Assembly: GCA_030841085.1 (NCBI GenBank) | Contig: JAVEDP010000025.1 | Coordinates: 186,001 to 250,000 of the forward strand | DNA: 64,000 nt | Reading direction: 5' to 3' | Source of the DNA: Pyrinomonadaceae bacterium | GTDB taxonomy: Bacteria; Acidobacteriota; Blastocatellia; Pyrinomonadales; Pyrinomonadaceae | Shown here: positions 1 through 64,000 of the stretch, one piece after another | How the letters are laid out: the number at the start of each line of letters is the position of its first letter | Position numbering within the stretch: the stretch's first letter is position 1 | Notes under the pieces: generated by a model | What the model was told of the DNA's origin: nothing | What the model saw: only the letters and a program-made list of their open reading frames with translations | The model's database searches: none | Position numbers and translations under genes: made by a program

Positions 1-141
1 AGCCTCGCTCCCGTTCGGATGTTTTACCTGACGGAAAACTGCCGAGCCGAGCCCAAACAACATCAACAGAATTGAAATGGCGATAAAGATCCGGCGGTTG
101 GCCAGCCAATCAATCTTAACGTCTTTAAAAACTTGAATCAT
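1..141 (-). CDS. secF: SecF, protein export membrane protein (partial, N-terminus only)
   Basis: Only the first 47 codons are inside the window; the gene runs off the left edge. The visible protein starts MIQVFKDVKIDWLANRR and enters a hydrophobic stretch at about residues 19-32, matching the cytoplasmic lead and first membrane helix of SecF. SecF acts with SecD and YajC beside SecYEG, using the proton gradient to complete export of preproteins. It follows secD by 41 bases on the same strand, the usual order, so co-transcription with yajC-secD is likely. The rest of the protein, including the large periplasmic loop, cannot be judged here. Confidence 0.9.
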   Translation of the reverse strand, partial: MIQVFKDVKIDWLANRRIFIAISILLMLFGLGSAVFRQVKHPNGSEA

Positions 142-182
142 ATTAATTTGTCAGCGCACCAGCGCGCGGAGAGCGTCGGCGT

Positions 183-1880
<1,698 letters not shown>

Positions 1881-1902
1881 TGCAGATGGATCTTACGAGA
1901 AA

Positions 1903-2208
1903 CTAGGATTTCTTTTCTTCTTCGTCGATACCGGCGACGGCCGAACGCGCAATCTCAAGAATGGACTTGTCCGCGCTTCTAATTAAAAAGCTGGTGTCGC
2001 GTACCGTTGTTATGGTGCCGATAATTCCGCCGGTGGTAACCACACGATCTCCGGTCTTCAACTGCGAGATTGTTTGTTGCAGTTCTTTCTGTCGCTTCTG
2101 TTGCGGGCGGATGAGCAGCACATAGAAAACGCCGATGATCAAAAGCATCGGCAGCAGGCCGCCCAGTGCGCCCAGACCACCCTGAAACATGGCAAGTGCA
2201 ATTATCAT
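1903..2208 (-). CDS. yajC: YajC, preprotein translocase subunit
   Basis: Small single-pass inner-membrane protein that associates with SecDF. The 101 residues show one hydrophobic helix at about 15-36, followed at once by the RPQQKRQKE positive patch and a soluble domain containing LKTGDRVVTTGGIIGT, the family hallmark. It lies upstream of secD and downstream of tgt, the classic tgt-yajC-secD-secF order. The ATG at 2208 has a poor ribosome-binding site; an in-frame ATG six codons further in (2190) is an alternative start. Confidence 0.95.
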   Translation of the reverse strand: MIIALAMFQGGLGALGGLLPMLLIIGVFYVLLIRPQQKRQKELQQTISQLKTGDRVVTTGGIIGTITTVRDTSFLIRSADKSILEIARSAVAGIDEEEKKS

Positions 2209-2283
2209 CTAATAATTCTCTCAGGCCTCGTTGTACTTGATTAGTTAGTGCGGAACTACCGTGGGCCAATTTCCCGCCAACTT

Positions 2284-3474
2284 TCAACCATTCTGGCGCG
2301 AATAAGTGTTCAAGCCCTCGGTAAACTCTCGCTGAAATTTCGTGAAATTGCCAGACCGGATAGATTGCCTCACGCGTCGCATAGTGTCAAGGAAGAAGCC
2401 CAAATTGTGGTGCGTTAACAGCACACTCGCGAGGATCTCGCCCGACATATATAGATGACGAAGAAAGGCACGCGAGTGGCGGCGGCAAACTGCGCACGAA
2501 CAAGATTCATCCAGCGGCCGTGTGTCCAGTGCCCACTGCGCATTCTTCAAATTCATCTTGCCGCGCGAGGTGAATGCCTGGCCGGTGCGACCGTTACGCG
2601 TGGGCAACACACAATCGAACATGTCAATGCCGCGCGAAACCGCGTCGACCAAATCTTCGGGCGTGCCGACACCCATCAGGTAGCGCGGCTTTTCCGCTGG
2701 CATTTCCTGCGCCAGCGCGCCAACCACGTCCCACATCACCGACTTCTCTTCGCCTACGCTGAGACCACCGATAGCGTAACCATCGAATCCGATCTCGATA
2801 GTGCGCGTTAAGCTTTCGCGCCTAAGATCGTTGTGTGCCCCGCCTTGCACGATGCCGAACAATGCTTGCTCGCCACTCAACACTTCGGTTTCGTCGGTTC
2901 GTCCGGTATCCAACTCTTCGGATTGCAGTCCGTCAAATCGGATTCGTGAACGATTGGCCCAGCGCGCGGTCAGCTCCATGCTTTTGCGTGATACGTCCGC
3001 CGGCGCATCGCCCGCCGCGCATTCGTCAAACGCCATGACGATGTCTGAACCTAAGGCCGCCTGCACTTCCATCGAGATTTCGGGCGATAAAAACTTAAGA
3101 CTGCCATCGACGTGCGAACGAAATTCAGTTCCCTCCTCCGTAATCTTGCGCAGTGCACCCAGCGACCAAACCTGAAAACCTCCAGAGTCTGTAAGCAACG
3201 CGCGCGGCCAACTGTTGAAGCGATGCAGTCCACCACACGCGCGAATCACATCGATGCCGGGACGCAACCACAGATGATAGGTGTTGCCAAGAATGATGTG
3301 CGCACCGAGTTCTCTCTCGAGCGCTTCGAACCTAACTCCCTTCACCGTTCCCGCAGTTCCCACCGGCATGAAAACGGGGGTTTCAATGGGACCACGGCGC
3401 GTAGTCAACACGCCGGCACGGGCTTCACCCTCGCGCGCTAATACTTCAAAACTGATTGCGGGCTTCGTGGACAT
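2284..3474 (-). CDS. tgt: tRNA-guanine transglycosylase (queuine tRNA-ribosyltransferase)
   Basis: Exchanges guanine-34 for the queuosine precursor preQ1 in tRNAs with a GUN anticodon. In the 396-residue protein, TDSGGFQVWSLG lies in the substrate pocket, FGIVQGG and GGLSVGE line the active site, and MFDCVLPTRNGR carries the nucleophilic Asp region. The zinc site is CSCAVC plus a His about 28 residues later (LLTHHNLGF). The family usually has GGFQVFSL; here Phe is Trp. The start is ATG at 3474, with a 63-bp-period repeat directly upstream, so its promoter, if separate from der, would lie in that repeat. Confidence 0.97.
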   Translation of the reverse strand: MSTKPAISFEVLAREGEARAGVLTTRRGPIETPVFMPVGTAGTVKGVRFEALERELGAHIILGNTYHLWLRPGIDVIRACGGLHRFNSWPRALLTDSGGFQVWSLGALRKITEEGTEFRSHVDGSLKFLSPEISMEVQAALGSDIVMAFDECAAGDAPADVSRKSMELTARWANRSRIRFDGLQSEELDTGRTDETEVLSGEQALFGIVQGGAHNDLRRESLTRTIEIGFDGYAIGGLSVGEEKSVMWDVVGALAQEMPAEKPRYLMGVGTPEDLVDAVSRGIDMFDCVLPTRNGRTGQAFTSRGKMNLKNAQWALDTRPLDESCSCAVCRRHSRAFLRHLYMSGEILASVLLTHHNLGFFLDTMRRVRQSIRSGNFTKFQREFTEGLNTYSRQNG

Positions 3475-3480
3475 CCTTGC

Positions 3481-3745
3481 TTCTGGCTCACTTCTGGAGT
3501 TTGAAATCTTGAAGCTGGAATCTGAATGCTGGAATCCGGAACCTGGAACCTGGAATCTCGAATTTGAAATCTTGAATCTCGAACCTGGAATCTTGAACCT
3601 GGAATCTTGAACCTGGAATCTCGAATTTGAAATCTTGAATCTCGAACCTGGAATCTTGAACCTGGAATCTTGAACCTGGAATCTGGAATTTGAAATCTGG
3701 AATCTGGAATTTGGAATTTGGAATTTGGAATTTGGAATTTGAGAA
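3481..3745. repeat. Higher-order tandem repeat between der and tgt
   Basis: About 265 bases made of short units such as TGGAATCT, TTGAACC and TTTGAAATC. A longer unit of 63 bases is visible: the motif CCTGGAATCTCG starts at 3549 and again at 3612, and a changed copy (CCTGGAATCTGG) starts at 3675. The left end degenerates and the right end becomes a run of TTTGGAA repeats. It fills the whole gap between the der stop and the tgt start. No gene is seen in it. Confidence 0.9.
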
Positions 3746-3749
3746 ACTA

Positions 3750-5171
3750 CTAATTTCGCTTCTTCCGTTGTTTGTGCTTCTCGATGATCTTTAGCGGCGT
3801 CGCAAAAAAATCAAACTCTTCGCGCAAACGATTCTGCAGATAACGCAAGTAAGAAAAATGCAGTCCCGCCTTACCGCCTGAAGTGAACAGCACAAACTTG
3901 GGCGGACGCACACCGACTTGCGTCATATATTGCACGTGCAACCTGGACACGCCGCCCTTGACCGGCGCCGGCGCGCTGCCGCCACGCGGCTGCGAAACTG
4001 CGGCCTCAAAAAAAGCGTTTAGCTGGGAAGTGGAAACGCGCCGATTGCGCGCCTCGTTGGCTTTGATTGCGAGTGGCAAAAGATTTTCGACGCGCTGTCC
4101 AGTCAAGGCAGAGATCATAATGACTGGCGCGAACTCCAGAAACTTCATCTTCTGCCTGACGCCGCGCTCGAACTCGCTTGACGTTCCGCTTTCTTTGTCT
4201 TTAACCGCATCCCATTTATTACAAGCGATAATGATTGAGCAGCCCGCGTCAAACGCGTAGCCGGCGATGTTCGCGTCCAGCGCTGTCGGTCCTTCTTCCG
4301 CATCAAGCAAGACGATCGCGACATCAGCGCGCTCCAAATTTCTGCGTGCCATAATGACGGAAAGCTTTTCCATCATCTGTTCCGTCTTCCCTTTTCGCCG
4401 GATGCCCGCGGTATCAATCAGGCGAAATAGCTGATCGGGAGTTTGCAATAACGTGTCCGTGGCATCTCGCGTCGTGCCGGCGATTTGCGAAACAATCGCG
4501 CGCTCTTCACCGAGCAGGCTGTTCAGCACGGACGACTTGCCCACGTTTGGCCGGCCGACAATCGCGAGGCGCAGCTCGCGTGGCTTCTCCCCGTCTGTCG
4601 TTTCGTTTTCTTTAAGGTGCGGGATTAATGCATCGAGCAAATCACCAATGCCCAGGCCTTGCTCTGCGGATACCGGATAAACTTCCTGGAAACCAAAGCG
4701 GTAAAATTCATTTCGTTCGGCTTCCATTCTGGCGGCATCGACTTTGTTCGCGATTACAAACACTGTCTTCCCGCTCGCGCGCAGAAGTTTTGCGAGTTCT
4801 TCGTCCAGGGGCGTTATTCCAGCGCGCGCATCAACGGTCAGCAACAAAACGTCCGCTTCGGAAATCGCGACCTGCGCCTGCTTCAAAATATTTGCCGGGA
4901 TGATCTCATCGTCATCGGGAACCATGCCGCCGGTGTCGACCAACGAAAAGCGCTGACCGCCCCACTCCACCTCGCCGTAGATGCGGTCGCGCGTGATGCC
5001 GGGCTCGTCGCCCACGATCGATTTCCGCTCGCCGGTCAGCCGGTTGAACAGGGTGGACTTGCCGACGTTCGGCCGGCCCACGATTGCCACTAACGAAAGT
5101 CCGTTACTCTTCACGCTGTATCCCAACTCTCTCTCTTCACCAGATCTTCCGTCGTATTTCGAAGAAGGCAT
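3750..5171 (-). CDS. der: Der (EngA), double-domain ribosome-assembly GTPase
   Basis: GTPase needed for maturation of the 50S ribosomal subunit. Two G domains in tandem each show GRPNVGKS (P-loop), DTAG or DTGG (G3) and NKxD (NKVDA, NKWDA), followed by the C-terminal KH-like domain ending in HKQRKKRN. Length is slightly above the family norm because about 30 residues precede the first G domain. The chosen ATG at 5171 has a GGCGG element a few bases upstream; a GTG at 5183 is also possible. Downstream are the tandem repeat and tgt. Confidence 0.97.
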
Positions 5172-5229
5172 CTTAACCGCCACTTGCGCTACATGAAAAC
5201 GCGCGCGGAATTGGGCATCGCCCTACTTC

Positions 5230-5297
5230 GTAAAGCAAACTGTTAGTTTGCGATGGTTGAATGCATTCCACGTCCGCAAACTAACAGTTTGCTTTAC
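5230..5297. repeat. Inverted pair of GCAAACTAACAGTTTGC-type palindromes
   Basis: Two copies of a 22-23 base element face each other (5230-5252 and 5276-5297), each itself a near-palindrome with core GCAAACTAACAGTTTGC and an outer TTTAC/GTAAA flank. It lies in the divergent gap between der and the VOC gene. Related copies are at 7392, 15113, 27295 and 34799-34882. Confidence 0.9.
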
Positions 5298-5395
5298 AAA
5301 GAACGATTTCGATCACTTCCGGAATTTGTTTGACTATCGCGCTCGTCGTCGGCTATACCGTTGCCGCAATCCAACTCCCCATTCGGAGCAAAGTA

Positions 5396-5794
5396 ATGGC
5401 TGATGAAACGAACTTTGGCTTGGCTGCGATCGAGCAAATCGCGGTCAACGCTCATGACATCGAGCGCGCCGTAGGCTTCTATCGCGACAAGCTTGGAATG
5501 AAGCTTTTGTTCACCGTCCCACCGACCCTCGCTTTCTTCGATTGCAATGGAATTCGTTTGATGCTGTCGCTGCCCGCAAAGCCCGAGTTTGATCACCCGG
5601 GTTCTATTATTTACTTTAACGTCGATGATATTCACCGGGCTTGCGAAACGCTGACGACGCGCGGCGTTCAGTTTGAAGAAGAACCGGCATTTGTTGCCGA
5701 CATGGGCGCTTATGATCTTTGGCTGGCAGCGTTCCGCGATTCGGAAAACAACTTACTGGCGTTGATGAGTCACGTTCCGAAAGAGGCGAAGTGA
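5396..5794 (+). CDS. VOC-family (glyoxalase-fold) protein
   Basis: A 132-residue single-module protein of the vicinal-oxygen-chelate superfamily. It begins with IEQIAVNAHDIERAVGFYRDKLGMKLLF, the first beta-alpha-beta unit, and ends with AFRDSENNLLALMSH, where the family's last metal-ligand Glu normally sits. Members include glyoxalase I, dioxygenases and resistance proteins; the exact substrate cannot be read. The ATG at 5396 is preferred over an upstream start because GGAG lies seven bases before it and the fold begins soon after. Confidence 0.85.
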   Translation: MADETNFGLAAIEQIAVNAHDIERAVGFYRDKLGMKLLFTVPPTLAFFDCNGIRLMLSLPAKPEFDHPGSIIYFNVDDIHRACETLTTRGVQFEEEPAFVADMGAYDLWLAAFRDSENNLLALMSHVPKEAK

Positions 5795-5820
5795 CAATGC
5801 GCTCTCAGGATTGAGCCCGG

Positions 5821-5963
5821 CTATCTTGTCAGTACCGCCTGCGGTAGCGAGTGGGTTCTTAGGTTAGAGAGGAAAACGAATCACGGCACGAGCTATCTTG
5901 TCAGTACCGCCTGCGGTAGCGGGTGGGTTCTTGATAAAGGAGCGAAAACACTCATGGCACGAG
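5821..5963 (+). repeat. Imperfect direct duplication of a gene leader, about 72-bp period
   Basis: A block starting CTATCTTGTCAGTACCGCC occurs at 5821 and again at 5893, differing at one base over 40. The similarity goes on into the following gene start: GAAAACGAATCACGGCACGAG after copy one resembles GAAAACACTCATGGCACGAG after copy two. In the first copy the start codon context reads ACG rather than ATG. It looks like a recent tandem duplication of leader plus start codon of the next gene. Confidence 0.8.
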
Positions 5964-6619
5964 CAGCAGCGAAAAAGAAATCGATCTACGGCGTTCATCC
6001 GGGCGTGTTGATGACGCAGAAATGGATTGCCGAACTGAAAGACAAAACCGGCCGCTCGCTGGAAGATTGGTTAAAGCTCATCAGAAAGTCTGGACCTAAA
6101 GATGAGAAGGCGCGGCGCGAGTGGTTGAAGACGGAGTACGGACTCGGCACCAACAGCGCGTGGTGGCTGGCCGAACGAGCCGACGGTAAAGGCGCCGAAG
6201 TCGGCGACCCGGACACCTATTTGCAAGCTGCCGAAGGATACGTTGAAACCATGTTCGCCGGCGGCAAAGCGCCTCTGCGTCCCATCTACGATGCGTTATT
6301 GAAACTTGGCCTAAGCGTGGGCAAGGATGTGAAAGCTTGTCCCTGCCAGACGATTGTGCCGCTTTATCGCAATCACGTCTTCGCACAGATCAAACCGACC
6401 ACACGTACTCGAATTGATTTTGGTCTGGCATTGGGCGACACAAAAGCAAAAGGACGATTGATCGATACCGGCGGCTTTGCGAAAAAGGATCGCATCACGC
6501 ACCGTTTCGAGTTAACGTCATTAAAAGATATCGACGACGAAGTGAAGCGCTGGCTGAAAGTTGCTTATGAACGCGATACCGGAAAGCCCAGCGGTTCAGG
6601 TAATCCTCGCAACTTGTAA
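5954..6619 (+). CDS. DUF4287 / DUF5655 domain protein
   Basis: A 221-residue soluble protein. The N-terminal third (about 15-75: GVLMTQKWIAELKDKTGRS, then EWLKTEYGLGTNSAWWLAER) matches DUF4287. The C-terminal part (from about 90: YVETMFAGGKAPLRPIYDALL, then HVFAQIKPTTRTRIDFGLAL) matches DUF5655, a domain of unknown function often paired with it. No signal peptide, no catalytic motif. An AAGGAG lies 11 bases before the ATG. A second DUF4287 gene is next, which suggests a related role; no function is claimed. Confidence 0.8.
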   Translation: MARAAAKKKSIYGVHPGVLMTQKWIAELKDKTGRSLEDWLKLIRKSGPKDEKARREWLKTEYGLGTNSAWWLAERADGKGAEVGDPDTYLQAAEGYVETMFAGGKAPLRPIYDALLKLGLSVGKDVKACPCQTIVPLYRNHVFAQIKPTTRTRIDFGLALGDTKAKGRLIDTGGFAKKDRITHRFELTSLKDIDDEVKRWLKVAYERDTGKPSGSGNPRNL

Positions 6620-6645
6620 TCCTTAGGTTCATAAGCGGCGCCGCA

Positions 6646-6812
6646 CTTGCGGCTCTGCCGCCTTCCGTGCGGAAAGGCTCTGCCTTTCCGCAGCATCACA
6701 CGAAAGTTTAGGCTCTGCCTGAAAGGACATCGATTAGGCATAGCCTCCAGAATTCTTTACAGCTTGTCGGAAAGGCAGAGCCTTTCCGCACCGAAAGCGG
6801 CAAAGCCGCAGG
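6646..6812. repeat. Nested palindromic repeat element
   Basis: Two perfect-looking hairpins built on GGAAAGGCTCTGCCTTTCC (6670-6690) and GGAAAGGCAGAGCCTTTCC (6769-6788) face each other. They are bracketed by GCGGCTCTGCCGC at 6650 and GCGGCAAAGCCGC at 6798. The whole block ends just before the ATG at 6822, so the leader of the next gene would be highly structured. It looks like a small non-autonomous repeat. Confidence 0.75.
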
Positions 6813-6821
6813 ATCACATTC

Positions 6822-7379
6822 ATGAAAACGAAGAACGATACAACGCCGCGCATGAGCGACATTGCCGTAAAGGCAAAAACTGGCAAGAACTGGAAGGACT
6901 GGTTCGCGGTTCTCGACAAAGCCGGCGCGCGCAAGATGAACCACCAGGAGATCGTCAAACTTGTAAGCGAGAAATACGATGTTGGACCATGGTGGCAACA
7001 GATGGTCACGGTAACCTATGAACAAGCGCGCGGTTTGCGCGAGAAATATCAGAAGCCCGCGGGGTACCAAATCAGCGTCAGCCGAACCGTTAACGCGCCG
7101 GTCGCTAAGCTCTACAAGTCTTTCGCGAATGCAAGATCTCGTTCATTGTGGCTGCCTGAAAACGATTTCGTCGTTCGCACTAAAACGACCGACAAATCGC
7201 TGCGTGTGACCTGGAACGACGATAAAAGCAGCCTTGAAATCAATTTCTATCCCAAGGCGGCGGACAAGAGTCAGGTAGTCGTGCAGCACAGCAAACTTCC
7301 CGATGCAAAATCTTCGGCAAAGATGAAAACCTACTGGGGCAAGGCGCTGGATAGACTTCGCACCTCACTTGAAAAATAA
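6822..7379 (+). CDS. DUF4287 domain fused to SRPBCC/AHSA1-like domain
   Basis: A 185-residue protein. Residues about 15-75 (TGKNWKDWFAVLDKAGARK, then IVKLVSEKYDVGPWWQQMVT) are a DUF4287 module as in the previous gene. From about 85 (ISVSRTVNAPVAKLYKSFAN to the end) it resembles the START/SRPBCC fold of the AHSA1 type, which binds small hydrophobic ligands or Hsp90. The C-terminal helix WGKALDRLRTSL closes the fold. Ligand unknown. Its upstream region is the nested palindrome at 6646-6812. Confidence 0.8.
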   Translation: MKTKNDTTPRMSDIAVKAKTGKNWKDWFAVLDKAGARKMNHQEIVKLVSEKYDVGPWWQQMVTVTYEQARGLREKYQKPAGYQISVSRTVNAPVAKLYKSFANARSRSLWLPENDFVVRTKTTDKSLRVTWNDDKSSLEINFYPKAADKSQVVVQHSKLPDAKSSAKMKTYWGKALDRLRTSLEK

Positions 7380-7391
7380 TTCTCTTCCTGG

Positions 7392-7414
7392 GTAAAGCAA
7401 ACTGTTAGTTTGCG
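7392..7414 (+). repeat. Single GCAAACTGTTAGTTTGC-type palindrome
   Basis: One copy of the same element as at 5230, 12 bases after the stop of the DUF4287/SRPBCC gene. No partner copy is seen nearby. Confidence 0.85.
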
Positions 7415-7489
7415 ATGGTCGCCAATCACTCACGTTGGAAGAACAGGTCTTTCTCGGAGTGAAGACGACTTACGTGAGACTCAAGCGCA

Positions 7490-7978
7490 ATGAACTCCTC
7501 AACCATAGAAACCTCGCCGTCGAAGGTCGACGCCTTCCAACAACTCGAACTCGGTCGTCGCGGCGAAGCACTGGCGGCTGCATACCTGCAACAGCTCGGC
7601 TATCGGATTGTCGCTTCAAACTTTGCCCTGCCCGTTGGTCGCAACCGACTCGGAGTTGCCATCAACGTTGAAATCGATCTCGTCGCTTATCAGGGAGACA
7701 CGCTTTGTTTCGTCGAAGTGAAGAGCCGCGCTTCAGATTGGTTCGCGCCGCCGCAAGCGAACGTCGATCGTCGCAAGCAGCGGCAGATCGCCCGGGCCGC
7801 GCGCGCCTATCGGCGTATGTTTGGTCTCGTCGGCCAGCCTTATCGTTACGACGTAGTGACGATTGTCTTTGGAGACGAAGAGGCTCTTAGACTGGCGCCG
7901 AAAATTGATTTGCTCCGCAACTATTGGACTGAGGACCAACTACGCAAGCGCACCTGGTCCGACAGATATTACGACTAG
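7490..7978 (+). CDS. YraN family (UPF0102) nuclease-fold protein
   Basis: A 162-residue protein of the restriction-endonuclease-like fold. ELGRRGEALAAAYLQQLGYRI, then VEIDLVAYQGDTLCFVEVKSR, give the E...EID...EVK pattern of active residues in this superfamily. The family is near-universal and its role is unsettled, with Holliday-junction-type or DNA-repair nuclease suggested. An insert (LPVGRNRLGVAIN) precedes the EID motif where many homologs have a short turn. The first residues before LELGRRG are variable, so the start is the least certain part. Confidence 0.88.
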   Translation: MNSSTIETSPSKVDAFQQLELGRRGEALAAAYLQQLGYRIVASNFALPVGRNRLGVAINVEIDLVAYQGDTLCFVEVKSRASDWFAPPQANVDRRKQRQIARAARAYRRMFGLVGQPYRYDVVTIVFGDEEALRLAPKIDLLRNYWTEDQLRKRTWSDRYYD

Positions 7979-7979
7979 T

Positions 7980-8023
7980 CACTGGGACCGCGGGCGTCCC
8001 GCCGCATTGAGCGCGCAGCGCGA
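7980..8023 (+). repeat. Dispersed repeat, copy 1
   Basis: The stretch starting ACTGGGACCGCGGGCGTC, ending GAGCGCGCAGCGCGAA, recurs with a few changes at 42092-42134, 34 kb away. It directly follows the yraN-family stop codon. No coding role seen. Confidence 0.75.
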
Positions 8024-8070
8024 ACAATCCGACATGACACATACGTTGCAGCTTGTCCGCATCGCTCCTG

Positions 8071-8268
8071 GGGAACGCGAAGCGATCTCATTAGCACCGC
8101 GGCTTCAGCCCGGTGATACCCAAACCGGAGTCAAGACGGAACCGTTTCTAACGGTTTTTGTTGGCGGGGCAATCATGAGAAACCGTTGGAAACGGTTCAG
8201 GAATCATTTTGTAGAACTTGACCACCGGCTGAAGCCGCGGTGCTAATGAGATCGCTTTGCGTTTCCCC
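8071..8268. repeat. MITE-like long inverted repeat
   Basis: Outer arms of about 45 bases (8071-8115 and 8223-8268) share CTCATTAGCACCGCGGCTTC and its complement. Inner arms carry AACCGTTTCTAACGG (8138-8153) and its approximate complement (8180-8199). About 100 bases lie between the outer arms and encode nothing convincing. It ends about 100 bases before tRNA-Gly. Confidence 0.8.
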
Positions 8269-8364
8269 GCCCCAGTTCCAATGAGAAGTCGAGATGACAA
8301 CCAAAGTCAAAACCGCCTCGCTTGACAACAAACATCGAATCATTAGAATCGCTGCTGCTCCAAA

Positions 8365-8439
8365 GCGGGAGTAGCTCAGTGGTAGAGCATCGCCTTGCCA
8401 AGGCGAGGGTCGCGAGTTCAAATCTCGTCTCCCGCTCCA
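8365..8439 (+). tRNA. tRNA-Gly (anticodon GCC)
   Basis: A 75-base cloverleaf with the CCA end encoded. Acceptor GCGGGAG pairs with CTCCCGC. The D arm is GCTC/GAGC, the anticodon stem TCGCC/GGCGA with loop TTGCCAA, and the T arm GCGAG/CTCGT with loop TTCAAAT. Discriminator U, then CCA. All stems close. Confidence 0.97.
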
Positions 8440-8446
8440 AGAAATA

Positions 8447-8576
8447 ATGAAGGCGGAAGTGATGAAGGGTCGCTTTTCAGTTTTTGGTTTTCAGTGTTGC
8501 AGCCGCTAAATTGCGGTTCGGCTGAAAACTGCAAACTGAAAACATGAAGGCCGAGACTTCATCCTTCCGCCTTCAT
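8447..8576. repeat. Inverted repeat between the two tRNA genes
   Basis: ATGAAGGCGGAAG at 8447 is the complement of CTTCCGCCTTCAT at 8564. Inside, TTTTCAGTTTTTGG and CTGAAAACTGCAAACTG form further complementary stretches. Long hairpin potential, no gene. Confidence 0.7.
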
Positions 8577-8593
8577 GCTTCATACTTGCTGTT

Positions 8594-8670
<77 letters not shown>

Positions 8671-8761
8671 AACTTCACAACTACTCAGCCGCTTCGCAGC
8701 AGGCCGGATCTTGCTGTTCGGACGGTCCTTGGAACCCACGCCTGGTCCAAACCCAGACGAT

Positions 8762-9061
8762 CTATTTTTTGCGGCTCTTCGGCGCCGCATGCCGACCCTT
8801 CGTTGCCGCACTAATACCCTTGGCTGCTACATTCTTGGCGTCGGCCCGCTTGTCAACGCCTGCGGCTTTCGCGCCGGCTTCCGCCGCGCCCTGGAGGGCC
8901 CCGGCGGCAGCGCCCTGCAGCACTTCCCGCGCGACCTTCCTGGCTTTCGTCAACACTTTTTTGGTCGTTATCTTTTGGCCCGACTTCTTGCTGCCGCTCT
9001 TCTTAGTGCCGCGGGACTGCTTCTTTCCTGCTGCTTTGTTCGATCTTTTCTTTGTGGCCAT
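8762..9061 (-). CDS. Lys/Ala-rich histone-like small protein
   Basis: A 99-residue, strongly basic protein. Residues 1-45 are mostly Lys, Ser, Gly and Thr (KKRSNKAAGKKQSRGTKKSG). The middle (about 45-70) is an Ala-rich amphipathic stretch (EVLQGAAAGALQGAAEAGAK), and the end is basic again. It resembles bacterial histone-H1-like or KU-tail sequences by composition only; no domain family is recognised. A GGAGG lies nine bases before the ATG. The next gene upstream on the same strand also has a Lys-rich tail. DNA binding is inferred from composition. Confidence 0.75.
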   Translation of the reverse strand: MATKKRSNKAAGKKQSRGTKKSGSKKSGQKITTKKVLTKARKVAREVLQGAAAGALQGAAEAGAKAAGVDKRADAKNVAAKGISAATKGRHAAPKSRKK

Positions 9062-9198
9062 TTCATTGATCCTCCAAGGTTATCCTCAAGACAATTGCGC
9101 TACTTATGCGACAGATGTGGAGATACCCAGGCAGAGGCGCCTTCGTTTCCCCTTAACGCATAAACGTTGATGCGTGACGTGGGGGTTGTTTCCTAAAG

Positions 9199-9720
9199 TC
9201 ATTTCTTTTTGGCTGCTTGCTTCTTCGTCGTTTTCGACCTCACGCGCTTAGTAATTCTTTTCGTGGTCCGCTTGTTCGCTCCTCCTCCAACCTGCGCCAA
9301 CAATTCAGAAAACTCGAAGCCGAACAACTCCTTGATTTTTGCATCGAGTGCCGGCATCACCAGTCCCTTTCCCAACGTTGACATTTCTTCGACCATGCTG
9401 TCGGCAAAGGCTATGACCGGTGTTTGTTTGCCGCCCTTGGTGTTCTTGTGGGCGTATCCGAGCGTATAGCCGAGAGCGAAGCCGGCCGATAGCGCGCCCA
9501 GACTCCAAACCAGCGGCTCCTTTTGAAACTCTTCGCGATAATCAAGAACACCGGTCACAGTCTTCTTGACGGCGCTGACTTCCTGACCGATGGTTTCTTT
9601 AATCTCATCAACGGTCTCGGCGAGAGATTCGCGCGTTCGCTCCATCTGGCGCTGAAGTTCGCGCTTACTCGGCTCGCGATTCTCTCCGCTTTCTCTGGCT
9701 GCGCCGCTCACTTTAGCCAT
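9199..9720 (-). CDS. DUF3618-like membrane-associated protein with Lys-rich tail
   Basis: A 173-residue protein. Residues about 18-60 (ELQRQMERTRESLAETVDEI) match the DUF3618 helical motif. A hydrophobic stretch at about 70-92 (LVWSLGALSAGFALGYTLGY) looks like one membrane helix. The last 25 residues are nearly all Lys, Arg and Thr (KRTTKRITKRVRSKTTKK). In other bacteria DUF3618 sits with phage-holin-like and YtxH-type stress genes; role unknown. An AGG-type ribosome site precedes the ATG at 9720. Confidence 0.75.
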   Translation of the reverse strand: MAKVSGAARESGENREPSKRELQRQMERTRESLAETVDEIKETIGQEVSAVKKTVTGVLDYREEFQKEPLVWSLGALSAGFALGYTLGYAHKNTKGGKQTPVIAFADSMVEEMSTLGKGLVMPALDAKIKELFGFEFSELLAQVGGGANKRTTKRITKRVRSKTTKKQAAKKK

Positions 9721-10013
9721 GTCGCACCTCGTGATCGGTCTGAAACGACATCACCCTTCCGTGCTTACTCTTGTCGCGCCGGGTTCTATCTAGACGTGCG
9801 CCTGGTATTGGATCTCTGTGTTTCAAGTCGTTCCTCGCATCATGATCGGTTCCGGCAACTACGGACAAGCATCGTTACTCGTGCTCCACGATGCAGGTGC
9901 TGCTATATATTCGAACACCCATCGGCTTCTTTGACTGGACCAGCAAGATCGGTGCCAACATGAGTCAACCGACAGCGCTTGGTCCTGTCCGCTTGGGTCG
10001 CTTTCACTTTTTT
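9721..10013. other. Intergenic, no gene seen
   Basis: Reading frames here are short and lack ribosome-binding sites or recognisable motifs. The region probably holds the promoter for the minus-strand Lys-rich pair. No repeat of the window's families is present. Confidence 0.6.
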
Positions 10014-10089
10014 AGCAGCGTAGCCAAGTGGTAATGCAGAGGTCTGCAAAACCCTTCTTCATCGGTTCGCTTCCGATCGCCGTTGCCCA
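10014..10089 (+). pseudogene. Decayed tRNA-Cys copy
   Basis: The segment is highly similar to the intact tRNA-Cys at 8596: the shared stretch around the anticodon (GCAGAGGTCTGCAAAACC) is identical. Damage is visible. Acceptor AGCAGCG against CGCCGTT has an A-C mismatch and a G-T pair, and the D stem has a C-T mismatch. The anticodon stem has an A-C mismatch, the T loop reads TTCGCTT so the universal A58 is C, and the end reads CCC rather than CCA. Anticodon GCA is kept. Function is unlikely. Confidence 0.8.
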
Positions 10090-10142
10090 TAAAATCAACG
10101 GTCGAATCTGAAGGCCAGTGCGCGAGGTGCTATACTTTCGCC

Positions 10143-10359
10143 ATCGGGCAGCAAGAACTGATCGCAAAAATCAAGAGAGTTCCTCGGAATCGGGTTGCTG
10201 AATTTGAGGATTTGTGGACTGTCTGGACACGGCGCGCAGATAGTTCCGATCGAAATAAGTCTCCATCAGGCGCTCACCGATTACGCAATTCAACACGCGG
10301 GAACGAACGCCGACCTGGATCCCCGGCTCAAAAGAAATGTTAATGTCGCGCTGACCTGA
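10143..10359 (+). pseudogene. Relic of an antitoxin-like small gene
   Basis: Translation from an ATC at 10143 gives GQQELIAKIKRVPRNRVAEF, typical of the start of small antitoxin-like proteins (QQELxxKIKxLPxxRVAEVEDFVDFL). A one-base loss near 10212 breaks the frame. A stop follows, and a third frame gives ALTDYAIQHAGTNADLDP, typical of the C-terminus in the same kind of protein. There is no ATG or clear ribosome site. I read this as two frameshifts and a lost start in an old antitoxin gene; the family call is from memory. Confidence 0.35.
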
Positions 10360-10530
10360 GGCGATGGCGCGGGCTTACGCATTTGGCGCCTTCGGCGCTT
10401 AGCGGGCACTCACCCAAATGGGTGATTCTTATCGTTGCAGTACTAATTCACCCGAAAGTATGACGACAAGCCAAGCCGCCCCGGGTATGTTTACGCCCGA
10501 AATTTGAACACTTATTAGGAGAATCAAAAG

Positions 10531-11070
10531 ATGAAAAAGACAGTCCTGACTTTCGGGCTTATTTCCGGCGGCATGATGGCAGTGATGATGTTCGCCACCC
10601 TCCCTTTCACGGATTCGGCCTGGCTGCAATCGCATAGCATGTTCATCGGCTATACGACGATGGTCTTGTCGTTCATGCTGGTGTTCTTCGGCATCCGCTC
10701 CTATCGCGAGAATATTGGCGGTGGGACCATCACATTCGGACGCGCCTTTGCCATCGGCATTCTAATCACCCTCATCTCATCCGTTTTGTACGTAGTCACA
10801 TGGGAGATCATGTATTTCGGTATTCCCAGCTTTGGTGAGCGGTTCATGACCATGTGCGTCGCGCACGTCAAGAACTCGGGCGCCAGCCCGGAAGCGATCC
10901 AAACGCAGCTTAATCAATTGAAGTATTTAGACAACCCCTTCATCAATGCGGCTATGACCTTTGCTGAGCCGTTCCCGGTTGGGTTAATCATCACCCTGGT
11001 CTCGGCGCTGATTCTGCGGAAGAAAATGAAACCACAGGCTGCGGGGAGCCCGGCGACAGTCGAGGCGTGA
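10531..11070 (+). CDS. DUF4199 domain membrane protein
   Basis: A 179-residue protein with four predicted membrane helices: about 5-25, 38-56, 68-92 and 145-166. The tail is KKMKPQAAGSPATVEA. The pattern VLTFGLISGG, IGYTTMVLSFMLVFFGIRSYR and GRAFAIGILITLISSVLYVV matches DUF4199, a family of unknown function common in Bacteroidota and Acidobacteriota. AGGAGAATCAAAAG before the ATG at 10531 is a good ribosome site. It seems monocistronic. Confidence 0.88.
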   Translation: MKKTVLTFGLISGGMMAVMMFATLPFTDSAWLQSHSMFIGYTTMVLSFMLVFFGIRSYRENIGGGTITFGRAFAIGILITLISSVLYVVTWEIMYFGIPSFGERFMTMCVAHVKNSGASPEAIQTQLNQLKYLDNPFINAAMTFAEPFPVGLIITLVSALILRKKMKPQAAGSPATVEA

Positions 11071-11192
11071 TTTGGAGAACGCAAGGTGCAACAGCGGGAA
11101 GAGTAGCGCGAGCGGTATTCGCCGCCCAGCCGCACTTCGATTTAGAGTTAGCATTTCCCGCGAAAAAAATGAAAGAGGTTTAGGAGACGACT

Positions 11193-11594
11193 ATGGCAAA
11201 AATAACAGGAATCGGCGGCGTATTCTTTAAAGCGAAAACCGACAATAAAGCTCTGCGCGAATGGTACCAAAAGCATCTCGGCCTCGAGCTTTCAGAGTGG
11301 GGAGGCGGCGCCCTCAGGTGGCCCGAAGATAAAGCAGAAGATAAGGGTGTTACGGCATGGCTCATCGCTGAGCCGGCCACAAAATGGTTCAGTCCAAGTG
11401 AATCATCCTTCATGATCAACTATCGAATCGATGACATGGACGGAATGATCGCGCAACTCAACGCCGGAGGAGTTGCGATCCATCAAGGACCGGAGTATCA
11501 CGAGAACGGCGCGTTCCTTTGGATCATTGATCCCGATGGAAACAAGGTCGAACTTTGGGAGCCAAAACTTTGGGACGACAAAAATAAGAAATGA
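11193..11594 (+). CDS. VOC-family protein
   Basis: A 133-residue glyoxalase-fold protein. ITGIGGVFFKAKTDNKALRE, WYQKHLGLELSEWGGGAL and the closing LWIIDPDGNKVELWEP are standard for the family; the Glu in KVELWEP is the usual last metal ligand. A different subgroup from the VOC gene at 5396. TTAGGAGACGACT before the ATG gives a good ribosome site. Substrate unknown. Confidence 0.88.
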   Translation: MAKITGIGGVFFKAKTDNKALREWYQKHLGLELSEWGGGALRWPEDKAEDKGVTAWLIAEPATKWFSPSESSFMINYRIDDMDGMIAQLNAGGVAIHQGPEYHENGAFLWIIDPDGNKVELWEPKLWDDKNKK

Positions 11595-11744
11595 TAATGA
11601 GGACTCTTATTGGAGTTGCCATCTATCGTTATTCTCCGCGAAATATCCAAAGGTCACGGAGTTTGCTATCCAGAAACGCTCTCCTCGCAACGTGACGCTC
11701 TGGCTATTGTTGACGAAGGTTTGAGAGGCTCTTAGTCACAGGTG

Positions 11745-12005
11745 TTATGCCGCAGGCACTGGCTCGGCGACAGGAACGCCGATTTCATAGAGAAAATCCG
11801 GCGACATGTCGGCTCCATTTCCCCAAACAATCGTATCCAAATCGGAGTTGAGATGAACGCTTTTGAAGTTGCTCATGTCCTTCAGCTCCTCAAACACTTC
11901 TCCGTCGAGGTGCGCCGCTAAATCAACCTGTCTTAAGCTGCCGTCCTCAAATGTCAGCATTAGCTTGTATTCAGACAAATACTTCAGGTCCTTTACGAAA
12001 TGCAT
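11745..12005 (-). CDS. DUF2442 domain protein
   Basis: An 86-residue protein matching DUF2442: VKDLKYLSEYKLMLTFEDGS, LRQVDLAAHL and the closing TIVWGNGADMSPDFLYE. It starts nine bases after the stop of the DUF4160 gene and its AGGAGG lies in that gap, so the two are translated from one message. This pairing is common, and the two proteins have been suggested to form a toxin-antitoxin-like unit, but no activity is established here. Confidence 0.88.
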   Translation of the reverse strand: MHFVKDLKYLSEYKLMLTFEDGSLRQVDLAAHLDGEVFEELKDMSNFKSVHLNSDLDTIVWGNGADMSPDFLYEIGVPVAEPVPAA

Positions 12006-12014
12006 CAGTACCTC

Positions 12015-12275
12015 CTATTCCAACGGCTCGATTGGCAGTAGCGGTTTCTGTGCAACCGCACGCTGCCAATTCTCCAGCAACTCACCCCGATGATCAAAGG
12101 CCCATTCAAGCACGAGCGCAACAACTCGTTTTGGTAAACGGCCTTCAATTAGTTTCAGTTCAACAATCGAGAACACGCCTGTCTGTCCGGCGTACTTTGC
12201 GTGAAAGTGCGGCAGGCCGTGTTCCTTGTAATAGATTGCGATTACAATTCCGAAGAATCGACTGATTTCTGGCAT
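12015..12275 (-). CDS. DUF4160 domain protein
   Basis: An 86-residue protein with the family's opening: MPEISRFFGIVIAIYYKEHG, then LPHFHAKYAGQ with the conserved H-x-H, followed by LIEGRLPKRVVALVLEWA. DUF4160 proteins are short and usually paired with DUF2442, as here. Role unknown; a toxin-like partner is a hypothesis. The message would start here and read into DUF2442. Confidence 0.88.
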   Translation of the reverse strand: MPEISRFFGIVIAIYYKEHGLPHFHAKYAGQTGVFSIVELKLIEGRLPKRVVALVLEWAFDHRGELLENWQRAVAQKPLLPIEPLE

Positions 12276-12331
12276 GTTAACTGGGCCAAATTATATCAGC
12301 CAGTGAGCCGAAGCCCCACCAACACTACCGT

Positions 12332-13267
12332 TCACGCTTGCATGAGCTGCTGAACCTCGGGCGGTTCTTCGCCAAGCCACTCGGGATTTTGCGCGGTGCC
12401 ATCAAAGATTGAGGTTGTCTTGAACGGTTCAAAGCGTCCGGTTGCCGCGGCGTCAGCGGTTTTCGCAAGCAAGGCATCCCGTTCCTCGTTGCTGAGAGAA
12501 TGAAACGATTCAACCGCCGTGAATGCCTGATCAAGGATTTCCATACTGTCGATGCCGGTGATAACAACGGACGTGGGCAGGTTGAGGGCGTAATGCAGGC
12601 ACTCAATTGGCGTAGCTGTTTTCGACTTTAATAAAATGCCGTTTGCCATGCTCTTCATCCCGAGCACGCCAATTCCCTGCTTGACCAGTTCCGGCACGAC
12701 AAGTTTTTCGAAGCTGCGATAATGCGCATCCATGACGTTCAATGGCATTTGCGCCGTATCAAATTTGAAGCCGTACTCTGTTGCTACTTCGAGCATGTGC
12801 AAATGTATGTGCGGATCTTTGTGTCCGGTAAAGCCGATGTAGCGAAGCTTCCCAGCGGAGCGAGCCTCAACGAGCGCAGCGTTGGCTCCCGCCACAGCGA
12901 AGATTCGATGCGGGTCTTCATAGCGAATGACTTCGTGATGCTGCACCAGGTCGATGCAATCCACTTTTAGCCGCCGCAGCGATTCATCCAGTTGCTTCGC
13001 CGCCTCCTGTTTTGTTCGCCCGTCAATCTTGGTCATCAGGAAAGCCTTCGCGCGATAGCCGTCGGCAAGTGCTTTACCCATGCGCCGTTCGCTTTCGCCG
13101 TCGTTGTAGTCCCAACAGTTATCCATGAAGTTGATGCCGCGATCGATCGCGGTGCGGACAATGCGCAGGCTGAGTTTTTCGTCGACGTGCGGAAGGCTGA
13201 GATGCCAGCCGCCAACGCCGACAGCCGAGACATTTTCGCCGGTGCTTCCAAGTGTTCTGTAAATCAT
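12332..13267 (-). CDS. Aldo/keto reductase
   Basis: NAD(P)H-dependent oxidoreductase of the AKR superfamily, 311 residues, TIM-barrel. Catalytic residues are visible: Asp and Tyr in FMDNCWDYNDGESE, Lys in FLMTKIDGR and His in DLVQHHEV. GVGGWHLSLPH at the start and FTGHKDP are typical of YdbC/general-stress-type AKRs. Substrate unknown. It is divergent from the acyl-CoA dehydrogenase; the 99-base gap holds a palindromic repeat. Confidence 0.92.
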   Translation of the reverse strand: MIYRTLGSTGENVSAVGVGGWHLSLPHVDEKLSLRIVRTAIDRGINFMDNCWDYNDGESERRMGKALADGYRAKAFLMTKIDGRTKQEAAKQLDESLRRLKVDCIDLVQHHEVIRYEDPHRIFAVAGANAALVEARSAGKLRYIGFTGHKDPHIHLHMLEVATEYGFKFDTAQMPLNVMDAHYRSFEKLVVPELVKQGIGVLGMKSMANGILLKSKTATPIECLHYALNLPTSVVITGIDSMEILDQAFTAVESFHSLSNEERDALLAKTADAAATGRFEPFKTTSIFDGTAQNPEWLGEEPPEVQQLMQA

Positions 13268-13306
13268 GATGAGGCCGAGATTAACACCAAACGCATTAGT
13301 CTTGAA

Positions 13307-13362
13307 GTGGCATAGACTTCAGTCTGTGCCGGCCACCAAGCACAGACTAAAGTCTATGCTAC
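13307..13362. repeat. Inverted pair of CATAGACTTTAGTCTG-type repeats
   Basis: Two copies face each other (13307-13329 with one changed base, and 13341-13362). They lie in the divergent gap between the aldo/keto reductase and acyl-CoA dehydrogenase genes and end five bases before the latter's ATG. The same family occurs at 28041, 47305-47468, 57470-57599, 59570-59628 and 62085-62234. Confidence 0.9.
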
Positions 13363-13366
13363 ATTT

Positions 13367-15040
13367 ATGATCATGCCGTTTCAGCAAGCGCCCCCAGCGT
13401 TGGGCAATCAATACGAGGATGATTCAGTTCTGCGCTCCTACTTACGGCGGACCATTCCCGCCGAAGTGCTGCGCGAGATCGAACCGGCGCTCGTGGAAAT
13501 GGGAAGACTTGCCGGCGGTGAACTCTATCAAATGCAACTTGCCGATAGGCTCAACGAGCCGACGCTTACGCAGTGGGACGCCTGGGGAAATCGAATCGAT
13601 CGAATTGAGCTGACGCCCTTATGGCGCGTCGCGGAACGCATCGCTGCGGAACACGGTGTGGTCGCCACCGCTTATGAACAAAAGCATGGCCGATTTTCGC
13701 GCGTTCATCAGTGCGCGCTCGCGTATCTGTTTACACCTTCAACCGACATTTACAGTTGCCCCCTGGCGATGAGCGACGGAGCGGCGCGGACGCTGCTGGA
13801 CTCAGGCAACCAAGCCCTAATCGAACGCGCTGTGCCGCATCTAACCAGTCGCGATCCGAAAGCGTTTTGGACCAGCGGGCAGTGGATGACTGAACTCACC
13901 GGCGGCTCAGACGTTGGAGCCTCAGAGACAATCGCGAAGCCTGACTTAACTCGAAACTCGAATTCCGAAACCGCGAACTGGCTTCTCTACGGTCGCAAGT
14001 GGTTCACATCCGCTGCCACTTCGCAAATTGCCCTGACGCTGGCACGTCCCGAAGGCAACCCTCCCGGCGGGCGCGGACTGGCGCTCTTTTATCTGGAGAT
14101 GCGAGACGAGCACGGCCGCCTACACAACATTTCAATCGATCGTTTGAAGGACAAGCTCGGCACGCGCAAAGTTCCGACGGCAGAATTGACGCTTGACGGC
14201 ACACCGGCGCAACTGGTTCTGGGAACTACCGACGGCGTGCGCAACATCGCGCCGTTGCTCAACATCACGCGGCTTTGGAACGGCATCAGCGCCGTTTCCC
14301 TGATGCGTCGCAGCATCGCACTCGCGCTTGATTATTCGCAGAAGCGCTCGGTCTTCGGTGCGCCGCTTTCCGAGAAGCCGCTGCACATGGACACGCTCGC
14401 CGGGTTACAGGCTGAGGCGGAAGCGGCGTTTCATCTCGCGTTCATGGTCGCGGAATTAACTGGGCGCGCTGAAACCGCAGAAATAGTTGAAGAGCAAAGT
14501 TTATTGCTTCGTCTGCTCACGCCCTTAATGAAGCTGACTACAGCCCGGCAAGTCGTGGCCGTGATCAGCGAAGCACTCGAGGCCTTTGGCGGCGCAGGCT
14601 ACGTTGAGGACACGGGGTTGCCAATGCTCTTGCGCGATGCGCAGGTGCTGCCGATTTGGGAAGGAACTACGAACGTGCTGGCGCTGGATGCGCTGCGCGC
14701 TTTGGGTGCTGATGACCGAACGTTCACGGCGCTGAAATTATCACTGACCCGCTGCCTTGCTTCTGTTAACGATAAGCGACTAGCTGAACCGGTGCGGATC
14801 GTGCGAGCGGCACTCGCCCACGCCGAAAGTTGGCTGGCCGAGGCCAGGCAGGCAGGAACCCCGGCGTTGGAAGCAGGCGCACGCCGCTTCGCACTCACGC
14901 TGGGTCGCGCGACGGAACTGGCGCTGCTTTGCAGCCACGCTCAATGGTCGCGGGAAAGTGAAAACGAGACTGGGTCGACCGACGCGGCCCGACGGTTCGG
15001 AGCTTCCGGAATCGATCTTATCGCCGCGTCAGATTTGTGA
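13367..15040 (+). CDS. Acyl-CoA dehydrogenase family protein, AidB-like
   Basis: FAD-linked acyl-CoA dehydrogenase fold, 557 residues, longer than the usual 380-400 and close to the AidB/ACAD11-like branch. WTSGQWMTELTGGSDVGAS is the AidB-type FAD motif. KWFTSAATSQIALTLARPEG and KDKLGTRKVPTAEL are the middle beta-domain. RSVFGAPLSEKPLHMDTLA and LPIWEGTTNVLALDALRAL carry the C-terminal helices with the candidate catalytic Glu. ATG at 13367 or 13373 are both possible, and a repeat ends five bases upstream, leaving little room for a normal ribosome site. Substrate unknown. Confidence 0.9.
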   Translation: MIMPFQQAPPALGNQYEDDSVLRSYLRRTIPAEVLREIEPALVEMGRLAGGELYQMQLADRLNEPTLTQWDAWGNRIDRIELTPLWRVAERIAAEHGVVATAYEQKHGRFSRVHQCALAYLFTPSTDIYSCPLAMSDGAARTLLDSGNQALIERAVPHLTSRDPKAFWTSGQWMTELTGGSDVGASETIAKPDLTRNSNSETANWLLYGRKWFTSAATSQIALTLARPEGNPPGGRGLALFYLEMRDEHGRLHNISIDRLKDKLGTRKVPTAELTLDGTPAQLVLGTTDGVRNIAPLLNITRLWNGISAVSLMRRSIALALDYSQKRSVFGAPLSEKPLHMDTLAGLQAEAEAAFHLAFMVAELTGRAETAEIVEEQSLLLRLLTPLMKLTTARQVVAVISEALEAFGGAGYVEDTGLPMLLRDAQVLPIWEGTTNVLALDALRALGADDRTFTALKLSLTRCLASVNDKRLAEPVRIVRAALAHAESWLAEARQAGTPALEAGARRFALTLGRATELALLCSHAQWSRESENETGSTDAARRFGASGIDLIAASDL

Positions 15041-15061
15041 GATGGACGCTGGCAAAGGAAA

Positions 15062-15090
15062 AAGGGAAACCACTCATCGTGGTTTCCCTT
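15062..15090. terminator. Bidirectional terminator between convergent genes
   Basis: A perfect 12-bp stem AAGGGAAACCAC / GTGGTTTCCCTT with a five-base loop lies after the acyl-CoA dehydrogenase stop and before the trxA stop. On the minus strand it is followed directly by a T run; on the plus strand by a T-rich stretch (TTGTTTTT). It can serve both genes. Confidence 0.85.
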
Positions 15091-15112
15091 CTGTTGTTTT
15101 TGAGGCAGCAAT

Positions 15113-15135
15113 CGCAAACTAACAGTTTGCTTTAC
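15113..15135. repeat. Single GCAAACTAACAGTTTGC-type palindrome
   Basis: One copy of the 5230-type element, ending one base before the trxA stop codon on the minus strand. Confidence 0.88.
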
Positions 15136-15136
15136 A

Positions 15137-15484
15137 TTAACCAACCTGTGCTTTGGCGCTGGCGTGTTTCTCGATCATGCGCGAGATCGATTCCTTGCTG
15201 GTGGCACCGACTACGCGTTCCACTTCCTTACCGGCGCTGAACAAAATCAAAGTCGGAATGCCTTTGATGCCATAACGCTGGGCCGTCTCGGTATTGTCAT
15301 CGACATTTACTTTCACGACTTCGGCTGTCTCGGCATACTGTTCCGCGATGGCGTCGATGGTTGGCGCAATCATGCGACAAGGCGCACACCACTCCGCCCA
15401 AAAATCAACCAGCACCGGCTTGGCCGATTGCAAAACGTCTTTCTCAAATGAACTGTCGGTTACGTACTTTACTTTCTCACTCAT
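15137..15484 (-). CDS. trxA: Thioredoxin
   Basis: A 115-residue thioredoxin that reduces protein disulfides in the cytoplasm. The active site WCAPC is at 32-36 within [18 protein letters not shown], and the cis-Pro loop is [11 protein letters not shown]. Length is normal with a short extra tail ([10 protein letters not shown]). The ATG at 15484 is chosen because the fold starts at once ([12 protein letters not shown]) and GGAAG lies just upstream; an earlier TTG would add 30 unrelated residues. It follows rpoD on the same strand with a hairpin between them. Confidence 0.96.
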
Positions 15485-15528
15485 TTTCTTTTCTTCCTTG
15501 ACTCCTGAAATTTTCACATCGCGCGAAG

Positions 15529-15550
15529 GGACAGACTGGAAAGTCTGTCC
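15529..15550. repeat. Hairpin GGACAGACT/AGTCTGTCC between rpoD and trxA
   Basis: A nine-base perfect stem with a four-base loop, five bases past the rpoD stop on the minus strand. No T run follows, so it may be an attenuating hairpin or a short repeat; a similar stem (GGACAGGCA/TGCCTGTCC) is at 18467. Confidence 0.7.
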
Positions 15551-15554
15551 TACT

Positions 15555-17270
15555 TTACTGGTGATGGCCTTCAATGAAACTTTTCAACACGCGCGCGCGT
15601 GACGGGTGACGCAGCTTTCTCAGCGCCTTCGCTTCAATTTGGCGAATGCGTTCGCGGGTTACGTTAAAGTCCTGACCAACTTCTTCCAACGTGCGTTCGT
15701 GCCCTTCCCTGTCGAGACCGAAGCGCATGCGAATCACACGCTCTTCGCGCGGACTCAATGTTTGCAGAACGTCGCCGGTGATCTCACGCAGGTTTGAAGT
15801 GATAACTCGCTCAGCCGGGCTGGTGCTCGATTTGTCCTCGATCAAATCGCCAAGCTGTGAATCGCCGCTCTCGCCGATTGGTGTCTCCAACGAAACTGGC
15901 TGCTGCACCAACTTGCGCGCCTTGCTGACTTTCTCGACGGACATGCCCATCTTTTTGGCAATCTCTTCCGTCGTCGGTTCGCGGCCAAGCTCACGCACTA
16001 ACTCGCGCGACGTGTTGCGAAGCTTGTTGATGACTTCGATCATGTGCACCGGAATGCGAATCGTGCGCGCCTGGTCGGCGATGGCGCGGGTAATCGCCTG
16101 CCGAATCCACCAGGTCGCGTAAGTCGAAAACTTATAACCGCGGCGCCACTCAAACTTGTCGACGCCCTTCATCAGACCCAGGTTTCCTTCCTGAATTAAA
16201 TCCAGAAACTGCAGACCGCGGTTCTGATACTTCTTGGCAATCGAAACCACCAAACGCAGGTTGGCTTCGGTCAACTCGTGCTTCGCCTGTGCTGCCTGCG
16301 CTTCGCCAGTCACAATCATTTGATGTGATCGCTTGATTTCGAGTGGCGAGACATAATGTTCGACTTCAATTTCTTTCAACCGGCGCTTGGCGGCAGAAAT
16401 CTGTTTACGCAACTCCTTCGCGTCGTCAGCCTTAATTCTTTTCTTGGTCAGCTTCGCGTTGTTAGCTTCAATTTCGCGTTCAAGCGTTCGAGTTTCCCGG
16501 TGAATCGTGGCAATGGAAGTTATCAAGCGCTGGCGAATGGCTTCCTTCAAACGAAGCACGCTGATTTCCTGGACAATCTCCAGACGGGTGCGTGCCACCT
16601 TGCGGCGCAGCCGCAGCAGCTTCTTCGAAGTCTTGCTGCCCTTCACCTTCTGCTGCGCGTTTAGTTGGGCCAGCTCTTTCAATCCGCGCTTGTAATGTTT
16701 GCGGATATTCCCAATGCCTTCGATGGTCCACTGAAAATACTCTTCAGTCTTATCTTCGTGCTCTTCAGTTTCCGTCTGGTCGGAAAAGTTGATTACGTCG
16801 CGAATGCCAATCGTCCCGGCCTCGAGCTCGGTGCCGATTTTTAAGAGTTCCGCAACGGCAATCGGAGATCGGCTGATTCCCTTTTGCGCTCGCTTCTGTC
16901 CCCATTCAATTCGCTTGGCGATTGACACTTCCTGCTCGCGTTTGAGCAAGGGCACCACGCCCATTTCGCGCATGTATACGCGCACCGGATCCGAAGTCTT
17001 ATCCAGTTCACCCGCCGATAGATCGAGTTCCATCTCTTCCGGAGCATTGTCCTCATCTTCAGCGCGCGCGGCTGCGGAAGATGGTTCGCCCATGACGGGC
17101 TCGTCAGTTTCGGCGCCGGAGATGCCCGCGGTTGCGAGCTTTTCCAGAACCTCATCGATATCTTCGATTGAAACTGTATCGTCCAGCTGCTCCTCATGAG
17201 CGCCGGAAAAATCTGGTTTCACCGAATCCATCGGCTCAACCCCATCCTGATCTTTTGGAAGCCTAGCCAA
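15555..17270 (-). CDS. rpoD: Primary sigma factor (RpoD/SigA)
   Basis: Housekeeping sigma-70 factor, 571 residues from the TTG at 17270, which has AAAGGA upstream; an in-frame ATG at 17231 is the alternative. Region 1.2 is [21 protein letters not shown] non-conserved charged insert (about 150-290) follows. Region 2 is [20 protein letters not shown] with [20 protein letters not shown] for -10 recognition. Region 3 and region 4 ([16 protein letters not shown], then [20 protein letters not shown]) contact the -35 element. The very acidic N-terminus replaces a clear region 1.1. Confidence 0.97.
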
Positions 17271-17372
17271 TTTCAGACCGTCCTTTCGTGCGATATTGTT
17301 TTTTAGTTGAGGAGAGAGCCTCGCAACGTTGTCTCTCTCGAGTTCTGTTCATAATACGAAGACGTTCATTTC

Positions 17373-17882
17373 TTAGTTTCTCGCAGATACCGACTGCACC
17401 CTCGTCGCCTGCTTCCGCTTGCTATGCGCTAAGACGGTTGCGCGCTTGCCGGTGGTTGTACTGACGCACGGCTGTAAACGCGAGACGACGTCTCGTAATG
17501 TCATGTTTGCTAAAACGCGCTCGACAGCGGAGTCGACTTCATCCAAAACCTCGTTGAGCACCGTGCCAATATTTACGCCGACCGGGCAATCGGGATTGGG
17601 TGGGTGACGATGCAAGGAAAAGACGCCGCGACTCTCAACGGCCTGATAAATGTCGAGCAGAGTTATCCGCTCTGGCAGCCGGGCGAGTTTCGATCCGCCC
17701 ATCGAGCCCGTTTGCGAAACAACCAGGTTAGATTCCGCTAATTCACACAACATTCGCCTGATAACGACGGCGTTAGTGTTGACACTCTCGGCCACCTGTT
17801 CAGATTTCAGCGGCTCTTCATCAGCCCACGCCATAAGCGTGAGCACGTGAACTGCTACGGCGAATCTGCTGCTGGTAGACAT
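17373..17882 (-). CDS. Rrf2-family transcriptional regulator
   Basis: A 169-residue regulator with an N-terminal winged helix (SRFAVAVHVLTLMAWADEEP, then SVNTNAVVIRRMLCELAESN and SQTGSMGGSKLARLPERITL). The cluster of three cysteines that binds Fe-S in IscR or NsrR is absent; only Cys99 in PNPDCPVGVNI is present. This resembles the cofactor-free YwnA-type branch. The ATG at 17882 fits the fold start and sits 26 bases after the predicted transcription start. The basic C-terminal tail (KRKQATRVQS) is extra. It probably represses itself through the site at 17908-17926. Confidence 0.9.
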   Translation of the reverse strand: MSTSSRFAVAVHVLTLMAWADEEPLKSEQVAESVNTNAVVIRRMLCELAESNLVVSQTGSMGGSKLARLPERITLLDIYQAVESRGVFSLHRHPPNPDCPVGVNIGTVLNEVLDEVDSAVERVLANMTLRDVVSRLQPCVSTTTGKRATVLAHSKRKQATRVQSVSARN

Positions 17883-17907
17883 AAGCGGAAAATCTCTTGG
17901 AAACGTC

Positions 17908-17926
17908 TGTAACAACTATAGTTACA
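17908..17926. promoter_or_regulatory. Probable Rrf2 operator overlapping the -10 box
   Basis: Inverted repeat TGTAAC, seven bases, GTTACA, centred on the -10 box of the promoter above, with an inner palindrome AACTATAGTT. The position would block RNA polymerase, as expected for autorepression. The assignment to this regulator is inference from position. Confidence 0.7.
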
Positions 17927-17943
17927 GTTGGGTGTTTTGTCAA
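17915..17943 (-). promoter_or_regulatory. Sigma-70 promoter of the Rrf2 gene
   Basis: On the minus strand TTGACA (17943-17938), 17 bases, then TATAGT (17920-17915). The -35 is a perfect consensus, spacing is optimal and the -10 differs at one base. The start codon follows about 33 bases later. Confidence 0.88.
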
Positions 17944-18272
17944 GACCAGTCTGTGTTCGCGATGGCGGACCGTCCGCCTTATTCTTAAGGAAAACTGGAG
18001 CGCTGCGATTTATGTTGCGCCGCCCTTGAATGAAATCCGCACGATATGTAATTCCGGTTCAAACGGGAAGCGAACGGTTCTAATGCACGGGCTCGGTACG
18101 TCTGTCGCGGTTAACCGCTGGCCGGTGGTCCATGTTTACCCAAGACTCTCTATTTATTGGCGATAAACCCCAAATTACAAAGATCATTGCGAAATGGCAT
18201 AAGCATTGCTCCCTCGCAACTTTGTTCGAGACGCTCTAGACATTCGCAGGCTACCAACAAAGGAGAGAACGT
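17944..18272. other. Intergenic, no gene seen
   Basis: About 330 bases upstream of the small membrane protein. No convincing coding sequence, RNA or repeat; only the ribosome site AAGGAGAGAACGT at its right end is clear. Confidence 0.6.
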
Positions 18273-18419
18273 ATGTTGTGGACGATTCTTGTGATTTTAC
18301 TTGTGCTGTGGTTAGTGGGATTCCTTGGGCACATTGGCGGCGGATTGATTCACTTGCTGCTGGTGATCGCGTTGATAGTTTTCATCATTAACCTGGTCTC
18401 GGGTCGACGAGCTGTTTAA
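18273..18419 (+). CDS. Lmo0937-family small membrane protein (DUF5670)
   Basis: A 48-residue hydrophobic protein: MLWTILVILLVLWLVGF, then IGGGLIHLLLVIALIVFIIN, then SGRRAV. Two membrane helices (about 2-19 and 24-42) joined by a Gly-rich turn with one His before it and one after. This pattern is the Lmo0937 family, short stress-associated membrane proteins of unknown role. AAGGAGAGAACGT before the ATG supports translation. Confidence 0.88.
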   Translation: MLWTILVILLVLWLVGFLGHIGGGLIHLLLVIALIVFIINLVSGRRAV

Positions 18420-18466
18420 GCAAAGACAAGCGCTTGAATGCTCGCGGACTCGATGATCTTTAATTC

Positions 18467-18489
18467 GGACAGGCAGAGAATGCCTGTCC
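18467..18489. terminator. Hairpin downstream of the small membrane protein
   Basis: Nine-base perfect stem GGACAGGCA/TGCCTGTCC with loop GAGAA, about 48 bases after the stop. It lacks a full T run (CGCTTTGTTG follows), so it is either a weak terminator or a repeat related to 15529. Nothing further is seen up to 18739. Confidence 0.5.
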
Positions 18490-18739
18490 CGCTTTGTTGA
18501 GGTTCCGAACAAGGGGGTTTCAGTGGATGGAAAAAGGATAGAGATTCGGTTCACTAGCGCCGATTCCTAAAAAGGCCCTGGCCGGAAGGCTAGAGCATGT
18601 CGTCCACGGCAGCAACGCTTCTTCAGAACTTTGGAGGAGCGTTGTTTTGTGATGGGGTCTTACTTGTTCAGCCGGAGCCAACGACACCAGCTCCAAGCGG
18701 CCCAACTCCTCGCCAGCTTTCGCAATTGAGTACGAGATC

Positions 18740-19807
18740 ATGTCACCTTCCGTCAGTACAAAAGAAAAGGTTGAAGAGCTAAAGCAGAACACCGAGATCC
18801 AGAAAGCGCTTGAGCAAACTGCGGCACCGGAACAAGCGGTTAGTCTCCCGAGCAAACGGCAACACAAATTTTTCCTTACCACTTACCTGCTGGTTCTGTT
18901 TCTCCTGGGCGCTGCTTACTATCTCGTTCATCAACGCATCGTACGCGTTGCCGAAGCTTACTTGCCTTTCCTCCAGCGGTTATGTTTAGGGTCATTTGCA
19001 ATAGTGGCCGTACTCACCATTGCCAGGGTCCTCGACTTTTATTTGATTAAGAATGTTCACGACGCAGCTTCGAAATACAATATCAGGCGCATTCTGAAAC
19101 TCGTGACGGCCATCGTTGTGGCGTTCATCGTTATTTCAATTCTGTTTGCAAACTGGTATACGGCGATTGTTTCGTTGGGACTCGTCTCGCTTATCCTTGG
19201 CTTTGCGTTACAGACACCGATAACGAGTTTCATCGGCTGGGTCTATATTCTAATTCGCACACCTTATCGCGTTGGAGATCGCATTCGCATCGCCGATGCG
19301 ACTGGTGACGTTATTGACGTCAGTTATCTCGATACAACCTTGTGGGAGTTTGGTGGCGAGTACTTGTCCACCGATCACCCCAGCGGCCGCATCATTAAGT
19401 TTCCGAACTCAAAAGTCCTGAACACGGCCGTCTACAATTATTCGTGGCCGCTGTTCCCTTATATCTGGAATGAAATCAAATTCAATGTCGCGTACGAAAG
19501 CGATTTGGACTTCGTGTCCCAGACCCTTAAAGAAATCGCCATGAAAGAAATAGGCGAGGCCATGCTCGAACGCGTAAGGACCTTCCGCTCGCTCCTCTCG
19601 GAAACACCGGTGGATCAATTGGAAGTCAGGGAATATCCTGCGGTGCTGTTTCGCGTCAGCAGCAACACCTGGCTGGAAGCGATCGTTCGCTATTTGGTAG
19701 AACCAAAGCGAGCCGGCCGCGTGAAATCGGAACTGATTGGAAAGATGCTGGCAGCGCTCAATGCGGCGCCGGAAAAAGTGTTGTTTCCAAAAGGTCCAGC
19801 CCGCTGA
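18740..19807 (+). CDS. MscS-family mechanosensitive ion channel
   Basis: A 355-residue inner-membrane channel that opens under membrane tension. After a charged N-terminus there are membrane helices at about 45-62, 75-95, 115-137 and 140-165. The last is the pore-lining helix: IVSLGLVSLILGFALQTPI, then SFIGWVYILI. The beta-domain follows (YRVGDRIRIADATGDVIDVS, then RIIKFPNSKVLNTAVYNYSW), then the C-terminal alpha/beta domain. It carries the FPNSKV motif of the family. The ATG at 18740 has only a weak ribosome site. Confidence 0.92.
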   Translation: MSPSVSTKEKVEELKQNTEIQKALEQTAAPEQAVSLPSKRQHKFFLTTYLLVLFLLGAAYYLVHQRIVRVAEAYLPFLQRLCLGSFAIVAVLTIARVLDFYLIKNVHDAASKYNIRRILKLVTAIVVAFIVISILFANWYTAIVSLGLVSLILGFALQTPITSFIGWVYILIRTPYRVGDRIRIADATGDVIDVSYLDTTLWEFGGEYLSTDHPSGRIIKFPNSKVLNTAVYNYSWPLFPYIWNEIKFNVAYESDLDFVSQTLKEIAMKEIGEAMLERVRTFRSLLSETPVDQLEVREYPAVLFRVSSNTWLEAIVRYLVEPKRAGRVKSELIGKMLAALNAAPEKVLFPKGPAR

Positions 19808-19914
19808 GTCGCGCGCCTGGGTGCAGCAAACTGTCCGCATCAATTTTTCCGCTACCGCCAAAGCGTCATCGCTGCTAGAATTCAATTCGAACAAACCCCC
19901 TGAGAGGACAGTGT

Positions 19915-20148
19915 ATGCCCGAACAAAGAGGTAAACAGGCAACAGCCGATGTTAAGTCGGAATGGACGCAGGCTTACCAGATCTATCAGCGCGCCCCAGG
20001 CGACCGTTACGATAAAAAGAAGGACCGCACCGCGCGCATCGATCACGTAGCCGTGGAAATGAAACTAACGCGCAAGCAGGCGAAACGCCGCATTCGCAAT
20101 TACGAAGCGTGGCAGCGCAACATTAAGAAGGGTATCGTCGAACCCTAA
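19915..20148 (+). CDS. Small basic protein, unknown
   Basis: A 77-residue, highly charged protein (MPEQRGKQATADVKSEWTQA, then YDKKKDRTARIDHVAVEMKL, then TRKQAKRRIRNYEAWQRNIK). It is probably helical; the second half looks like a small helix-turn-helix with many Arg and Lys, so nucleic acid contact is possible. No family is recognised. GAGAGGACAGTGT upstream gives a ribosome site at suitable distance. It follows the MscS gene by 107 bases on the same strand. Confidence 0.65.
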   Translation: MPEQRGKQATADVKSEWTQAYQIYQRAPGDRYDKKKDRTARIDHVAVEMKLTRKQAKRRIRNYEAWQRNIKKGIVEP

Positions 20149-20372
20149 ATCAGCACCCGCCAAAAGCCCCAACCATTTATTTCCCAGCAGTACGATTACC
20201 TAGTGTTTTCTCGGAGTTAACTTTCGAGGGGTTGGTGCACTCACTCGTTCAATCCGTCCTTCTTTTGGAATGGCCAACTCTTTAGGCTTGTACTCTTAAA
20301 GAAGTCCATAAGCCGGAGTCTGCTCTCAGGACGCCTTGTTGTGTTTGCGACTGGGCCACGTAGGCAAAATAG

Positions 20373-22541
20373 ATGAATCATCGTCGATATCTAGTCGTGT
20401 TGTGCCTCGGCGCCGCGCTTCTGTTCCTGCCGGCGCGGACATTCGCACAATGTGGCGGCGAACGATGGTCCGTGAAAATTGGTTCCGACCCTGACGCCGG
20501 CCTGGTTAACCTCAGCAATCCTACGCCAACAACCCTGGCCGCGCTGACAGCCCTGGCGGCGCCAAATCCAATTCCAGACAACAAAAGAGTGCAGCCGACT
20601 GAAACCACTGTTTGGGTAATCACCGCCACTCTAAAGCAGTATCAGAAACAGGCTGATTCGGATTATCACTTGCTGTTGATCGATGGCGCAGGCCATCAGA
20701 TGATCGCCGAAATTCCTTCGCCCAACTGCGTCGCACCGGGCAGTCCGTTTGCCGCGGGCGTATCGCGAGCGCGAGCGCAATTTGAGGCAAAGTTTACGGC
20801 TACGTCAGCACTCAAGAATGCGAATGTGCCCGTGCAAATTACGGGTGTTGGTTTCTTTGATTATCTTGCGGGTCAGACCGGCGTAGCGCCCAATGGGATC
20901 GAGATCCACCCGATACTTGATATTGTTTTCAATCCCACGAATGACTTTTCGCTAACTGCTTCCTCGTCGACTTTGAATGTGGCGCAAGGCAGCTCCGTTA
21001 ATACAACTATCGCTACATCGACGACCGGCAGCTTCAATTCCAGCATTGCGCTCGCGGCCTCCGGCTTGCCGGCCGGAACGACTGCCGGCTTCAATCCTTC
21101 GAGCATCGCCGCACCGGGTTCCGGCTCGAGCACGCTCACCATCAACGTCGGCAGCACCACGCCAACCGGAACTTACAATATTTCGATCACCGGCAGCGGC
21201 GGTGGCAAGACCCACAATGCAAGCATCACGTTGACAGTTGGCGCTACGGGTGGCGCGTCGCAACAACTACTCGGCAATCCCGGCTTTGAAAATGGAGCTA
21301 ACGCCGCTCCCTGGGTTGTCAGCGCCGGGGTGCTGGACAACACCACGCTGCAACCGTCACGCACCGGCGCCTGGAAAGCATGGATGAACGGCTTCGGCTC
21401 ACCGCACACCGATACGCTATCGCAGACAATTACGATTCCGGCGAATGCGACCAGGGCCACGCTGTCTTATTGGCTTTACGTCTATACGGCCGAGACAACG
21501 GCGAGCGTTGCCTACGACACGCTGGCTGTTCAGTTGCGGAATTCATCGGGTGCGGTGCTGACTACTTTGACGAACTACTCGAACCTGAGCCCCAAGTTTC
21601 CCTACGCGCAGGCTTCGTTTGATCTGACTTCATACAAAGGACAAACCATCCAACTTTATCTGGTCGGCACTGAAGATCAGGGATTGCAAACTTCTTTTCT
21701 AATCGATGATTTCTCTCTCGACGTCGCGACCACATCAACGACGATCGACGATTTTTCGATCGCGGCGGCACCGGGGACGTTGAGCGCGGCGCAAGGTAGC
21801 TCTGCTTCGACGAGCATCAGCACGACCATCAGCGGTAGTTTCAATTCCACCGTCTCGCTTGTTGCCTCCGGCTTGCCGACGGGAACAACGGCCGGCTTCA
21901 ACCCGTCCAGCATCGCTGCACCCGGCTCTGGTTCAAGTACGCTCAACATTAACGTCGGCAGCACCACACCACCCGGAACCTATAACATTTCGGTCACCGG
22001 CAGCGGCGGGGGCAAATCTCATTCAACCAATATCAATCTGACAATTAGCGCTGCGGGCGGCACCGCTCAACAACTTCTTGGCAATCCGAGTTTTGAAAAC
22101 GGAGCGAGTGCTTCTCCCTGGGTTGCGACCACGGGCGTGATAGATAACACCACCTTGCAACCGGCGCGCACAGGCGCATGGAAAGCATGGATGAATGGCT
22201 GGGGATCCAGCCATACCGATACGCTGGCGCAGACCGTGACGATTCCCGCCAACGCTGCCAACGCCACGCTCTCTTATTGGATTTATGTTTATACGGCTGA
22301 GACTTCGCCGACAATCGCTTACGACAAGCTGGTTGTTCAGGTGCGCAGTTCGTCAGGCGCAGTGCTGGCGACGTTGGCAAACTATTCGAACCTCAGTCCA
22401 AAGTTTCCGTACGCGCAGGCCTCGTTTGATCTCGGTTCATATAAAGGACAAACCATTCAGATTTATCTGGTCGGTACTGAAGACCAGGGACTACAAACTT
22501 CTTTCATCATCGACGATTTTTCACTCGATGTAATTCAATAG
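20373..22541 (+). CDS. Large secreted protein with two 269-residue repeats
   Basis: A 722-residue exported protein with a signal peptide (about 1-26, cleavage near TFAQC). A unique N-terminal domain (27-190) precedes two near-identical units (about 191-452 and 459-722), each with two parts. First is an Ig-like or NEW3-like module of about 95 residues (GLPAGTTAGFNPSSIAAPG, then GTYNISITGSGGGK). Second is a jelly-roll-like module of about 165 residues (LLGNPGFENG, then RTGAWKAWMNGFGS, then LIDDFSLDV), of the kind found on secreted hydrolases as substrate binders. No catalytic domain is seen. The DNA repeat period is 807 bases, exactly 269 codons. Confidence 0.85.
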   Translation: MNHRRYLVVLCLGAALLFLPARTFAQCGGERWSVKIGSDPDAGLVNLSNPTPTTLAALTALAAPNPIPDNKRVQPTETTVWVITATLKQYQKQADSDYHLLLIDGAGHQMIAEIPSPNCVAPGSPFAAGVSRARAQFEAKFTATSALKNANVPVQITGVGFFDYLAGQTGVAPNGIEIHPILDIVFNPTNDFSLTASSSTLNVAQGSSVNTTIATSTTGSFNSSIALAASGLPAGTTAGFNPSSIAAPGSGSSTLTINVGSTTPTGTYNISITGSGGGKTHNASITLTVGATGGASQQLLGNPGFENGANAAPWVVSAGVLDNTTLQPSRTGAWKAWMNGFGSPHTDTLSQTITIPANATRATLSYWLYVYTAETTASVAYDTLAVQLRNSSGAVLTTLTNYSNLSPKFPYAQASFDLTSYKGQTIQLYLVGTEDQGLQTSFLIDDFSLDVATTSTTIDDFSIAAAPGTLSAAQGSSASTSISTTISGSFNSTVSLVASGLPTGTTAGFNPSSIAAPGSGSSTLNINVGSTTPPGTYNISVTGSGGGKSHSTNINLTISAAGGTAQQLLGNPSFENGASASPWVATTGVIDNTTLQPARTGAWKAWMNGWGSSHTDTLAQTVTIPANAANATLSYWIYVYTAETSPTIAYDKLVVQVRSSSGAVLATLANYSNLSPKFPYAQASFDLGSYKGQTIQIYLVGTEDQGLQTSFIIDDFSLDVIQ

Positions 22542-22551
22542 GGTTGAAGAA

Positions 22552-23247
22552 ATGCGGTACAGCTTCCTAATTTTGAGTTTGTTGTTAGTCGCCGGCACGG
22601 CGCGCGCGCAGCAGCCGGAAGACAAAGCGCCCGTCAACGATGCGGTCCAAGCCGTGATTGATGACGATGGCGGACGGGCATTCATCGTCAACTCCAAATT
22701 AAAATCATTGGCGCAACTCCGCCGACTGCCGGGCGCGGCGGCGTTAACGGCGCCGCAACAGTACACAATATTTCTTGGCAGCCGTTGGGCCACGGCTTCA
22801 CTGCGCGCGCGCGAATCAAAGCTCAGCAACCTGCTTGCAGCAATTCAAAATCAACCTGACGTAAACAAGCTGAACAATCTGGGAATCAACAACCTGTTTG
22901 GGCCAACTTACACTCAAGAGGTGCTGACGCAGTTCAACGACGACGAAAAGCTTTCAGATATTGGAATCAAGACAATACTGGCGGGATTGGTTGCCGATGG
23001 CACATTACCGAAGGCTGACCGCACTACCGTTTACGTGGTCTATCTTCAACCGGATGTTCGTTCCACCCTCGGAACCTTGACCGGCCGCAAACACTATCTG
23101 GCTTATCATGAGTTTCTTAATGTTGGCGGCGAACGCCTGCACTACGTTGTCGTTCCATATGAACCTGACATCGATACTGCAAAAGCAATCGCACTGCGCG
23201 CCCTAGTCGCTGCGGCGCTAAATCCTAATGGCGACGCTGGAAACTAA
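22552..23247 (+). CDS. Secreted protein of unknown function
   Basis: A 231-residue protein with a signal peptide (MRYSFLILSLLLVAGTARAQ). The mature part begins with an acidic linker and includes YTIFLGSRWATASLRARESK, LNNLGINNLFGPTYTQEVLT and KHYLAYHEFLNVGGERLHYV. The last two thirds resemble uncharacterised proteins seen after secreted peptidase or protease-linked genes, but I do not recognise a domain. It starts 10 bases after the previous stop and is likely in the same operon. It ends two bases from a convergent gene. Confidence 0.7.
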   Translation: MRYSFLILSLLLVAGTARAQQPEDKAPVNDAVQAVIDDDGGRAFIVNSKLKSLAQLRRLPGAAALTAPQQYTIFLGSRWATASLRARESKLSNLLAAIQNQPDVNKLNNLGINNLFGPTYTQEVLTQFNDDEKLSDIGIKTILAGLVADGTLPKADRTTVYVVYLQPDVRSTLGTLTGRKHYLAYHEFLNVGGERLHYVVVPYEPDIDTAKAIALRALVAAALNPNGDAGN

Positions 23248-23249
23248 CC

Positions 23250-24998
23250 TCAACCAGCCGGCGGCGCCGGCACCAAAATCTTTTGACCCGGTAAGATCGT
23301 GGCCCAGTTTGAAACCTGCGGATTGAGTTCGCGCAGGCGATCAGGCGTCACCTTGTATTTGGCGGAGAACCGATTCAAGGAATCTCCAGGCGCGACTGTA
23401 ATTTCTGTCGTGTTCGGAGTGTTGAGAGTTTGATTCTGCGCGGGTGACGAAGAGGCTGGGGATTCCGTGGTCGCTGGCGCTGTCACAGGTGTCATTCCTG
23501 GCGGCGCCGGAACGGTAATCTTCTGTCCAATCCGGATCGCGGGCCAACGCGCGATGGTCGGGTTCAAAGACATCAATTTCTCAGGTGGGACGTTGTACTG
23601 CTGCGCAAGTTTCTTGAGCGTATCGCCTTGTTTGACGGTAATTTCGGCCACCGAACCAGGCGAGTTGCTCTCAGCCGCCGGTGTGACGGGCTCTGCGGAA
23701 GGCACAGTCGCCACACCGGTTTGTGCAATCGTATCGATATATCGCTTCGCATCCGCGAACGACGAGAACTTTTGTTCGCCCGTCGCGTTGAGTGGCTGCG
23801 ACACATTCAGCGTTACAGTTGCCGGCTCGGCATCCAAGCGGCTAATGGTGATTTGATTTCCGCCGGTCTTCACTGACCAAACTTCAGGAGCGTGTTTCGC
23901 GCCGCGCAATTGTATCCAACCTCCGATGACGGAACCGATCAACGCGGCGGCGAGAACGAGCAGCGCAACCATCGTGATTGGAATTGCCGAGCTGCGAGTC
24001 GCATCGTCTACATGACCGGCGCCTGACGGTATATCCGAGCCGGCGAATTCACTTTTGGAACCACCGCTGTTCGCTTTCTGCGATAACGTTGCGCCCAGGT
24101 TCTTCACCTTCTCATCAAGCTCCAGCAGATCAATCTTGGCGGCCTTCCCTCTTAAATCATCTTTAAGAACTTCCAACTGCTGTGCGATTCTGGAACCCGC
24201 TTCAAGTTGATTCGAACTGCGCGACTGGTCTTCATTCAGCGCTTCCATTCTCGATTCGAGTGCCGCTACCGCTCTGCTCAAATCGGCGAGTACTGGATCC
24301 AGATACTTCTCGTAAGGACCACCTATCACGACAAGGCTGCGATCTTCGCTAGCAGAAGCACCGGACTTCATCAATGCCTCGCCAATCACTTGCGGATCGG
24401 TAGAGCCTATTTTGGCGATCTCCTCGGCCAGCTTTCGACCCGCCAACGCATCCTGAAGACCACGCGTCATCAATAAAACCAAATCAGCATCCTGCAACGT
24501 AAACGACTGCACCACGTCCGTTAGCGGCGCTTCTCGATTGCGCGCTCCAAGTTGTTCGATCGCCGGATCGGCGCCCGTTGCGGAAGTTGTCTCGCCGGCC
24601 GCCGGTCCAAACAAAGGCAGCAGCCGGCCATTGTTGACGACGCTTAATTGCACGTCGCCGCAAAGGAAATAAGTCAGGCGATTTCCGTTAACCAGGCACA
24701 GCGCGCCGCTTGCCAACAACTCGGGGCCGCCGGATTGCTCGCCGAGGTTATGCAGAAAGTTATTGATTTCCTTGGCTAAAAAGCCAAGAAACAGCTCGGC
24801 GGAAAATCTGGATAAGGTGACAAACGAGCCAACGATAGTTTCAAGTTTGCCCTTTAGTGTGGCGTTGAGGTTTGCGTAATCGTGGTGGCCAAAATCGAGC
24901 AGCGCGAAGAAGTGTCCGCGCGGTGTCTCGAGGTCGAGAGAAAAGTCCTCGTTGTGAGGTTTTGATTTTAGCTTGATGGAATCCGACGAAAATTTCAT
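23250..24998 (-). CDS. PP2C-like domain, membrane helix and two LysM domains
   Basis: A 582-residue protein. Residues 1-230 follow the PP2C phosphatase pattern (KPHNEDFSLDL, then FALLDFGHHDYANL, then TYFLCGDVQLSVVNN, then EDRSLVVIGG). However, the usual DGMGGH is DFGHHD and the SDGL metal motif reads LMTRGLQDAL, so catalysis is doubtful. Then a coiled region, one membrane helix (about 345-365) and two LysM peptidoglycan-binding modules (about 450-500 and 530-580). The ATG at 24998 has GGAGG nine bases upstream; a TTG just before it is less likely. It probably joins a cytoplasmic sensor to the cell wall. Confidence 0.8.
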   Translation of the reverse strand: MKFSSDSIKLKSKPHNEDFSLDLETPRGHFFALLDFGHHDYANLNATLKGKLETIVGSFVTLSRFSAELFLGFLAKEINNFLHNLGEQSGGPELLASGALCLVNGNRLTYFLCGDVQLSVVNNGRLLPLFGPAAGETTSATGADPAIEQLGARNREAPLTDVVQSFTLQDADLVLLMTRGLQDALAGRKLAEEIAKIGSTDPQVIGEALMKSGASASEDRSLVVIGGPYEKYLDPVLADLSRAVAALESRMEALNEDQSRSSNQLEAGSRIAQQLEVLKDDLRGKAAKIDLLELDEKVKNLGATLSQKANSGGSKSEFAGSDIPSGAGHVDDATRSSAIPITMVALLVLAAALIGSVIGGWIQLRGAKHAPEVWSVKTGGNQITISRLDAEPATVTLNVSQPLNATGEQKFSSFADAKRYIDTIAQTGVATVPSAEPVTPAAESNSPGSVAEITVKQGDTLKKLAQQYNVPPEKLMSLNPTIARWPAIRIGQKITVPAPPGMTPVTAPATTESPASSSPAQNQTLNTPNTTEITVAPGDSLNRFSAKYKVTPDRLRELNPQVSNWATILPGQKILVPAPPAG

Positions 24999-25163
24999 GG
25001 GGCGCAACCTCCGTGCTGGCGAAACTTATCATGAACCAACTAAATGCGGAATAATCTTTTTTCTCGGCGCCGGCTGCCGCTTTTCAAGTTAATCGCCGCT
25101 GGTTACAATCCTGGTCGTTCCCCACTGAAAAATAATCAGCCGGCTAAGCCAATGGAGGCTCCA

Positions 25164-27005
25164 ATGAATCTCTTTCGCCACAGCGGCCATGTGTGGACAG
25201 GTGCGTTTGTTTTCCTTATCGTCAGTCTTTTGCTTATGGCGTCGTGTGCAAACAGTCCAACTTCGGTTTCAACCGCAGGCAGAGGCACGCCGGCCGAGGC
25301 CGCGAAGTTCGTCGCCGACGCCGAGAAGCGCTTGTTTGATCTGAACGTAAAGTACAGCCGCGCCGACTGGGTGAAGAGCACTTTCATTACCGACGACACC
25401 GAGGCGATGTCCGCCGATGCCAACAAAGATGTGATTGCCGCCACGACAGAACTCGCGGACCAGTCGGGCCGTTTCGATGGACTTGATCTGCCGTACGACG
25501 TGGCCCGCAAGCTGAAACTTTTGAAGTTGTCGCTCACCTTGCCTGCGCCCAAAGATCCAACTGAGCGGGATGAATTAACCAAGCTGGCCGCCTCGCTTGA
25601 AGGCGACTACGGCAAAGGCAAATACTGTCCCGACGGCGATAAAGGAAAGTGCCTGTCACTCGGCGACATGGAAGAGCTCATGGCGACCAGCCGCGATCCC
25701 GAAGAGCTAAAACGGATTTGGTTGGGCTGGCACCAGGTATCACCGCCTTATCGAAAAGACTACGTGCGTTTTGTTGAGCTGAGTAACAAGGGCGCGAAAG
25801 AGATGGGCTTCAAAGATACCGGCGCCATGTGGCGCGCGAAATACGACATGGAGCCTGACGCGTTTTCTGCCGAGATGGAACGGCTGTGGCAGCAAGTCAA
25901 ACCGCTTTACGATTCGCTTTACACCTACACGCGGCGCAAGCTTTCAGAAAAATATGGGAAACAAGTGGTGCCGCTCGATGGGCCAATTCCAGCGCACCTG
26001 CTCGGCAACATGTGGGCACAGCAATGGGGCAACGTCTACCCTCTGCTGAAACCTGAGGGCGCCGGCGATCGTGGTTACGATTTGACGCAGATACTCAAAG
26101 CTCGCAACACCGACGCTAAGCAATTGGTCCACTACGGCGAGTCGTTTTTTACCTCAATCGGATTCGATGCGTTGCCGCAAACATTTTGGGAGCGCTCGAT
26201 GCTCGTCAAGCCAACAGATCATGAGGCCGTTTGCCACGCGAGCGCCTGGGACATCGATTTCGAAAAAGATGTGCGCTTGAAAATGTGCATTCAGGTAAAC
26301 GAGGAAGACTTCACCACGGTGCATCACGAACTGGGGCACAACTATTATCAGATGGCTTACGCGGGCCAACCGTTTCTCTATCGGGACAGCGCGAACGACG
26401 GTTTTCATGAAGCCATCGGCGATACCATGGCGTTATCGGTAACGCCGCCCTATCTAAAACAAATTGGACTGATCGACAAAGTCCCGGATCCAAGCGCAGA
26501 CATCGGTTTCCTGCTGCAACGCGCGCTGGATAAGGTCGCTTTTCTACCGTTTGGATATTTGGTGGACCAATGGCGCTGGAAAGTTTTCTCAGGCGAAGTT
26601 GGACCAGGCGCTTACAACAAAGCGTGGTGGGACCTGCGTCTCAAATATCAGGGCGTCGCTCCGCCGGCGCCGCGCTCGGAACAGGATTTCGATGCCGGCG
26701 CGAAATATCATGTGCCCGCCAACACACCTTATGCGCGTTACTTTCTCGCGGCGATTTTGCAATTCCAGTTTCACCGCGCGCTCTGCCGCGAAGCCGGCTT
26801 AAATGGACCGCTTTACCAATGTTCGATTTACGGCAATAAGAAAGCAGGAGAGAAACTGAAGCAGATGCTGGCTATGGGTTTGAGCAAGCCGTGGCCGGAA
26901 GCACTCAAGGCCATGACCGGCGAAGACAAGATGGACGCGACCGCAATCATCGATTACTTCGCGCCGCTGAAAACGTGGCTGGATGAACAAAACAAGGCGC
27001 ATTAA
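25164..27005 (+). CDS. M2-family metallopeptidase (ACE-like peptidyl-dipeptidase), lipoprotein
   Basis: A 613-residue zinc dipeptidyl carboxypeptidase related to angiotensin-converting enzyme. The N-terminus is a lipoprotein signal with a lipobox (LLMASC). The zinc site is HELGH at 388-392 with the third ligand Glu416 in FHEAIGD; the 24-residue spacing equals that of human ACE. DTGAMWRAKYDM and the C-terminal ARYFLAAILQFQFHRALCRE also match the family. The ATG at 25164 is chosen because GGAGG lies five bases before it and the signal starts there; an upstream start would add 40 residues. Function is predicted as extracytoplasmic peptide degradation. Confidence 0.92.
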   Translation: MNLFRHSGHVWTGAFVFLIVSLLLMASCANSPTSVSTAGRGTPAEAAKFVADAEKRLFDLNVKYSRADWVKSTFITDDTEAMSADANKDVIAATTELADQSGRFDGLDLPYDVARKLKLLKLSLTLPAPKDPTERDELTKLAASLEGDYGKGKYCPDGDKGKCLSLGDMEELMATSRDPEELKRIWLGWHQVSPPYRKDYVRFVELSNKGAKEMGFKDTGAMWRAKYDMEPDAFSAEMERLWQQVKPLYDSLYTYTRRKLSEKYGKQVVPLDGPIPAHLLGNMWAQQWGNVYPLLKPEGAGDRGYDLTQILKARNTDAKQLVHYGESFFTSIGFDALPQTFWERSMLVKPTDHEAVCHASAWDIDFEKDVRLKMCIQVNEEDFTTVHHELGHNYYQMAYAGQPFLYRDSANDGFHEAIGDTMALSVTPPYLKQIGLIDKVPDPSADIGFLLQRALDKVAFLPFGYLVDQWRWKVFSGEVGPGAYNKAWWDLRLKYQGVAPPAPRSEQDFDAGAKYHVPANTPYARYFLAAILQFQFHRALCREAGLNGPLYQCSIYGNKKAGEKLKQMLAMGLSKPWPEALKAMTGEDKMDATAIIDYFAPLKTWLDEQNKAH

Positions 27006-27006
27006 A

Positions 27007-27202
27007 GGCGCGCTTCGCCCCAGCGGGGCGAGATGTTTATAGCTTGGTGATCCTTTTTCTTGGCTCCTTAGCTCCGGAGGAGCGCCATGACTTTTTCCCA
27101 GCCGGGTAATGCTCTGCCGCCGGGGTTTCGCTCCTAACGGAGCGAGGAAATTGTGTATGCGTTGGTAGCTATAAACATCTCGCTCCGCCGGAGCGAAAAG
27201 CG
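27007..27202. repeat. Palindromic element with GCTCCGGAG-type arms
   Basis: GGGGCGAGATGTTTATAGC (left) is complementary to GCTATAAACATCTCGC (right, near 27168-27183). Between are shorter complementary pieces (CTCCGGAGGAGCG, GCTCCTAACGGAGCG). It follows the peptidase stop by one base. No gene. Confidence 0.8.
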
Positions 27203-27245
27203 AATTTCACTTGTGCTGCAAACTTGAATTCACTTAAGACAAAAA

Positions 27246-27278
27246 GAAATGCCGCGACTTTTTCGTCCGCGGCATTTC
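27246..27278 (-). terminator. Terminator of the Asn/Gly-rich secreted protein gene
   Basis: Eleven-base stem GAAATGCCGCG/CGCGGCATTTC with an 11-base loop. Read on the minus strand it is followed directly by TTTTTG. It lies about 45 bases past the stop at 27322, with a palindromic repeat between. Confidence 0.85.
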
Positions 27279-27294
27279 CGATTTAACCAACCAA

Positions 27295-27317
27295 CGCAAA
27301 CTAACAGTTTGCTTTAC
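27295..27317. repeat. Single GCAAACTAACAGTTTGC-type palindrome
   Basis: Copy of the 5230-type element placed between the stop of the minus-strand gene at 27322 and its terminator at 27246-27278. Confidence 0.88.
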
Positions 27318-27321
27318 AACG

Positions 27322-27900
27322 TTACCACGGCCAGCGCCGGCTGTTGTTGTTGTAGCCTCCGTACTGTTGATAGCCCTGCTGGTAGCCCTGCAGAAATCCC
27401 TGGCGATATGCCTGTTGAGATTGGCCTCGATTGCCGTACGAAGAGTTGTAACCTGAATTCGCGTTTCGGTAGTAATGAGAACGTTGCGGGTTGTAACTTT
27501 GCCCACGCTGGGCATCGCTCGAGCCGGTGTAAAGTCCATCCTGATAGCCTTGCTGTTGGGCCTGCTGATAGACGTTATAACCGTTGTTACCATAACCACC
27601 CTGGTTGCGGCGGTACTGACCGTAGTTGCCATAACCACCATATTGGCCGTTGTTCTGACTCCAGCGGCCGTTATTCCGGTTCCTCCCATTATCGCGGTCG
27701 CCATCATTATCGCGATCGCGTCGATCGCGATTTCCACGATGCCGATCGTTGTTGTTGTCGTCTCGATTGCGCTCCTGGTTCCGGTCCCAGCGGCGGTCTT
27801 GAGCCTGAGTTGTAGAAACAGCCGTTAGGCCAACTCCCAGCAACAAAGAAAATGCCAGCAACATGCCCCAACAACCGTTTCTGATTTTGCTTGAATACAT
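27322..27900 (-). CDS. Secreted low-complexity Asn/Arg/Gly/Tyr-rich protein
   Basis: A 192-residue protein with a signal peptide (about 1-33, GMLLAFSLLLGVGLTAVSTT). The mature chain begins with Asp/Arg/Asn repeats (RNRDDNNNDRHRGNRDRRDR), then Gly/Tyr/Asn/Gln-rich stretches (YGGYGNYGQYRRNQGGYGNN). It ends with repeats of QGYQQGYQQ and RRWPW. No enzyme motif. The composition suggests a disordered surface or matrix protein. GGAGGGAATCAAAAT before the ATG supports the start. A T-tailed terminator follows. Confidence 0.75.
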   Translation of the reverse strand: MYSSKIRNGCWGMLLAFSLLLGVGLTAVSTTQAQDRRWDRNQERNRDDNNNDRHRGNRDRRDRDNDGDRDNGRNRNNGRWSQNNGQYGGYGNYGQYRRNQGGYGNNGYNVYQQAQQQGYQDGLYTGSSDAQRGQSYNPQRSHYYRNANSGYNSSYGNRGQSQQAYRQGFLQGYQQGYQQYGGYNNNSRRWPW

Positions 27901-28040
27901 ATTTTGATTCCCTCCGCCGCGCTCGATAGCAAGAAGCGCGCCGAACCGCGCAGAAAAGCGACGCTTCCAATTTGCAGATTTTTCGAATCGAAGGCTTTAG
28001 GCCCAATACGAGATCGTGTAGCGGGAATTCGTTTTCAGTC

Positions 28041-28068
28041 AGTGGCATAGACTGAAGTCTGTGCCACT
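28041..28068. repeat. Single CATAGACTGAAGTCTG-type palindrome
   Basis: One copy of the 13307-type element, 28 bases with near-perfect dyad symmetry (AGTGGCATAG at the left edge and its near-complement GTGCCACT at the right), between the Asn/Gly-rich gene and the next minus-strand gene. Confidence 0.85.
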
Positions 28069-28094
28069 TAGTAGCAATTCAGAATCCAAGCCAG

Positions 28095-28412
28095 TTAAGT
28101 GGACTTGGATCTGTTGCGAATCACTTCTGCCTGAAGAAATTGAGCGACTACCTCGGGAGGCCAATGACGGTGGGCGGTACTTTCGCGAACGGTCGCACGG
28201 TTAACACGCACCATATCGGTTGAACTAACCAGGAGCTTCCGATAGCCAGCGGTGCGCGCGCGCCGTTTGGGCGGCTTTGCTCGTGACAGCTCAGGCGCTA
28301 CGGAGTCCAGCCAGCCGCTGAAGAATTCATTCAGCGAATCGCCGCTAACGTCGGGCGAGGAAGTAGACGGAAGAACGGAAAGTTCGGTTGCTGTACGTGC
28401 TGCTTGTTTCAT
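28095..28412 (-). CDS. Small protein, unknown
   Basis: A 105-residue basic protein (GDSLNEFFSGWLDSVAPELS, then RAKPPKRRARTAGYRKLLVS, then HWPPEVVAQFLQAEVIRNRS). No family is recognised and there is no signal peptide. The reading frame has an ATG but only a weak ribosome site, so coding status is moderate. It stands alone on the minus strand, away from neighbours by more than 200 bases on both sides. Confidence 0.45.
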   Translation of the reverse strand: MKQAARTATELSVLPSTSSPDVSGDSLNEFFSGWLDSVAPELSRAKPPKRRARTAGYRKLLVSSTDMVRVNRATVRESTAHRHWPPEVVAQFLQAEVIRNRSKST

Positions 28413-28660
28413 AATTCACGCGGACAATATAAAGAAGTGCCAATGCCAGACGTATTCCAATTACCAAGCTTAGTGACAACTATCACGGTCAACATTCAAG
28501 TTTCGAGCTCGTTTACCAAGGTGTAGCGAGGCAGGACTGCTCGCACAAATCCGGGAGCGACGCGGCCCACACTTCAGCGCTTGGGTTACTCTCAACCCAA
28601 TTTCCTCACCAAATCTGCCTTGGATTTTTCCTTGTGCCCGGCGCTCGAATCCAACCAACG

Positions 28661-28813
28661 CTAACGCGACGGAGCTGTCACGTTTACGTCGACCTTCTTA
28701 TTGCCACCAAAAAGGCGACCGCCGAAAACAAACAGCGCGGCGACTACGATAATCACAAAAATCACCAGCACCGCGACCACGCCGGCACTACCTCCACCAT
28801 CACCGTCTCCCAT
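28661..28813 (-). CDS. Small single-pass membrane protein
   Basis: A 50-residue protein: [11 protein letters not shown], then one hydrophobic helix at about 11-31 ([20 protein letters not shown]), then [15 protein letters not shown] and TAPSR. The ribosome site AGGAGG lies about eight bases before the ATG, strong support for a real gene. Found upstream of the SDR gene on the same strand, 36 bases apart from its stop. No function known; the Gly-rich start and short basic end are typical of small membrane-stress peptides. Confidence 0.8.
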
Positions 28814-28849
28814 AAACTTTTCCTCCTGCGTTAACCGAATTTGAAAACA

Positions 28850-29839
28850 TCAAGCCGCGGTGGTTTCGCCACCCAGCAAAGTTAAAACTTCTCCAGTCAC
28901 GTAACTCGAATCAATTTCCGATGCGAAGTAAACAAACGCCGGTGCAATCTCTTCCGGCTGCGCGGGCCGTTTCAGCGGCGTATCCGCGCCAAACTCTGCG
29001 ACATCTTTCGCGGCTTTGTCCGAAGGATTCAGCGGCGTCCACACCGGTCCGGGCGCAACGCAGTTAACGCGAATTCCCTTCTCGACAAGACTCTGCGCCA
29101 ACGACTTTGTGAAAGCATGAATCGCGCCTTTCGTGGCCGCGTAGTCAAGCAATTCTTTACTGCCATCGAGACCCGTGATCGATCCGGTATTGATAATTGC
29201 GCTTCCCTTTTTCAAGTGTGGCAGCACGGCCTTGGCCATGCGAAAGTAACCATAAATGTTTGTCTTGAACGTGCGATCCCATTGTTCGTCCGAAAGATCT
29301 TCCAGCCCCTCCCGGTGTTGTTGATACGCAGCGTTGTTTACCAGAATGTCGAGCTTCCCTAGTTTCGAAACTGTTTTCTTAACGGCGCTGGTGGGAAATT
29401 TTTGCTTGGTGATGTCACCCGCGATCGCAATTGCTTCACGTCCTTCCGCTTCAATTGCCGCGAGCGTTTCTCGCGCGTCACCCGCCTCCTGTGGCAAATG
29501 CGTGATGGCAACGTCCGCGCCCTCGCGCGCAAACAGAACGGCGACCGCGCGGCCGATGCCCGAATCGCCACCCGTGATCAGCGCAACCTTGCCGGCCAGC
29601 TTGCCGGATCCTTTGTAGTAAGGCGCCTCGTATTTCGGACGGGGATCGAGCTTGGATTCCAAACCCGGCTTGCGCTGATGCTGTGCGGGCATTGGCGACT
29701 TTGGTTCTTTCATCTGGCCCAGGCTCTTGGCGGATCGCACCGCCGGCTTGCGCGCTCGGGTACCGCTCGCCTTTGTCGAGGTTGTCTCGTTCGCGCGACT
29801 GTCGTTACGATTCGCCGTTTTCTTTCGTTTAGTTGGCAT
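28850..29839 (-). CDS. SDR family oxidoreductase with basic N-terminal extension
   Basis: A 329-residue short-chain dehydrogenase of the YghA type. The dinucleotide motif TGGDSGIGR is at 89-97, NNAAYQ follows, and the catalytic Ser/Tyr/Lys are in NTGSITGLDGS and DYAATK. The C-terminal VTGEVLTLLGGETTAA is typical. The first 80 residues are an extra Lys/Arg/Thr-rich tail (MPTKRKKTANRNDSRANETT, then RKPAVRSAKSLGQMKEP) not needed for the fold. The ATG at 29839 overlaps the end of the previous gene by 11 bases, so the two are co-translated. Substrate unknown; related enzymes are stress-induced. Confidence 0.9.
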   Translation of the reverse strand: MPTKRKKTANRNDSRANETTSTKASGTRARKPAVRSAKSLGQMKEPKSPMPAQHQRKPGLESKLDPRPKYEAPYYKGSGKLAGKVALITGGDSGIGRAVAVLFAREGADVAITHLPQEAGDARETLAAIEAEGREAIAIAGDITKQKFPTSAVKKTVSKLGKLDILVNNAAYQQHREGLEDLSDEQWDRTFKTNIYGYFRMAKAVLPHLKKGSAIINTGSITGLDGSKELLDYAATKGAIHAFTKSLAQSLVEKGIRVNCVAPGPVWTPLNPSDKAAKDVAEFGADTPLKRPAQPEEIAPAFVYFASEIDSSYVTGEVLTLLGGETTAA

Positions 29840-30125
29840 CGAGGTCAGTTCTCTTCTTCGAAGATTTCTTAGAAGATTTTCTGGTCGCCTTCTTTGCAGA
29901 TTTCTTGCCGCCCTTCTTGCCACCTTTTTTTGAAGAGCTCTTATTTCCTTTTTTACCTCGCCCCGATCCGCTCTTCTTGCCGCCGCCGGTTTCTTTGTTC
30001 ACCGTGGCCCAGGCGCGGGCCTCTGCCGTCTTCTTCGAAACACCGCGGTCTTCGTAACTTTCTTCAATGTGTTCCGCTTGCCTCTTTTGCTTATCGGTGT
30101 ACGCACCTTTATCCCCTCTCGGCAT
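29829..30125 (-). CDS. Conserved small protein with Lys-rich tail
   Basis: A 98-residue protein. The first 45 residues (MPRGDKGAYTDKQKRQAEHI, then EESYEDRGVSKKTAEARAWA) form a conserved helical motif often annotated as a plasmid-stabilisation protein, though no plasmid role is proven. The remainder is nearly all Lys, Gly and Ser (KKGGKKGGKKSAKKATRKSS). The ATG at 30125 has AAAGGAG upstream and starts the conserved part; a longer start would add unconserved residues. It overlaps the SDR gene start by 11 bases. Confidence 0.82.
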   Translation of the reverse strand: MPRGDKGAYTDKQKRQAEHIEESYEDRGVSKKTAEARAWATVNKETGGGKKSGSGRGKKGNKSSSKKGGKKGGKKSAKKATRKSSKKSSKKRTDLDAN

Positions 30126-30368
30126 CTTTGGCTCCTTTCGCCGGATTGGTGTTTGTGTTAACTCTGCAAATACTGCGCCCAGCCGAATCTCGTATTCAGA
30201 ATTACTCGCGTGTCGACTCCGATTGCTCAACTAACAAAGAAAAAAGCTGGCACTGCTCTTGCGGCACGGCGTTCCTGATTCAACGTTAATGGACCAAAGG
30301 TGGTCTGTTCCTAAACAAAAGGCTGCGCCGGATGTACAGGAAGCCTACACAAAATCAAGGAGACCGAT

Positions 30369-30566
30369 ATGGCAAACAAAGCGGTAGACGGTAAGCGCGA
30401 ACTAATCGACACGGGAACGGACAAGCGCTACGTGCGGCGCGACGACGAGGGAAAATTCAAAGAGTCGGATGATCAGGGACGCTCGTTAGCGCAGGATGTA
30501 AAGCACAAAGCGAAGACTACCGTGAAGTCCGGTCAGGGGGATCGCGGGGACCAGAAGAAAAAGTAG
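30369..30566 (+). CDS. Conserved short hydrophilic protein
   Basis: A 65-residue protein (KRELIDTGTDKRYVRRDDEG, then KFKESDDQGRSLAQDVKHKA). The GTDKRYVRRD..G.FKESDD...SLAQD pattern occurs in many proteobacterial and acidobacterial genomes, usually beside DNA-repair or stress genes; its role is unknown. AAGGAG before the ATG is a good ribosome site. It precedes topoisomerase IB by 174 bases, with a 23-bp tandem repeat between. Confidence 0.8.
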   Translation: MANKAVDGKRELIDTGTDKRYVRRDDEGKFKESDDQGRSLAQDVKHKAKTTVKSGQGDRGDQKKK

Positions 30567-30581
30567 CGGGACGAAGTTTGC

Positions 30582-30650
30582 TGTCCGATAAGCTTTAGCT
30601 TTGATGCCCGATAAGCTTCTGCTTTTATGTTCGATGAGCTTTAGCTTGTC
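30582..30650 (+). repeat. Three tandem copies of a 23-bp repeat
   Basis: TGTCCGATAAGCTTTAGCTT begins copy one (30582); further copies start at 30605 and 30628, each 23 bases. One inverted copy of the same unit is at 41954-41981. It lies between the short hydrophilic gene and topoisomerase IB. Confidence 0.88.
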
Positions 30651-30739
30651 GTAAGTCCCGACAAACCAAAAACTTTATCGGACATTCGCCGCAAAATTGA
30701 TTCCACAACCAACCTCCCCGAACCACTTCCAAACTTTCA

Positions 30740-31759
30740 ATGACCAGACTTCAGCAACTGCAGCAAGCCGGAATAAAACGTTTGGGAAGCCCGGCCCACG
30801 GGTTCCGTTACAAGCATGCCGATGGGAAAAAAGTAAACGCCGCCGACCGGGAAAGAATTAAGAGTTTGAAAATTCCGCCGGCATGGACAGACGTTGCTAT
30901 TAACCCTCGGGCCGCCGGCGCATTGCAGGTGGTCGGCAAAGATGCAGCGGGGCGCTGGCAGTATCTTTATCACGAGACCCACACGCGACGGCAGGATGCG
31001 AAGAAGTTTCGACGCATCGTCGCTTTTGCGGAAGCGTTGCCGAAGATGCGGAAAACTGTTGCCGCGCATCTGCGCCAACCCGACCTCGGACGCGAACGCG
31101 TAATGGCCAGCATCGTACGCATTCTTTCAAGCTGCTTCATTCGCCCGGGCAGTCAGGTCTATGCCAGCGAGAACGGCAGTTACGGTATTTCTACGTTGCG
31201 ACCGAAACACGTCAAGGTTAAAGGCGACGTCGTTGAGTTTGATTTTCCCGGGAAGTCGGGCGTGCGCCAGGTGCGGCAAATAAAAGATCGGCAGGTAGCA
31301 AAAGTTGTAAAGAGTTTGTTAAAGCAGCCCGCGCGCGAAGTCTTTAAATATCAGAATGGCAACGGCGAGTTTGTTGATGTAAAGCGCCGTCACATCACCG
31401 AGTACATTCGTGAAGTAATGGGCGAAAAGTTCAGCGCCAAGGATTTTCGCACCTGGGCCGGAACACTCGTGTGCGCTTGTGCGTTGGCCCGCGCGGGTGC
31501 GGAGCTAGCTGAAAAGAAGACGGCGCGCAAGCGAAAAGTGGTGGCGGCGATTAAGGAAGCGGCTGAAGCGTTAGGCAACACGCCGGCAGTTTGTCGCAGT
31601 TCATACATCTGCCCGGAAATCATCAACAGCTTTGAGACTGGAAAAATTATCGACCGTTATTTCAACACGCTTAACGAATTAATCACCTATCGTGGAAAAA
31701 AACTTCACGCGGCTGAGAAGTCCTTGCTGCGGTTCATGAAGCAGACCGCCACCAAATGA
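30740..31759 (+). CDS. DNA topoisomerase IB (poxvirus type)
   Basis: Eukaryotic-like type IB topoisomerase, 339 residues, the bacterial length. It nicks one DNA strand through a 3-prime phosphotyrosine and relaxes supercoils without ATP. The catalytic Tyr is Tyr289 in VCRSSYICPEII; KIPPAWTDV and the core RTWAGTLVCACALA also match the family. Found in a region rich in stress-type and Lys-rich proteins. The ATG at 30740 has no strong ribosome site. Bacterial copies are often linked to DNA-damage tolerance. Confidence 0.93.
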   Translation: MTRLQQLQQAGIKRLGSPAHGFRYKHADGKKVNAADRERIKSLKIPPAWTDVAINPRAAGALQVVGKDAAGRWQYLYHETHTRRQDAKKFRRIVAFAEALPKMRKTVAAHLRQPDLGRERVMASIVRILSSCFIRPGSQVYASENGSYGISTLRPKHVKVKGDVVEFDFPGKSGVRQVRQIKDRQVAKVVKSLLKQPAREVFKYQNGNGEFVDVKRRHITEYIREVMGEKFSAKDFRTWAGTLVCACALARAGAELAEKKTARKRKVVAAIKEAAEALGNTPAVCRSSYICPEIINSFETGKIIDRYFNTLNELITYRGKKLHAAEKSLLRFMKQTATK

Positions 31760-31946
31760 AGTTCGGTCCGAATCTGGATTACTAATCAAGTCGTGTGGCA
31801 TTCGCCTTGCACCCTTCGCAGAAACCAAAGCAATTCCTTGGTTGCTTGCATGCGAACGATACAGATTCGCAAGCACGCTTTAGGGCCAGTATTTGAAACG
31901 AATACAGCCCCGACAAAAACTATTCGAACATTGGGAGGAAACGACA

Positions 31947-32162
31947 ATGCAAGATCAAGATAAAGAAGGCCAGGGCGGCGGCGGCGGTCAGCAAGGTGGC
32001 GGCGGCAGCCAGGGTGGTGGCGGCGGTCAACAAGGCGGCGGCGGCAGCCAGGGCGGTCAACAAGGCGGCGGCCAGGGTGGTGGTGGCGGTCAGCAAGGCG
32101 GTGGCGGCGGCCAAGGTGGTGGCGGCGGTCAGCAAGGTGGCGGAGGCCAGGGCGGCTCCTAA
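31947..32162 (+). CDS. Gly/Gln/Ser low-complexity small protein
   Basis: A 71-residue protein: MQDQDKEGQGGGGGQQ, then repeats of GGGGSQ and GGGGQQ until the stop. The underlying DNA is a repeat of GGTGGCGGCGG-type units, so the reading frame could be partly a by-product of the repeat. GGAGGAAACGACA before the ATG at 31947 supports translation. If made, it is a flexible, disordered peptide. It is followed by the two hemerythrin genes. Confidence 0.55.
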   Translation: MQDQDKEGQGGGGGQQGGGGSQGGGGGQQGGGGSQGGQQGGGQGGGGGQQGGGGGQGGGGGQQGGGGQGGS

Positions 32163-32263
32163 ACTTTCGCTGGCTCTCACAACAGATCGATCATGAATAT
32201 TTGTTCTTCACTCTAGCCCCGGCAGCAGTGCAGGCCGGCAAGCTTCAATGAGAACTTTTTCAA

Positions 32264-32290
32264 GAGGTGGGTTCCCAGCGAACTCACCTC
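32264..32290 (+). promoter_or_regulatory. Hairpin upstream of the first hemerythrin gene
   Basis: Ten-base stem GAGGTGGGTT/AACTCACCTC (one G-T pair) with a seven-base loop, 41 bases before the ATG of the hemerythrin gene. No T run follows. A regulatory role is only suggested by position. Confidence 0.4.
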
Positions 32291-32330
32291 TCACTATGCC
32301 GGACTAAGATCCATCCTGGGGGAACCGATC

Positions 32331-33197
32331 ATGAATGCCTTTGAACTCTTGAAGAAAGACCACAAGAAAGTTGCGCAACTGTTTAAGGAAGTCGAAGCCG
32401 CCTCGGGCCAGACGAAGAAACAAATATTTTCTCGCTTGAAGAAAGAGCTCGACGTTCACGCGAACACCGAAGAAAGGATTTTTTATCCGGCGTTAGAGAA
32501 CAAGGAAGAGGCGCGCGAAATAACGCTCGAAGCGTACGAAGAACACAAGGTTGTGAAAGACCTGTTAGGCGAACTCGACAGCGGCGACGCCAGCCAGGAC
32601 GAATGGGACGCGAAGCTGACTGTGCTCAAGGAAAATGTTGAGCATCACGTCGACGAAGAAGAAGGCGAACTTTTCAGCAAGGCGCGTCAGGCATTAAGCA
32701 AGCAGGAGATAGAAGAACTCGGCGTCGAAATGGAGGCGGAAAAAGCCAGTCAACTAGGTGGCGACCCTCGGCCGGAAGTCAGCACGCGTTCCGGTGGTGA
32801 AGCTGGTACAAAGGCACGCCGCGGTGCGAGCAAAGAATCCAAAGGCACCGAAAGCGAATCCAGAGGCGCTGAAAGTCCTGGCGTGCTGAAACGTCTCGCG
32901 AAGCTGGTGGGCCTTGGCGGTGGTTCCACGAGTAAGAAAGCCGGCACGAAACGCCGCAGCCCCGCGAAAGCTGCGAAAGCCCCGGCCAGCAAGAAGGCCG
33001 CCAAGAAAACCAGGGCCACTGCAGGCGCAAGCAAAACGCAAAGCAGCAAGACCGGCAAAAAGGCGACCAAGAAGAGCGCCACCAAATCAACCAAAGCATC
33101 GCGTTCGCGTGGTGCAACTAAGAAATCCGCGGCGCGCGGCGGCAGCGCAAAGAAATCGCGGGGACGTACGGCCAGTAAACGCGGCAGACCCAGATAG
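32331..33197 (+). CDS. Hemerythrin domain fused to histone-H1-like Lys-rich tail
   Basis: A 288-residue protein. Residues 1-130 form a hemerythrin-like four-helix bundle with candidate di-iron ligands His11, His43, Glu47 (DVHANTEERIFYP), His72, His105/His106 and Glu110 (EHHVDEEEGELF). From about 140 to the end it is a long Lys/Ala/Ser-rich tail (SPAKAAKAPASKKAAKK, then KTGKKATKKSATKS) like linker-histone tails. The fold binds O2 or reacts with oxidants in other proteins; the tail likely binds DNA. GGGGGAACCGATC precedes the ATG. A tail-less paralog lies 89 bases downstream. Confidence 0.88.
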   Translation: MNAFELLKKDHKKVAQLFKEVEAASGQTKKQIFSRLKKELDVHANTEERIFYPALENKEEAREITLEAYEEHKVVKDLLGELDSGDASQDEWDAKLTVLKENVEHHVDEEEGELFSKARQALSKQEIEELGVEMEAEKASQLGGDPRPEVSTRSGGEAGTKARRGASKESKGTESESRGAESPGVLKRLAKLVGLGGGSTSKKAGTKRRSPAKAAKAPASKKAAKKTRATAGASKTQSSKTGKKATKKSATKSTKASRSRGATKKSAARGGSAKKSRGRTASKRGRPR

Positions 33198-33286
33198 CGC
33201 TAAGAAGCCGCCAGTCCAATCAGTTTGATTCGCCTGGCCATTGAAATTGGAGCCAGGACTTTTTCACACCAGGGAGGAATATTTTC

Positions 33287-33739
33287 ATGAACGCCTTTAC
33301 GTTATTGAAAGCGGACCACAAAAAAGTTGCCGGAATTCTCGAGAAGATCGACGAGACTACCGAGCGTGGAGTCAAAACGCGTGAAGAGCTGTTTACGCAG
33401 CTTAAGACCGAGCTCGACATTCACACGCGCATCGAGGAAACCATCTTTTATCCCGCGTTGAAAGACGCCGACGAAACTCGCGACATTACGCTTGAAGCTT
33501 TCGAGGAGCACAAGGTCGTGAAGACCTTGCTGGGTGAGCTGGAATCGTTGGGCAAGGATAAAGAAGAGTGGACCGCGAAGTTCACCGTCCTGAAGGAAAA
33601 CATCGAGCACCACGTCGAGGAAGAAGAAGGCGAGATGTTTCCCAAAGCGCGAAAAGTTTTGGGCGAAGACGGCGCCGAAACCTTGGGCACGCGCATGGAG
33701 AAAGCGAAGGGCGAACAGAAAGCTGCCGCCGCCAGTTGA
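33287..33739 (+). CDS. Hemerythrin domain-containing protein
   Basis: A 150-residue protein, clear paralog of the previous gene over the whole bundle (both start MNAF.LLK.DHKKV). Candidate iron ligands are His11, His46, Glu50 (DIHTRIEETIFYP), His75, His108/His109 and Glu113. It ends with KAKGEQKAAAAS and has no long basic tail. GGGAGGAATATTTTC before the ATG is a strong ribosome site. The two genes likely arose by duplication and share a message. The ligand may be O2, NO or peroxide; this cannot be read from sequence. Confidence 0.9.
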   Translation: MNAFTLLKADHKKVAGILEKIDETTERGVKTREELFTQLKTELDIHTRIEETIFYPALKDADETRDITLEAFEEHKVVKTLLGELESLGKDKEEWTAKFTVLKENIEHHVEEEEGEMFPKARKVLGEDGAETLGTRMEKAKGEQKAAAAS

Positions 33740-33767
33740 TCGAGATGTGCGTGTTTGAAATCTTCTT

Positions 33768-33859
33768 TGTGCGTCCTTTGTGTCCTCTGTGGCTTTGTGG
33801 TGGAGTAATCCCCCAATAAAGATTCACCACAAAGGCAGACAGGACACAAAGGACGCACA
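33768..33859. repeat. Palindromic element GTGCGTCCTTTGTGTCC
   Basis: A 35-base left arm (33768-33802) and a right arm (33825-33859) are complementary over most of their length, with a 22-base spacer. It follows the second hemerythrin gene by 28 bases. Arms of this sequence recur in many bacterial genomes. Confidence 0.8.
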
Positions 33860-33933
33860 GAGAAATGAAATCAAGACATTACTGAGATTTGTCTTCAATA
33901 ACCGATACGAACCAGCACGAAGGCGGTTAAGGT

Positions 33934-34056
33934 ATGGAAGGACCATTACGTGGCTTACTGGCGGGTGCGGCCGCCTGGAAATTCGGCGGCGGCTGCATCT
34001 CAACCATTCTGGTTTTTATTATTGTGTTCTGGCTGCTTGGGTACGTTCACTGTTGA
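33934..34056 (+). CDS. Small single-pass membrane protein (40 residues)
   Basis: MEGPLRGLLAGAAAWKFGGG, then CISTILVFIIVFWLLGYVHC. One amphipathic N-terminal part with Trp and Lys, a triple-Gly hinge followed by Cys21, a hydrophobic helix at about 22-36, and a terminal Cys40. Short proteins of this pattern are common in stress and envelope gene groups, with no assigned role. AAGGCGG upstream is an acceptable ribosome site. Its last ten bases overlap the 3-prime end of pgl on the other strand. Confidence 0.7.
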   Translation: MEGPLRGLLAGAAAWKFGGGCISTILVFIIVFWLLGYVHC

Positions 34057-34787
34057 AGCTCGGAAGCAGCCGAACGATCAACCAGCCATTCTAATATTCC
34101 ATTCACCGGCCTGATTTTCTGTGCCGGCATGTCGTCATTCGCGGCGTCGCCGTGCAAAACGCGCGCGAGCGGCGCTGCTTTCTTTTCTCCGGTTACCAGA
34201 AAAATCACGCGCGCTGCATGATTGATGACCGGTAAAGTTAAAGTGATGCGCGCTTGTCCAGATCGCGGGTGCGTGGTGGCGATGACCCACTTCGTGTTCT
34301 CTTTCAAAGCATCGCTGCCGGGAAAAAGCGAGGCTGTGTGACCATCGTCGCCCATTCCTAAGAAGACTAGATCAAATCGCGGCCAGTCGGTCGCTCCAAA
34401 AAACCTTTTCAATTCGGCTTCGTACAATTCAGCGCTTGCTTGCGGAGCGGTTTCACCATTTATTCGGTGGACATTTTCCGGTGGCAGCCGGACGCGCGAT
34501 ATAAGGGCGTGATTCACCATGCGGTAATTGCTTTCGGGCGAATCCGGCGGGACCATTCGCTCATCGCCAAAAAACAAGTGGACGCGTAACCAGTCGACGC
34601 GATCTTTGAATTCATCTGTGCCGAGCAGTTCGTATGCACACCGCGGTGTCGAGCCACCGGCGAGCGCGACCGCAAATGATCCGTGTTCATGAATACTTGC
34701 GATTGAGTAGTCAACGAAGCGTTGCGCGGCAGCTTGCGCAACTTGCTCGGGTGTGTCGAAGACTAGAACATTTGGATTTGAATTCAT
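34047..34787 (-). CDS. pgl: 6-phosphogluconolactonase
   Basis: Hydrolyses 6-phosphogluconolactone in the oxidative pentose phosphate pathway. The 246-residue protein shows the DevB-type motifs FAVALAGGSTPRCAYELL near residue 35, WLRVHLFFGDERMVPPDSPESNY, RFDLVFLGMGDDGHTASLFPG and KWVIATTHPRSGQARITLTL. Length is normal. It follows gnd on the same strand after a paired palindrome, so pgi-gnd-pgl are probably one unit. No glucose-6-phosphate dehydrogenase (zwf) is in the window. Confidence 0.94.
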   Translation of the reverse strand: MNSNPNVLVFDTPEQVAQAAAQRFVDYSIASIHEHGSFAVALAGGSTPRCAYELLGTDEFKDRVDWLRVHLFFGDERMVPPDSPESNYRMVNHALISRVRLPPENVHRINGETAPQASAELYEAELKRFFGATDWPRFDLVFLGMGDDGHTASLFPGSDALKENTKWVIATTHPRSGQARITLTLPVINHAARVIFLVTGEKKAAPLARVLHGDAANDDMPAQKIRPVNGILEWLVDRSAASELQQ

Positions 34788-34798
34788 GCGGAGGGATC

Positions 34799-34882
34799 GT
34801 AAAGCAAACTGTTAGTTTGCGTTGGTGAGCTGCCACTCAATTCAGTGATATCGAACGTCCGCAAACTAACAGTTTGCGTTAC
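34799..34882. repeat. Inverted pair of GCAAACTAACAGTTTGC-type palindromes
   Basis: Copies at 34799-34821 and 34860-34882 face each other. The outer GTTAC flank of the right copy supplies the gnd stop codon (34881-34879 on the minus strand). The left copy ends the gap before pgl. Confidence 0.9.
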
Positions 34883-36315
34883 CCTTTTTGTTTCTCCAAA
34901 AGCTCTTCCCATTCCGTATGAACAAAACCCTGTTCCGGTTTGTCAGTTCGCTCATAAGTATGCGACCCGAAAAAGTCTCGCTGCGCCTGCGTCAGGTTTA
35001 GCGGCAGATTCGCCGAGCGGTACAGATCGAAATAACTCAAGCTCGCTGCAAATGCCGGAATAGGTAATCCCATTTTGATCGCGTGCGCAGCGATCATGCG
35101 CCACGAAACCTGCGAACGATCGATGCGCGCTCTGAATTCATCGTTAAGCAGCAGGTTGACCAGGGCGGGCTGGCGCAGATACGCGTCCTTTATTAAGCCG
35201 AGGAACTTGGCGCGAATGATGCAGCCGCCCTGCCATATGCGCGCTGTCTCGCTGAGATTGATGTCCCAGGCAAACTGCTCGGAAGCCGCTTTAATAACGT
35301 TCATGCCCTGCGCGTACGAACAAATCTTGGAGGCGTAGAGCGCATCGCGGACGGCCGCAATCATCTGCTGCTTGTTTCCCACCGCTTCCGACGAAGCCGG
35401 CGCGCTGAATTGTTGGGCAGCCGCAACGCGTTCGCTTTTTTGCGCGGAAATGTTTCTGGCCACAATCGCCGCGTCAATCGTCGGGATTGCCACACCGAGA
35501 TCGAGCGCTATCTGGCTGGCCCACTTGCCAGTTCCCTTCTGTCCGGCTTTATCCAGCACGAGATCAACCAAAGGCTTGCCGGTTTCCGGGTCCTTCACGC
35601 GCAGGATCTGCGCCGTGATCTCAATGAGATATGACTCGAGCTCGCCTCGGTTCCACTCATCAAAAATGTCCGCCAGCTCCGCAACCTCCAGCCCCAGGCC
35701 CTGCTGCATGATCCAGTAAGCCTCGGCGATGAGTTGCATGTCGCCATACTCAATGCCGTTGTGAATCATCTTCACAAAATGTCCGGAACCGCCGGGACCG
35801 ATGTAAGTCACGCATGGACCATCGGGAACCTTTGCGGCTATCGCTTCCCAAATCGGACGAATCTGTTCATAAGCGTTGCGATCGCCGCCGGGCATCAAAC
35901 TTGGACCAAGCAGCGCGCCTTTTTCACCGCCTGACGTGCCCGAGCCGATCATAAACATTCCTGTCGCCTGAAGTTCCTTTTCGCGCCGCTCAGTGTCTTT
36001 GAAAAAAGAGTTGCCGCCATCGATGATGATGTCGCCTCGTTCCAGGGAAGGCTTGATCAAATCAATGGTCCAGTCGACAGGATCGCCGGCCTTGACCAAA
36101 AGAATTATTTTGCGCGGGCGCTCGAGCGAGGCGACAAACTCTTGCGGCGAATGGAAGCCAAATAATTGTTTGCCTGTGTGGCGTGCAACAAAGGCGTCAA
36201 GGACCGCCGGTTCGCGATCGTAAACTGCGACCGAGCAACCGTTGCGCTCGATGTTCAGCGCCAGGTTTTGGCCCATCACGCCGAGACCAATCATGCCGAT
36301 TTTTGCTGTGGCCAT
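34879..36315 (-). CDS. gnd: 6-phosphogluconate dehydrogenase, decarboxylating
   Basis: NADP-dependent enzyme that oxidises 6-phosphogluconate to ribulose 5-phosphate and CO2. 478 residues, normal for the long form. GMIGLGVMGQNLALNIERNG is the Rossmann start (GLGVMG at 10-15), followed by GDIIIDGGNSFFKDTERRE, FMIGSGTSGGEKGALLGPSL and KMIHNGIEYGDMQLIAEAYW. The ATG at 36315 with AGGA upstream starts the fold; a longer frame would add 48 unrelated residues read through the palindrome upstream. The stop lies inside a repeat. Confidence 0.95.
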   Translation of the reverse strand: MATAKIGMIGLGVMGQNLALNIERNGCSVAVYDREPAVLDAFVARHTGKQLFGFHSPQEFVASLERPRKIILLVKAGDPVDWTIDLIKPSLERGDIIIDGGNSFFKDTERREKELQATGMFMIGSGTSGGEKGALLGPSLMPGGDRNAYEQIRPIWEAIAAKVPDGPCVTYIGPGGSGHFVKMIHNGIEYGDMQLIAEAYWIMQQGLGLEVAELADIFDEWNRGELESYLIEITAQILRVKDPETGKPLVDLVLDKAGQKGTGKWASQIALDLGVAIPTIDAAIVARNISAQKSERVAAAQQFSAPASSEAVGNKQQMIAAVRDALYASKICSYAQGMNVIKAASEQFAWDINLSETARIWQGGCIIRAKFLGLIKDAYLRQPALVNLLLNDEFRARIDRSQVSWRMIAAHAIKMGLPIPAFAASLSYFDLYRSANLPLNLTQAQRDFFGSHTYERTDKPEQGFVHTEWEELLEKQKG

Positions 36316-36332
36316 AAGAATCCTGAAGAAAG

Positions 36333-36512
36333 ATTTTGCCGCGGATTTACGCGGATAAACGCGAATTGCAGAACCGCGAGCGGTAGCGACCGGATGATGG
36401 GTACAACCTAAGCGAAAAAATCGTAGTGTATTTTTCTTCTGCAACGTTGAGTGTAGCATCCGGTCGCTACCGCTCGCGGTTCTGCATTGGCCGCGTAAAT
36501 CCGCGGCAAAAT
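36333..36512. repeat. Long inverted repeat between pgi and gnd
   Basis: Arms of about 65 bases (left from 36333, right ending 36512) share ATTTTGCCGCGGATTTACGC and AACCGCGAGCGGTAGCGACC with their complements. The right arm abuts and contributes to the pgi stop codon. The 50-base core is AT-rich. MITE-like, no gene. Confidence 0.88.
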
Positions 36513-38266
36513 CACTTCAGCGCGTCCATTAATATCCGTTGCAGACTCTCGAATCCCGCTGATACATCGCTGCCGAGATCCACACGAATCGCGCGACGGC
36601 CATGCGCAATCAGCGACTGAAAATCACCAAGCGCCTGCGCATCTTTGAGAACGCTGAACGTGTACGGTTCGCCCGGAATCGGAAAATCAACTTTGTCCGG
36701 CGCGGTGATTTGAATGAAGACTCCGGAGTCCGGCCCACCTTTGTGTAGCTGTCCGGTGGAATGCAGGAAACGTGGTCCATAACCCATGGTCGTCGCAGCC
36801 TGGGTCGCCTCGCGAACGCTCAGGCGAATTTCTTGTAACGACTCGGAATGTTCGGGTGTCTCTTCGAGGTAGGCTAACAGCGCAACGTAATCGCCGGGCT
36901 TGATTTGTGCACAATGTGCGCGCAGTGCTTCCTGAACTGACCCGCCGGAAGAAGCGCCAACCTCGCCGCCCGCGTACACAGTTAATTGTCCATCCGTTAC
37001 TGATACTTTTTGCTCGGGCAGTTTTCCATCGCTCTTGTATTTCTCGAGCAACGCTTTGGTGGCGTCTTTCGACTCTTGCACGTTCGGCTGGTCAAACGGA
37101 TTAATGCCCAGACGCCAGCCGGCAAATGCCGTCGCCATTTCCCAAATGAAAAACTCCGCGCCTAAATCATATATGTCGTTGAGCACGCGATGGACCACCG
37201 GGTGACCCGCGGCTTCCAACGCTTTCAACTTCGGATTTTCAGCGCCGCCCCGCACGCTTATTGAAACGAAGAGGCGATCGTCGCCATAGCTGGATGGCGC
37301 AGCGAGCGGCTCGCCGGCGATCGGAATTATTCCCTTTCCTTCTTTGCCGGTGCTCTCCGCGATCAACTGTTCAATCCACAAACCCAGGCTCCCGAGCTTT
37401 TCGTCAGTAACAATCGTCAACTTGTCGCGGCCGGCGAGCGCGCACTCGGCCATGGTTGCTCCCAACACTGCTCCCGGATTTTCGTCGATGGGCGCATCCG
37501 CGCCGCACAACTCGGAAGCGGCGACAGCGCGTTTCAGCAATTCAGCAACGTCCAGCCCCATTATTGCCGCCGGCGCCATTCCGAAATACGAAAGCGCGGA
37601 GTAGCGTCCACCGATGTCTGGTTGATTGAGAAAGATTTTCCGGAAGTGGTCTGCTTGCGCCGCTTTCACCATCTGCGTGCCGGGATCGGTTACGGCAATG
37701 AACGAGTCGCCGGCGTTGGCGCCCGTTTCGACCAGACGGTTGTACCAAAATTTGTGAAAGACGATCGGCTCGGTTGTGGTTCCCGACTTTGACGCGACAA
37801 TAAACAGACAGTGCTGCACGTCGATTTGCTTCGCAAACTCATTGATTGTGTCCGGGTCAGTTGAATCCAGCACCAGCAGCTCGGGAAAATCTTCCTGCCG
37901 GCCAAAAGTTTGCCGCAGCACTTCGGGACACAAAGAAGATCCACCCATGCCGCACACCAGCACGTGGCGAAATTGCTGCGACACGCGCAATGTGTCCGCA
38001 AACGTCTTCAGCTCTTCGGCACCCGCCAGCATTTGGCGTGGCACGGTCAGCCAGCCCAGCGCATTGTTGATGATCTTTTGTTGCGGCGGTTCATTTTTCC
38101 AAAGTGACGCGTCCTTGTTCCAGACACGGTCGATTAGGTCTACCTCTTCCGCGTCTGCGAGCGCATCGCGCATCGCGTCGCGCAACTCCAGCGGCAGCGC
38201 CAGCGTTTGTTGCGTAGCTTCGTTGCCGCCAAACTCCAGCCCGGTTTCATTTCCGGCATCATTCAT
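36512..38266 (-). CDS. pgi: Glucose-6-phosphate isomerase
   Basis: Interconverts glucose 6-phosphate and fructose 6-phosphate. The 584-residue protein resembles the isomerase half of transaldolase/phosphoglucose isomerase fusion proteins: LVCGMGGSSLCPEVLRQTFG, VASKSGTTTEPIVFHKFWYN and AGWRLGINPFDQPNVQESKD are SIS-type signatures of the isomerase. No transaldolase domain is present at the N-terminus. It starts the pgi-gnd-pgl run. Its stop codon borders a long inverted repeat. The ATG at 38266 has a weak ribosome site. Confidence 0.92.
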   Translation of the reverse strand: MNDAGNETGLEFGGNEATQQTLALPLELRDAMRDALADAEEVDLIDRVWNKDASLWKNEPPQQKIINNALGWLTVPRQMLAGAEELKTFADTLRVSQQFRHVLVCGMGGSSLCPEVLRQTFGRQEDFPELLVLDSTDPDTINEFAKQIDVQHCLFIVASKSGTTTEPIVFHKFWYNRLVETGANAGDSFIAVTDPGTQMVKAAQADHFRKIFLNQPDIGGRYSALSYFGMAPAAIMGLDVAELLKRAVAASELCGADAPIDENPGAVLGATMAECALAGRDKLTIVTDEKLGSLGLWIEQLIAESTGKEGKGIIPIAGEPLAAPSSYGDDRLFVSISVRGGAENPKLKALEAAGHPVVHRVLNDIYDLGAEFFIWEMATAFAGWRLGINPFDQPNVQESKDATKALLEKYKSDGKLPEQKVSVTDGQLTVYAGGEVGASSGGSVQEALRAHCAQIKPGDYVALLAYLEETPEHSESLQEIRLSVREATQAATTMGYGPRFLHSTGQLHKGGPDSGVFIQITAPDKVDFPIPGEPYTFSVLKDAQALGDFQSLIAHGRRAIRVDLGSDVSAGFESLQRILMDALK

Positions 38267-38499
38267 GATTCAGATGTCCGACAAACATGATTGTCGCTCC
38301 TAAAATGTAAGACCTTGAAAATTTGGGTGAACGGAAATAGTCTAGCACGCTTACGATATGCCGCTGAGCGTTGCAAACACGATTTACAGAAGGTTTCCGA
38401 ACACTTCTGAGCTTTGCTCTTTGTTGGCAACGATTTTCAAGCGCCCAAGTCTTGCCGGCAGACCGCCGTTGGGCATCTTCCCATTTCTGAAAGGCTCAG

Positions 38500-39030
38500 A
38501 TGAAAAGCTATAAGACGATCCCGGTTTTGATTGCTCTTTTCCTCTCTGTCTCGGCAAACGCGCAGATGGCGAATCCTGTAAGGCCGCTTCCCGGAGTTTT
38601 TCCCCGTACCTCTCAGGCCAGTCCAACTCGCGACGGGTCCCTGATGAAACCTGCCCACCGCGCTTATGAAGACGCAATGGAATTTGCGCGCACCCTTACT
38701 GAAAACGGCATCAAGGTCTTTAGCGTCCATAAGTCCAAGTTAGACGGCTTCTTTCCAGGGATTGAAAAGGCAGCATTCTTTCGAACGGAGAAGGGCGTGG
38801 TAGAAGTAATCTTCTTCCCTGATCCAAGAGGTGCTGAAAACGTGATAGTGAAGGAGCAGCGACAAGCGGGAAGGTATCTATATTCCTTTGCGGGGCAACC
38901 AAACTTGGCGGCGGCTGGCGGATTCGATAGCAGTCGGCCAATGTATTTTTTGATGCGCCGAAATTGGTTCATTGTTCCGGACACTGAAGAACTGTATAAA
39001 GCGCTGAAGAGTGCGCTGAAAAGAGAATGA
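38500..39030 (+). CDS. Secreted protein, unknown
   Basis: A 176-residue protein with a signal peptide (MKSYKTIPVLIALFLSVSAN, cleavage near AQM). The mature part has a Pro-rich start, then YEDAMEFARTLTENGIKVFS, GIEKAAFFRTEKGVVEVIFF and MYFLMRRNWFIVPDTEELYK. No family is recognised and there is no catalytic motif. It is followed by another secreted protein on the same strand and faces a kinase gene beyond that. Confidence 0.65.
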   Translation: MKSYKTIPVLIALFLSVSANAQMANPVRPLPGVFPRTSQASPTRDGSLMKPAHRAYEDAMEFARTLTENGIKVFSVHKSKLDGFFPGIEKAAFFRTEKGVVEVIFFPDPRGAENVIVKEQRQAGRYLYSFAGQPNLAAAGGFDSSRPMYFLMRRNWFIVPDTEELYKALKSALKRE

Positions 39031-39087
39031 CACTTTCGTCATTCAGCGCGTTGTTCCTCATCTTTTTGATTTGCGAAAGAATAATGT

Positions 39088-39717
39088 ATGAAAACTTTAA
39101 TAGTAATGTCGGTTCTGTTTGTACTTTCACTTTGTCTCATCGCAAACGGGCAAAGCGCAAAGCCGTCTGAAGACCCGGAATCCTTGCGGCAGATGCTGGC
39201 GCATCAGCCAGACCATATAGCCACGGTGACATCGTATTACACGGATAGCACGGAGGGCACCGGAAGAAAGCACAGAATTGCGAGGCTGGGAAATCGACTG
39301 GCAGAAGTGACAGAGGAGGCCATTGTCATCAAAGAACGTGACAAGCCGACCCTTAAAATATTTCCTAAACGGCGGGAGTATTCGGAGGTGCTGTTTCAGG
39401 ACAATGATGATTTTGCAGACTTGCCGGAGACATATGCGAGCCGCGATAGTCTGGTCTTTAAGTCTTTGGGCAGAGAGAAAATTTCGAACTATAACTGCAT
39501 AAAGATCGAAGCTTCATATCACTCTGAATATCTAGCAGACGTGAAGTTTCTGTTCTGGGTGGCGCCGGAACTGAAAGGGTTGGTCCTCAAATCGGAAAGA
39601 TCTTACGGCACGCCCTACAAACATGTGGTGCTGCTCGAGGACATTTCGCTGACCGTTGACGAAGCAATGTTCCGCGTACCCGCAAACTTCAAAAAGGTGG
39701 TGGAGCCGGAGTTATGA
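39088..39717 (+). CDS. Secreted protein with LolA-like fold pattern
   Basis: A 209-residue protein with a signal peptide (MKTLIVMSVLFVLSLCLIAN, cleavage near GQS). The mature chain alternates charged beta strands (HRIARLGNRLAEVTEEAIVI, then LKIFPKRREYSEVL, then YNCIKIEASYHSEYLADVKF, then LFWVAPELKGLVLKSE). The order resembles LolA/DUF4412 lipoprotein-sorting-like proteins. There is no lipobox, so it is likely periplasmic. Its stop is 30 bases from a convergent kinase gene. Confidence 0.6.
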   Translation: MKTLIVMSVLFVLSLCLIANGQSAKPSEDPESLRQMLAHQPDHIATVTSYYTDSTEGTGRKHRIARLGNRLAEVTEEAIVIKERDKPTLKIFPKRREYSEVLFQDNDDFADLPETYASRDSLVFKSLGREKISNYNCIKIEASYHSEYLADVKFLFWVAPELKGLVLKSERSYGTPYKHVVLLEDISLTVDEAMFRVPANFKKVVEPEL

Positions 39718-39747
39718 AAAAACGCCACCGCTTCAGGTTCTGCAATA

Positions 39748-41382
39748 CTAGTTAGGTCGAGCGGTTCGCTCGCCGGGCTTTACAACTCTGGTTGAGCCGT
39801 CGGAAAACTTCACTGTCAAAGTGCCGTCGGCCGCGCGGAAGAATTTCGGCGCCGAAGTAGCTGTGCCAAAGCCGCGTGTTGCAGATTCGTTAGAGGGTGC
39901 TGGTATATTATTTCCGAATTCAGGATTCGGCAGACGCAGCGCCGGGGCGTCAAGCGAACGCCGCGGCCTGGCTTGCTGAGTGTTTGCTGCCTTCTGCCAT
40001 TTGATTACTGCCGCCCGGGAATTCATCGGCACCGCTTCTTTTTTCTTCTCGTTGGCGCGTTCACGATCCTTTGCTTCCTTCTTATTTTCATTAACAAGTT
40101 GGGCCGCACGCTCGCGATCAGACGCGTCCTTTTTCTTTTCGTTAGCGCGCTCGTTGGCTTGCTCGCGATCGCTCGCTTCTCTTTTCGTATTGCTCACGGC
40201 TCTGTTGTTAACCGCCGTGCGATCTGCTTTCGCCGATGCGGGCGGGGGCTCACGAGTATCCGGCACCCTCGCGACAGCTTGACTGGAATCTCCATTAGTC
40301 GAACTGCGCTCTTGCGAGTTATAGAAAATTGCGAAAGCGACCACGCCGGCAATAAGCAGCAGAGCGGCGATCGCCATAGGACCAAAGCGGCGTCGCGACT
40401 CGACCATGGCCAGGCGCGGCCCAGCCTTATCCTTTTGCCTAACCACCGTTTCTTCAGGCTGTGAATCTATTTTCGCTGGCGCATTCATCTCGACTTTGAC
40501 TGGTCCAATATTTATGCGGCCGACGCGTCGTAGCGCTTCGCGAAAATCCGTGGCGTTCGCGTAACGCTCCTCGGGACGCAGCGCCATTGCTTTACCCAGA
40601 ATGCCGGCGACTTGCGGGCCAACCGCTGCATAGATTTTGTTGGCTGGCTGTAGCGGATCCGGTTCGGAGTTAATAACTGCCGAGGCGCGTTCCAACGCGT
40701 CAGCTGGTTTGATTCCCGTCAATAGGTGATAGAGCGTGGCCCCTAACGCATAGATGTCGCTGCGCGGATCGGTGCGCCGGTCCTCGATCTGTTCGAGCGG
40801 CGCATACTGCCGGGTGTAGCCAAAGAATCCGCGCGAAGCCGTGATTGATGTTTCCGAGGGCTTGGCCCGGGCAAGGCCAAAGTCGAGCAGCGCTATCTGG
40901 CCGCCGGCCGCGAGTTTCAAATTGTGCGGCTTAATGTCCCGGTGAATGACCTGACGGTCGTGAGAATGCAAATAAATCAGCGCGTCCAGCAACTGATCGG
41001 CCCAGGCAATCACCTGATCGCGTGGGAATGGTCCGGGCTGCTGCGCAATGATTCTGGCGAGATCGACACCTGCGATGAATTGCATTACCAGAAACGCGCG
41101 ATTGCCTTCGACAAAGTGATCCGTCACGCGCGGCAACGCGGGATGTTGCAAACTCGCCAGCAGACGCGCCTCGTGCTCAAACTGTTTGCGCATTGAAGGT
41201 TCTGCCGAAAGCGTTTCCTTCAGCGCCACGGTTATGCCCAACCGTTGGTCCACCGCTTCGTAAACAGCACCCATGCCACCGCGACCAAGTTTGCGGACAA
41301 TGCGATAGCGACCCTGCACCAGCGCGTCGATGAGGAGCGGGGCGTCAGGGATTACGTCGTTGAATTCTATGGATGCGCTCAA
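39748..41382 (-). CDS. Ser/Thr protein kinase with membrane helix and charged repeats
   Basis: A 544-residue Hanks-type kinase. The Gly loop is GRGGMG (33-38), the ATP Lys is Lys55, the catalytic loop is HRDIKPHN (147-154) and DFG is at 167-169. The full kinase domain runs from about 24 to 290. One membrane helix is at about 332-352 (MAIAALLLIAGVVAFAIFYN). Outside is a run of near-identical charged repeats (KKEASDREQANERANEKKKD), which looks helical. The C-terminus ends in a small basic module (FRAADGTLTVKFSDGSTRVV). The start is TTG at 41382 with GGAGC upstream; no ATG precedes the kinase fold. Confidence 0.9.
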   Translation of the reverse strand: MSASIEFNDVIPDAPLLIDALVQGRYRIVRKLGRGGMGAVYEAVDQRLGITVALKETLSAEPSMRKQFEHEARLLASLQHPALPRVTDHFVEGNRAFLVMQFIAGVDLARIIAQQPGPFPRDQVIAWADQLLDALIYLHSHDRQVIHRDIKPHNLKLAAGGQIALLDFGLARAKPSETSITASRGFFGYTRQYAPLEQIEDRRTDPRSDIYALGATLYHLLTGIKPADALERASAVINSEPDPLQPANKIYAAVGPQVAGILGKAMALRPEERYANATDFREALRRVGRINIGPVKVEMNAPAKIDSQPEETVVRQKDKAGPRLAMVESRRRFGPMAIAALLLIAGVVAFAIFYNSQERSSTNGDSSQAVARVPDTREPPPASAKADRTAVNNRAVSNTKREASDREQANERANEKKKDASDRERAAQLVNENKKEAKDRERANEKKKEAVPMNSRAAVIKWQKAANTQQARPRRSLDAPALRLPNPEFGNNIPAPSNESATRGFGTATSAPKFFRAADGTLTVKFSDGSTRVVKPGERTARPN

Positions 41383-41648
41383 TTAGGGCGAGCTCCGTAA
41401 GAAAAGTTTGATTGATTAAGGACTGCGATCAAGTTGGGGCGAGACCGCGTGGGGCAGGACTGGCTAGTGTCATGTGTCGAGAGCGACACTGATGGAAGTA
41501 TACGCTATGCGTTCATTAGCCCACAAGGAGAAGGGCGGAATGCTTGTGACCAGTTTCGCTGCAAATGTTCGATAAACTTCAGGAAGCTCTGATCAAGTCA
41601 ATGCGGCTAGGCGTTTCCAAAACCCGCGTAGCGGGTGGAAGCATAAAG

Positions 41649-41860
41649 CCTGGGGGTGAAGCGGAGCGGAACCCCAGGACGACGATCGTTAAAAATCCCA
41701 AGCGCGCGAAGCGTGCGATAGAGCAAACCCTGGCAATTTACCTTTCGTAAAGGGCTGTCGGCCACTTCGTGGGCTGTTACTTTTCCCCTGAGCGATCCTG
41801 GGGTTGCGCTTCGCTTCACCCCAGGGCGGGGTCCCCAGCCGAGCATCTCGGCTGGGGTGC
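41649..41860. repeat. Inverted copies of a CCTGGGGTTCCGC-type element
   Basis: CCTGGGGGTGAAGCGGAGCG at 41649 is the inverted counterpart of CCTGGGGTTGCGCTTCGCTT at 41798. A further hairpin CCCCAGCCGAG/CTCGGCTGGGG is at 41834-41858. The kinase upstream region, 41383-41648, shows no gene. Confidence 0.75.
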
Positions 41861-41953
41861 TAGACTTTACGCTATCGCCGCGCTCCGCGGGCTCCGGGCA
41901 ACTTTTTCATATACTTGTTCAGAGCTTCCTTCAGTTTGTCGTCGCGGCGTTAC

Positions 41954-42134
41954 GACAAGCTAAAGCTTATCGGACATCAAACGGGGAGCGCGGCGCCTCG
42001 CGCGCAAGAGTCAAGCAGTTCAGAGTACAAGCTTTAGCTTGAGTGGTTACGTATCAGCAACCTAAAGGTTGGACTCTGAACTGCTTGAACTACTGGGACC
42101 GCCGGCGTCTCGCCCGCAATGAGCGCGCAGCGCG
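41954..42134. repeat. Repeat cluster downstream of the RND pump gene
   Basis: Contains an inverted copy of the 23-bp tandem unit (GACAAGCTAAAGCTTATCGG at 41954), and a 15-base inverted repeat CAAGCAGTTCAGAGT (42012) with ACTCTGAACTGCTTG (42073). It also holds the second copy of the dispersed repeat first seen at 7980 (42092-42134). No gene in 41860-42171. Confidence 0.8.
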
Positions 42135-42171
42135 AAAACGGATTCGACCTACGTGATCTGAGGCGTGAGCT

Positions 42172-45100
42172 TCAATCGCCGGCCGCACTGACGTGTTCGG
42201 GCTTCTCTTCCTGAACATCAACGTCATCCCTTGTACCTGGCTCTTCACGCACGCGTCGTCGTCGCGAACCAACCTTGCCGCGCAATCCCGTCGTCGCGGC
42301 GGCAAGTTTGCGCCAGTGCGCAGTATGCCGCAGATCATCGAGCAATGAATAAACAACGGGCGTGGCTATCAACGTCAGCATCAGCGACAACGTCTGCCCG
42401 CCGATGACAACCACTGCAATCGAACGGCGCTCTTCCGCACCCGGACCAGTACCCAGCGCCAACGGCATCATGCCGGCCACCAACGCCAACGTCGTCATCA
42501 GAATCGGTCGCAACCGATCTCGATTTCCTTGCATGATCGCTTCGTAGCGTTCGATGCCTTTGGCTCGCAAACTGTTCATGTGATCGATTTGCAGGATGGA
42601 GTTTTTCTTCACCACACCAAACAGGACCAGGATGCCCAGCGCGGAATAAAGATTGAGCGTGTCGCCGGTGGCCCATAACGACAGCAGCGCAAATGGGACC
42701 GAAAGCGGCAAGCTCAACAGAATCGTAATCGGATGTATGGTGCTTTCAAACTGCGACGCCAGAATCATGTACATGAAGATGATCGAGAGGATGAACGCCC
42801 AGATGAATTCAGTGAACGTTCTTTCAAGCTCGCGCGCGCGTCCGGATACGGTAGTTGTATAGGCCGCCGGTAGATGCATGTCCGCCGCGGCGCCGCGCAA
42901 CGCTTCAATGCGATCGGCAAGCGCGTAACCCGGCGCTACCGAAGCGCGCACCGATGCTAAACGCTCGCGATCGAGCCTGTCGATGCGCGAAGGACTCGTG
43001 TCGCGCTTAATCTTAACCAGGTTATCGAGCCGCACCAGTCCGCCGCGCGACGAGGGCACGTAAAGCCGTTGAATGGTCGCGACATCGCTGCGATCCCGTT
43101 CATCCAGACGCAACTGCACGTCATAGTCTTCGTTGATCGATTCGTCACGAAAGCGCGATGCCCGGTCTTCCCCGCCAACCATTAAACGCAAGCTGGTGGC
43201 GATATCGGAACTATCAACGCCGAGGTCCGCCGCGCGTGCTCGATCAATCTCGACACGCAGCTCCGGCTTATTAAGTTTTAATGTCGTGTCGGCATCGACT
43301 ATCCCGCCGAGCGTTTGCGAGCGTCTCATCAATTCGTCGGCGTAGCCCGCCAATGCAACGACGTCGGGTCCACGTAGATTGAAGTCGATGTCGAAACGAC
43401 CGCCGGCGCCAAAATTGAACGAGGGCGCGTTACGAACTCCGGTACGCATCGGCGCATATTTCCGCAAGCGCCGGCGCACCTCGAGCATCACGTCCTGCTG
43501 ACTATAGTTTCCCTTAAATGCGTTCAGCGGACTTCCACTCCTGGTTTCTGTCCACAGGCGGCCCAGCGAGAAAGTACGTTCTTCATGCGGCGCGATGCGC
43601 ACGTACACGTTGCCCTGATTGACGCCGCCCAAAAATGAACCGCCGGCGTTGGCCAACACCATGCGCACGCCGGACGTCGAACTAATGTCTTTTTCGATCG
43701 CCTGCATCGTCTCGTTCATGACCGCGAGGTTTGTGCCTTCTGGTCCATTCACGCTGACTTCAAACTCCGCCTCGTCAACATTCGTCGGAATGAACTCCTG
43801 CTTGACGGCGCGGTAAAGTGGAATGCTCGACAATACAACCGCGATCGCTATCACGGTAACGGCAGCGCGGTGGCGCATGGCGGAAGCCAGCATGACCGTG
43901 TAAGCATTATCGATCCAACGATAGAAACCCTTGCGTGAACCGGGCGCGCTGTGCCCGCCGCCCTTACCGGCGTCGTCAACGCGGATAAGGCGCGAACTCA
44001 TCATCGGCGTCAACGTGAAGGAAACCAGCAAGCTAACAAGAATCGCAACTGCGGCGGTGATGCCGAATTGATAGAGAAACCGGCCCGAGATTGACGACAT
44101 GAACGAGACCGGCAAAAAGATGACAACCAGCGACAGCGTCGTCGCCAGCACCGCCAGGCCGATGTCTTTCGTAGCCTCGCGCGCGGCCTCTTTCGGCTCA
44201 ATTTTTTTCTCTTCAATGAAGCGAAAAATATTTTCGAGAACGACAATCGCGTCATCGATGACCACACCTACCATCAGCACCAGCGCCAGCATCGTCACAC
44301 TGTTGAGCGTGAAGTTTAGCGCCCGCATCACGCCGAATGCGGAAATCAACGAACACGGAATGGCAACCGCAGCGATGATCGTCGAACGCCACGAACGCAT
44401 GAACAGAAGCACCACCAGGCTAGCCAGAATGCTGCCCAGCACCAGGTGCTTTTGGATTTCGTGCAGCGCGGCCTCGATGTAGCGCGACTGGTCGCGAATC
44501 ACTTCCGCCTTCACGTCCGCCGGCAGTTGGCTGACAACACGCGGCATTTCCCGCTTGATTCCGTTGATAACATCGATGGTGTTGGCGCCCGACTGGCGGC
44601 GAATCTCCAGCGTCACGGTCGGCACACCGTTGAGGCGTGCCAGCGAACGCTGTTCCTTGGTGCCGTCTTCAACGCGGCCCACGTCGCGAATGCGAATCGG
44701 AGAACCGTTAACATTTGCGATGACCAGGTCTTCGAACGCGCGCGGATCGGTATAACGGCCCAGCGTGCGCAACACTAATTCTTCACGGCCCGTGTTTACA
44801 TTGCCGCCGGGTACGTCCGCGTTTTGGCGGCTGAGTGCGGAGTTAACGGCGGTTACCGGAATCTGATACGCGGCCAATCGTTCGGCGTCGATCCAAATGT
44901 TAATCGCGCGATCCAGTCCGCCAACGACGCGCACTTCGCCAACGCCGCCAACGCGTTCCAATTGCACGCGCACAGTCTTGTCGGCGAATTCAGTCAACTC
45001 GCGAATCGAACGATCGCCCGAAAGCGCGATCGTGATGACCGGCGTGCTGTCGTTATCAAACTTTTGGACTATCGGCGGGGTGGCATCGTCGGGCAGCGAG

Positions 45101-45453
45101 CGTCCCAGGCTGTTCACGCGATCGCGCACGTCCTGGGCCGCCGATTCAAGATTTCGATCAAGCTTGAAGGTAGCAATAACGATCGAGGTGCCCTGTCCGG
45201 AGATTGAACGCAGCTCGTCGATGCCATCGACCGTGTTAACCACTTCTTCGATTTGTTGCGTGACGAGAGATTCAACTTCTTCCGCGGAAGCGCCGGGCAG
45301 GTTGGTGCGGATGCTAACGGTGGGAAGATCAACCGAGGGAAACCGATCGACACCGAGCCTGAAGTAACTCGCGGAACCGACCACCACCAGCGACAACACA
45401 ATCATCGTGGCGAAGACCGGACGGCGAATACAGATTTCGGCTAGTTTTTGCAT
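42172..45453 (-). CDS. RND efflux pump permease (AcrB/HAE1-type)
   Basis: A 1093-residue inner-membrane proton-driven exporter. It begins MQKLAEICIRRPVFATMIVL, with membrane helices at about 12-30 and two six-helix bundles. GVVIDDAIVVLENIFRFIEE holds the paired Asp that carry protons in the AcrB family. Two large periplasmic loops sit between. The C-terminus has an extra charged tail of about 50 residues (ATTGLRGKVGSRRRRVREEP). It works with the adaptor at 45992; no TolC-type channel is nearby. A four-helix-bundle gene now lies between the two. Substrate unknown. Confidence 0.95.
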   Translation of the reverse strand: MQKLAEICIRRPVFATMIVLSLVVVGSASYFRLGVDRFPSVDLPTVSIRTNLPGASAEEVESLVTQQIEEVVNTVDGIDELRSISGQGTSIVIATFKLDRNLESAAQDVRDRVNSLGRSLPDDATPPIVQKFDNDSTPVITIALSGDRSIRELTEFADKTVRVQLERVGGVGEVRVVGGLDRAINIWIDAERLAAYQIPVTAVNSALSRQNADVPGGNVNTGREELVLRTLGRYTDPRAFEDLVIANVNGSPIRIRDVGRVEDGTKEQRSLARLNGVPTVTLEIRRQSGANTIDVINGIKREMPRVVSQLPADVKAEVIRDQSRYIEAALHEIQKHLVLGSILASLVVLLFMRSWRSTIIAAVAIPCSLISAFGVMRALNFTLNSVTMLALVLMVGVVIDDAIVVLENIFRFIEEKKIEPKEAAREATKDIGLAVLATTLSLVVIFLPVSFMSSISGRFLYQFGITAAVAILVSLLVSFTLTPMMSSRLIRVDDAGKGGGHSAPGSRKGFYRWIDNAYTVMLASAMRHRAAVTVIAIAVVLSSIPLYRAVKQEFIPTNVDEAEFEVSVNGPEGTNLAVMNETMQAIEKDISSTSGVRMVLANAGGSFLGGVNQGNVYVRIAPHEERTFSLGRLWTETRSGSPLNAFKGNYSQQDVMLEVRRRLRKYAPMRTGVRNAPSFNFGAGGRFDIDFNLRGPDVVALAGYADELMRRSQTLGGIVDADTTLKLNKPELRVEIDRARAADLGVDSSDIATSLRLMVGGEDRASRFRDESINEDYDVQLRLDERDRSDVATIQRLYVPSSRGGLVRLDNLVKIKRDTSPSRIDRLDRERLASVRASVAPGYALADRIEALRGAAADMHLPAAYTTTVSGRARELERTFTEFIWAFILSIIFMYMILASQFESTIHPITILLSLPLSVPFALLSLWATGDTLNLYSALGILVLFGVVKKNSILQIDHMNSLRAKGIERYEAIMQGNRDRLRPILMTTLALVAGMMPLALGTGPGAEERRSIAVVVIGGQTLSLMLTLIATPVVYSLLDDLRHTAHWRKLAAATTGLRGKVGSRRRRVREEPGTRDDVDVQEEKPEHVSAAGD

Positions 45454-45460
45454 TCGAAAA

Positions 45461-45492
45461 AAGTGCTGAGTGCTGAGTACTGAGTACTGAGC
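45461..45492. repeat. Heptad repeats, left flank of the four-helix gene
   Basis: AAGTGCTGAGTGCTGAGTAC, continuing TGAGTACTGAGCG, eight bases before the RND pump start codon (minus strand). Inverted copies are at 45952-45990. Confidence 0.88.
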
Positions 45493-45498
45493 GTTGAA

Positions 45499-45891
45499 TC
45501 AGTTTGTCGATTCGAGTTTTGCTCGTTGCCGCTGAACTGACGCTCTCAGGCCACCTATAATTCTTCCGACCTCAATTGCTTCACGCATCAGCGAGTCGAA
45601 CGCTTCCGCCGGGATGTAAGCAACATCCAACGCGATATAGAGTTGATTTCGTAACTCTGCGCAAGATCCCTTCGCCATCACCAAAAACCGATGAAATTCT
45701 GCCGCACCGCCTCTTTCAAATCCTTCGGCGATGTTGGACATAGTTGAGACGGCGGCCCGCCTAATCTGATCCTTCAGACTATAGTCACGCGCAAAGTTGC
45801 CCTCGTTGGTTGTTTTGTAAATTCGACCAGTAAGCTTACGCGCCTTCTGCCACGCAATCAGGTCTTCGAACTTTTCAACTTTCTTCGACAT
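45499..45891 (-). CDS. Four-helix-bundle protein (23S rRNA intervening-protein-like)
   Basis: A 130-residue soluble protein. [20 protein letters not shown], then [20 protein letters not shown], then [20 protein letters not shown], then [20 protein letters not shown] are the S23/IVP family, known from intervening sequences in 23S rRNA genes and from diversity-generating element accessory proteins. The gene lies alone between RND adaptor and pump on the same strand, framed by inverted heptad repeats. GAGGAGGG upstream of the ATG is a strong ribosome site. Role unknown. Confidence 0.9.
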
Positions 45892-45951
45892 TGCGAATCC
45901 CTCCTCTTCGTTCTGAATTGAGGGTGATAATTAGACTGTACCGCTCAAGCT

Positions 45952-45990
45952 CACTCACTCAGCACTCAGTACTCAGCACTCAGCACTTTT
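45952..45990. repeat. Heptad repeats, right flank of the four-helix gene
   Basis: CACTCACTCAGCACTCAGTA, continuing CTCAGCACTCAGCACTTTT, one base before the adaptor stop codon on the minus strand. Inverted partner of 45461-45492. Confidence 0.88.
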
Positions 45991-45991
45991 C

Positions 45992-47230
45992 TTATTGCAC
46001 TACCTCCACCGCCATCCCCGACTGCAAATTCCCGGGGTCGACGATCACCTGATCGCCGACGTTGACGCCGGCGACGATCTCGGTCCAGTCGCCATTGCGG
46101 CGGCCGGTGGTGATGGGCTTCTCGAGGGCCTTGCCGTTTTGCACGACGATGACTTTTTCAATCCCGGCGAAAGTCACGATCGAATTGTTGGGCACCGTGA
46201 TGGCCATCTTCGCGTCGTTGGTGACGATCTCAGCCTTTGCAAACGAACCGGGCCGCAACAGTCCGTTATTTTGCACGTCGGCTTCCACCATCAGCATGCG
46301 ATTCTGCGCGGTGATCACCGGACTCAATCTTTTGATCTGGCCGAGGTAAACATTCGCGTCGCCGGCGACAGTGACGCGAACACTTTGTCCAAACCGCACC
46401 GTGCTCGCATCGCGCTCGGGAACTTCCGCCTGCAGCCGCAACGGATTCATACGAACAATATCGACGACCGGCGCGCCAGCCGCGAGGTATTCCCCGACGC
46501 TCGCTCGCTTCTGCTGCACGATTCCGTCAAGCGGCGCATAGACCGCCGTGTCGCCGAGTTGCTGGCGCGCTAGTGCCAATTCAGAACGACGCTGCGCCAC
46601 CATCGCCTGGCGATTGCGAATCTCCTCAATGGCGTCCTGATAGCGGCTGACTGCAACTTTGTAGGTCGCATCAACGGTATCAAATTCCGATCGCGGGACA
46701 ATTCCCTGCTGAACAAGTTTCGCGGCGCGGTCGCGGCTAACCTTTGCTTCGTCCAGAACCGCGCGCGCCTGCCTGACGGTTCCGGTTTGTTCGGGATTAA
46801 CGGCGTCGTCTTTCCCATCAGGCGACAGGCCCACACGCGCGCGCGCCTGGGCAAGCGCCGCTTCCGCTTGTTGCACACGCAGCTTGTAGTCGCTGGCCTC
46901 AACCTGCGCCACCATCTGGCCGCGCCGCACCACGCTGCCGAGATCGACAGAGATAGTACTAAGGCGGCCGGCAACTTTTGCGCTCGCGGTTGACTGGTCA
47001 TACGCCGCGAGCGTGCCGTTCGCAGTTACAGTTTCACCAAAAGGCATTTCTTCGACGCGCGCGGTCTTCACTTGGCGCGCGCCTTTGTCGGCGGCTTTGT
47101 TTTGACTCGCGTCGCTCTGGTACCCGCTCTTACAACCTGCGGCGAATAACAGCAGGACCAGCGGTACGACATAAATAGCGTGGAGCAATTTCGAAAGAAA
47201 CGGGTGGAGAGATTCGTTTGACGATTGCAT
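45992..47230 (-). CDS. RND efflux periplasmic adaptor (membrane fusion protein)
   Basis: A 412-residue lipoprotein that links the RND pump to an outer-membrane channel. The signal ends in the lipobox FAAGC near residue 33. Barrel-sandwich and alpha-hairpin domains (GRLSTISVDLGSVVRRGQMV, then VEASDYKLRVQQAEAALAQA) are followed by the beta-barrel LQAEVPERDASTVRFGQSVR and the C-terminal domain (DWTEIVAGVNVGDQVIVDPG). The ATG at 47230 is preferred to the TTG at 47239. A tandem repeat array lies directly upstream, so the operon promoter must lie in or beside it. Confidence 0.93.
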   Translation of the reverse strand: MQSSNESLHPFLSKLLHAIYVVPLVLLLFAAGCKSGYQSDASQNKAADKGARQVKTARVEEMPFGETVTANGTLAAYDQSTASAKVAGRLSTISVDLGSVVRRGQMVAQVEASDYKLRVQQAEAALAQARARVGLSPDGKDDAVNPEQTGTVRQARAVLDEAKVSRDRAAKLVQQGIVPRSEFDTVDATYKVAVSRYQDAIEEIRNRQAMVAQRRSELALARQQLGDTAVYAPLDGIVQQKRASVGEYLAAGAPVVDIVRMNPLRLQAEVPERDASTVRFGQSVRVTVAGDANVYLGQIKRLSPVITAQNRMLMVEADVQNNGLLRPGSFAKAEIVTNDAKMAITVPNNSIVTFAGIEKVIVVQNGKALEKPITTGRRNGDWTEIVAGVNVGDQVIVDPGNLQSGMAVEVVQ

Positions 47231-47304
47231 GCGCGGCAATCTTAACCCAGGCGGTGAACAGTGACGAAACTGGCGAATGAAAAGAGAAAGAGCGGGGCTG
47301 CCGG

Positions 47305-47468
47305 AGTGGCATAGACTTTAGTCTGTGCTGAGTGGCATAGACTTTAGTCTGTGCTGAGTGGCATAGACTTTAGTCTGTGCTAAGTGGCATAGACTTTAGT
47401 CTGTGCTAAGTGGCATAGACTTTTAGTCCGTGCTCACTCAGGGGACACAGACTAAAGTCTATGCCACT
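47305..47468. repeat. 26-bp tandem array of the CATAGACTTTAGTCTG family
   Basis: Four units of 26 bases start at 47305, 47331, 47357 and 47383, with CATAGACTTTAGTCTG at the core. A fifth 27-base unit (47409) has one extra T and one change. After a short spacer an inverted copy closes the array (47446-47468). It separates the RND adaptor start from the DUF5916 stop. Confidence 0.93.
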
Positions 47469-47474
47469 GCTAAC

Positions 47475-50048
47475 CTAGAAGCTCTTACGGAAGAGGTAAG
47501 ACATCTTGATAAAGAACACGCGTCCGTTGCGTCGGAAGCCCGGCTCCAGCGCGCCCGAAAAACGGTTAAAGCCGTTACGACTCAAGTCATCGTTGTAGCC
47601 AACGTAGAAAGCAGTTCCGGGGTTTGGTGTGTAGCCCAATAAGAATTGGCCCTTCACACTCGATTCCAGCGTCGCGTAATCGATGCGGCCGCGCGCGAAC
47701 AGGAAACGTGAAAACTGATAAGTCGTTCGCAGCGAAACAATATTCTCGCTGAAAGCAATTCGGTCTGTGTCATAGCGCTTGAGATGCTCGCGCGTGTAAT
47801 TGAGGGTCGCGTTCAGCTTGCCGGTAGGTTGATAACTGACACCGCCGTCGAAATGAAAGAAGTCGCCGGGGCCGGGATCGAGCGGCGCATTACAAACAGG
47901 AGGCGGAGTATCACCGTTGCACAATCCATCTTCCGCCGCTTTCCTGGCGGCAATCGCACCGGGACTGACGCGCGGGAATTTGTCGCCGCCGCCAAAATCG
48001 AAATCAAGATCACCCCAACGACGACTGATAAAAAAGTTGAAGTTGACTTTCTTGTTGACGGTTGAACTCACGTAACTGTAAAGCCCACGGTTATAGGCCG
48101 AGCGCTCGTTGTCATAGCCGGCGAACGTGCAGTTGTTAAGTACCACGCAGTTCGATCCCGATGGTCGTTTTTGTCCAAACTCACTTTCAAACACGCGCTC
48201 GTAGCCCTTGTCGAATCCGACACCCACGGTTGTTTGCCGCGGAAAATTCAACTGCACCTGCGACTCGTTGTTATCGGATAGCGCCCGGCCCTGCCAATCA
48301 AACGCTGTGAGAATGGCATCGTAAACTCGCCACGAAACTAAAAAGGCTTTGGGTTTCGGTTCGGAGTTATAGCGGAAAAAGCCGTTGTAGGCGTTGTTGT
48401 TGGGCCGGCGATTGAAACCGAGATCGGAGGTGTAATAAAGCGTGCGCCCGACGGCGGAAATGTCATAGCCAAAGTGACGCGCGTCCTTGTTGTAGTCGAC
48501 GGCGTAGATGAATCCGTTCTTTTTGGTATCGCGCCGCACTCCCTCGTCGGGCAAGAAGAAGTTATGACGAGAATGCGTTGCCAAAAACTGCCAACTCAGA
48601 GTCGTCACCTTATCAAGTTGAAAGCGACCGTCGAGGCCCGCCAGCTCGTTGTAGCTGTCGACAAAGCGTTTGTAGGTGCCAAGAAAACCGATGAATGAGT
48701 TTTGTGTGCCGATGTCGTGCTTCAAACGCAATACGCCAACGTTCGCATTCTTATCCAGCAGTCTCGGGTTGGCCGAGGGCCGCTCTTCTTCGCTGAAATT
48801 TCCGGGACCATTGTCAGACGCCAGCATCAAGCCAAAGGTGTTGCGGTTAACTTTCCCCGTCAGCTTTACGGCAAAATCAGGATCGATAATGGACCGAGTG
48901 TGGTAGGCGAAAATTTGAGTTTGGAAAATGTCGATGCCTTCAAGAAAGAAAGGACGCTTCTCTGCGAAGAAGATGGGGAACCGCTGGTTTGCGGTAACTA
49001 CCAATTGATCCGATTCGACCTGAGCGAAATCAGGATTGACTGCAAAGTCGAGTGTAACTTTCGAGGTGATGCTGTATTTTCCCGTTAATCCCGGATCTAA
49101 ATGAATCGGTTCATTGACGAATCTGCCGCCCTCGGCAATCTGCGCGAGCGTCACCGGCGCTTTTCGTTTCCCCGTTTCGGAAACAGTCAGGCTGGGAATA
49201 AGTTCGAGCGTGCGCTCGGTTGAAATGCCTTCAAAGCCCGTCAGGTGACCAGCCTGGGCCAACCAACTCGAAACATCGCGCGAGATCGGCATCCACATGT
49301 CCAATTCGTTATTAAAGCGCTTAATGCGGCGCCAAAAATGCGCTCCCCAGAGCGTGTCTTTGCCGCCGTTGTAACGAATTGACTTAAACGGGATCGCAAC
49401 TTCAATGGTGTAACCGTCAGTCGTGACCATGCCTTTCGATTCAAGCACGACATCGAGACTAAAATCTTCGTTTCCTCCGTCCGTCCAAATTCCGTCGGCC
49501 TGGATGCCGAGCGGGTTGAAATCAAACTCGTACGCTTTACGTTTGTCGTTGAAGGTGTCGAACAGGATGCCGACGTAATCGTCGTTAAAGATGTCGTCGC
49601 GTTTCGGAATATTTGCGCGCACTTTGTCCGGCTCGTCAAAACAATGAAAGGCCACATAAAGAAATCTCTCGTCGTGACCGAGCATCACTTCGGTGGGTTT
49701 TGACGGCGCAATATTGTCCCCCGGTTGAATCTGATAAAAATCTTTGAGGACGGCCGCGCTCTTCCACACTTCGTCGTCAAGCTTGCCGTCGATGACGGGA
49801 GGCTTGGCGAAGGTTGGCAATTTCACTGGATTGGTTTTTTCCGGAGGTAGTGCCGGTTTACCGCCCGTGGGTTTCGCGTTGGCGGGGGCGTCGGCAGGCG
49901 TGGTATTCGAGATACCGGCGTCGGCAGCCTTCACTTCAGGCGAACCAGCAGGCGATGGCGACGCGGCCGCTTGTGGTGCTGGGGTCTGCGAATGAACGGT
50001 GGTCAGGCAAAGAATTATCGTCCCAATAGTAAGTAGACTGGCCTTCAT
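47475..50048 (-). CDS. DUF5916 outer-membrane protein with CBM9-like domain
   Basis: An 857-residue secreted protein: signal peptide (MKASLLTIGTIILCLTTVHS), a Pro/Ala-rich linker, then a CBM9-like beta-sandwich (PPVIDGKLDDEVWKSAAVL through LTGFEGIS, about 80-280). A long beta-barrel-like C-terminal part matches DUF5916 (NPDFAQVESDQLVVTANQRF, then PIFFAEKRPFFLEGIDIF), ending with an aromatic terminal strand (RVFFIKMSYLFRKSF) suited to outer-membrane insertion. Family members are thought to be outer-membrane barrels; function unknown. The ATG at 50048 has GGGGAGAG upstream and starts the signal. Confidence 0.88.
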   Translation of the reverse strand: MKASLLTIGTIILCLTTVHSQTPAPQAAASPSPAGSPEVKAADAGISNTTPADAPANAKPTGGKPALPPEKTNPVKLPTFAKPPVIDGKLDDEVWKSAAVLKDFYQIQPGDNIAPSKPTEVMLGHDERFLYVAFHCFDEPDKVRANIPKRDDIFNDDYVGILFDTFNDKRKAYEFDFNPLGIQADGIWTDGGNEDFSLDVVLESKGMVTTDGYTIEVAIPFKSIRYNGGKDTLWGAHFWRRIKRFNNELDMWMPISRDVSSWLAQAGHLTGFEGISTERTLELIPSLTVSETGKRKAPVTLAQIAEGGRFVNEPIHLDPGLTGKYSITSKVTLDFAVNPDFAQVESDQLVVTANQRFPIFFAEKRPFFLEGIDIFQTQIFAYHTRSIIDPDFAVKLTGKVNRNTFGLMLASDNGPGNFSEEERPSANPRLLDKNANVGVLRLKHDIGTQNSFIGFLGTYKRFVDSYNELAGLDGRFQLDKVTTLSWQFLATHSRHNFFLPDEGVRRDTKKNGFIYAVDYNKDARHFGYDISAVGRTLYYTSDLGFNRRPNNNAYNGFFRYNSEPKPKAFLVSWRVYDAILTAFDWQGRALSDNNESQVQLNFPRQTTVGVGFDKGYERVFESEFGQKRPSGSNCVVLNNCTFAGYDNERSAYNRGLYSYVSSTVNKKVNFNFFISRRWGDLDFDFGGGDKFPRVSPGAIAARKAAEDGLCNGDTPPPVCNAPLDPGPGDFFHFDGGVSYQPTGKLNATLNYTREHLKRYDTDRIAFSENIVSLRTTYQFSRFLFARGRIDYATLESSVKGQFLLGYTPNPGTAFYVGYNDDLSRNGFNRFSGALEPGFRRNGRVFFIKMSYLFRKSF

Positions 50049-50206
50049 AAATCTCTCCCCAATGAATTCCAATTCTCAGGATGCGTGTACATGTTTCTGA
50101 ATTGACGTGAAATGCGCGTGCGACTACCAAGTGTTAGACGAAGCAAATAAAAAAGCGTTCCAGAAAAAGCCGGCTGGGGATGCAAACCTTTTCAGGAACT
50201 ATTCGC

Positions 50207-52147
50207 TTATCGTGGTCTCAGGACGATGCTGCCGTCACCAGTGTAGAGAACAAAAACATTGCCGCCCCGACCAACCTTCCAACGTTTGGTTCGGGATGAA
50301 GGCGCCACGTCTTCGGTAATCGTCAAGCCCTGGTTCGTAATGCCCTCGGCATCTGTTTCTATGGTGAAATTTGAGTCGGGCGCCACGGCAAGGGAAATCG
50401 ATCCGTCGCCCGTTCGGGCGCTCAAACTGCTGAACCTGCCATCGAGCGTGATGGCGCCATCTCCGGTGCGCGCATCGGCCTGTCCTTCAAAGTTCGCAAT
50501 GCGAATGTGACCATCGCCGCTGCTGACTTGTAGTTGACCCTGACTATCGATTACTTCGATACCGCCGTCACCGGTGCGCAGCGTCAGCTCTCCGGTCACC
50601 CCTTGCAAAATCAACTGGCCGTCTTCGGATGAAACGTGAACGCTCGAGTTGCGCGGCACGAAGACGTCGAGAGAAACCCAACCGGAATGGTCATCAGATT
50701 TTGCAATCACAGAAACGGCCGGACCCTGCTGATCCGTTTCGATCCTGACTTCCTTCATTTGTTCCGCGTCGTCGCCATGCTTGGTTGCCTTGTACATGAC
50801 TTCGGCCTTGTCCCAACCATGAACTGTGATTGGACCATCGTAGGTGACCAGGTTTACGCGCGAATTCGCCGGCACGGAAAAACTTTTCGATTCCTCCTCG
50901 ACGAACCGGCTGGAACCAACACCACTGGCGCGAGCGCTGGCGCGGGCATCGCTGTGACTAACAGTGCGGACCTCGCGCAATTGCCGGCGCGTTTCGCGTT
51001 GCACTTCGCGCTGTGCCTGTTGAATCTCGCGTTCCGCTTCGCGCATGGCGCGTTCAACTTCGCGTTGTATCTCGGGCGTCATCTGCTGCTTCATTTTCTC
51101 GACGTCGACCTGCGACAGTGCTTCGCGTCTCACCTTATCGGCCATAGCTCGAGCGTTTTTATCAATTTCACCTGCGTCAACCGAGGAATAGACTTCCTCG
51201 TCTTCTTTGTCTTTAATTTTGTCCTTCTGGGAAAGCAGGCTTTGCGCGGGACTCAGCGCGCGGCCATCATTCGCGCGCTTGATGGTGATGCCGCCGTTGA
51301 CATTGCCGAGCTTAATGCGCGAACCGCCTGAACCCAGTTGCCCGTACAACGAGTGGCCCACATACTCGCCATCCTTAACGGCCAGTCCAAAGTCGTTGCG
51401 AATCGCGCCATGAATCGTCTCGGCCCGCACCAGCGCGTTCGAGTCTGAAGGAATGACGACGACGACACTTCCATTTACCGATCCGAGCGAAAGAGGCTTA
51501 GTCGGATCAAGCTGCGTAAACGTTACGTCCACCGTTCCATTCACGGTGTTCAACTTTGCTTCGCCCTTTAATCCGCGCGCGACTACCTTGCCGTTGACGG
51601 AAGAAGCTTTTACATCGCCTTCGACGCCGTCGATTTCCATCGAACCATTAATTAAATCGATCGCGTCGAGGCGCGCCTGGCGCGGGACAACAATCGTGTA
51701 ATCGACGATTGCCGGATTGTTGTAGCGACCTCTTTCATCGGTGGTGAAATTCTGTTCGCGATTCGGATAGTCCGTTCTGATCCGAATGGCATCGGCGGTC
51801 GCGGTTATGTCAATCTTCGCTTCCGCTAAACGCTGGGGGTTATAGGCGCGCTTGACTGCGTTCACCTGGACTTCGTTGCTATCCCCAACCGTTATGCGAA
51901 TGTCGCCATTGATGTTTTCGAGGCTGATGCGACCGTTCGCGGCTAGCGGATAGGTTTGATGAAACTCTTCGCGCACTTCTTCGCGCTGCGGTTCCATCTC
52001 GGGAGTTTCGCTGGCTTGGGGAAGAAAGTTTCGCAGCTCCGTTAGCTGGTCCACTTTCGCGGCCAGGCCTGTTGCTGCGGGCCAATTGCCCGAACTAACC
52101 AGCGCGGCCGCCATGGTTATTGATGCTATTAGTGCTTTATTCAACAT
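50207..52147 (-). CDS. Large DUF4097 beta-helix-like secreted protein
   Basis: A 646-residue protein with a signal peptide (MLNKALIASITMAAALVSSG). DUF4097-type beta strands form a right-handed helix-like stack in two blocks (ISLENINGDIRITVGDSNEV near 80 to about 310, and again 450-646 with repeated RTGDGGIEVIDSQGQ and ARTGDGAITLDGRFS turns). Between them is a long charged helical stretch (about 350-410, REVERAMREAEREIQQAQRE). The ATG at 52147 has AAGAGAG upstream; a TTG five codons earlier is less likely. Its promoter-like site matches that of the ECF sigma gene. Confidence 0.85.
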   Translation of the reverse strand: MLNKALIASITMAAALVSSGNWPAATGLAAKVDQLTELRNFLPQASETPEMEPQREEVREEFHQTYPLAANGRISLENINGDIRITVGDSNEVQVNAVKRAYNPQRLAEAKIDITATADAIRIRTDYPNREQNFTTDERGRYNNPAIVDYTIVVPRQARLDAIDLINGSMEIDGVEGDVKASSVNGKVVARGLKGEAKLNTVNGTVDVTFTQLDPTKPLSLGSVNGSVVVVIPSDSNALVRAETIHGAIRNDFGLAVKDGEYVGHSLYGQLGSGGSRIKLGNVNGGITIKRANDGRALSPAQSLLSQKDKIKDKEDEEVYSSVDAGEIDKNARAMADKVRREALSQVDVEKMKQQMTPEIQREVERAMREAEREIQQAQREVQRETRRQLREVRTVSHSDARASARASGVGSSRFVEEESKSFSVPANSRVNLVTYDGPITVHGWDKAEVMYKATKHGDDAEQMKEVRIETDQQGPAVSVIAKSDDHSGWVSLDVFVPRNSSVHVSSEDGQLILQGVTGELTLRTGDGGIEVIDSQGQLQVSSGDGHIRIANFEGQADARTGDGAITLDGRFSSLSARTGDGSISLAVAPDSNFTIETDAEGITNQGLTITEDVAPSSRTKRWKVGRGGNVFVLYTGDGSIVLRPR

Positions 52148-52191
52148 GTTTTCTCTCTTCAATTAATCGTGTTTCGCCGTTCTAGTACCAG

Positions 52192-52218
52192 AACACCAGC
52201 GGCAAAATGTTTGTGGCA
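52192..52218 (-). promoter_or_regulatory. Candidate ECF-type promoter of the large DUF4097 gene
   Basis: On the minus strand TGCCACAA (52218-52211), 13 bases, then GGTGTT (52197-52192), about 45 bases before the ATG at 52147. The same two elements with the same spacing stand before the ECF sigma gene (54926-54952). Confidence 0.6.
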
Positions 52219-52329
52219 GAAAATTCAATGACTTTCGTTTATTAACTGGCGCTTTTGCAGGCAAGCCTAAGCGACAGCCGTCCTGCAACAAACGATGTTG
52301 CGAAACCCGCCGGTTTGCCGCGGCGAGCG

Positions 52330-53442
52330 TTAGTTTCCGGTATCTATTAGGTGGAGTGTTCCGGTGAACGACGCAATCGTGATCAGCGCGTCGCCGTTGC
52401 CATGCCACGCGCTAATGCGACGCAGGCTGTAAAGCGTTTTGAGGACCACAGGCTTTACTTGAATCGTCTTCTGCTGCGGGTCGACGATCACGATGACCGG
52501 TTCCTTCGCATCAGGTGTCGCACCGGAAATAGGCTGAGCGGCGGGCGCGGGCGGAGCCGGAGGCGCTGGAGTTTTCTTCGGCTTGGTGGGCACTGGATCT
52601 TCGATAGTGAGATTCAAGGGAAAGTCGCTAACAACTTCACGATCTCTGGCGACGCGAGCATTGAGCCGGAACGACGAATTCTCGGGCAAACTCAACGTGA
52701 CGTCGCTGCTCGTCGTATTGAAATTGTATCGTCCCTGATGGGCCAGGGGACCGGAAAAATCAATCTTGCCGTTCGCGGTCTTAACGGTTACCAGTTGATG
52801 GTCCACGCCTTCGAGCTCGATGTCGCCGCTAATGGTCGAGGCTTCAAAAGAATCGCTCAGCTCGGTTGGACGCAGGTTTGCCGCAGTTAGCACGCCGCTG
52901 ACAGATTTTATCGCCATGCGGCCCGTTGAATTTGCAACTGCAATCTCCCCGCTAAAACTTACCGCTTCAACCGATCGCGTCGCTTTCTTAATTAAAATAT
53001 CACCCGTCTCCGAGCGCGCAAAAATTGAAGCAACGTCGCTGACATCAATCGTGCCGTCGCCCGTTTGCAAATAAAGCGCGGCGCCGCGCGGAACCATCAG
53101 CTCAACGTCGCCAAAAGCGTCACAGCCGCCCTTCTCTTCCACGCCGATGTGCTTGTCGACCAGCCAAACCAGAACCTTTGCCGCTGCATTCGACGGCATG
53201 CCGGAGTTGGCGCCCTTAAGTTCAATGCGCCCGACTTCGCTTGAGCGAGCGAACACTTCGTTTTTGTCCCACCCGCGCACGGTTACGTTTCCCGAGTCGA
53301 CGCAAATTGAAACCGCGACATTAGGCAGCGCCGCAATTGATCGTTCAATCTTCTGCGTCTCCGCGCGCCCATGCCCATCGGCGTAGACGACACCCGCGGG
53401 CAGCAGAAGAAAAAAACTAATTATGAATACTTTGAACTTCAT
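52330..53442 (-). CDS. DUF4097 beta-helix-like secreted protein
   Basis: A 370-residue protein with a signal peptide (MKFKVFIISFFLLLPAGVVY). The mature part has DUF4097-type strands (VAVSICVDSGNVTVRGWDKN, then LYLQTGDGTIDVSDVASIFA, then DILIKKATRSVEAVSFSGEI). A Pro-rich linker follows (PTKPKKTPAPPAPPAPAAQ), and a C-terminal part (VVLKTLYSLRRISAWHGNGD). It follows the anti-sigma gene by 26 bases and is probably co-transcribed with it. The ATG at 53442 is chosen over a TTG four codons earlier because the signal starts there. Confidence 0.82.
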   Translation of the reverse strand: MKFKVFIISFFLLLPAGVVYADGHGRAETQKIERSIAALPNVAVSICVDSGNVTVRGWDKNEVFARSSEVGRIELKGANSGMPSNAAAKVLVWLVDKHIGVEEKGGCDAFGDVELMVPRGAALYLQTGDGTIDVSDVASIFARSETGDILIKKATRSVEAVSFSGEIAVANSTGRMAIKSVSGVLTAANLRPTELSDSFEASTISGDIELEGVDHQLVTVKTANGKIDFSGPLAHQGRYNFNTTSSDVTLSLPENSSFRLNARVARDREVVSDFPLNLTIEDPVPTKPKKTPAPPAPPAPAAQPISGATPDAKEPVIVIVDPQQKTIQVKPVVLKTLYSLRRISAWHGNGDALITIASFTGTLHLIDTGN

Positions 53443-53468
53443 TATTACTGACAACTCTTACTTCAGTC

Positions 53469-54335
53469 TTATTTGTCGATCACGCGCGCCTCAGCAACGG
53501 TGTTGAGCAAATCTACTTTGCTTTGATAAGCGGAAAACATGAATTCGGTTGCATCGGGATCGTTGGGATTACTCTTAGCAGCGGTCCGCGCCACAGCCAA
53601 AGTGCGATCCACGAAAGCTAAATTGCGCTGGTATTCAGCCTGCACGTCCGGCTTCATCCTGCCCTTGTCCGATTTGATAGTTGAATCCAACTGAGCAATC
53701 GTTTGCAGATAACTACGCTCGCCGGGCAAAAGCTTTACGTGATTTGCGATGCTCTCATTTGGCCGGGACGCGGGGCGCGCGGCAATAGCACTGCCTCGGC
53801 GGCGTTCGTTGGGAACATTGCTCTTTCGTCCGTTCGGTTCTGACGAAGGCGGCACGCTGGTCGCCGGCGGCGCAGTTGTTGGTTCCGGACTGGGGGCGGG
53901 CGACGCCGTCGCGACCAGCGAATCTGTGGTGGACTTCGGCACTGTCTGCCAGCGCATGATGCCCATAATCAAACCAAAGCCAACAATCAACAACAAGCTG
54001 GCGTAACCAAGTGCACGTTGTGGTCGAAACGTAAACAGATCGGAAAGTGATGAAACCCAGCCGCGAACTTTTCCAGCCGGTGCAGCTGCTGCTTCGACAC
54101 GCGCCGATCCGATCGCGGCATCGAGGCGCTGACGCAGACGCTCGCTCGGCACTGCTGTATCGAACTCAGGCGCAAGCGCAGCCGCCAGGACACTGTTTTC
54201 CTGCTCCAGTTGTCGCGCAAGATCGCTGCAGGTTATGCATGAAGCCAGATGAGAAGTCACCTGCTCCACGCGCCGCTCGTGAAGTTCTCCATCCAAATAA
54301 CTTTGCAGAACTTCTTCTGGCAAACACTCTTTCAT
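53469..54335 (-). CDS. Anti-sigma factor with zinc-finger domain
   Basis: A 288-residue inner-membrane anti-sigma factor. It starts MKECLPEEVLQSYLDGELHE, with the zinc-binding zf-HC2 pattern (HLASCITCSDLARQLEQENS). One membrane helix is at about 110-128 (YASLLLIVGFGLIMGIMRW). The periplasmic part has Pro/Ser/Thr-rich linkers and a helical end (SAYQSKVDLLNTVAEARVID). The ATG overlaps the sigma stop (ATGA), and GGAGGCAAGTT upstream is strong, so the pair are co-translated. It is expected to hold the ECF sigma at the membrane. Confidence 0.9.
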   Translation of the reverse strand: MKECLPEEVLQSYLDGELHERRVEQVTSHLASCITCSDLARQLEQENSVLAAALAPEFDTAVPSERLRQRLDAAIGSARVEAAAAPAGKVRGWVSSLSDLFTFRPQRALGYASLLLIVGFGLIMGIMRWQTVPKSTTDSLVATASPAPSPEPTTAPPATSVPPSSEPNGRKSNVPNERRRGSAIAARPASRPNESIANHVKLLPGERSYLQTIAQLDSTIKSDKGRMKPDVQAEYQRNLAFVDRTLAVARTAAKSNPNDPDATEFMFSAYQSKVDLLNTVAEARVIDK

Positions 54336-54904
54336 AACTTGCCTCCGATTTTCCCATACACCCGGGCAAACTCTTTGCGGCCGCGTGCGACCAGACTGCC
54401 GACGTTCGTCTCTTTCACCGACAACGTGTCGGCGATTTCACGATACGAGAGTCCCTGATGTCTCAGCAACAAACAACTACGCATCGGCTCTTTCAACTTG
54501 TCCAACGCGCGCCGCGTCTGCTCGATTTCCACGTTACGGCTGTAATCCTCGTCCGGCGCGGGTGCAAACCAACCTTCGCCCGCCGTGTTCTTATGATATT
54601 CATTGTCGCGCGTCATCGATCGCGTCTTCCCGCGAATCGTGTTGCGCGCTACGTTCAAGGTGACACGCAAAAGCCAGGCGCGCAACAACTCCTCGCCCGG
54701 CTTCGAATTAAGATTACGATAGAGCCGTAGAAAAACTTCCTGCGTAATATCTTCTGCCAGCGCCGCATCGCGAACTACCGAGCACGCCGTGCGAAAAACG
54801 GCCCGGTGATGAAGCGTAAAAGCCTCATCGAAGCTGAGCGGAGGCGCTGCAGTCGCGATTTCGTCAGGCATCAAATTTATTAAGGCTCTGGCTTGTCCGC
54901 TCAT
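54332..54904 (-). CDS. ECF-family RNA polymerase sigma factor
   Basis: A 190-residue sigma-70 of the extracytoplasmic-function type with only regions 2 and 4. Region 2 is LAEDITQEVFLRLYRNLNSK with the -10-reading helix LLRVTLNVARNTIRGKTRSM. Region 4 is LKEPMRSCLLLRHQGLSYRE, IADTLSVKETNVGSLVARGR. The anti-sigma follows with overlapping stop and start. A promoter-like pair TGCCACAA/GGTGTT lies just upstream, consistent with self-activation. It should respond to envelope stress; the signal is unknown. Confidence 0.93.
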   Translation of the reverse strand: MSGQARALINLMPDEIATAAPPLSFDEAFTLHHRAVFRTACSVVRDAALAEDITQEVFLRLYRNLNSKPGEELLRAWLLRVTLNVARNTIRGKTRSMTRDNEYHKNTAGEGWFAPAPDEDYSRNVEIEQTRRALDKLKEPMRSCLLLRHQGLSYREIADTLSVKETNVGSLVARGRKEFARVYGKIGGKL

Positions 54905-54925
54905 TTAAACCGCTCTCAGGAAACA

Positions 54926-54952
54926 AACACCGCAACCGGCGCGCTTGTGGCA
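54926..54952 (-). promoter_or_regulatory. Candidate ECF-type promoter of the sigma gene
   Basis: On the minus strand TGCCACAA (54952-54945), 13 bases, then GGTGTT (54931-54926), 22 bases before the sigma ATG. Same elements and spacing as at 52192-52218. Confidence 0.6.
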
Positions 54953-55111
54953 ACTTTATCGCAAAACGGCCGTTAACTGTTTTTTGCGTTTTTATTGTAG
55001 TCTGAACCCTGAACAGCGACCAAAAACGGCGGCACCAATTCAATAAGACAACTGCGGAGAGACACTGCTTGAACGAGCAGCCTCGTGCGAAAGTTCTGCA
55101 ACCCTGAATAA

Positions 55112-56179
55112 TTGAGCGAATCCTTGACAGCCGCGAAACCCAATGATGCACTGCGGAACAGCCCGTTCATGCGCGCGTGCCGGCGCCAGGCGGTTCCCTA
55201 TACGCCTATCTGGCTGATGCGCCAGGCGGGGCGTTACATGCAGGAATATCGTGACGTTCGGGCGCGCGTAGGTTTTTTGGAACTGTGCAAAACGCCGGCG
55301 CTGGCAGCGGAAGTGACGGTCACTGCGGCGCAGCGGTTAGGAGTGGACGCGGCGATTATTTTTGCAGACATTCTGCTGCCGCTGGAGCCAATGGGCTTGC
55401 AACTTGAGTTTACAAAAGGCGACGGACCGGTGATTCACAATCCGGTGCGATCGGCCGCTGACGTTGATCGATTGATCGAGATTGAAGACGTCGGCGCGCT
55501 TGAGTTTGTGTTTGAGGCGATTCGCCACACGCGACGCGCTCTTCGCGACGGTGTTCCCTTAATCGGATTTGCTGGTGCGCCGTTTACGCTGGCTTCTTAC
55601 ATTGTCGAAGGCGGCGGTTCGAAAAACTACGTGCAGACAAAGTCGTTGATGTACAACGACAGCGGCGCCTGGCATGCAATGATGTCGCTGATTTCGCGGG
55701 CCCTGGTTAAATATCTAAACGCCCAAGTCGACGCGGGCGCGCAGGCTTTGCAGTTGTTTGATTCATGGGTTGGGTGTCTCAGTCAGGACGATTACCGGCA
55801 ATATGTTCTGCCGCACACACGCAGCGTTATCGCCGGCATCAAGTCTGAAACGCCGGTAATTCATTTCGGTACCGGCACTGGAGAACTGCTGAAACTGATT
55901 AGCGAAGCCGGCGGAAACGTTATTGGCCTTGACTGGCGCGTGCGTTTGGACGACGGCTGGGAACGGGTTGGGCACGATAAAGCGGTGATGGGTAACCTCG
56001 ATCCAGTGGCACTGTTTGCAAACCGTGAACACTTGCGCGCGCAAGCGAAGACGATTCTCGATCAAGCCGGTGGCCGCCCCGGGCACATCTTTAATCTCGG
56101 TCACGGCATCCTGCCGCAAACGCCCGTCGAGAATGTGATTGCGCTGGTCGAGATGGTCCATGAGATGAGTTCGAAGTAG
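55112..56179 (+). CDS. hemE: Uroporphyrinogen decarboxylase
   Basis: Removes four carboxyl groups from uroporphyrinogen III to give coproporphyrinogen III in heme synthesis. 355 residues from a TTG at 55112. [20 protein letters not shown] carries the signature Arg residues. [20 protein letters not shown] carries the catalytic-pocket Asp, and [20 protein letters not shown] and [20 protein letters not shown] follow. An ATG at 55169 would cut the start of the conserved part, so an upstream non-ATG start is needed. First gene of hemE-hemH-hemG. Confidence 0.94.
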
Positions 56180-56250
56180 CACGGACTTTAGTCGGTGTTT
56201 CGTAGCAGCCCAGCTGGTCAAATGATTTTTCATGTTGACCAACGCTTTTA

Positions 56251-56437
56251 GAAGGCCCGAAGGGGCGGTATTCAATAGCCATGCCCGTGAGGGCGTGGTT
56301 TGAAAGACTCTTTAAATTTTGAAGGCCAGAAGGGCCGGCATTCGATTTAGTGCCGCACCTTTGGCGCTCATTTCGTACCGTACAGCCATCCACGCCCTCA
56401 CGGGCGTGGCTATTAAATGCCGGCCCTCCGGGCCTGG
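56251..56437. repeat. Inverted repeat between hemE and hemH
   Basis: The left arm (56251-56298, ATAGCCATGCCCGTGAGGGC and flanks) matches the complement of the right arm (56390-56437). A partial third copy (GAAGGCCAGAAGGGCCGGCA) lies at 56321-56340. It fills the gap between the two genes and ends about 25 bases before the hemH ATG. Confidence 0.85.
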
Positions 56438-56461
56438 GCTCAAATCCGTCTTGTTACTTCA

Positions 56462-57466
56462 ATGACTTCTCCGTTTGACGCATTGCTGGTCATTTCTTTC
56501 GGCGGGCCTGAAGGAATGGACGATGTAATTCCCTTCCTCGAAAACGTGCTGCGCGGCAAGAACGTACCGCGCGAACGAATGCTTCAGGTTGCCAAACACT
56601 ACGAGTTGTTTGGCGGTGTCAGTCCCATCAACGAACAAAACCGCCAACTGATTGCCGCGTTGAAAAGAGAGCTGGCTATAAAAGGTCCGAACCTGCCGAT
56701 TTATTTCGGGAATCGCAACTGGCATCCGCTGCTGGCTGACACGCTCAGGCAAATGCGTGATGACGGCATCAAAAACGCGCTGGCGTTTGTGACTTCGGCT
56801 TACAGTTCATATTCGAGTTGCCGCCAATATCTGGAAAATATTGCCGAGGCGCGCGCTGTCGTTGGCGAAGACGCGCCTCGCGTCGAAAAGATTCGCGCAT
56901 TTTACAATCATCCATTGTTCATCCAGGCAAACGTCGAGAATATTCGCGCGGCGCTTCAGAAAATTCCCGCCGCACAACGAACCTATGCGCAGCTTGTTTT
57001 CACAGCACACAGCATCCCCGATTCGATGGCGAAAAACTGCGACTACGAAGCGCAGCTCGGGGAAACGAGCCGGCTGGTTGCCGAAGCCCTGGGCATCGAG
57101 CAATGGCGACTTGTCTTTCAAAGTCGCAGCGGATCGCCGGCGCAACCATGGCTCGGTCCGGATATCGATCACTATCTTCGAGAAATTCACGCAGGCGGAG
57201 CCACTAATGTTGTGGTTGCTCCCATCGGTTTTGTATCGGACCACATGGAGATCATTTACGACCTCGATACGGAAGCCAGGGCGCTGTGTGTTGAGCTTGG
57301 CTTGAATATGATTCGAGCGGCGACCGCCGGCACACATCCAATGTTTGTTGAGATGATTCGTGAACTGATCCTGGAACGCATCGATCCGGAAACGCCGCGC
57401 CGATTTCTGGGCACGATGGGAGTCCGCAACGACACTTGTCATTCAGAATGCTGCGCTCTGGTTTGA
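56462..57466 (+). CDS. hemH: Ferrochelatase
   Basis: Inserts Fe2+ into protoporphyrin IX (or coproporphyrin III in the coproporphyrin-dependent route). 334 residues. ALLVISFGGPEGMDDVIPFL and YELFGGVSPINEQNRQLIAA at the start; the active His and Glu regions are VFTAHSIPDSMAKNCDYEAQ and VVVAPIGFVSDHMEIIYDLD. The C-terminus is rich in Cys (TCHSECCALV). Start chosen at the ATG at 56462; an earlier ATG at 56417 falls inside the palindromic repeat. No clear ribosome site. Confidence 0.93.
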   Translation: MTSPFDALLVISFGGPEGMDDVIPFLENVLRGKNVPRERMLQVAKHYELFGGVSPINEQNRQLIAALKRELAIKGPNLPIYFGNRNWHPLLADTLRQMRDDGIKNALAFVTSAYSSYSSCRQYLENIAEARAVVGEDAPRVEKIRAFYNHPLFIQANVENIRAALQKIPAAQRTYAQLVFTAHSIPDSMAKNCDYEAQLGETSRLVAEALGIEQWRLVFQSRSGSPAQPWLGPDIDHYLREIHAGGATNVVVAPIGFVSDHMEIIYDLDTEARALCVELGLNMIRAATAGTHPMFVEMIRELILERIDPETPRRFLGTMGVRNDTCHSECCALV

Positions 57467-57469
57467 AAG

Positions 57470-57599
57470 AGTGGCATAGACTTTAGTCTGTGGCTGCGCT
57501 CGCCAAAGACGTCAATGAAATTCCGCGCTACTAACGCTTTCTGGCATAGTGTGCACTCTGTGGCGGCGCTGACAGACACAGACTAAAGTCTATGCCACT
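57470..57599. repeat. Paired CATAGACTTTAGTCTG repeats between hemH and hemG
   Basis: Copies at 57470-57492 and 57577-57599 face each other; a degenerate third copy (GGCATAGTGTGCACTCTGTG) starts at 57543. The pair lies four bases after the hemH stop and about 20 bases before the hemG ATG. Confidence 0.88.
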
Positions 57600-57619
57600 T
57601 TTAAGAAGCGTCACCTAAT

Positions 57620-59065
57620 ATGAAACGCGTTGCCATCATCGGCTCCGGCATTGCCGGACTCGCGGCCGCGCACCGGCTGCTTGAGCGAAGTGCTGAAACC
57701 GACGAACCTCTCGAGCTCCTGATTTTTGAATCGGGATCGCGCCTCGGTGGAATTATCAAAACCGAAGCGCGCGACGGTTTTCTGCTTGAGCAGGGGCCGG
57801 ATTCCTTCATCACGGAAAAACCCGCAGCCATTGAACTCGCTCGACGCCTCGGACTTGAATCTCAATTAATTCAAACGAATGAAACGCACCGGCGCAGTTT
57901 TATTGCTCGTGGGACTCAACTGATTCCTGTGCCCGCAGGTTTTCAACTAATCGCGCCGACGCAGTTCTGGCCATTCGTAAATAGCGAAATCATGAGTTGG
58001 TCCGGCAAAGCGAGAATGGCGCTGGACCTGGTCTTGCCGCGGCTGAAGACGAATGGCGCGACTGATGAGAGTCTGGCCCAGTTCGTAAGACGGCGGTTGG
58101 GTCGCGAAGCACTTGAGCGCGTAGCCCAACCGATGATTGGCGGCATCTACACTGCCGATCCGGAAAGACTTAGCCTGCAAGCAACCATGCCGCGCTTTAT
58201 CGAACTTGAGCGCAAGCACCGCAGCCTCATTCGCGCGTTGCGTAAAGAAAAAGGCGTTGAACCCAACGAAGTTCAGTCACAGACACAGGGCGCTCGCTAC
58301 AGTTTGTTCGCTTCGTTTGATCGTGGCATGCAGGTGCTGTCGGATCGATTGGCGGCGAAACTTGCGGCGACTGGAATCGCGTTGCGCACGCGGGTGACAG
58401 CAGTTGATTTGGATCGAACTTCGATGCACTGGCAGGTGCGCGCAGAGCAAGGCCTAGCGATTACTGTCGACGCGGTTTGTCTTGCTGTTTCTGCTTATGC
58501 GGCCGCGTCGTTGCTCGGGGAAACCGACGTGCTGCTTGCTGCCGGACTCAAACAGATACCTTACGAATCAACCGCAACCGTGAACCTCGCGTATCGCCGC
58601 GCCGACATCGCCCATCCGCTGGACGGGTTTGGTTTCGTTGTCCCATTTATTGAAAAGCGATCGCTGATGGCTTGCACCTTCAGCAGCGTGAAGTTTGCCG
58701 GTCGCGCGCCGCAGGATTCAGTTCTGCTGCGCGCTTTTGTCGGCGGCGCATTGCAAGCCGAACTGATTGATCTTGATGAAACAGAAATGCTCGCCCGGGT
58801 TCGCGGCGATCTCAAGGATCTACTTGGAATCGTAAACGCGCCATTATTCAGCACGATTTCCCGCTGGCCTCAATCGATGCCGCAGTATGAAATCGGACAC
58901 GTCGCGCGCGTTAACAAAATCGCTGAACGCGTGGCTAAGTTGCCGGGCCTGGCACTCGCGGGAAATGCTTATTCAGGAGTTGGCATACCCGATTGCATTC
59001 GCAGCGGCGAGACAGCCGCAGATTCTCTCTTCGCCGCCCTTCACAAAAACCGAGTTATCAGTTGA
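57620..59065 (+). CDS. hemG: Protoporphyrinogen oxidase (HemY-type, FAD)
   Basis: Oxygen-dependent flavoprotein that oxidises protoporphyrinogen IX, or coproporphyrinogen III in the coproporphyrin pathway. 481 residues. The FAD dinucleotide motif is VAIIGSGIAGLAAAHRLLER (4-23); RLGGIIKTEARDGFLLEQGP is the second FAD contact and GNAYSGVGIPDCIRSGETAA the closing motif. It is the HemY type despite the symbol. Normal length. It follows hemH in the same direction, with a repeat pair between. Confidence 0.94.
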   Translation: MKRVAIIGSGIAGLAAAHRLLERSAETDEPLELLIFESGSRLGGIIKTEARDGFLLEQGPDSFITEKPAAIELARRLGLESQLIQTNETHRRSFIARGTQLIPVPAGFQLIAPTQFWPFVNSEIMSWSGKARMALDLVLPRLKTNGATDESLAQFVRRRLGREALERVAQPMIGGIYTADPERLSLQATMPRFIELERKHRSLIRALRKEKGVEPNEVQSQTQGARYSLFASFDRGMQVLSDRLAAKLAATGIALRTRVTAVDLDRTSMHWQVRAEQGLAITVDAVCLAVSAYAAASLLGETDVLLAAGLKQIPYESTATVNLAYRRADIAHPLDGFGFVVPFIEKRSLMACTFSSVKFAGRAPQDSVLLRAFVGGALQAELIDLDETEMLARVRGDLKDLLGIVNAPLFSTISRWPQSMPQYEIGHVARVNKIAERVAKLPGLALAGNAYSGVGIPDCIRSGETAADSLFAALHKNRVIS

Positions 59066-59156
59066 CTGCCCTTTCATTCTGGCGTAGAAGCATCGTCTAA
59101 GTTTCAATTCATGAAGCGCGCGCCATCGCTGAAGCGGCGATTTCAGGAGGCCCTCA

Positions 59157-59552
59157 ATGTTAGACGAATCATCCCCACCTTCAAAGATCGAGACCGAACA
59201 GTTGCTGCGTCAGATGACCGACGAATGGGCCAAGGCGCTCGTTCGCGGTGATGGCGATTCGCTGGGCTTGATAATGGCCGACGATTTTTATTTTGCTTAT
59301 CCGTTTGAAGGAGACGGCAAAGAGCAATTCGTTGACGACGTCACGTCCGCTGAAATCAAGGTCGAACATCTCAACCGGGAAAACGTTGATATTCGCATCT
59401 GGGGAAACACTGCGATTGCGACCTGCAAAGATTCAACCCGCTGGTTTTACAAAGGTCACGATTACAGTGGCCACTTCAAGGTCATGCATGTCTATGCTCT
59501 GCGGAATGGAGAGTGGCAACTTGTTTCAGTCCAGGCCTGCCCGATCACTTAG
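59157..59552 (+). CDS. NTF2-like (DUF4440/SnoaL-type) protein
   Basis: A 131-residue small alpha/beta-barrel protein. The opening (TEQLLRQMTDEWAKALVRGD), a beta core (DDFYFAYPFEGDGKEQFVDD, then WGNTAIATCKDSTRWFYKGH) and the closing strand MHVYALRNGEWQLVSVQACP are typical. Members bind small ligands or act as weak hydrolases; no target is evident. AGGAGGCCCTCA before the ATG is strong. It follows hemG by 91 bases and may be transcribed with it. Confidence 0.85.
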   Translation: MLDESSPPSKIETEQLLRQMTDEWAKALVRGDGDSLGLIMADDFYFAYPFEGDGKEQFVDDVTSAEIKVEHLNRENVDIRIWGNTAIATCKDSTRWFYKGHDYSGHFKVMHVYALRNGEWQLVSVQACPIT

Positions 59553-59569
59553 GATCGGGTCGACCGCTG

Positions 59570-59628
59570 AGTGGCATAGACTTTAGTCTGTGTCTGCGCG
59601 GCAACCACAGACTAAAGTCTGTTCCACT
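59570..59628. repeat. Paired CATAGACTTTAGTCTG repeats between convergent genes
   Basis: Copies at 59570-59592 and 59606-59628 (GTTCC in place of GTGCC-type end) face each other. They lie between the NTF2-like gene and the DUF58 gene, ending one base before the stop codon of the latter. Confidence 0.9.
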
Positions 59629-59629
59629 T

Positions 59630-61030
59630 TCAAATATGTATGACGAATGACGCGCGCCAGATTTGTGCGGGAATTGAACCGGGCGCAGCGGCGGTCAAAA
59701 TAATTGCGTAGTCTTCGCTCAGAACATTCTGCCTCTGGTCCACGTCGGTAACTGAACTCAACAACTCAGCTTCGCCGTTTTCCCGCTGCGCTTTCACAAC
59801 TGCAAGTCTGCGCAGACATGCATACAAGTGGTTAACGCCGGTGCCATAGGGCCCGAGATCCGCGCCCAACATCAATCTCACTTCCGCGCGTTCGTCAATA
59901 AAATGCTTAAGCAGCGAAGCAGCCTGAACTACTCCGCGCTCGAACCTGGTATTGAATTCTTCAGTGTCCGACCCCGCCGGCTCAGTGGTATCGAGGATGA
60001 TGGTTGTTCGTCGCTCGTCCTCTGCCGTGAATTCACGCACGGTCAGTTGTCGCGAACGCGCCGTTGCCTTCCAATCGATGTGGCGCAAATCGTCTTGCGG
60101 CTGATAGTCGCGAAGTGAAAACAGATCCTGTCCGATGCCGCGCCGGGATGAAACCATACGGCCGGCAAAGGTCGGCAGAAGATGAAGTTCATCGCCAATA
60201 GGTTCCGGCTTGGGATACACGACGATGTCGACATCACGCGCGCGCAAGCGGCGGCGAAAACGAAAGAAACCAAACGGGAAGAGTGTGGCCAGTTCAAATC
60301 CGTTGATTAGCACATGACCGCGCTGAGGGAAAATCTGCTCAACTCGCTGCTCTGCGGCGGCGTGGTGCGGCACGTAGGTGAAGTATGCCAGCAGCCGTTT
60401 GGAGAAACGTGGCGAACGCCGCTTGCGATTGTGCTGCGCGAACTCAGCTGGACCACGAGCAGCGACCATGATCGAAAAAGACGGCAACAAGCGCTTGGCG
60501 TTTCTTAGCGTGACGATGACCGGCGCCGGGTCCGCCGCGAAAATATGATCCGGAAAACGAGCCGAGACGATTAGGTCGCGTAACGAACCCCGGGCCGCCG
60601 CGCCACCCACAAAGAGAGTAGAGACGAGCAATGAGAAAACCAGGAACAGCAAATTGTTTCCAGTGTTCCAGGCCGCAAAGCCGACGACGCCAAGAATCAA
60701 AAGGAAAATTGCACCCCCGCTGGTAATTTCGAGTGGCAGATCGAGGCGCGTCACCTCGAGCCGCGCCGACTTTGCCAGCCGCGGCACGATGAAGATCAAC
60801 ATTAGCAGAGCAATAACCAGCGATAAGATCGCTGTCGCGCCAGCGAGGGTGTAGTTTTCAGTTTGGCGAGCGAGGATAGTGACGAGCGCAGTTGCCAGTC
60901 CGGCGATGACTAGCAGGGTGCCCAGGATTGCGTTGCGCCACCTTGATAAGACGGAGGGAGCGACGGGGTGAAAGGGAGACGGTGCGACCTCCGATGCAGT
61001 TGTCTCCCTGTCTCCGTTTCTCCCCCTCAC
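59630..61030 (-). CDS. DUF58 domain membrane protein
   Basis: A 466-residue protein with four membrane helices near the start in two pairs (about 31-75 and 100-145). The DUF58 core follows (GIGQDLFSLRDYQPQDDLRH, then IDWKATARSRQLTVREFTAE), and a metal-ion-dependent adhesion-site-like end (TTIILDTTEPAGSDTEEFNT). The start is GTG at 61030, supported by AAGGAG five bases upstream. It lies nine bases after moxR, the usual pair; the MoxR ATPase is thought to help fold DUF58/vWA proteins. Confidence 0.92.
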   Translation of the reverse strand: MRGRNGDRETTASEVAPSPFHPVAPSVLSRWRNAILGTLLVIAGLATALVTILARQTENYTLAGATAILSLVIALLMLIFIVPRLAKSARLEVTRLDLPLEITSGGAIFLLILGVVGFAAWNTGNNLLFLVFSLLVSTLFVGGAAARGSLRDLIVSARFPDHIFAADPAPVIVTLRNAKRLLPSFSIMVAARGPAEFAQHNRKRRSPRFSKRLLAYFTYVPHHAAAEQRVEQIFPQRGHVLINGFELATLFPFGFFRFRRRLRARDVDIVVYPKPEPIGDELHLLPTFAGRMVSSRRGIGQDLFSLRDYQPQDDLRHIDWKATARSRQLTVREFTAEDERRTTIILDTTEPAGSDTEEFNTRFERGVVQAASLLKHFIDERAEVRLMLGADLGPYGTGVNHLYACLRRLAVVKAQRENGEAELLSSVTDVDQRQNVLSEDYAIILTAAAPGSIPAQIWRASFVIHI

Positions 61031-61039
61031 CCAATCTCC

Positions 61040-62026
61040 TTAGAGCGGCACGCTGACTGTCTTCATTATCTCGCGCAGGACCGCTTCCGCTTCTTCGCTG
61101 CGGCGCAGGGACGAGGAGAAACGTGTGCTGACGAGTATGCGGTGGGCAAACGTGGGAATGACAAGGCGCTTGATGTCATCGGGAATGCAGTAAGAACGTT
61201 CTTCGGAAAGAGCCAACGCCTGCGCCGCGCGAAACAGCGCCAGCGTAGCGCGCGGGCTGACGCCGAGATCCAACATTTCAGATTCGCGCGTGGCAGCAAC
61301 GATGCGCATTAAGTATTCAACTAACGCGTCATCGACTGAAACTTCAGTGACGCTGCGTTGCAGCTCAACAATCTCCGCCGCCGTCATCACCGGCTGTAAC
61401 TCTTCCAACGGATCTCGGTATTCGCGATCGCGCAGAATCTGTTTTTCATCTTCGGTCGAAGGGTAGCCGATGCGCAGGCGCAGCATGAAACGATCGAGTT
61501 GAGATTCCGGCAGCGGATAAGTCCCGTGATGTTCGATCGGATTTTGCGTAGCTAACACAATAAATGGTGCGGGCAAAGGATGCGTTACGCCCTCCGCAGT
61601 CACATGCCGTTCGGCCATGGCTTCGAGCAGCGCGGATTGCGTTTTTGGAGTGGTGCGATTGATTTCATCCGCCAGTACGACGTTGGCAAAGATTGGACCA
61701 GGCTTCCATTCGAAGACGGAGGTGTGTTGGTTGAAAACGGAAAGCCCAATCACATCGGACGGTAATAGGTCAGAAGTAAACTGGATGCGCTGAAAGTTGC
61801 AGCGAAGCGCGCGCGCCATGGCGTGGGCCAACGTCGTTTTTCCGACTCCGGGCACGTCTTCGATCAGCAGGTGTCCACCCGCAATCAAGCCCACAATCCC
61901 GAGTCGCACCGCTTCGGGCTTGCCCTTAATGACGGTTTCGATCGCCGCTTGCAGGCGATTGATCTTTTCAACGGCTTCGAGCGTCGTCGGTGCTTCCTGG
62001 CCGCTTACTGGTTCAAGGCGTCTCAT
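61040..62026 (-). CDS. MoxR-family AAA ATPase
   Basis: A 328-residue AAA+ chaperone-like ATPase. Walker A is DVPGVGKTT (57-65), Walker B is VVLADEINRT, and the sensor regions FIVLATQNPIEHHGTYPLPE and RFMLRLRIGYPSTEDE follow. Length is standard. The partner DUF58 gene follows by nine bases. It probably acts on DUF58 or vWA-type membrane proteins during envelope assembly; its substrates are unknown. Confidence 0.95.
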   Translation of the reverse strand: MRRLEPVSGQEAPTTLEAVEKINRLQAAIETVIKGKPEAVRLGIVGLIAGGHLLIEDVPGVGKTTLAHAMARALRCNFQRIQFTSDLLPSDVIGLSVFNQHTSVFEWKPGPIFANVVLADEINRTTPKTQSALLEAMAERHVTAEGVTHPLPAPFIVLATQNPIEHHGTYPLPESQLDRFMLRLRIGYPSTEDEKQILRDREYRDPLEELQPVMTAAEIVELQRSVTEVSVDDALVEYLMRIVAATRESEMLDLGVSPRATLALFRAAQALALSEERSYCIPDDIKRLVIPTFAHRILVSTRFSSSLRRSEEAEAVLREIMKTVSVPL

Positions 62027-62084
62027 TTAATATTCACCGAAATGCCGTCATTCTACATGCTGAACACCAGCATCGCACCCTGAA

Positions 62085-62234
62085 AGTGGCATGGACTTTA
62101 GTCTGTGTCGGCCAGGCAACCGCAAACTTGGAGGTTCCGACTTCCGAGGTTTTAGAGAATTCAGACTGTGCATTCGCGGTAATCACAGACTAAAGTCTGT
62201 TCCACGCAGTTACAGATTGAAAGTCTATGCCACT
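62085..62234. repeat. Compound CATAGACTTTAGTCTG repeats upstream of the pilin gene
   Basis: A left copy (62085-62107, one change), a right inverted copy near 62188-62205 (CACAGACTAAAGTCTG) and a third, changed copy ending 62234 (AAGTCTATGCCACT). It lies between the divergent MoxR and pilin genes. Confidence 0.85.
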
Positions 62235-62356
62235 CACATGACGTTGCCCGGCTCATGTAGTAAACTTGCCCTAACTCGGCTGAATCTATCGCGTGCGAGT
62301 TACGAATTTCAGGAACTCCACCGTAGTTGCAGCGTTAAATCGAGCAAGGAGAATTT

Positions 62357-62842
62357 ATGAAGCGCAATCATAATCATCGCAATAACCAAAGCGGCTTTTC
62401 GTTAATCGAACTGATGATCGTTATCGCCATCATCGGCATCTTGATTGCCGTTGGTGTGACAGGCTGGAAAGCGGCCGTCAGGTCGGCAAACGAAGCGGCG
62501 GCCATCAAGACACTCAAAACGATTGCCGAACAACAGATGCTCTTCTACAACGCGCATCAACGGACGGCCTTCGGAAATTTTGATGAGATGCTGAAGGAAG
62601 GCTTGCTTGATACGCGTTTTGCCGGCACCACGCCGGTGGTAGACGGCTACGTTTACGTCATGCGCGTCACTCCGAAATCCACCACTGCCCAACCAGGTTT
62701 TGCCGTCAACTCCGATCCGCAAGTGACTGACGGCGTCGGCGCAACGGGCAAGAACCATTTCTTTCTCGACTCAAACAGCAACACAATTCACGTGAACTCG
62801 ACACAACCAGCGACGATAGCTGATCCACCCATCGGCGGATAG
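62357..62842 (+). CDS. Type IV pilin-like protein
   Basis: A 161-residue prepilin. A short basic leader is followed by QSGFSLIELMIVIAIIGILI with cleavage after Gly13, Phe14 as the new N-terminus and Glu18 at position +5, the hallmark of type IV pilins and pseudopilins. The hydrophobic helix runs 14-36. The globular part ends with Asp/Asn/Thr-rich turns (FFLDSNSNTIHVNSTQPA). AAGGAGAATTT before the ATG is a good ribosome site. No other pilus gene is in the window. Confidence 0.9.
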   Translation: MKRNHNHRNNQSGFSLIELMIVIAIIGILIAVGVTGWKAAVRSANEAAAIKTLKTIAEQQMLFYNAHQRTAFGNFDEMLKEGLLDTRFAGTTPVVDGYVYVMRVTPKSTTAQPGFAVNSDPQVTDGVGATGKNHFFLDSNSNTIHVNSTQPATIADPPIGG

Positions 62843-62941
62843 AGCACGGGCATGACCAAATAGATACTATTGATCATCGGTACGCTCGGTTTTGCTTTTC
62901 CGGTAGAGGAAAACTATGCGGGTTAGTTCTTAATCACCGGA

Positions 62942-63709
62942 TCAATGGAATCTGAATGCTGTCTCGTAGGCATACCACAATCCGAAGGCCACGCTGAAAA
63001 TGCCGGCAACCGTCTGCAAGACGTGATTGAAACGCGACAGCCGGCGCGCACTCAACGCAAATGGCAATCCGATCAGTCCGGACATCAGCAGCATGCCAAG
63101 AGTAGAACCAATCCCGAACAGCCCCAGGTATGACAGTCCCAACCAGACTGACTGAATCTGCGTGAGCACCAACAAAGTCAACGCCGCCGACCCTGCCAGG
63201 CCGTGCATCGCACCAACCATCAGCGGCTTGAAACCAATTTGCGCGATTGCATGTGAATGCGATGGCGGCTTTGCTTCAGTCGAATGATCCGAAGTCACAG
63301 CTGGAGCATGTTCAGTTCCCTGTTCATGGAAATGAATATGGACGTGCGACTGGCCATCATGACTGTGCCGGTGTAAGTGCACGTCGGGGCGTTTGCGCAG
63401 CACCTTGGAGACGGCCAACACGCCGAGCGAAATAATCATCAAGGCCACGCCAAACTCGAGCCAGTTAGCAATAGGCAGTGGAATGGCGACGCGAAAAACC
63501 AACACCAGCACGCCGACGATTACCAGCGCAGCCGTGTGGCCGGCCCCCCACAATCCGCCGACGAACGCAGCGCGCCAAACGTTGCGATGTTCGCTGACGA
63601 TTGTTGAGACAGCCACGACGTGATCGACTTCGGTCGCGTGCTTAAGTCCAAACACGAGCCCGAGGCCAAGCAAGGCGAACACGCCGATGGAGGTGAATGA
63701 TGGATCCAT
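62942..63709 (-). CDS. NicO/UreH-like nickel or cobalt transporter
   Basis: A 255-residue integral membrane protein with six or more helices. HATEVDH at 24-30 (in VFGLKHATEVDHVVAVSTIV) is the metal-binding HxxxxDH motif of nickel/cobalt transporters. A cytoplasmic His-rich loop (about 115-150, DVHLHRHSHDGQSHVHIHFH) should bind metal. MVGAMHGLAGSAALTLLVLT follows. The ATG at 63709 starts the fold; a longer TTG start adds 26 unconserved residues. Whether Ni2+, Co2+ or another metal cannot be said. Confidence 0.88.
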   Translation of the reverse strand: MDPSFTSIGVFALLGLGLVFGLKHATEVDHVVAVSTIVSEHRNVWRAAFVGGLWGAGHTAALVIVGVLVLVFRVAIPLPIANWLEFGVALMIISLGVLAVSKVLRKRPDVHLHRHSHDGQSHVHIHFHEQGTEHAPAVTSDHSTEAKPPSHSHAIAQIGFKPLMVGAMHGLAGSAALTLLVLTQIQSVWLGLSYLGLFGIGSTLGMLLMSGLIGLPFALSARRLSRFNHVLQTVAGIFSVAFGLWYAYETAFRFH

Positions 63710-63826
63710 TTTTATTTGGGCTGGGGTTGGAGTGTTAACAGATTCAAATGGTGAGTTCAAGTTTGAAGTGTAATTCCGAAGCGCCAAGGGCGCGGGAATG
63801 TAATAGCCAGGGGCAAGTGCTGAGCT

Positions 63827-64000
63827 TCAGATTTTTAGCTGTTCTGCTTTTCTTTGCAACTGCAGGGCGCGGCTGCCGCGCCACAACAACATTGCGCTCA
63901 GTACGCAGGCGACTGGACATACCAGGAGCGAATAGCGCATTACGCCCGGTGTAACACTGACGCCCAGTTTGTCGCTGAGTTTGCCAATCAGCGGCGAGCC
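63827..64000 (-). CDS. MFS transporter, C-terminal end (partial)
   Basis: A reading frame open to the right edge ends at TGA 63829-63827. The 57 visible residues read GSPLIGKLSDKLGV, then SVTPGVMRYSLLVCPVACVL, then SAMLLWRGSRALQLQRKAEQ. This is the pattern of the last two membrane helices of major facilitator proteins (G.L.G.LSD at the turn, then R-Y-SLL). The gene begins beyond the window. Substrate unknown. Confidence 0.75.
   Translation of the reverse strand, partial: GSPLIGKLSDKLGVSVTPGVMRYSLLVCPVACVLSAMLLWRGSRALQLQRKAEQLKI

Follow-up and report, generated by a model that had tools for sequence, protein, structure and literature searches.

What is a gene for an S23/IVP four-helix-bundle protein doing alone in the gap between the two genes of an RND operon, framed by inverted arrays of a seven-base repeat? 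The gene lies in a 64-kb stretch of DNA (hereafter the window), and a preliminary description of this stretch read the gene and its repeats as an insertion unit that had moved as a whole. We consider that the feature is probably a copy of a small transposon-like mobile element that encodes nothing but an S23/IVP protein, matched to the element's own repeats, and that also has gene-less derivatives.

The IVP unit in the RND adaptor-pump gap

The layout of the element is a left heptad array, a leader with a ribosome-binding site, the S23/IVP gene, and a right, inverted array of the same heptads (Table 1; ORF start codons were set by rule of thumb). The IVP protein scores 121.9 bits against PF05635 (curated cut-off 33.8) and 114.5 against TIGR02436 (curated cut-off 24), and its solved relatives by sequence are 2gsc (XCC0516) and 2rld, with five chains in each. 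The arms are inverted and 33 nt each, and TRF reports period 7 in both (45462-45491 and 45956-45987); the score and the near-complete complementarity of the arms bear out the earlier reading of an IVP gene alone in the gap and framed by inverted heptads. The reported fit to the neighboring genes is also confirmed: the first heptad on the pump side begins at 45462, with eight bases between it and the pump ATG (45453), and a single base (45991) separates the other arm from the adaptor stop codon (45992-45994). The gap itself, given as 537 bases, measures 538.

Table 1. Features of the IVP unit and its host genes in the window
Feature	Coordinates	Strand	Remarks
S23/IVP four-helix-bundle gene (PF05635/TIGR02436)	45499..45891	-	130 aa, ATG start, AGGAGG ribosome-binding site
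Upstream arm (gene orientation), TGAGTGC/TGAGTAC heptads	45958..45990	.	One base from adaptor stop codon
Downstream arm (gene orientation)	45459..45491	.	97% complementary to upstream arm
Leader between arm and IVP gene	45892..45957	-	Contains ATCACCCT box and ribosome-binding site
Host flank: RND periplasmic adaptor (HlyD_D23, HlyD_3)	45992..47239	-	Profile matches
Host flank: RND pump (ACR_tran)	42172..45453	-	Profile matches

Between the arms lies the IVP ORF without a transposase gene. The predicted RNA fold pairs the arms in one long terminal helix that encloses the whole ORF (z -8.3). Complementary ends around an S23 ORF are also a property of the intervening sequences (IVSs) of 23S rRNA; the site of the window unit is an intergenic gap and not a 23S rRNA helix. 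The unit is the only inverted lag-7 pair in the 64-kb window, which holds zero inverted pairs at the other lags from 4 to 13, and zero inverted pairs are found in five shuffled versions of the window.

Matched arms at other IVP loci

A profile search of the contigs of the same genome yields 17 PF05635 matches, 15 of which are surrounded by inverted arrays. The preliminary description had expected the gene-plus-heptad unit at other loci of this genome, which holds for the armed layout but not for a fixed end sequence: the heptad is nearly copy-specific (GTAAACT, GGGCAGT, CAAACAG, AAGTTCC, GTTTCGA, TGAGTAC and AGTTTCA are among those found), and the copy at C16:47538 has eight-base units. In 15 of the 17 copies, the match between the upstream flank and the reverse-complemented downstream flank beats all cross-pairings, the one exception being an additional match between the window copy and that at C22:122658. 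The latter, in the gap-pgk junction (L018:2656-2958), is the closest paralogue of the window gene, with the same heptad and 88% identity over the shared part; it is frame-shifted near its end, and its orthologue in G011 is intact. The two arm-less copies (C9:130165 and C19:259695) have longer C-termini and an abutting next gene in simple ORF calls. The sequence ATCACC, counted by eye, precedes 9 of the 17 genes, that of the window among them. We rejected a conserved general leader motif, as ATCACCCT, found in this genome, and ACCTCAC, found in relatives, are both restricted in range.

We extended the search to 158 loci testable for arms, comprising the 17 of this genome, 63 from relatives (taken with higher scores first from 117 further PF05635 matches, fragments included in the 117), and 78 from a named set (the testable members of the best 80 of 589 confirmed relatives in a scan of genome contigs) that spans many bacterial phyla and some archaea. 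At a threshold score of 31 or more, matched arms are present at 103 of the 158 loci: 15/17 in the genome itself, 49/63 in relatives, and 39/78 in the named set, where a first run with slightly different limits found 43/77. The other 55 loci, two of them among the 17, fall below the threshold. The best lag at the armed loci is 7 in 86, 8 in 15, 9 in one, and 5 in one. Of the cross-paired flanks in the three sets, 2.9%, 2.9%, and 0.8%, respectively, score this high, as do 6 of 305 other genes in 400 kb of the same genome (simple ORF calls), none of them with lag-7 arms. Chance as the origin of the arms is rejected by the window shuffles, the cross-paired flanks, and the 305-gene control. Rfam at the gathering threshold gives no match, and so no 23S rRNA context, for a subset of 20 from the 80 named loci that consists mostly of arm-less ones, and the phage records searched contain no match.

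The repeat unit and the protein vary together

For comparisons of the heptads we kept 81 of the 103 elements, excluding scores below 31, periods other than 7, and weak periodicity. These clean elements carry 68 distinct heptads, which rejects one fixed terminal sequence for all copies. Protein identity is correlated with heptad similarity (Mantel r of 0.39 in the genome itself, 0.40 in relatives, and 0.21 in the named set, with 0/2000 permutations as high). Base composition is an insufficient cause of this link, which survives removal of the G+C content of flanks and heptads (r of 0.39, 0.38, and 0.14, with 0, 0, and 12 of 2000 permutations as high, respectively). Named pairs below 60% identity give an r of 0.10 (50/2000 permutations as high); with values of 0.10-0.14 in the named set, the signal across phyla is therefore weak but present. 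Vertical inheritance is an insufficient cause as well, because the link persists at sites without homology of the flanking genes: in pairs of this kind, heptads with at most one mismatch are found in 13/22 at 65-80% protein identity, in 18/96 at 55-65%, and in 19/1591 below 35%.

The protein tree, which is built from few columns and has many unsupported forks, displays heptad themes common to whole clades (TGAGTRN; RAGTTYC; GTAAAT; GGCAGNC), and octads are found mainly in two clades. A period of 7 or 8 requires 6 changes on this tree versus at least 10 in 500 shuffles, and the armed or bare state tracks it weakly (38 changes; shuffles with a mean of 44.6 and a minimum of 36). These comparisons indicate that the repeat unit co-diversifies with the protein, in both sequence and length. 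We infer that the simplest account of the match between heptad and protein would be movement caused by the IVP protein itself.

The two arms of an element also resemble each other in the order of their variant heptads. In 62 ungapped elements with mixed heptads, there are 1544 matches versus 1389 expected under permutation, and 47 elements exceed their own mean with 1 falling below it, although this test leans towards agreement because the arms are picked by best alignment. The gap-pgk element of G011 carries a TGAGCAA variant in the same order in both arms that is, by eye, absent from the G000 copy. Matches of 8 or more to an element's own heptad reach 17% in the leader and 26% in the trailer versus 1-2% expected, and 18% versus 8% inside the IVP gene. 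An internal repeat template was rejected as an explanation, since the excess matches in leader and trailer look like decayed arms.

Filled and empty junctions

The element is dispersed to many sites, and it is present or absent at one and the same gene junction among relatives. We located 12 orthologous RND junctions in relatives (68-89% pump identity), two of them cut short by contig ends, and the IVP gene is missing from all of them; in no distant relative was the gene seen conserved at this junction without the repeats. The empty site anticipated by the preliminary description is thus found as far as the gene is concerned, but the junction is often occupied by a gene-less heptad hairpin rather than bare. 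The RND gaps of G003, G004, G019, G015, and G016 are short (21-69 nt) with no hairpin; those of G002, G010, G007, and G013 hold gene-less hairpins with other heptads; and the 265-nt gap of G017 is of another make. At the gap-pgk junction, 11 loci contain both genes, of which G000 and G011 have the IVP element and nine do not, several of the latter holding gene-less hairpins of other heptads. IVP copy numbers in 13 genomes of the genus, several of them incomplete, are 17, 7, 8, 1, 1, 8, 7, 0, 13, 7, 3, 12, and 15. The gap-pgk junction of G007 (L240), which is occupied by heptad elements in congeners, contains an inverted repeat of a non-heptad type, near-perfect and about 30 nt long.

The S23/IVP family is found on cyanobacterial plasmids also (36 plasmid records in all). 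A GGGAACA-armed element occupies the traM junction of two Nostoc plasmids; this junction is empty (52 nt) on two plasmids of Nostoc sp. C057 and contains a gene-less hairpin with related heptads and an unchanged left boundary on the ATCC 53789 plasmid. The two filled elements are identical at 486/489 bases (99.4%), and their flanks at 82.6% and 94.8%. The element of L316 is placed exactly in the TAATG stop-start overlap of its empty relative, and the gaps of other empty relatives are 3 nt (L272), 12 nt (L325), 3 nt (L321), 73 nt (L319), and about 40 nt (the nrd element). A test for arms at ten more plasmid IVP loci gave scores above 31 at five, two of these with a lag-7 value above 0.7 and one scoring 32 with a lag-7 value of 0.71; the rest of the ten are under the threshold or barely periodic.

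Filled and empty versions of a site, as looked for in a DNA transposon, therefore occur both in relatives and on plasmids. The proposal that the unit moves with its repeats gains support from its absence at orthologous junctions, its recurrence elsewhere, and the sharing of identical or near-identical heptads by closely related IVP proteins at unrelated sites. An apparent target duplication of 8-10 bp at L321 is an isolated plasmid case, and a pooled test of 102 elements for target-site duplication does not depart from the null.

Two plasmid contexts are described here in their own right. On pANA02 of Anabaena sp. 90 (L323:1201-1569), the cas6 and cas4 genes of a type I-D CRISPR operon are separated by a heptad-armed IVP gene; the IVP gene is missing from a plasmid that is 99.3% identical in the matched parts but has a wholly different intergenic sequence. 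On Nostoc and Calothrix plasmids (L272, L317, L319), IVP genes adjoin tyrosine recombinase genes, an adjacency that seems incidental because relatives have the recombinase without the IVP gene.

Gene-less hairpins

Heptad hairpins without an IVP gene exist as a population of their own. Our survey of 400 kb, in stretches chosen along the contigs of the genome, found 18 inverted pairs (17 distinct) with period 7 and 0 to 3 at other lags, so that gene-less hairpins are commoner than IVP-bearing ones. Their heptads match those of the elements: 16/17 differ at no more than one base from an IVP heptad of this genome or its relatives, and 10 of these are identical to one, versus 50% within one mismatch for shuffled letters. 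The pattern CTCAGNACTCAGNACTCAG, built on one heptad, has 136 hits in this genome, 85 in G006, and 25 in G011, all of which have IVP genes near such arrays, and no hits in G003, G004, G007, G008, or G010; a reversed control pattern has 14 hits in G000. Gene-less hairpins of one heptad in this genome have, by eye, unrelated interiors and are therefore at odds with simple internal deletion. One heptad gives 191 array hits in G017, a genome with zero PF05635 matches; arrays can therefore abound without a detectable IVP gene. The G017 arrays (L278-L303) form a near-uniform heptad-armed family of nested palindromes of 118-456 bp, and several contigs end within them, as if the family were freshly multiplied.

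These hairpins could be a separate, self-spreading repeat, multiplied by slippage, template switching, or a REP/Y1-type enzyme, with the IVP genes as passengers that settled inside. The numerical excess of gene-less hairpins, their presence with other heptads at the same junctions in relatives, and the IVP-free arrays of G017 agree with such an origin, as does the frequency of Y1 transposases (15 in this genome, 0 inside the window unit), whose copy number correlates weakly with that of IVP genes (rho 0.43, p 0.06, with kinship and completeness ignored). We nevertheless consider it unlikely: heptad and period track the IVP clade, the heptad even at unrelated sites, which counts against the passenger view, since a passenger should be indifferent to the heptad around it. 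G010, moreover, has three IVP genes and no Y1 transposase, and G007 has 15 Y1 transposases and no IVP gene.

Position, selection, and candidate enzymes

The elements have a marked preference of position. Both neighbors are called for 93 elements (simple ORF calls): 86 have their upstream gene on the IVP strand, against a baseline of 0.67 (p 7e-9), and 68 their downstream gene, against a baseline of 0.65 (not significant). The median distance from the outer arm edge to the neighboring ORF is 4 nt on the upstream side and 10 nt on the downstream side. The protein is under purifying selection, with dN/dS values of 0.07, 0.11, 0.07, 0.18, and 0.19 in five unsaturated pairs (seven more are saturated at synonymous sites) and of 0.07 between the window gene and its C22:122658 paralogue.

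The strand preference and the close fit to neighboring ORFs, together with the terminal helix that encloses the ORF, might instead point to a host-serving module of RNA processing or regulation, in which the hairpin separates the messages of an operon as an RNase III site, as in the 23S rRNA IVSs, and IVP binds the hairpin. Such a role is, in our view, decidedly unlikely, because given junctions are not conserved, with congeners lacking the unit or carrying other heptads, one genus member has zero copies, the gap-pgk copy of the same genome is frame-shifted, and the nrd copy, carried by a Nostoc plasmid, lies in antisense orientation.

No transposase, recombinase, or reverse transcriptase (RT) is recognized in the unit, and RT and Y1 copy numbers across genomes single out neither as a partner. 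A retroelement, whose RNA would be copied by an RT with IVP acting like its relative Avd, which works together with an RT (PMC10053308), has in its favor the sense-strand bias, profile scores of the IVP protein for Avd that are both under the cut-off (23.3 bits for PF22296 and 19.9 bits for DivGenRetAVD), and a weak correlation of IVP and RT copy numbers (rho 0.46, p 0.04, with kinship and completeness ignored). It is highly improbable, as no RT matches are found in G005 and G006, with eight and seven IVP genes, and the 17 IVP genes of the window's genome are accompanied by one weak RT match (PF00078), on another contig. The window unit also has no RT, template, or variable repeat of the kind that defines a diversity-generating retroelement.

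Returning to the mobile element encoding its own IVP protein, we hypothesize that this protein, a pentamer in the known structure, recognizes the cognate heptad arms as a DNA or RNA hairpin and would be needed for the spread of both the element and its gene-less derivatives, with cutting and joining performed by host enzymes or by an as yet unrecognized activity. Elements would persist mainly as sense-oriented insertions between co-transcribed genes, immediately behind a stop codon; at such positions the hairpin might do little harm and IVP could be read from the host operon. The arms may stay matched through copying or pairing between them while the heptad drifts.

Comparison with known systems

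The Coxiella 23S rRNA IVS is described as having a terminal stem of 28 bp and, ahead of its S23 ORF, tandem heptamers (GACAGAT); the structure of S23 is given as a pentamer (PMC4990558). The IVSs of Coxiella and Leptospira share with the window unit the protein family and an ORF within complementary ends, but the window unit lies between protein genes, belongs to a family of many copies per genome, and has arms that consist wholly of heptads and track the protein lineage. By analogy, and judged from the published description of the Coxiella IVS, the 23S rRNA IVSs would seem to be a special form of the heptad-armed IVP element.

Heptameric intergenic repeats are reported as GGGAATC in Xanthomonas, GGGGA(C/T)T in Nostoc, and TAACTGA in Beggiatoaceae, with 70-75 convergent heptad pairs in xanthomonads (PMC4692102; PMC4679880). 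Like the arms of IVP elements, these are seven-base tandem units that adjoin stop and start codons (PMC4692102; PMC4679880), and the geometry of the Xanthomonas heptads at these codons is like that of IVP elements (PMC4692102); unlike the arms, they are described, in the portions of these papers available to us, without a link to S23/IVP (PMC4692102; PMC4679880), and the corresponding portion of PMC4692102 states no general association with mobile elements. Our literature search, which covered few subscription journals and preprints, turned up no paper that ties S23/IVP genes in general to heptad arrays, the Coxiella IVS excepted. MITEs and insertion sequences resemble the IVP elements in their inverted ends, gene-bearing and gene-less forms, and dispersed copies, but the IVP unit has neither a transposase nor a target duplication signal and its ends vary between copies. 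Avd of diversity-generating retroelements belongs to a related four-helix-bundle family by profile similarity, differing in the points given above.

The link between lineage and repeat joins three subjects: the S23/IVP proteins, a widespread group without an established function; the origin of the 23S rRNA IVSs; and heptameric intergenic repeats described without an agent. Repeats that track the encoded protein offer a concrete lead on S23/IVP function, which becomes testable in that the target sequence would be predictable from each IVP protein; the element would be a minimal one of about 500 bp if the protein proves to be the mobilizing factor. More speculatively, and with more doubt than confidence, we suggest that these elements could be a bacterial and archaeal class of mobile element without transposase, recombinase, or RT, in which a pentameric IVP reads a seven-base unit (eight in some clades), perhaps one per subunit, and directs copying of the hairpin while arms and protein co-evolve; the 23S rRNA IVSs and the unexplained heptads of Xanthomonas, Nostoc, and others might then be its traces.

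Two further tandem arrays are present in the window: a direct array of 246 bp with period 7 (TCTGGAA theme) at 3493-3738, which has no inverted partner, and five copies of a 26-bp unit, 97% alike, at 47304-47434 between the adaptor gene and the next ORF.

Follow-up and report, generated by a model that had tools for sequence, protein, structure and literature searches.

ECF41 sigma factors recognize promoters of the form TGTCACA-N16-CGTC in general, and the variant TGTCACA-N16-TGTT has been mapped in B. licheniformis (PMC3426412). A survey of PSP systems mentions in general terms that toastrack genes are linked to a sigma factor, and its authors favour an intracellular location for toastrack proteins (PMC11237479). 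The locus described here lies in a 64-kb window, the whole stretch of DNA analysed, from a Pyrinomonadaceae bacterium, and it resembles the ECF/ZAS pairs SigW-RsiW, SigR-RsrA, and RpoE-ChrR in combining an operon for a sigma factor and an HxxxCxxC anti-sigma factor with a putative autoregulatory promoter. As with several ECF/ZAS pairs, the predicted regulon consists of envelope or exported proteins. Unlike SigW-RsiW, SigR-RsrA, and RpoE-ChrR, this locus has another promoter sequence, and its predicted targets are mostly toastrack DUF4097 proteins. From comparative sequence evidence, we consider it highly probable that two sites in the window serve as promoters for a single stress-type ECF sigma factor that drives its own operon together with a few genes for exported proteins, a predicted circuit that is kept across a whole bacterial family.

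The profiles PF04542, PF08281, and TIGR02937 all matched the sigma factor over their cut-offs, and the protein contains regions 2 and 4 only, in keeping with the length of about 170-200 aa expected of an ECF factor (Table 1). It ends 12 aa past region 4, without a C-terminal extension. Its gene overlaps the anti-sigma gene by 4 bases. For the anti-sigma factor, the Pfam zf-HC2 match (E 7e-4) and the NCBIfam anti-sigma models remained under cut-off; the HxxxCxxC ZAS motif in its N-terminal part is kept in all loci having the gene, and its membrane span was judged by eye from the sequence. A ZAS motif plus a membrane span in an adjacent anti-sigma factor is the arrangement of an ECF/ZAS pair; the zinc-finger ZAS domain would face the cell interior. 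The third gene, encoding a DUF4097 protein, begins 27 nt after the anti-sigma gene, and this gene order is conserved. The sequence-only reading had likewise placed the sigma gene in an operon with an anti-sigma factor and another DUF4097 protein. For the large DUF4097 protein, no Pfam match was obtained by hmmscan at 1e-3, and its NCBIfam LiaG/LiaX matches were weak and under cut-off. The neighbours of the sigma gene are those for the anti-sigma factor, DUF4097, and hemE. We rejected assignment of the sigma factor to ECF41: unlike ECF41 members, this 190-aa protein lacks the defining C-terminal extension, and its gene adjoins one for a ZAS anti-sigma factor, not one of the COE type (carboxymuconolactone decarboxylase, oxidoreductase or epimerase).

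Table 1. Genes and promoter elements of the ECF locus, in window coordinates
Feature	Position	Strand	Basis
ECF sigma factor, 190 aa	54332..54904	-	Pfam Sigma70_r2 + Sigma70_r4_2; NCBIfam sigma70-ECF over cut-off
Membrane anti-sigma factor, 288 aa	53469..54335	-	zf-HC2/ZAS HxxxCxxC followed by a single hydrophobic segment
Exported DUF4097 (toastrack) protein, gene 3 in the ECF operon	52330..53442	-	Pfam PF13349 over cut-off, E 3e-10
Large DUF4097-like exported protein, 646 aa	50207..52147	-	PF13349 over cut-off in genome search
-35 element TGCCACAA, predicted ECF operon promoter	54945..54952	-	Exact match; TGNCA[C/T][A/G]A kept upstream of orthologues with enough upstream sequence
-10 element GGTGTT, predicted ECF operon promoter, separated from the -35 by N13	54926..54931	-	Exact match; orthologues keep GGTGT[T/A] and N13
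Predicted transcription start, ECF operon (G, after T)	54917..54917	-	YR initiator offset in family sites
-35 element TGCCACAA, second predicted promoter	52211..52218	-	Exact match
-10 element GGTGTT, second predicted promoter	52192..52197	-	Exact match; most close relatives with site at equivalent syntenic place
Predicted transcription start, large DUF4097 gene (A, after T)	52183..52183	-	YR initiator offset

The pattern TGCCACAA-N13-GGTGTT occurs in two exact copies on the minus strand of the window: TGCCACAA GCGCGCCGGTTGC GGTGTT at 54952-54926, which ends 22 bases before the ATG of the ECF gene (54904), and TGCCACAA ACATTTTGCCGCT GGTGTT at 52218-52192, which ends 45 bases before the ATG of the large DUF4097 gene (52147). 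The sites are 2.7 kb apart in a single syntenic block, and their 13-nt spacers bear no relation to each other. The identical elements, N13 spacing, positions, and distances to the ATGs reported by the sequence-only reading were thus reproduced exactly, as was its observation that the intervening bases are unrelated. A genome-wide search for the pair, which that reading had proposed, was run with spacers of N11-15 over 4,688,395 bases; it returned these 2 matches and no others, compared with 0 for the reversed-pattern control, a result not at chance level. The pair was absent from all 100 dinucleotide shuffles of the window, and from base composition about 0.03 strict sites would be expected in each genome. 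Given that the pair was spotted by eye in 64 kb, with many motifs implicitly tried, a chance resemblance between two upstream regions had to be considered; the uniqueness of the pair in the whole genome and its independent confirmation in relatives leave that reading a vanishingly small probability, and conservation across the family refutes it.

Sigma orthologues were found in most of the sampled genomes of the Pyrinomonadaceae-like family, the named relatives being Pyrinomonadaceae and Blastocatellia MAGs; in other sampled families, none was found at E<=1e-20 except in G046, where the sigma match is 39% identical and the motif is absent. All ECF orthologues for which the upstream region was long enough to check are preceded by TGNCA[C/T][A/G]A-N13-GGTGT[T/A], many of these relatives being draft MAGs and the closely related genomes not independent of one another. 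Upstream sequence was cut short at L063/L179, which represent the same contig end and lie outside this count. Conservation of the motif extends down to about 47% protein identity, and the motif sits 15-63 nt before the ECF start with N13 constant and variable spacer bases. A fixed spacing with a variable spacer is characteristic of autoregulatory promoters, and we count the conserved -35/-10 pair as the predicted autoregulatory promoter of the ECF operon. Close relatives also keep the synteny, in the order site, ECF gene, ZAS anti-sigma gene, DUF4097 gene, site, large DUF4097 gene. In several same-genus relatives (L173, L175, L176, L178, L179, L180, and L181), the second site is separated from the large DUF4097 gene by a small gene, absent from the window, that encodes about 180-240 aa with a membrane-like N-terminus.

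Across 35 genomes of the family (Pyrinomonadaceae-like Acidobacteriota), computational searching with the strict pattern yielded 67 sites versus 3 reversed-pattern controls, and strict-pattern counts outside the family were near background. N13 predominates among the family sites, with N12 in a handful, and T is allowed at positions 3 and 6 of the -35 element. According to a simple ORF rule, 83 of 104 sites lie at gene starts, compared with 6% for positions chosen at random within these loci. Alignment of 69 non-redundant sites revealed conserved flanks that had not been used in the search, namely an A/T tract preceding the -35 (positions -8 to -3), a pyrimidine at -1, [G][C/T] before GGTGTT, and, in most, T after it. 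If the extra A and GG are counted as part of the spacer, TGYCACA-(A N13 GG)-TGTT has N16, the spacing of ECF41, together with a near-identical -35 (PMC3426412), and the family sites become TG[C/T]CA[C/T]A-N16-TGTT. The closest known promoter is that of ECF41, which this circuit also resembles in having very few predicted targets. The earlier remark that the -10 differs from the CGTC type is correct, but with this geometry a non-CGTC -10 is not unprecedented, as TGTT is used by ECF41 in B. licheniformis (PMC3426412).

Of the 69 non-redundant sites, 54 have a pyrimidine-purine (YR) step 8-9 nt downstream of GGTGTT, compared with about 15 at other offsets (p ~3e-23). The most plausible role of this step is that of transcription start, and the predicted starts in Table 1 are placed accordingly. 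The sequence-only reading had expected initiation about 7 bases after GGTGTT; a conserved initiator does lie close to that point, but its offset is 8-9 nt. These features also bear on whether the pair might instead be the operator of a DNA-binding regulator, since a dimeric regulator could bind two conserved half-elements at fixed spacing. Such an operator is very improbable, as the half-elements do not repeat each other in either direct or inverted orientation, their geometry is that of an ECF -35/-10 pair, the YR initiator is conserved downstream, and a promoter scan found no sigma-70-like promoter in the region. A terminator scan of the same region found 7 candidates versus 5.1 expected, one of which overlaps the ECF promoter itself.

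Real ECF-type promoters could also be read mainly by one or more other ECF paralogues of overlapping specificity, with the present sigma gene merely among their targets. A loose search gave 19 ECF candidates in the source genome, and regulon overlap is frequent among ECF factors, for example SigM/W/X of B. subtilis. The genome G014, from the same genus and 95% complete, speaks against this reading. It is without the sigma gene, the anti-sigma gene, and both neighbouring DUF4097 genes, and the DUF5916 and hemE genes, which flank the block in the source genome, lie about 740 bp apart in G014 (within locus L345, C21:38000-52500). The degenerate pattern has zero sites in its 5.0 Mb; G014 retains other DUF4097 genes, with no site in their flanks. 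Moreover, sites are near background outside the orthologue-carrying family, although many other ECF factors occur there. Together, these observations make reading by other paralogues improbable, even though G014 is a single case of natural loss of the ECF block. A second genome, G008, was rejected as an ECF-less genome with sites because its ECF gene is present, cut by a contig end, and a one-mismatch site lies upstream of it. Family conservation, site placement, and loss with the ECF block support the earlier proposal that the sigma factor reads the pair, and from them we strongly infer that this sigma factor is the reader.

The genes behind the sites encode a coherent set of proteins. Hydrophobic N-termini are found in 57 of 94 downstream proteins (sigma genes included) versus 15%. 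DUF4097 proteins, the main target class, account by Pfam for 26 of the 76 non-sigma downstream proteins, one DUF4097-linked cluster holds 34 of the 76, and a second exported family, 'MSKN...', contributes 10 of the 76; the member of this family in the source genome has no Pfam match. This outcome answers the enrichment check suggested by the sequence-only reading, with sites preceding DUF4097 and other exported-protein genes across the family. In the source genome, a PF13349 search detected three DUF4097 loci, namely the operon gene, the large gene, and C29:28594, the last with TGTCACAA-N13-GGTGTT 62 nt upstream. Together with the two window sites, this places all three detected DUF4097 loci in site-bearing transcription units.

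Weaker sites in the source genome required caution, as candidates with one or two mismatches numbered 13 versus 7 in the control, individually near chance, and at two mismatches the 89 sites were near chance against 63 controls. Because of these counts, weak sites were kept only if homologous genes elsewhere carry clean sites, as do homologues of three target genes: that at C12:92271 (GGTGTC), of the MSKN family; that at C15:328176 (TGTCATGG), for a 120-aa exported protein; and that at C20:100763 (TGTCCTGA), for a TPR/S41-like exported protein. The C20 protein is 80% identical to the product of a G011 gene, for which the ORF rule puts the site at a greater distance upstream. Beyond the window pair, the source genome thus likely holds about four more targets, for a predicted regulon of likely about six transcription units. 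The window pair had been proposed as the first two members; both are supported, but the regulon is likely larger. LytTR response-regulator genes with the promoter were seen at L206 and L210 in two genera, where the sigma factor may feed into a further regulator.

By likeness to ZAS anti-sigma factors, an envelope signal would relieve the membrane anti-sigma factor and set the sigma factor free. The freed sigma factor would bind RNA polymerase and recognize an A/T tract followed by TGYCACAA-N13-GGTGTTT, and transcription would begin at the YR step located 8-9 nt beyond GGTGTT. It would thereby amplify its own operon, encoding the sigma factor, the anti-sigma factor, and a DUF4097 protein, and activate the neighbouring large DUF4097 gene and the third DUF4097 gene, at C29:28594; the secreted 'MSKN' protein, the 120-aa exported protein, and the TPR/S41-like exported protein are probable further targets. 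The toastrack proteins presumably serve an envelope function. As in Lia/PSP systems (PMC11237479), toastrack production would stand under an envelope-linked regulator, but control here would be exerted by an ECF sigma factor and its anti-sigma factor, not by LiaRS. In contrast to the intracellular toastrack favoured in that survey (PMC11237479), many toastrack proteins here have hydrophobic, export-like N-termini. One toastrack protein is nearly always encoded in the sigma operon. It is conceivable, though we regard it as doubtful, that the ECF/anti-sigma pair replaces Lia-type two-component control of toastracks throughout the family and that exported toastracks sense or brake the outer domain of the anti-sigma factor, closing the loop.

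Our literature search, with the 2021 ECF reclassification outside its scope, found no description of this sigma factor, its family, or its regulon; a motif for the group may already appear in that reclassification. The type of circuit is ordinary, and this member is new as far as the literature was searched. The analysis provides a promoter consensus, a predicted start, and a coherent set of targets for an apparently undescribed ECF sigma factor in a Pyrinomonadaceae-like family that is widespread in soil and has seen little regulatory work. It also ties the DUF4097 proteins of these bacteria to one regulatory circuit, so that a single deletion or an anti-sigma knockout in a cultured relative could test their function. 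The apparently clean loss in G014 offers a natural knock-out for expression comparison. A two-copy motif noticed by reading proved confirmable through comparative genomics.

Several minor patterns accompany these sites. Sites of one genome tend to share either C or T at position 3 of the -35 (a clustering as extreme arose in 9 of 100,000 permutations), and with the degenerate -35, genomes with a TGTCA sigma promoter tend to carry TGTCA-type sites elsewhere. Across the regulon, it is as if promoters shift with the sigma factor of the lineage; common descent or base composition could play a part in this clustering. A search for sigma residues covarying with this C/T choice was dropped, as the top columns were mostly outside region 4 and likely reflected phylogeny. 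Sites with a 12-base spacer (L217, L219, L220, L224, and L226) lie upstream of MSKN-family and beta-lactamase-like exported genes, so certain target families may accept N12. At 56240-56430 of the window, in the interval that separates the hemE-like gene from the hemH-like gene, G+C-rich repeats of REP-type appearance stand in opposite orientations (AGGCCCGAAGGGGCGG.. / CCGGCCCTCCGGGCC.., with CCACGCCCTCACGGGC).
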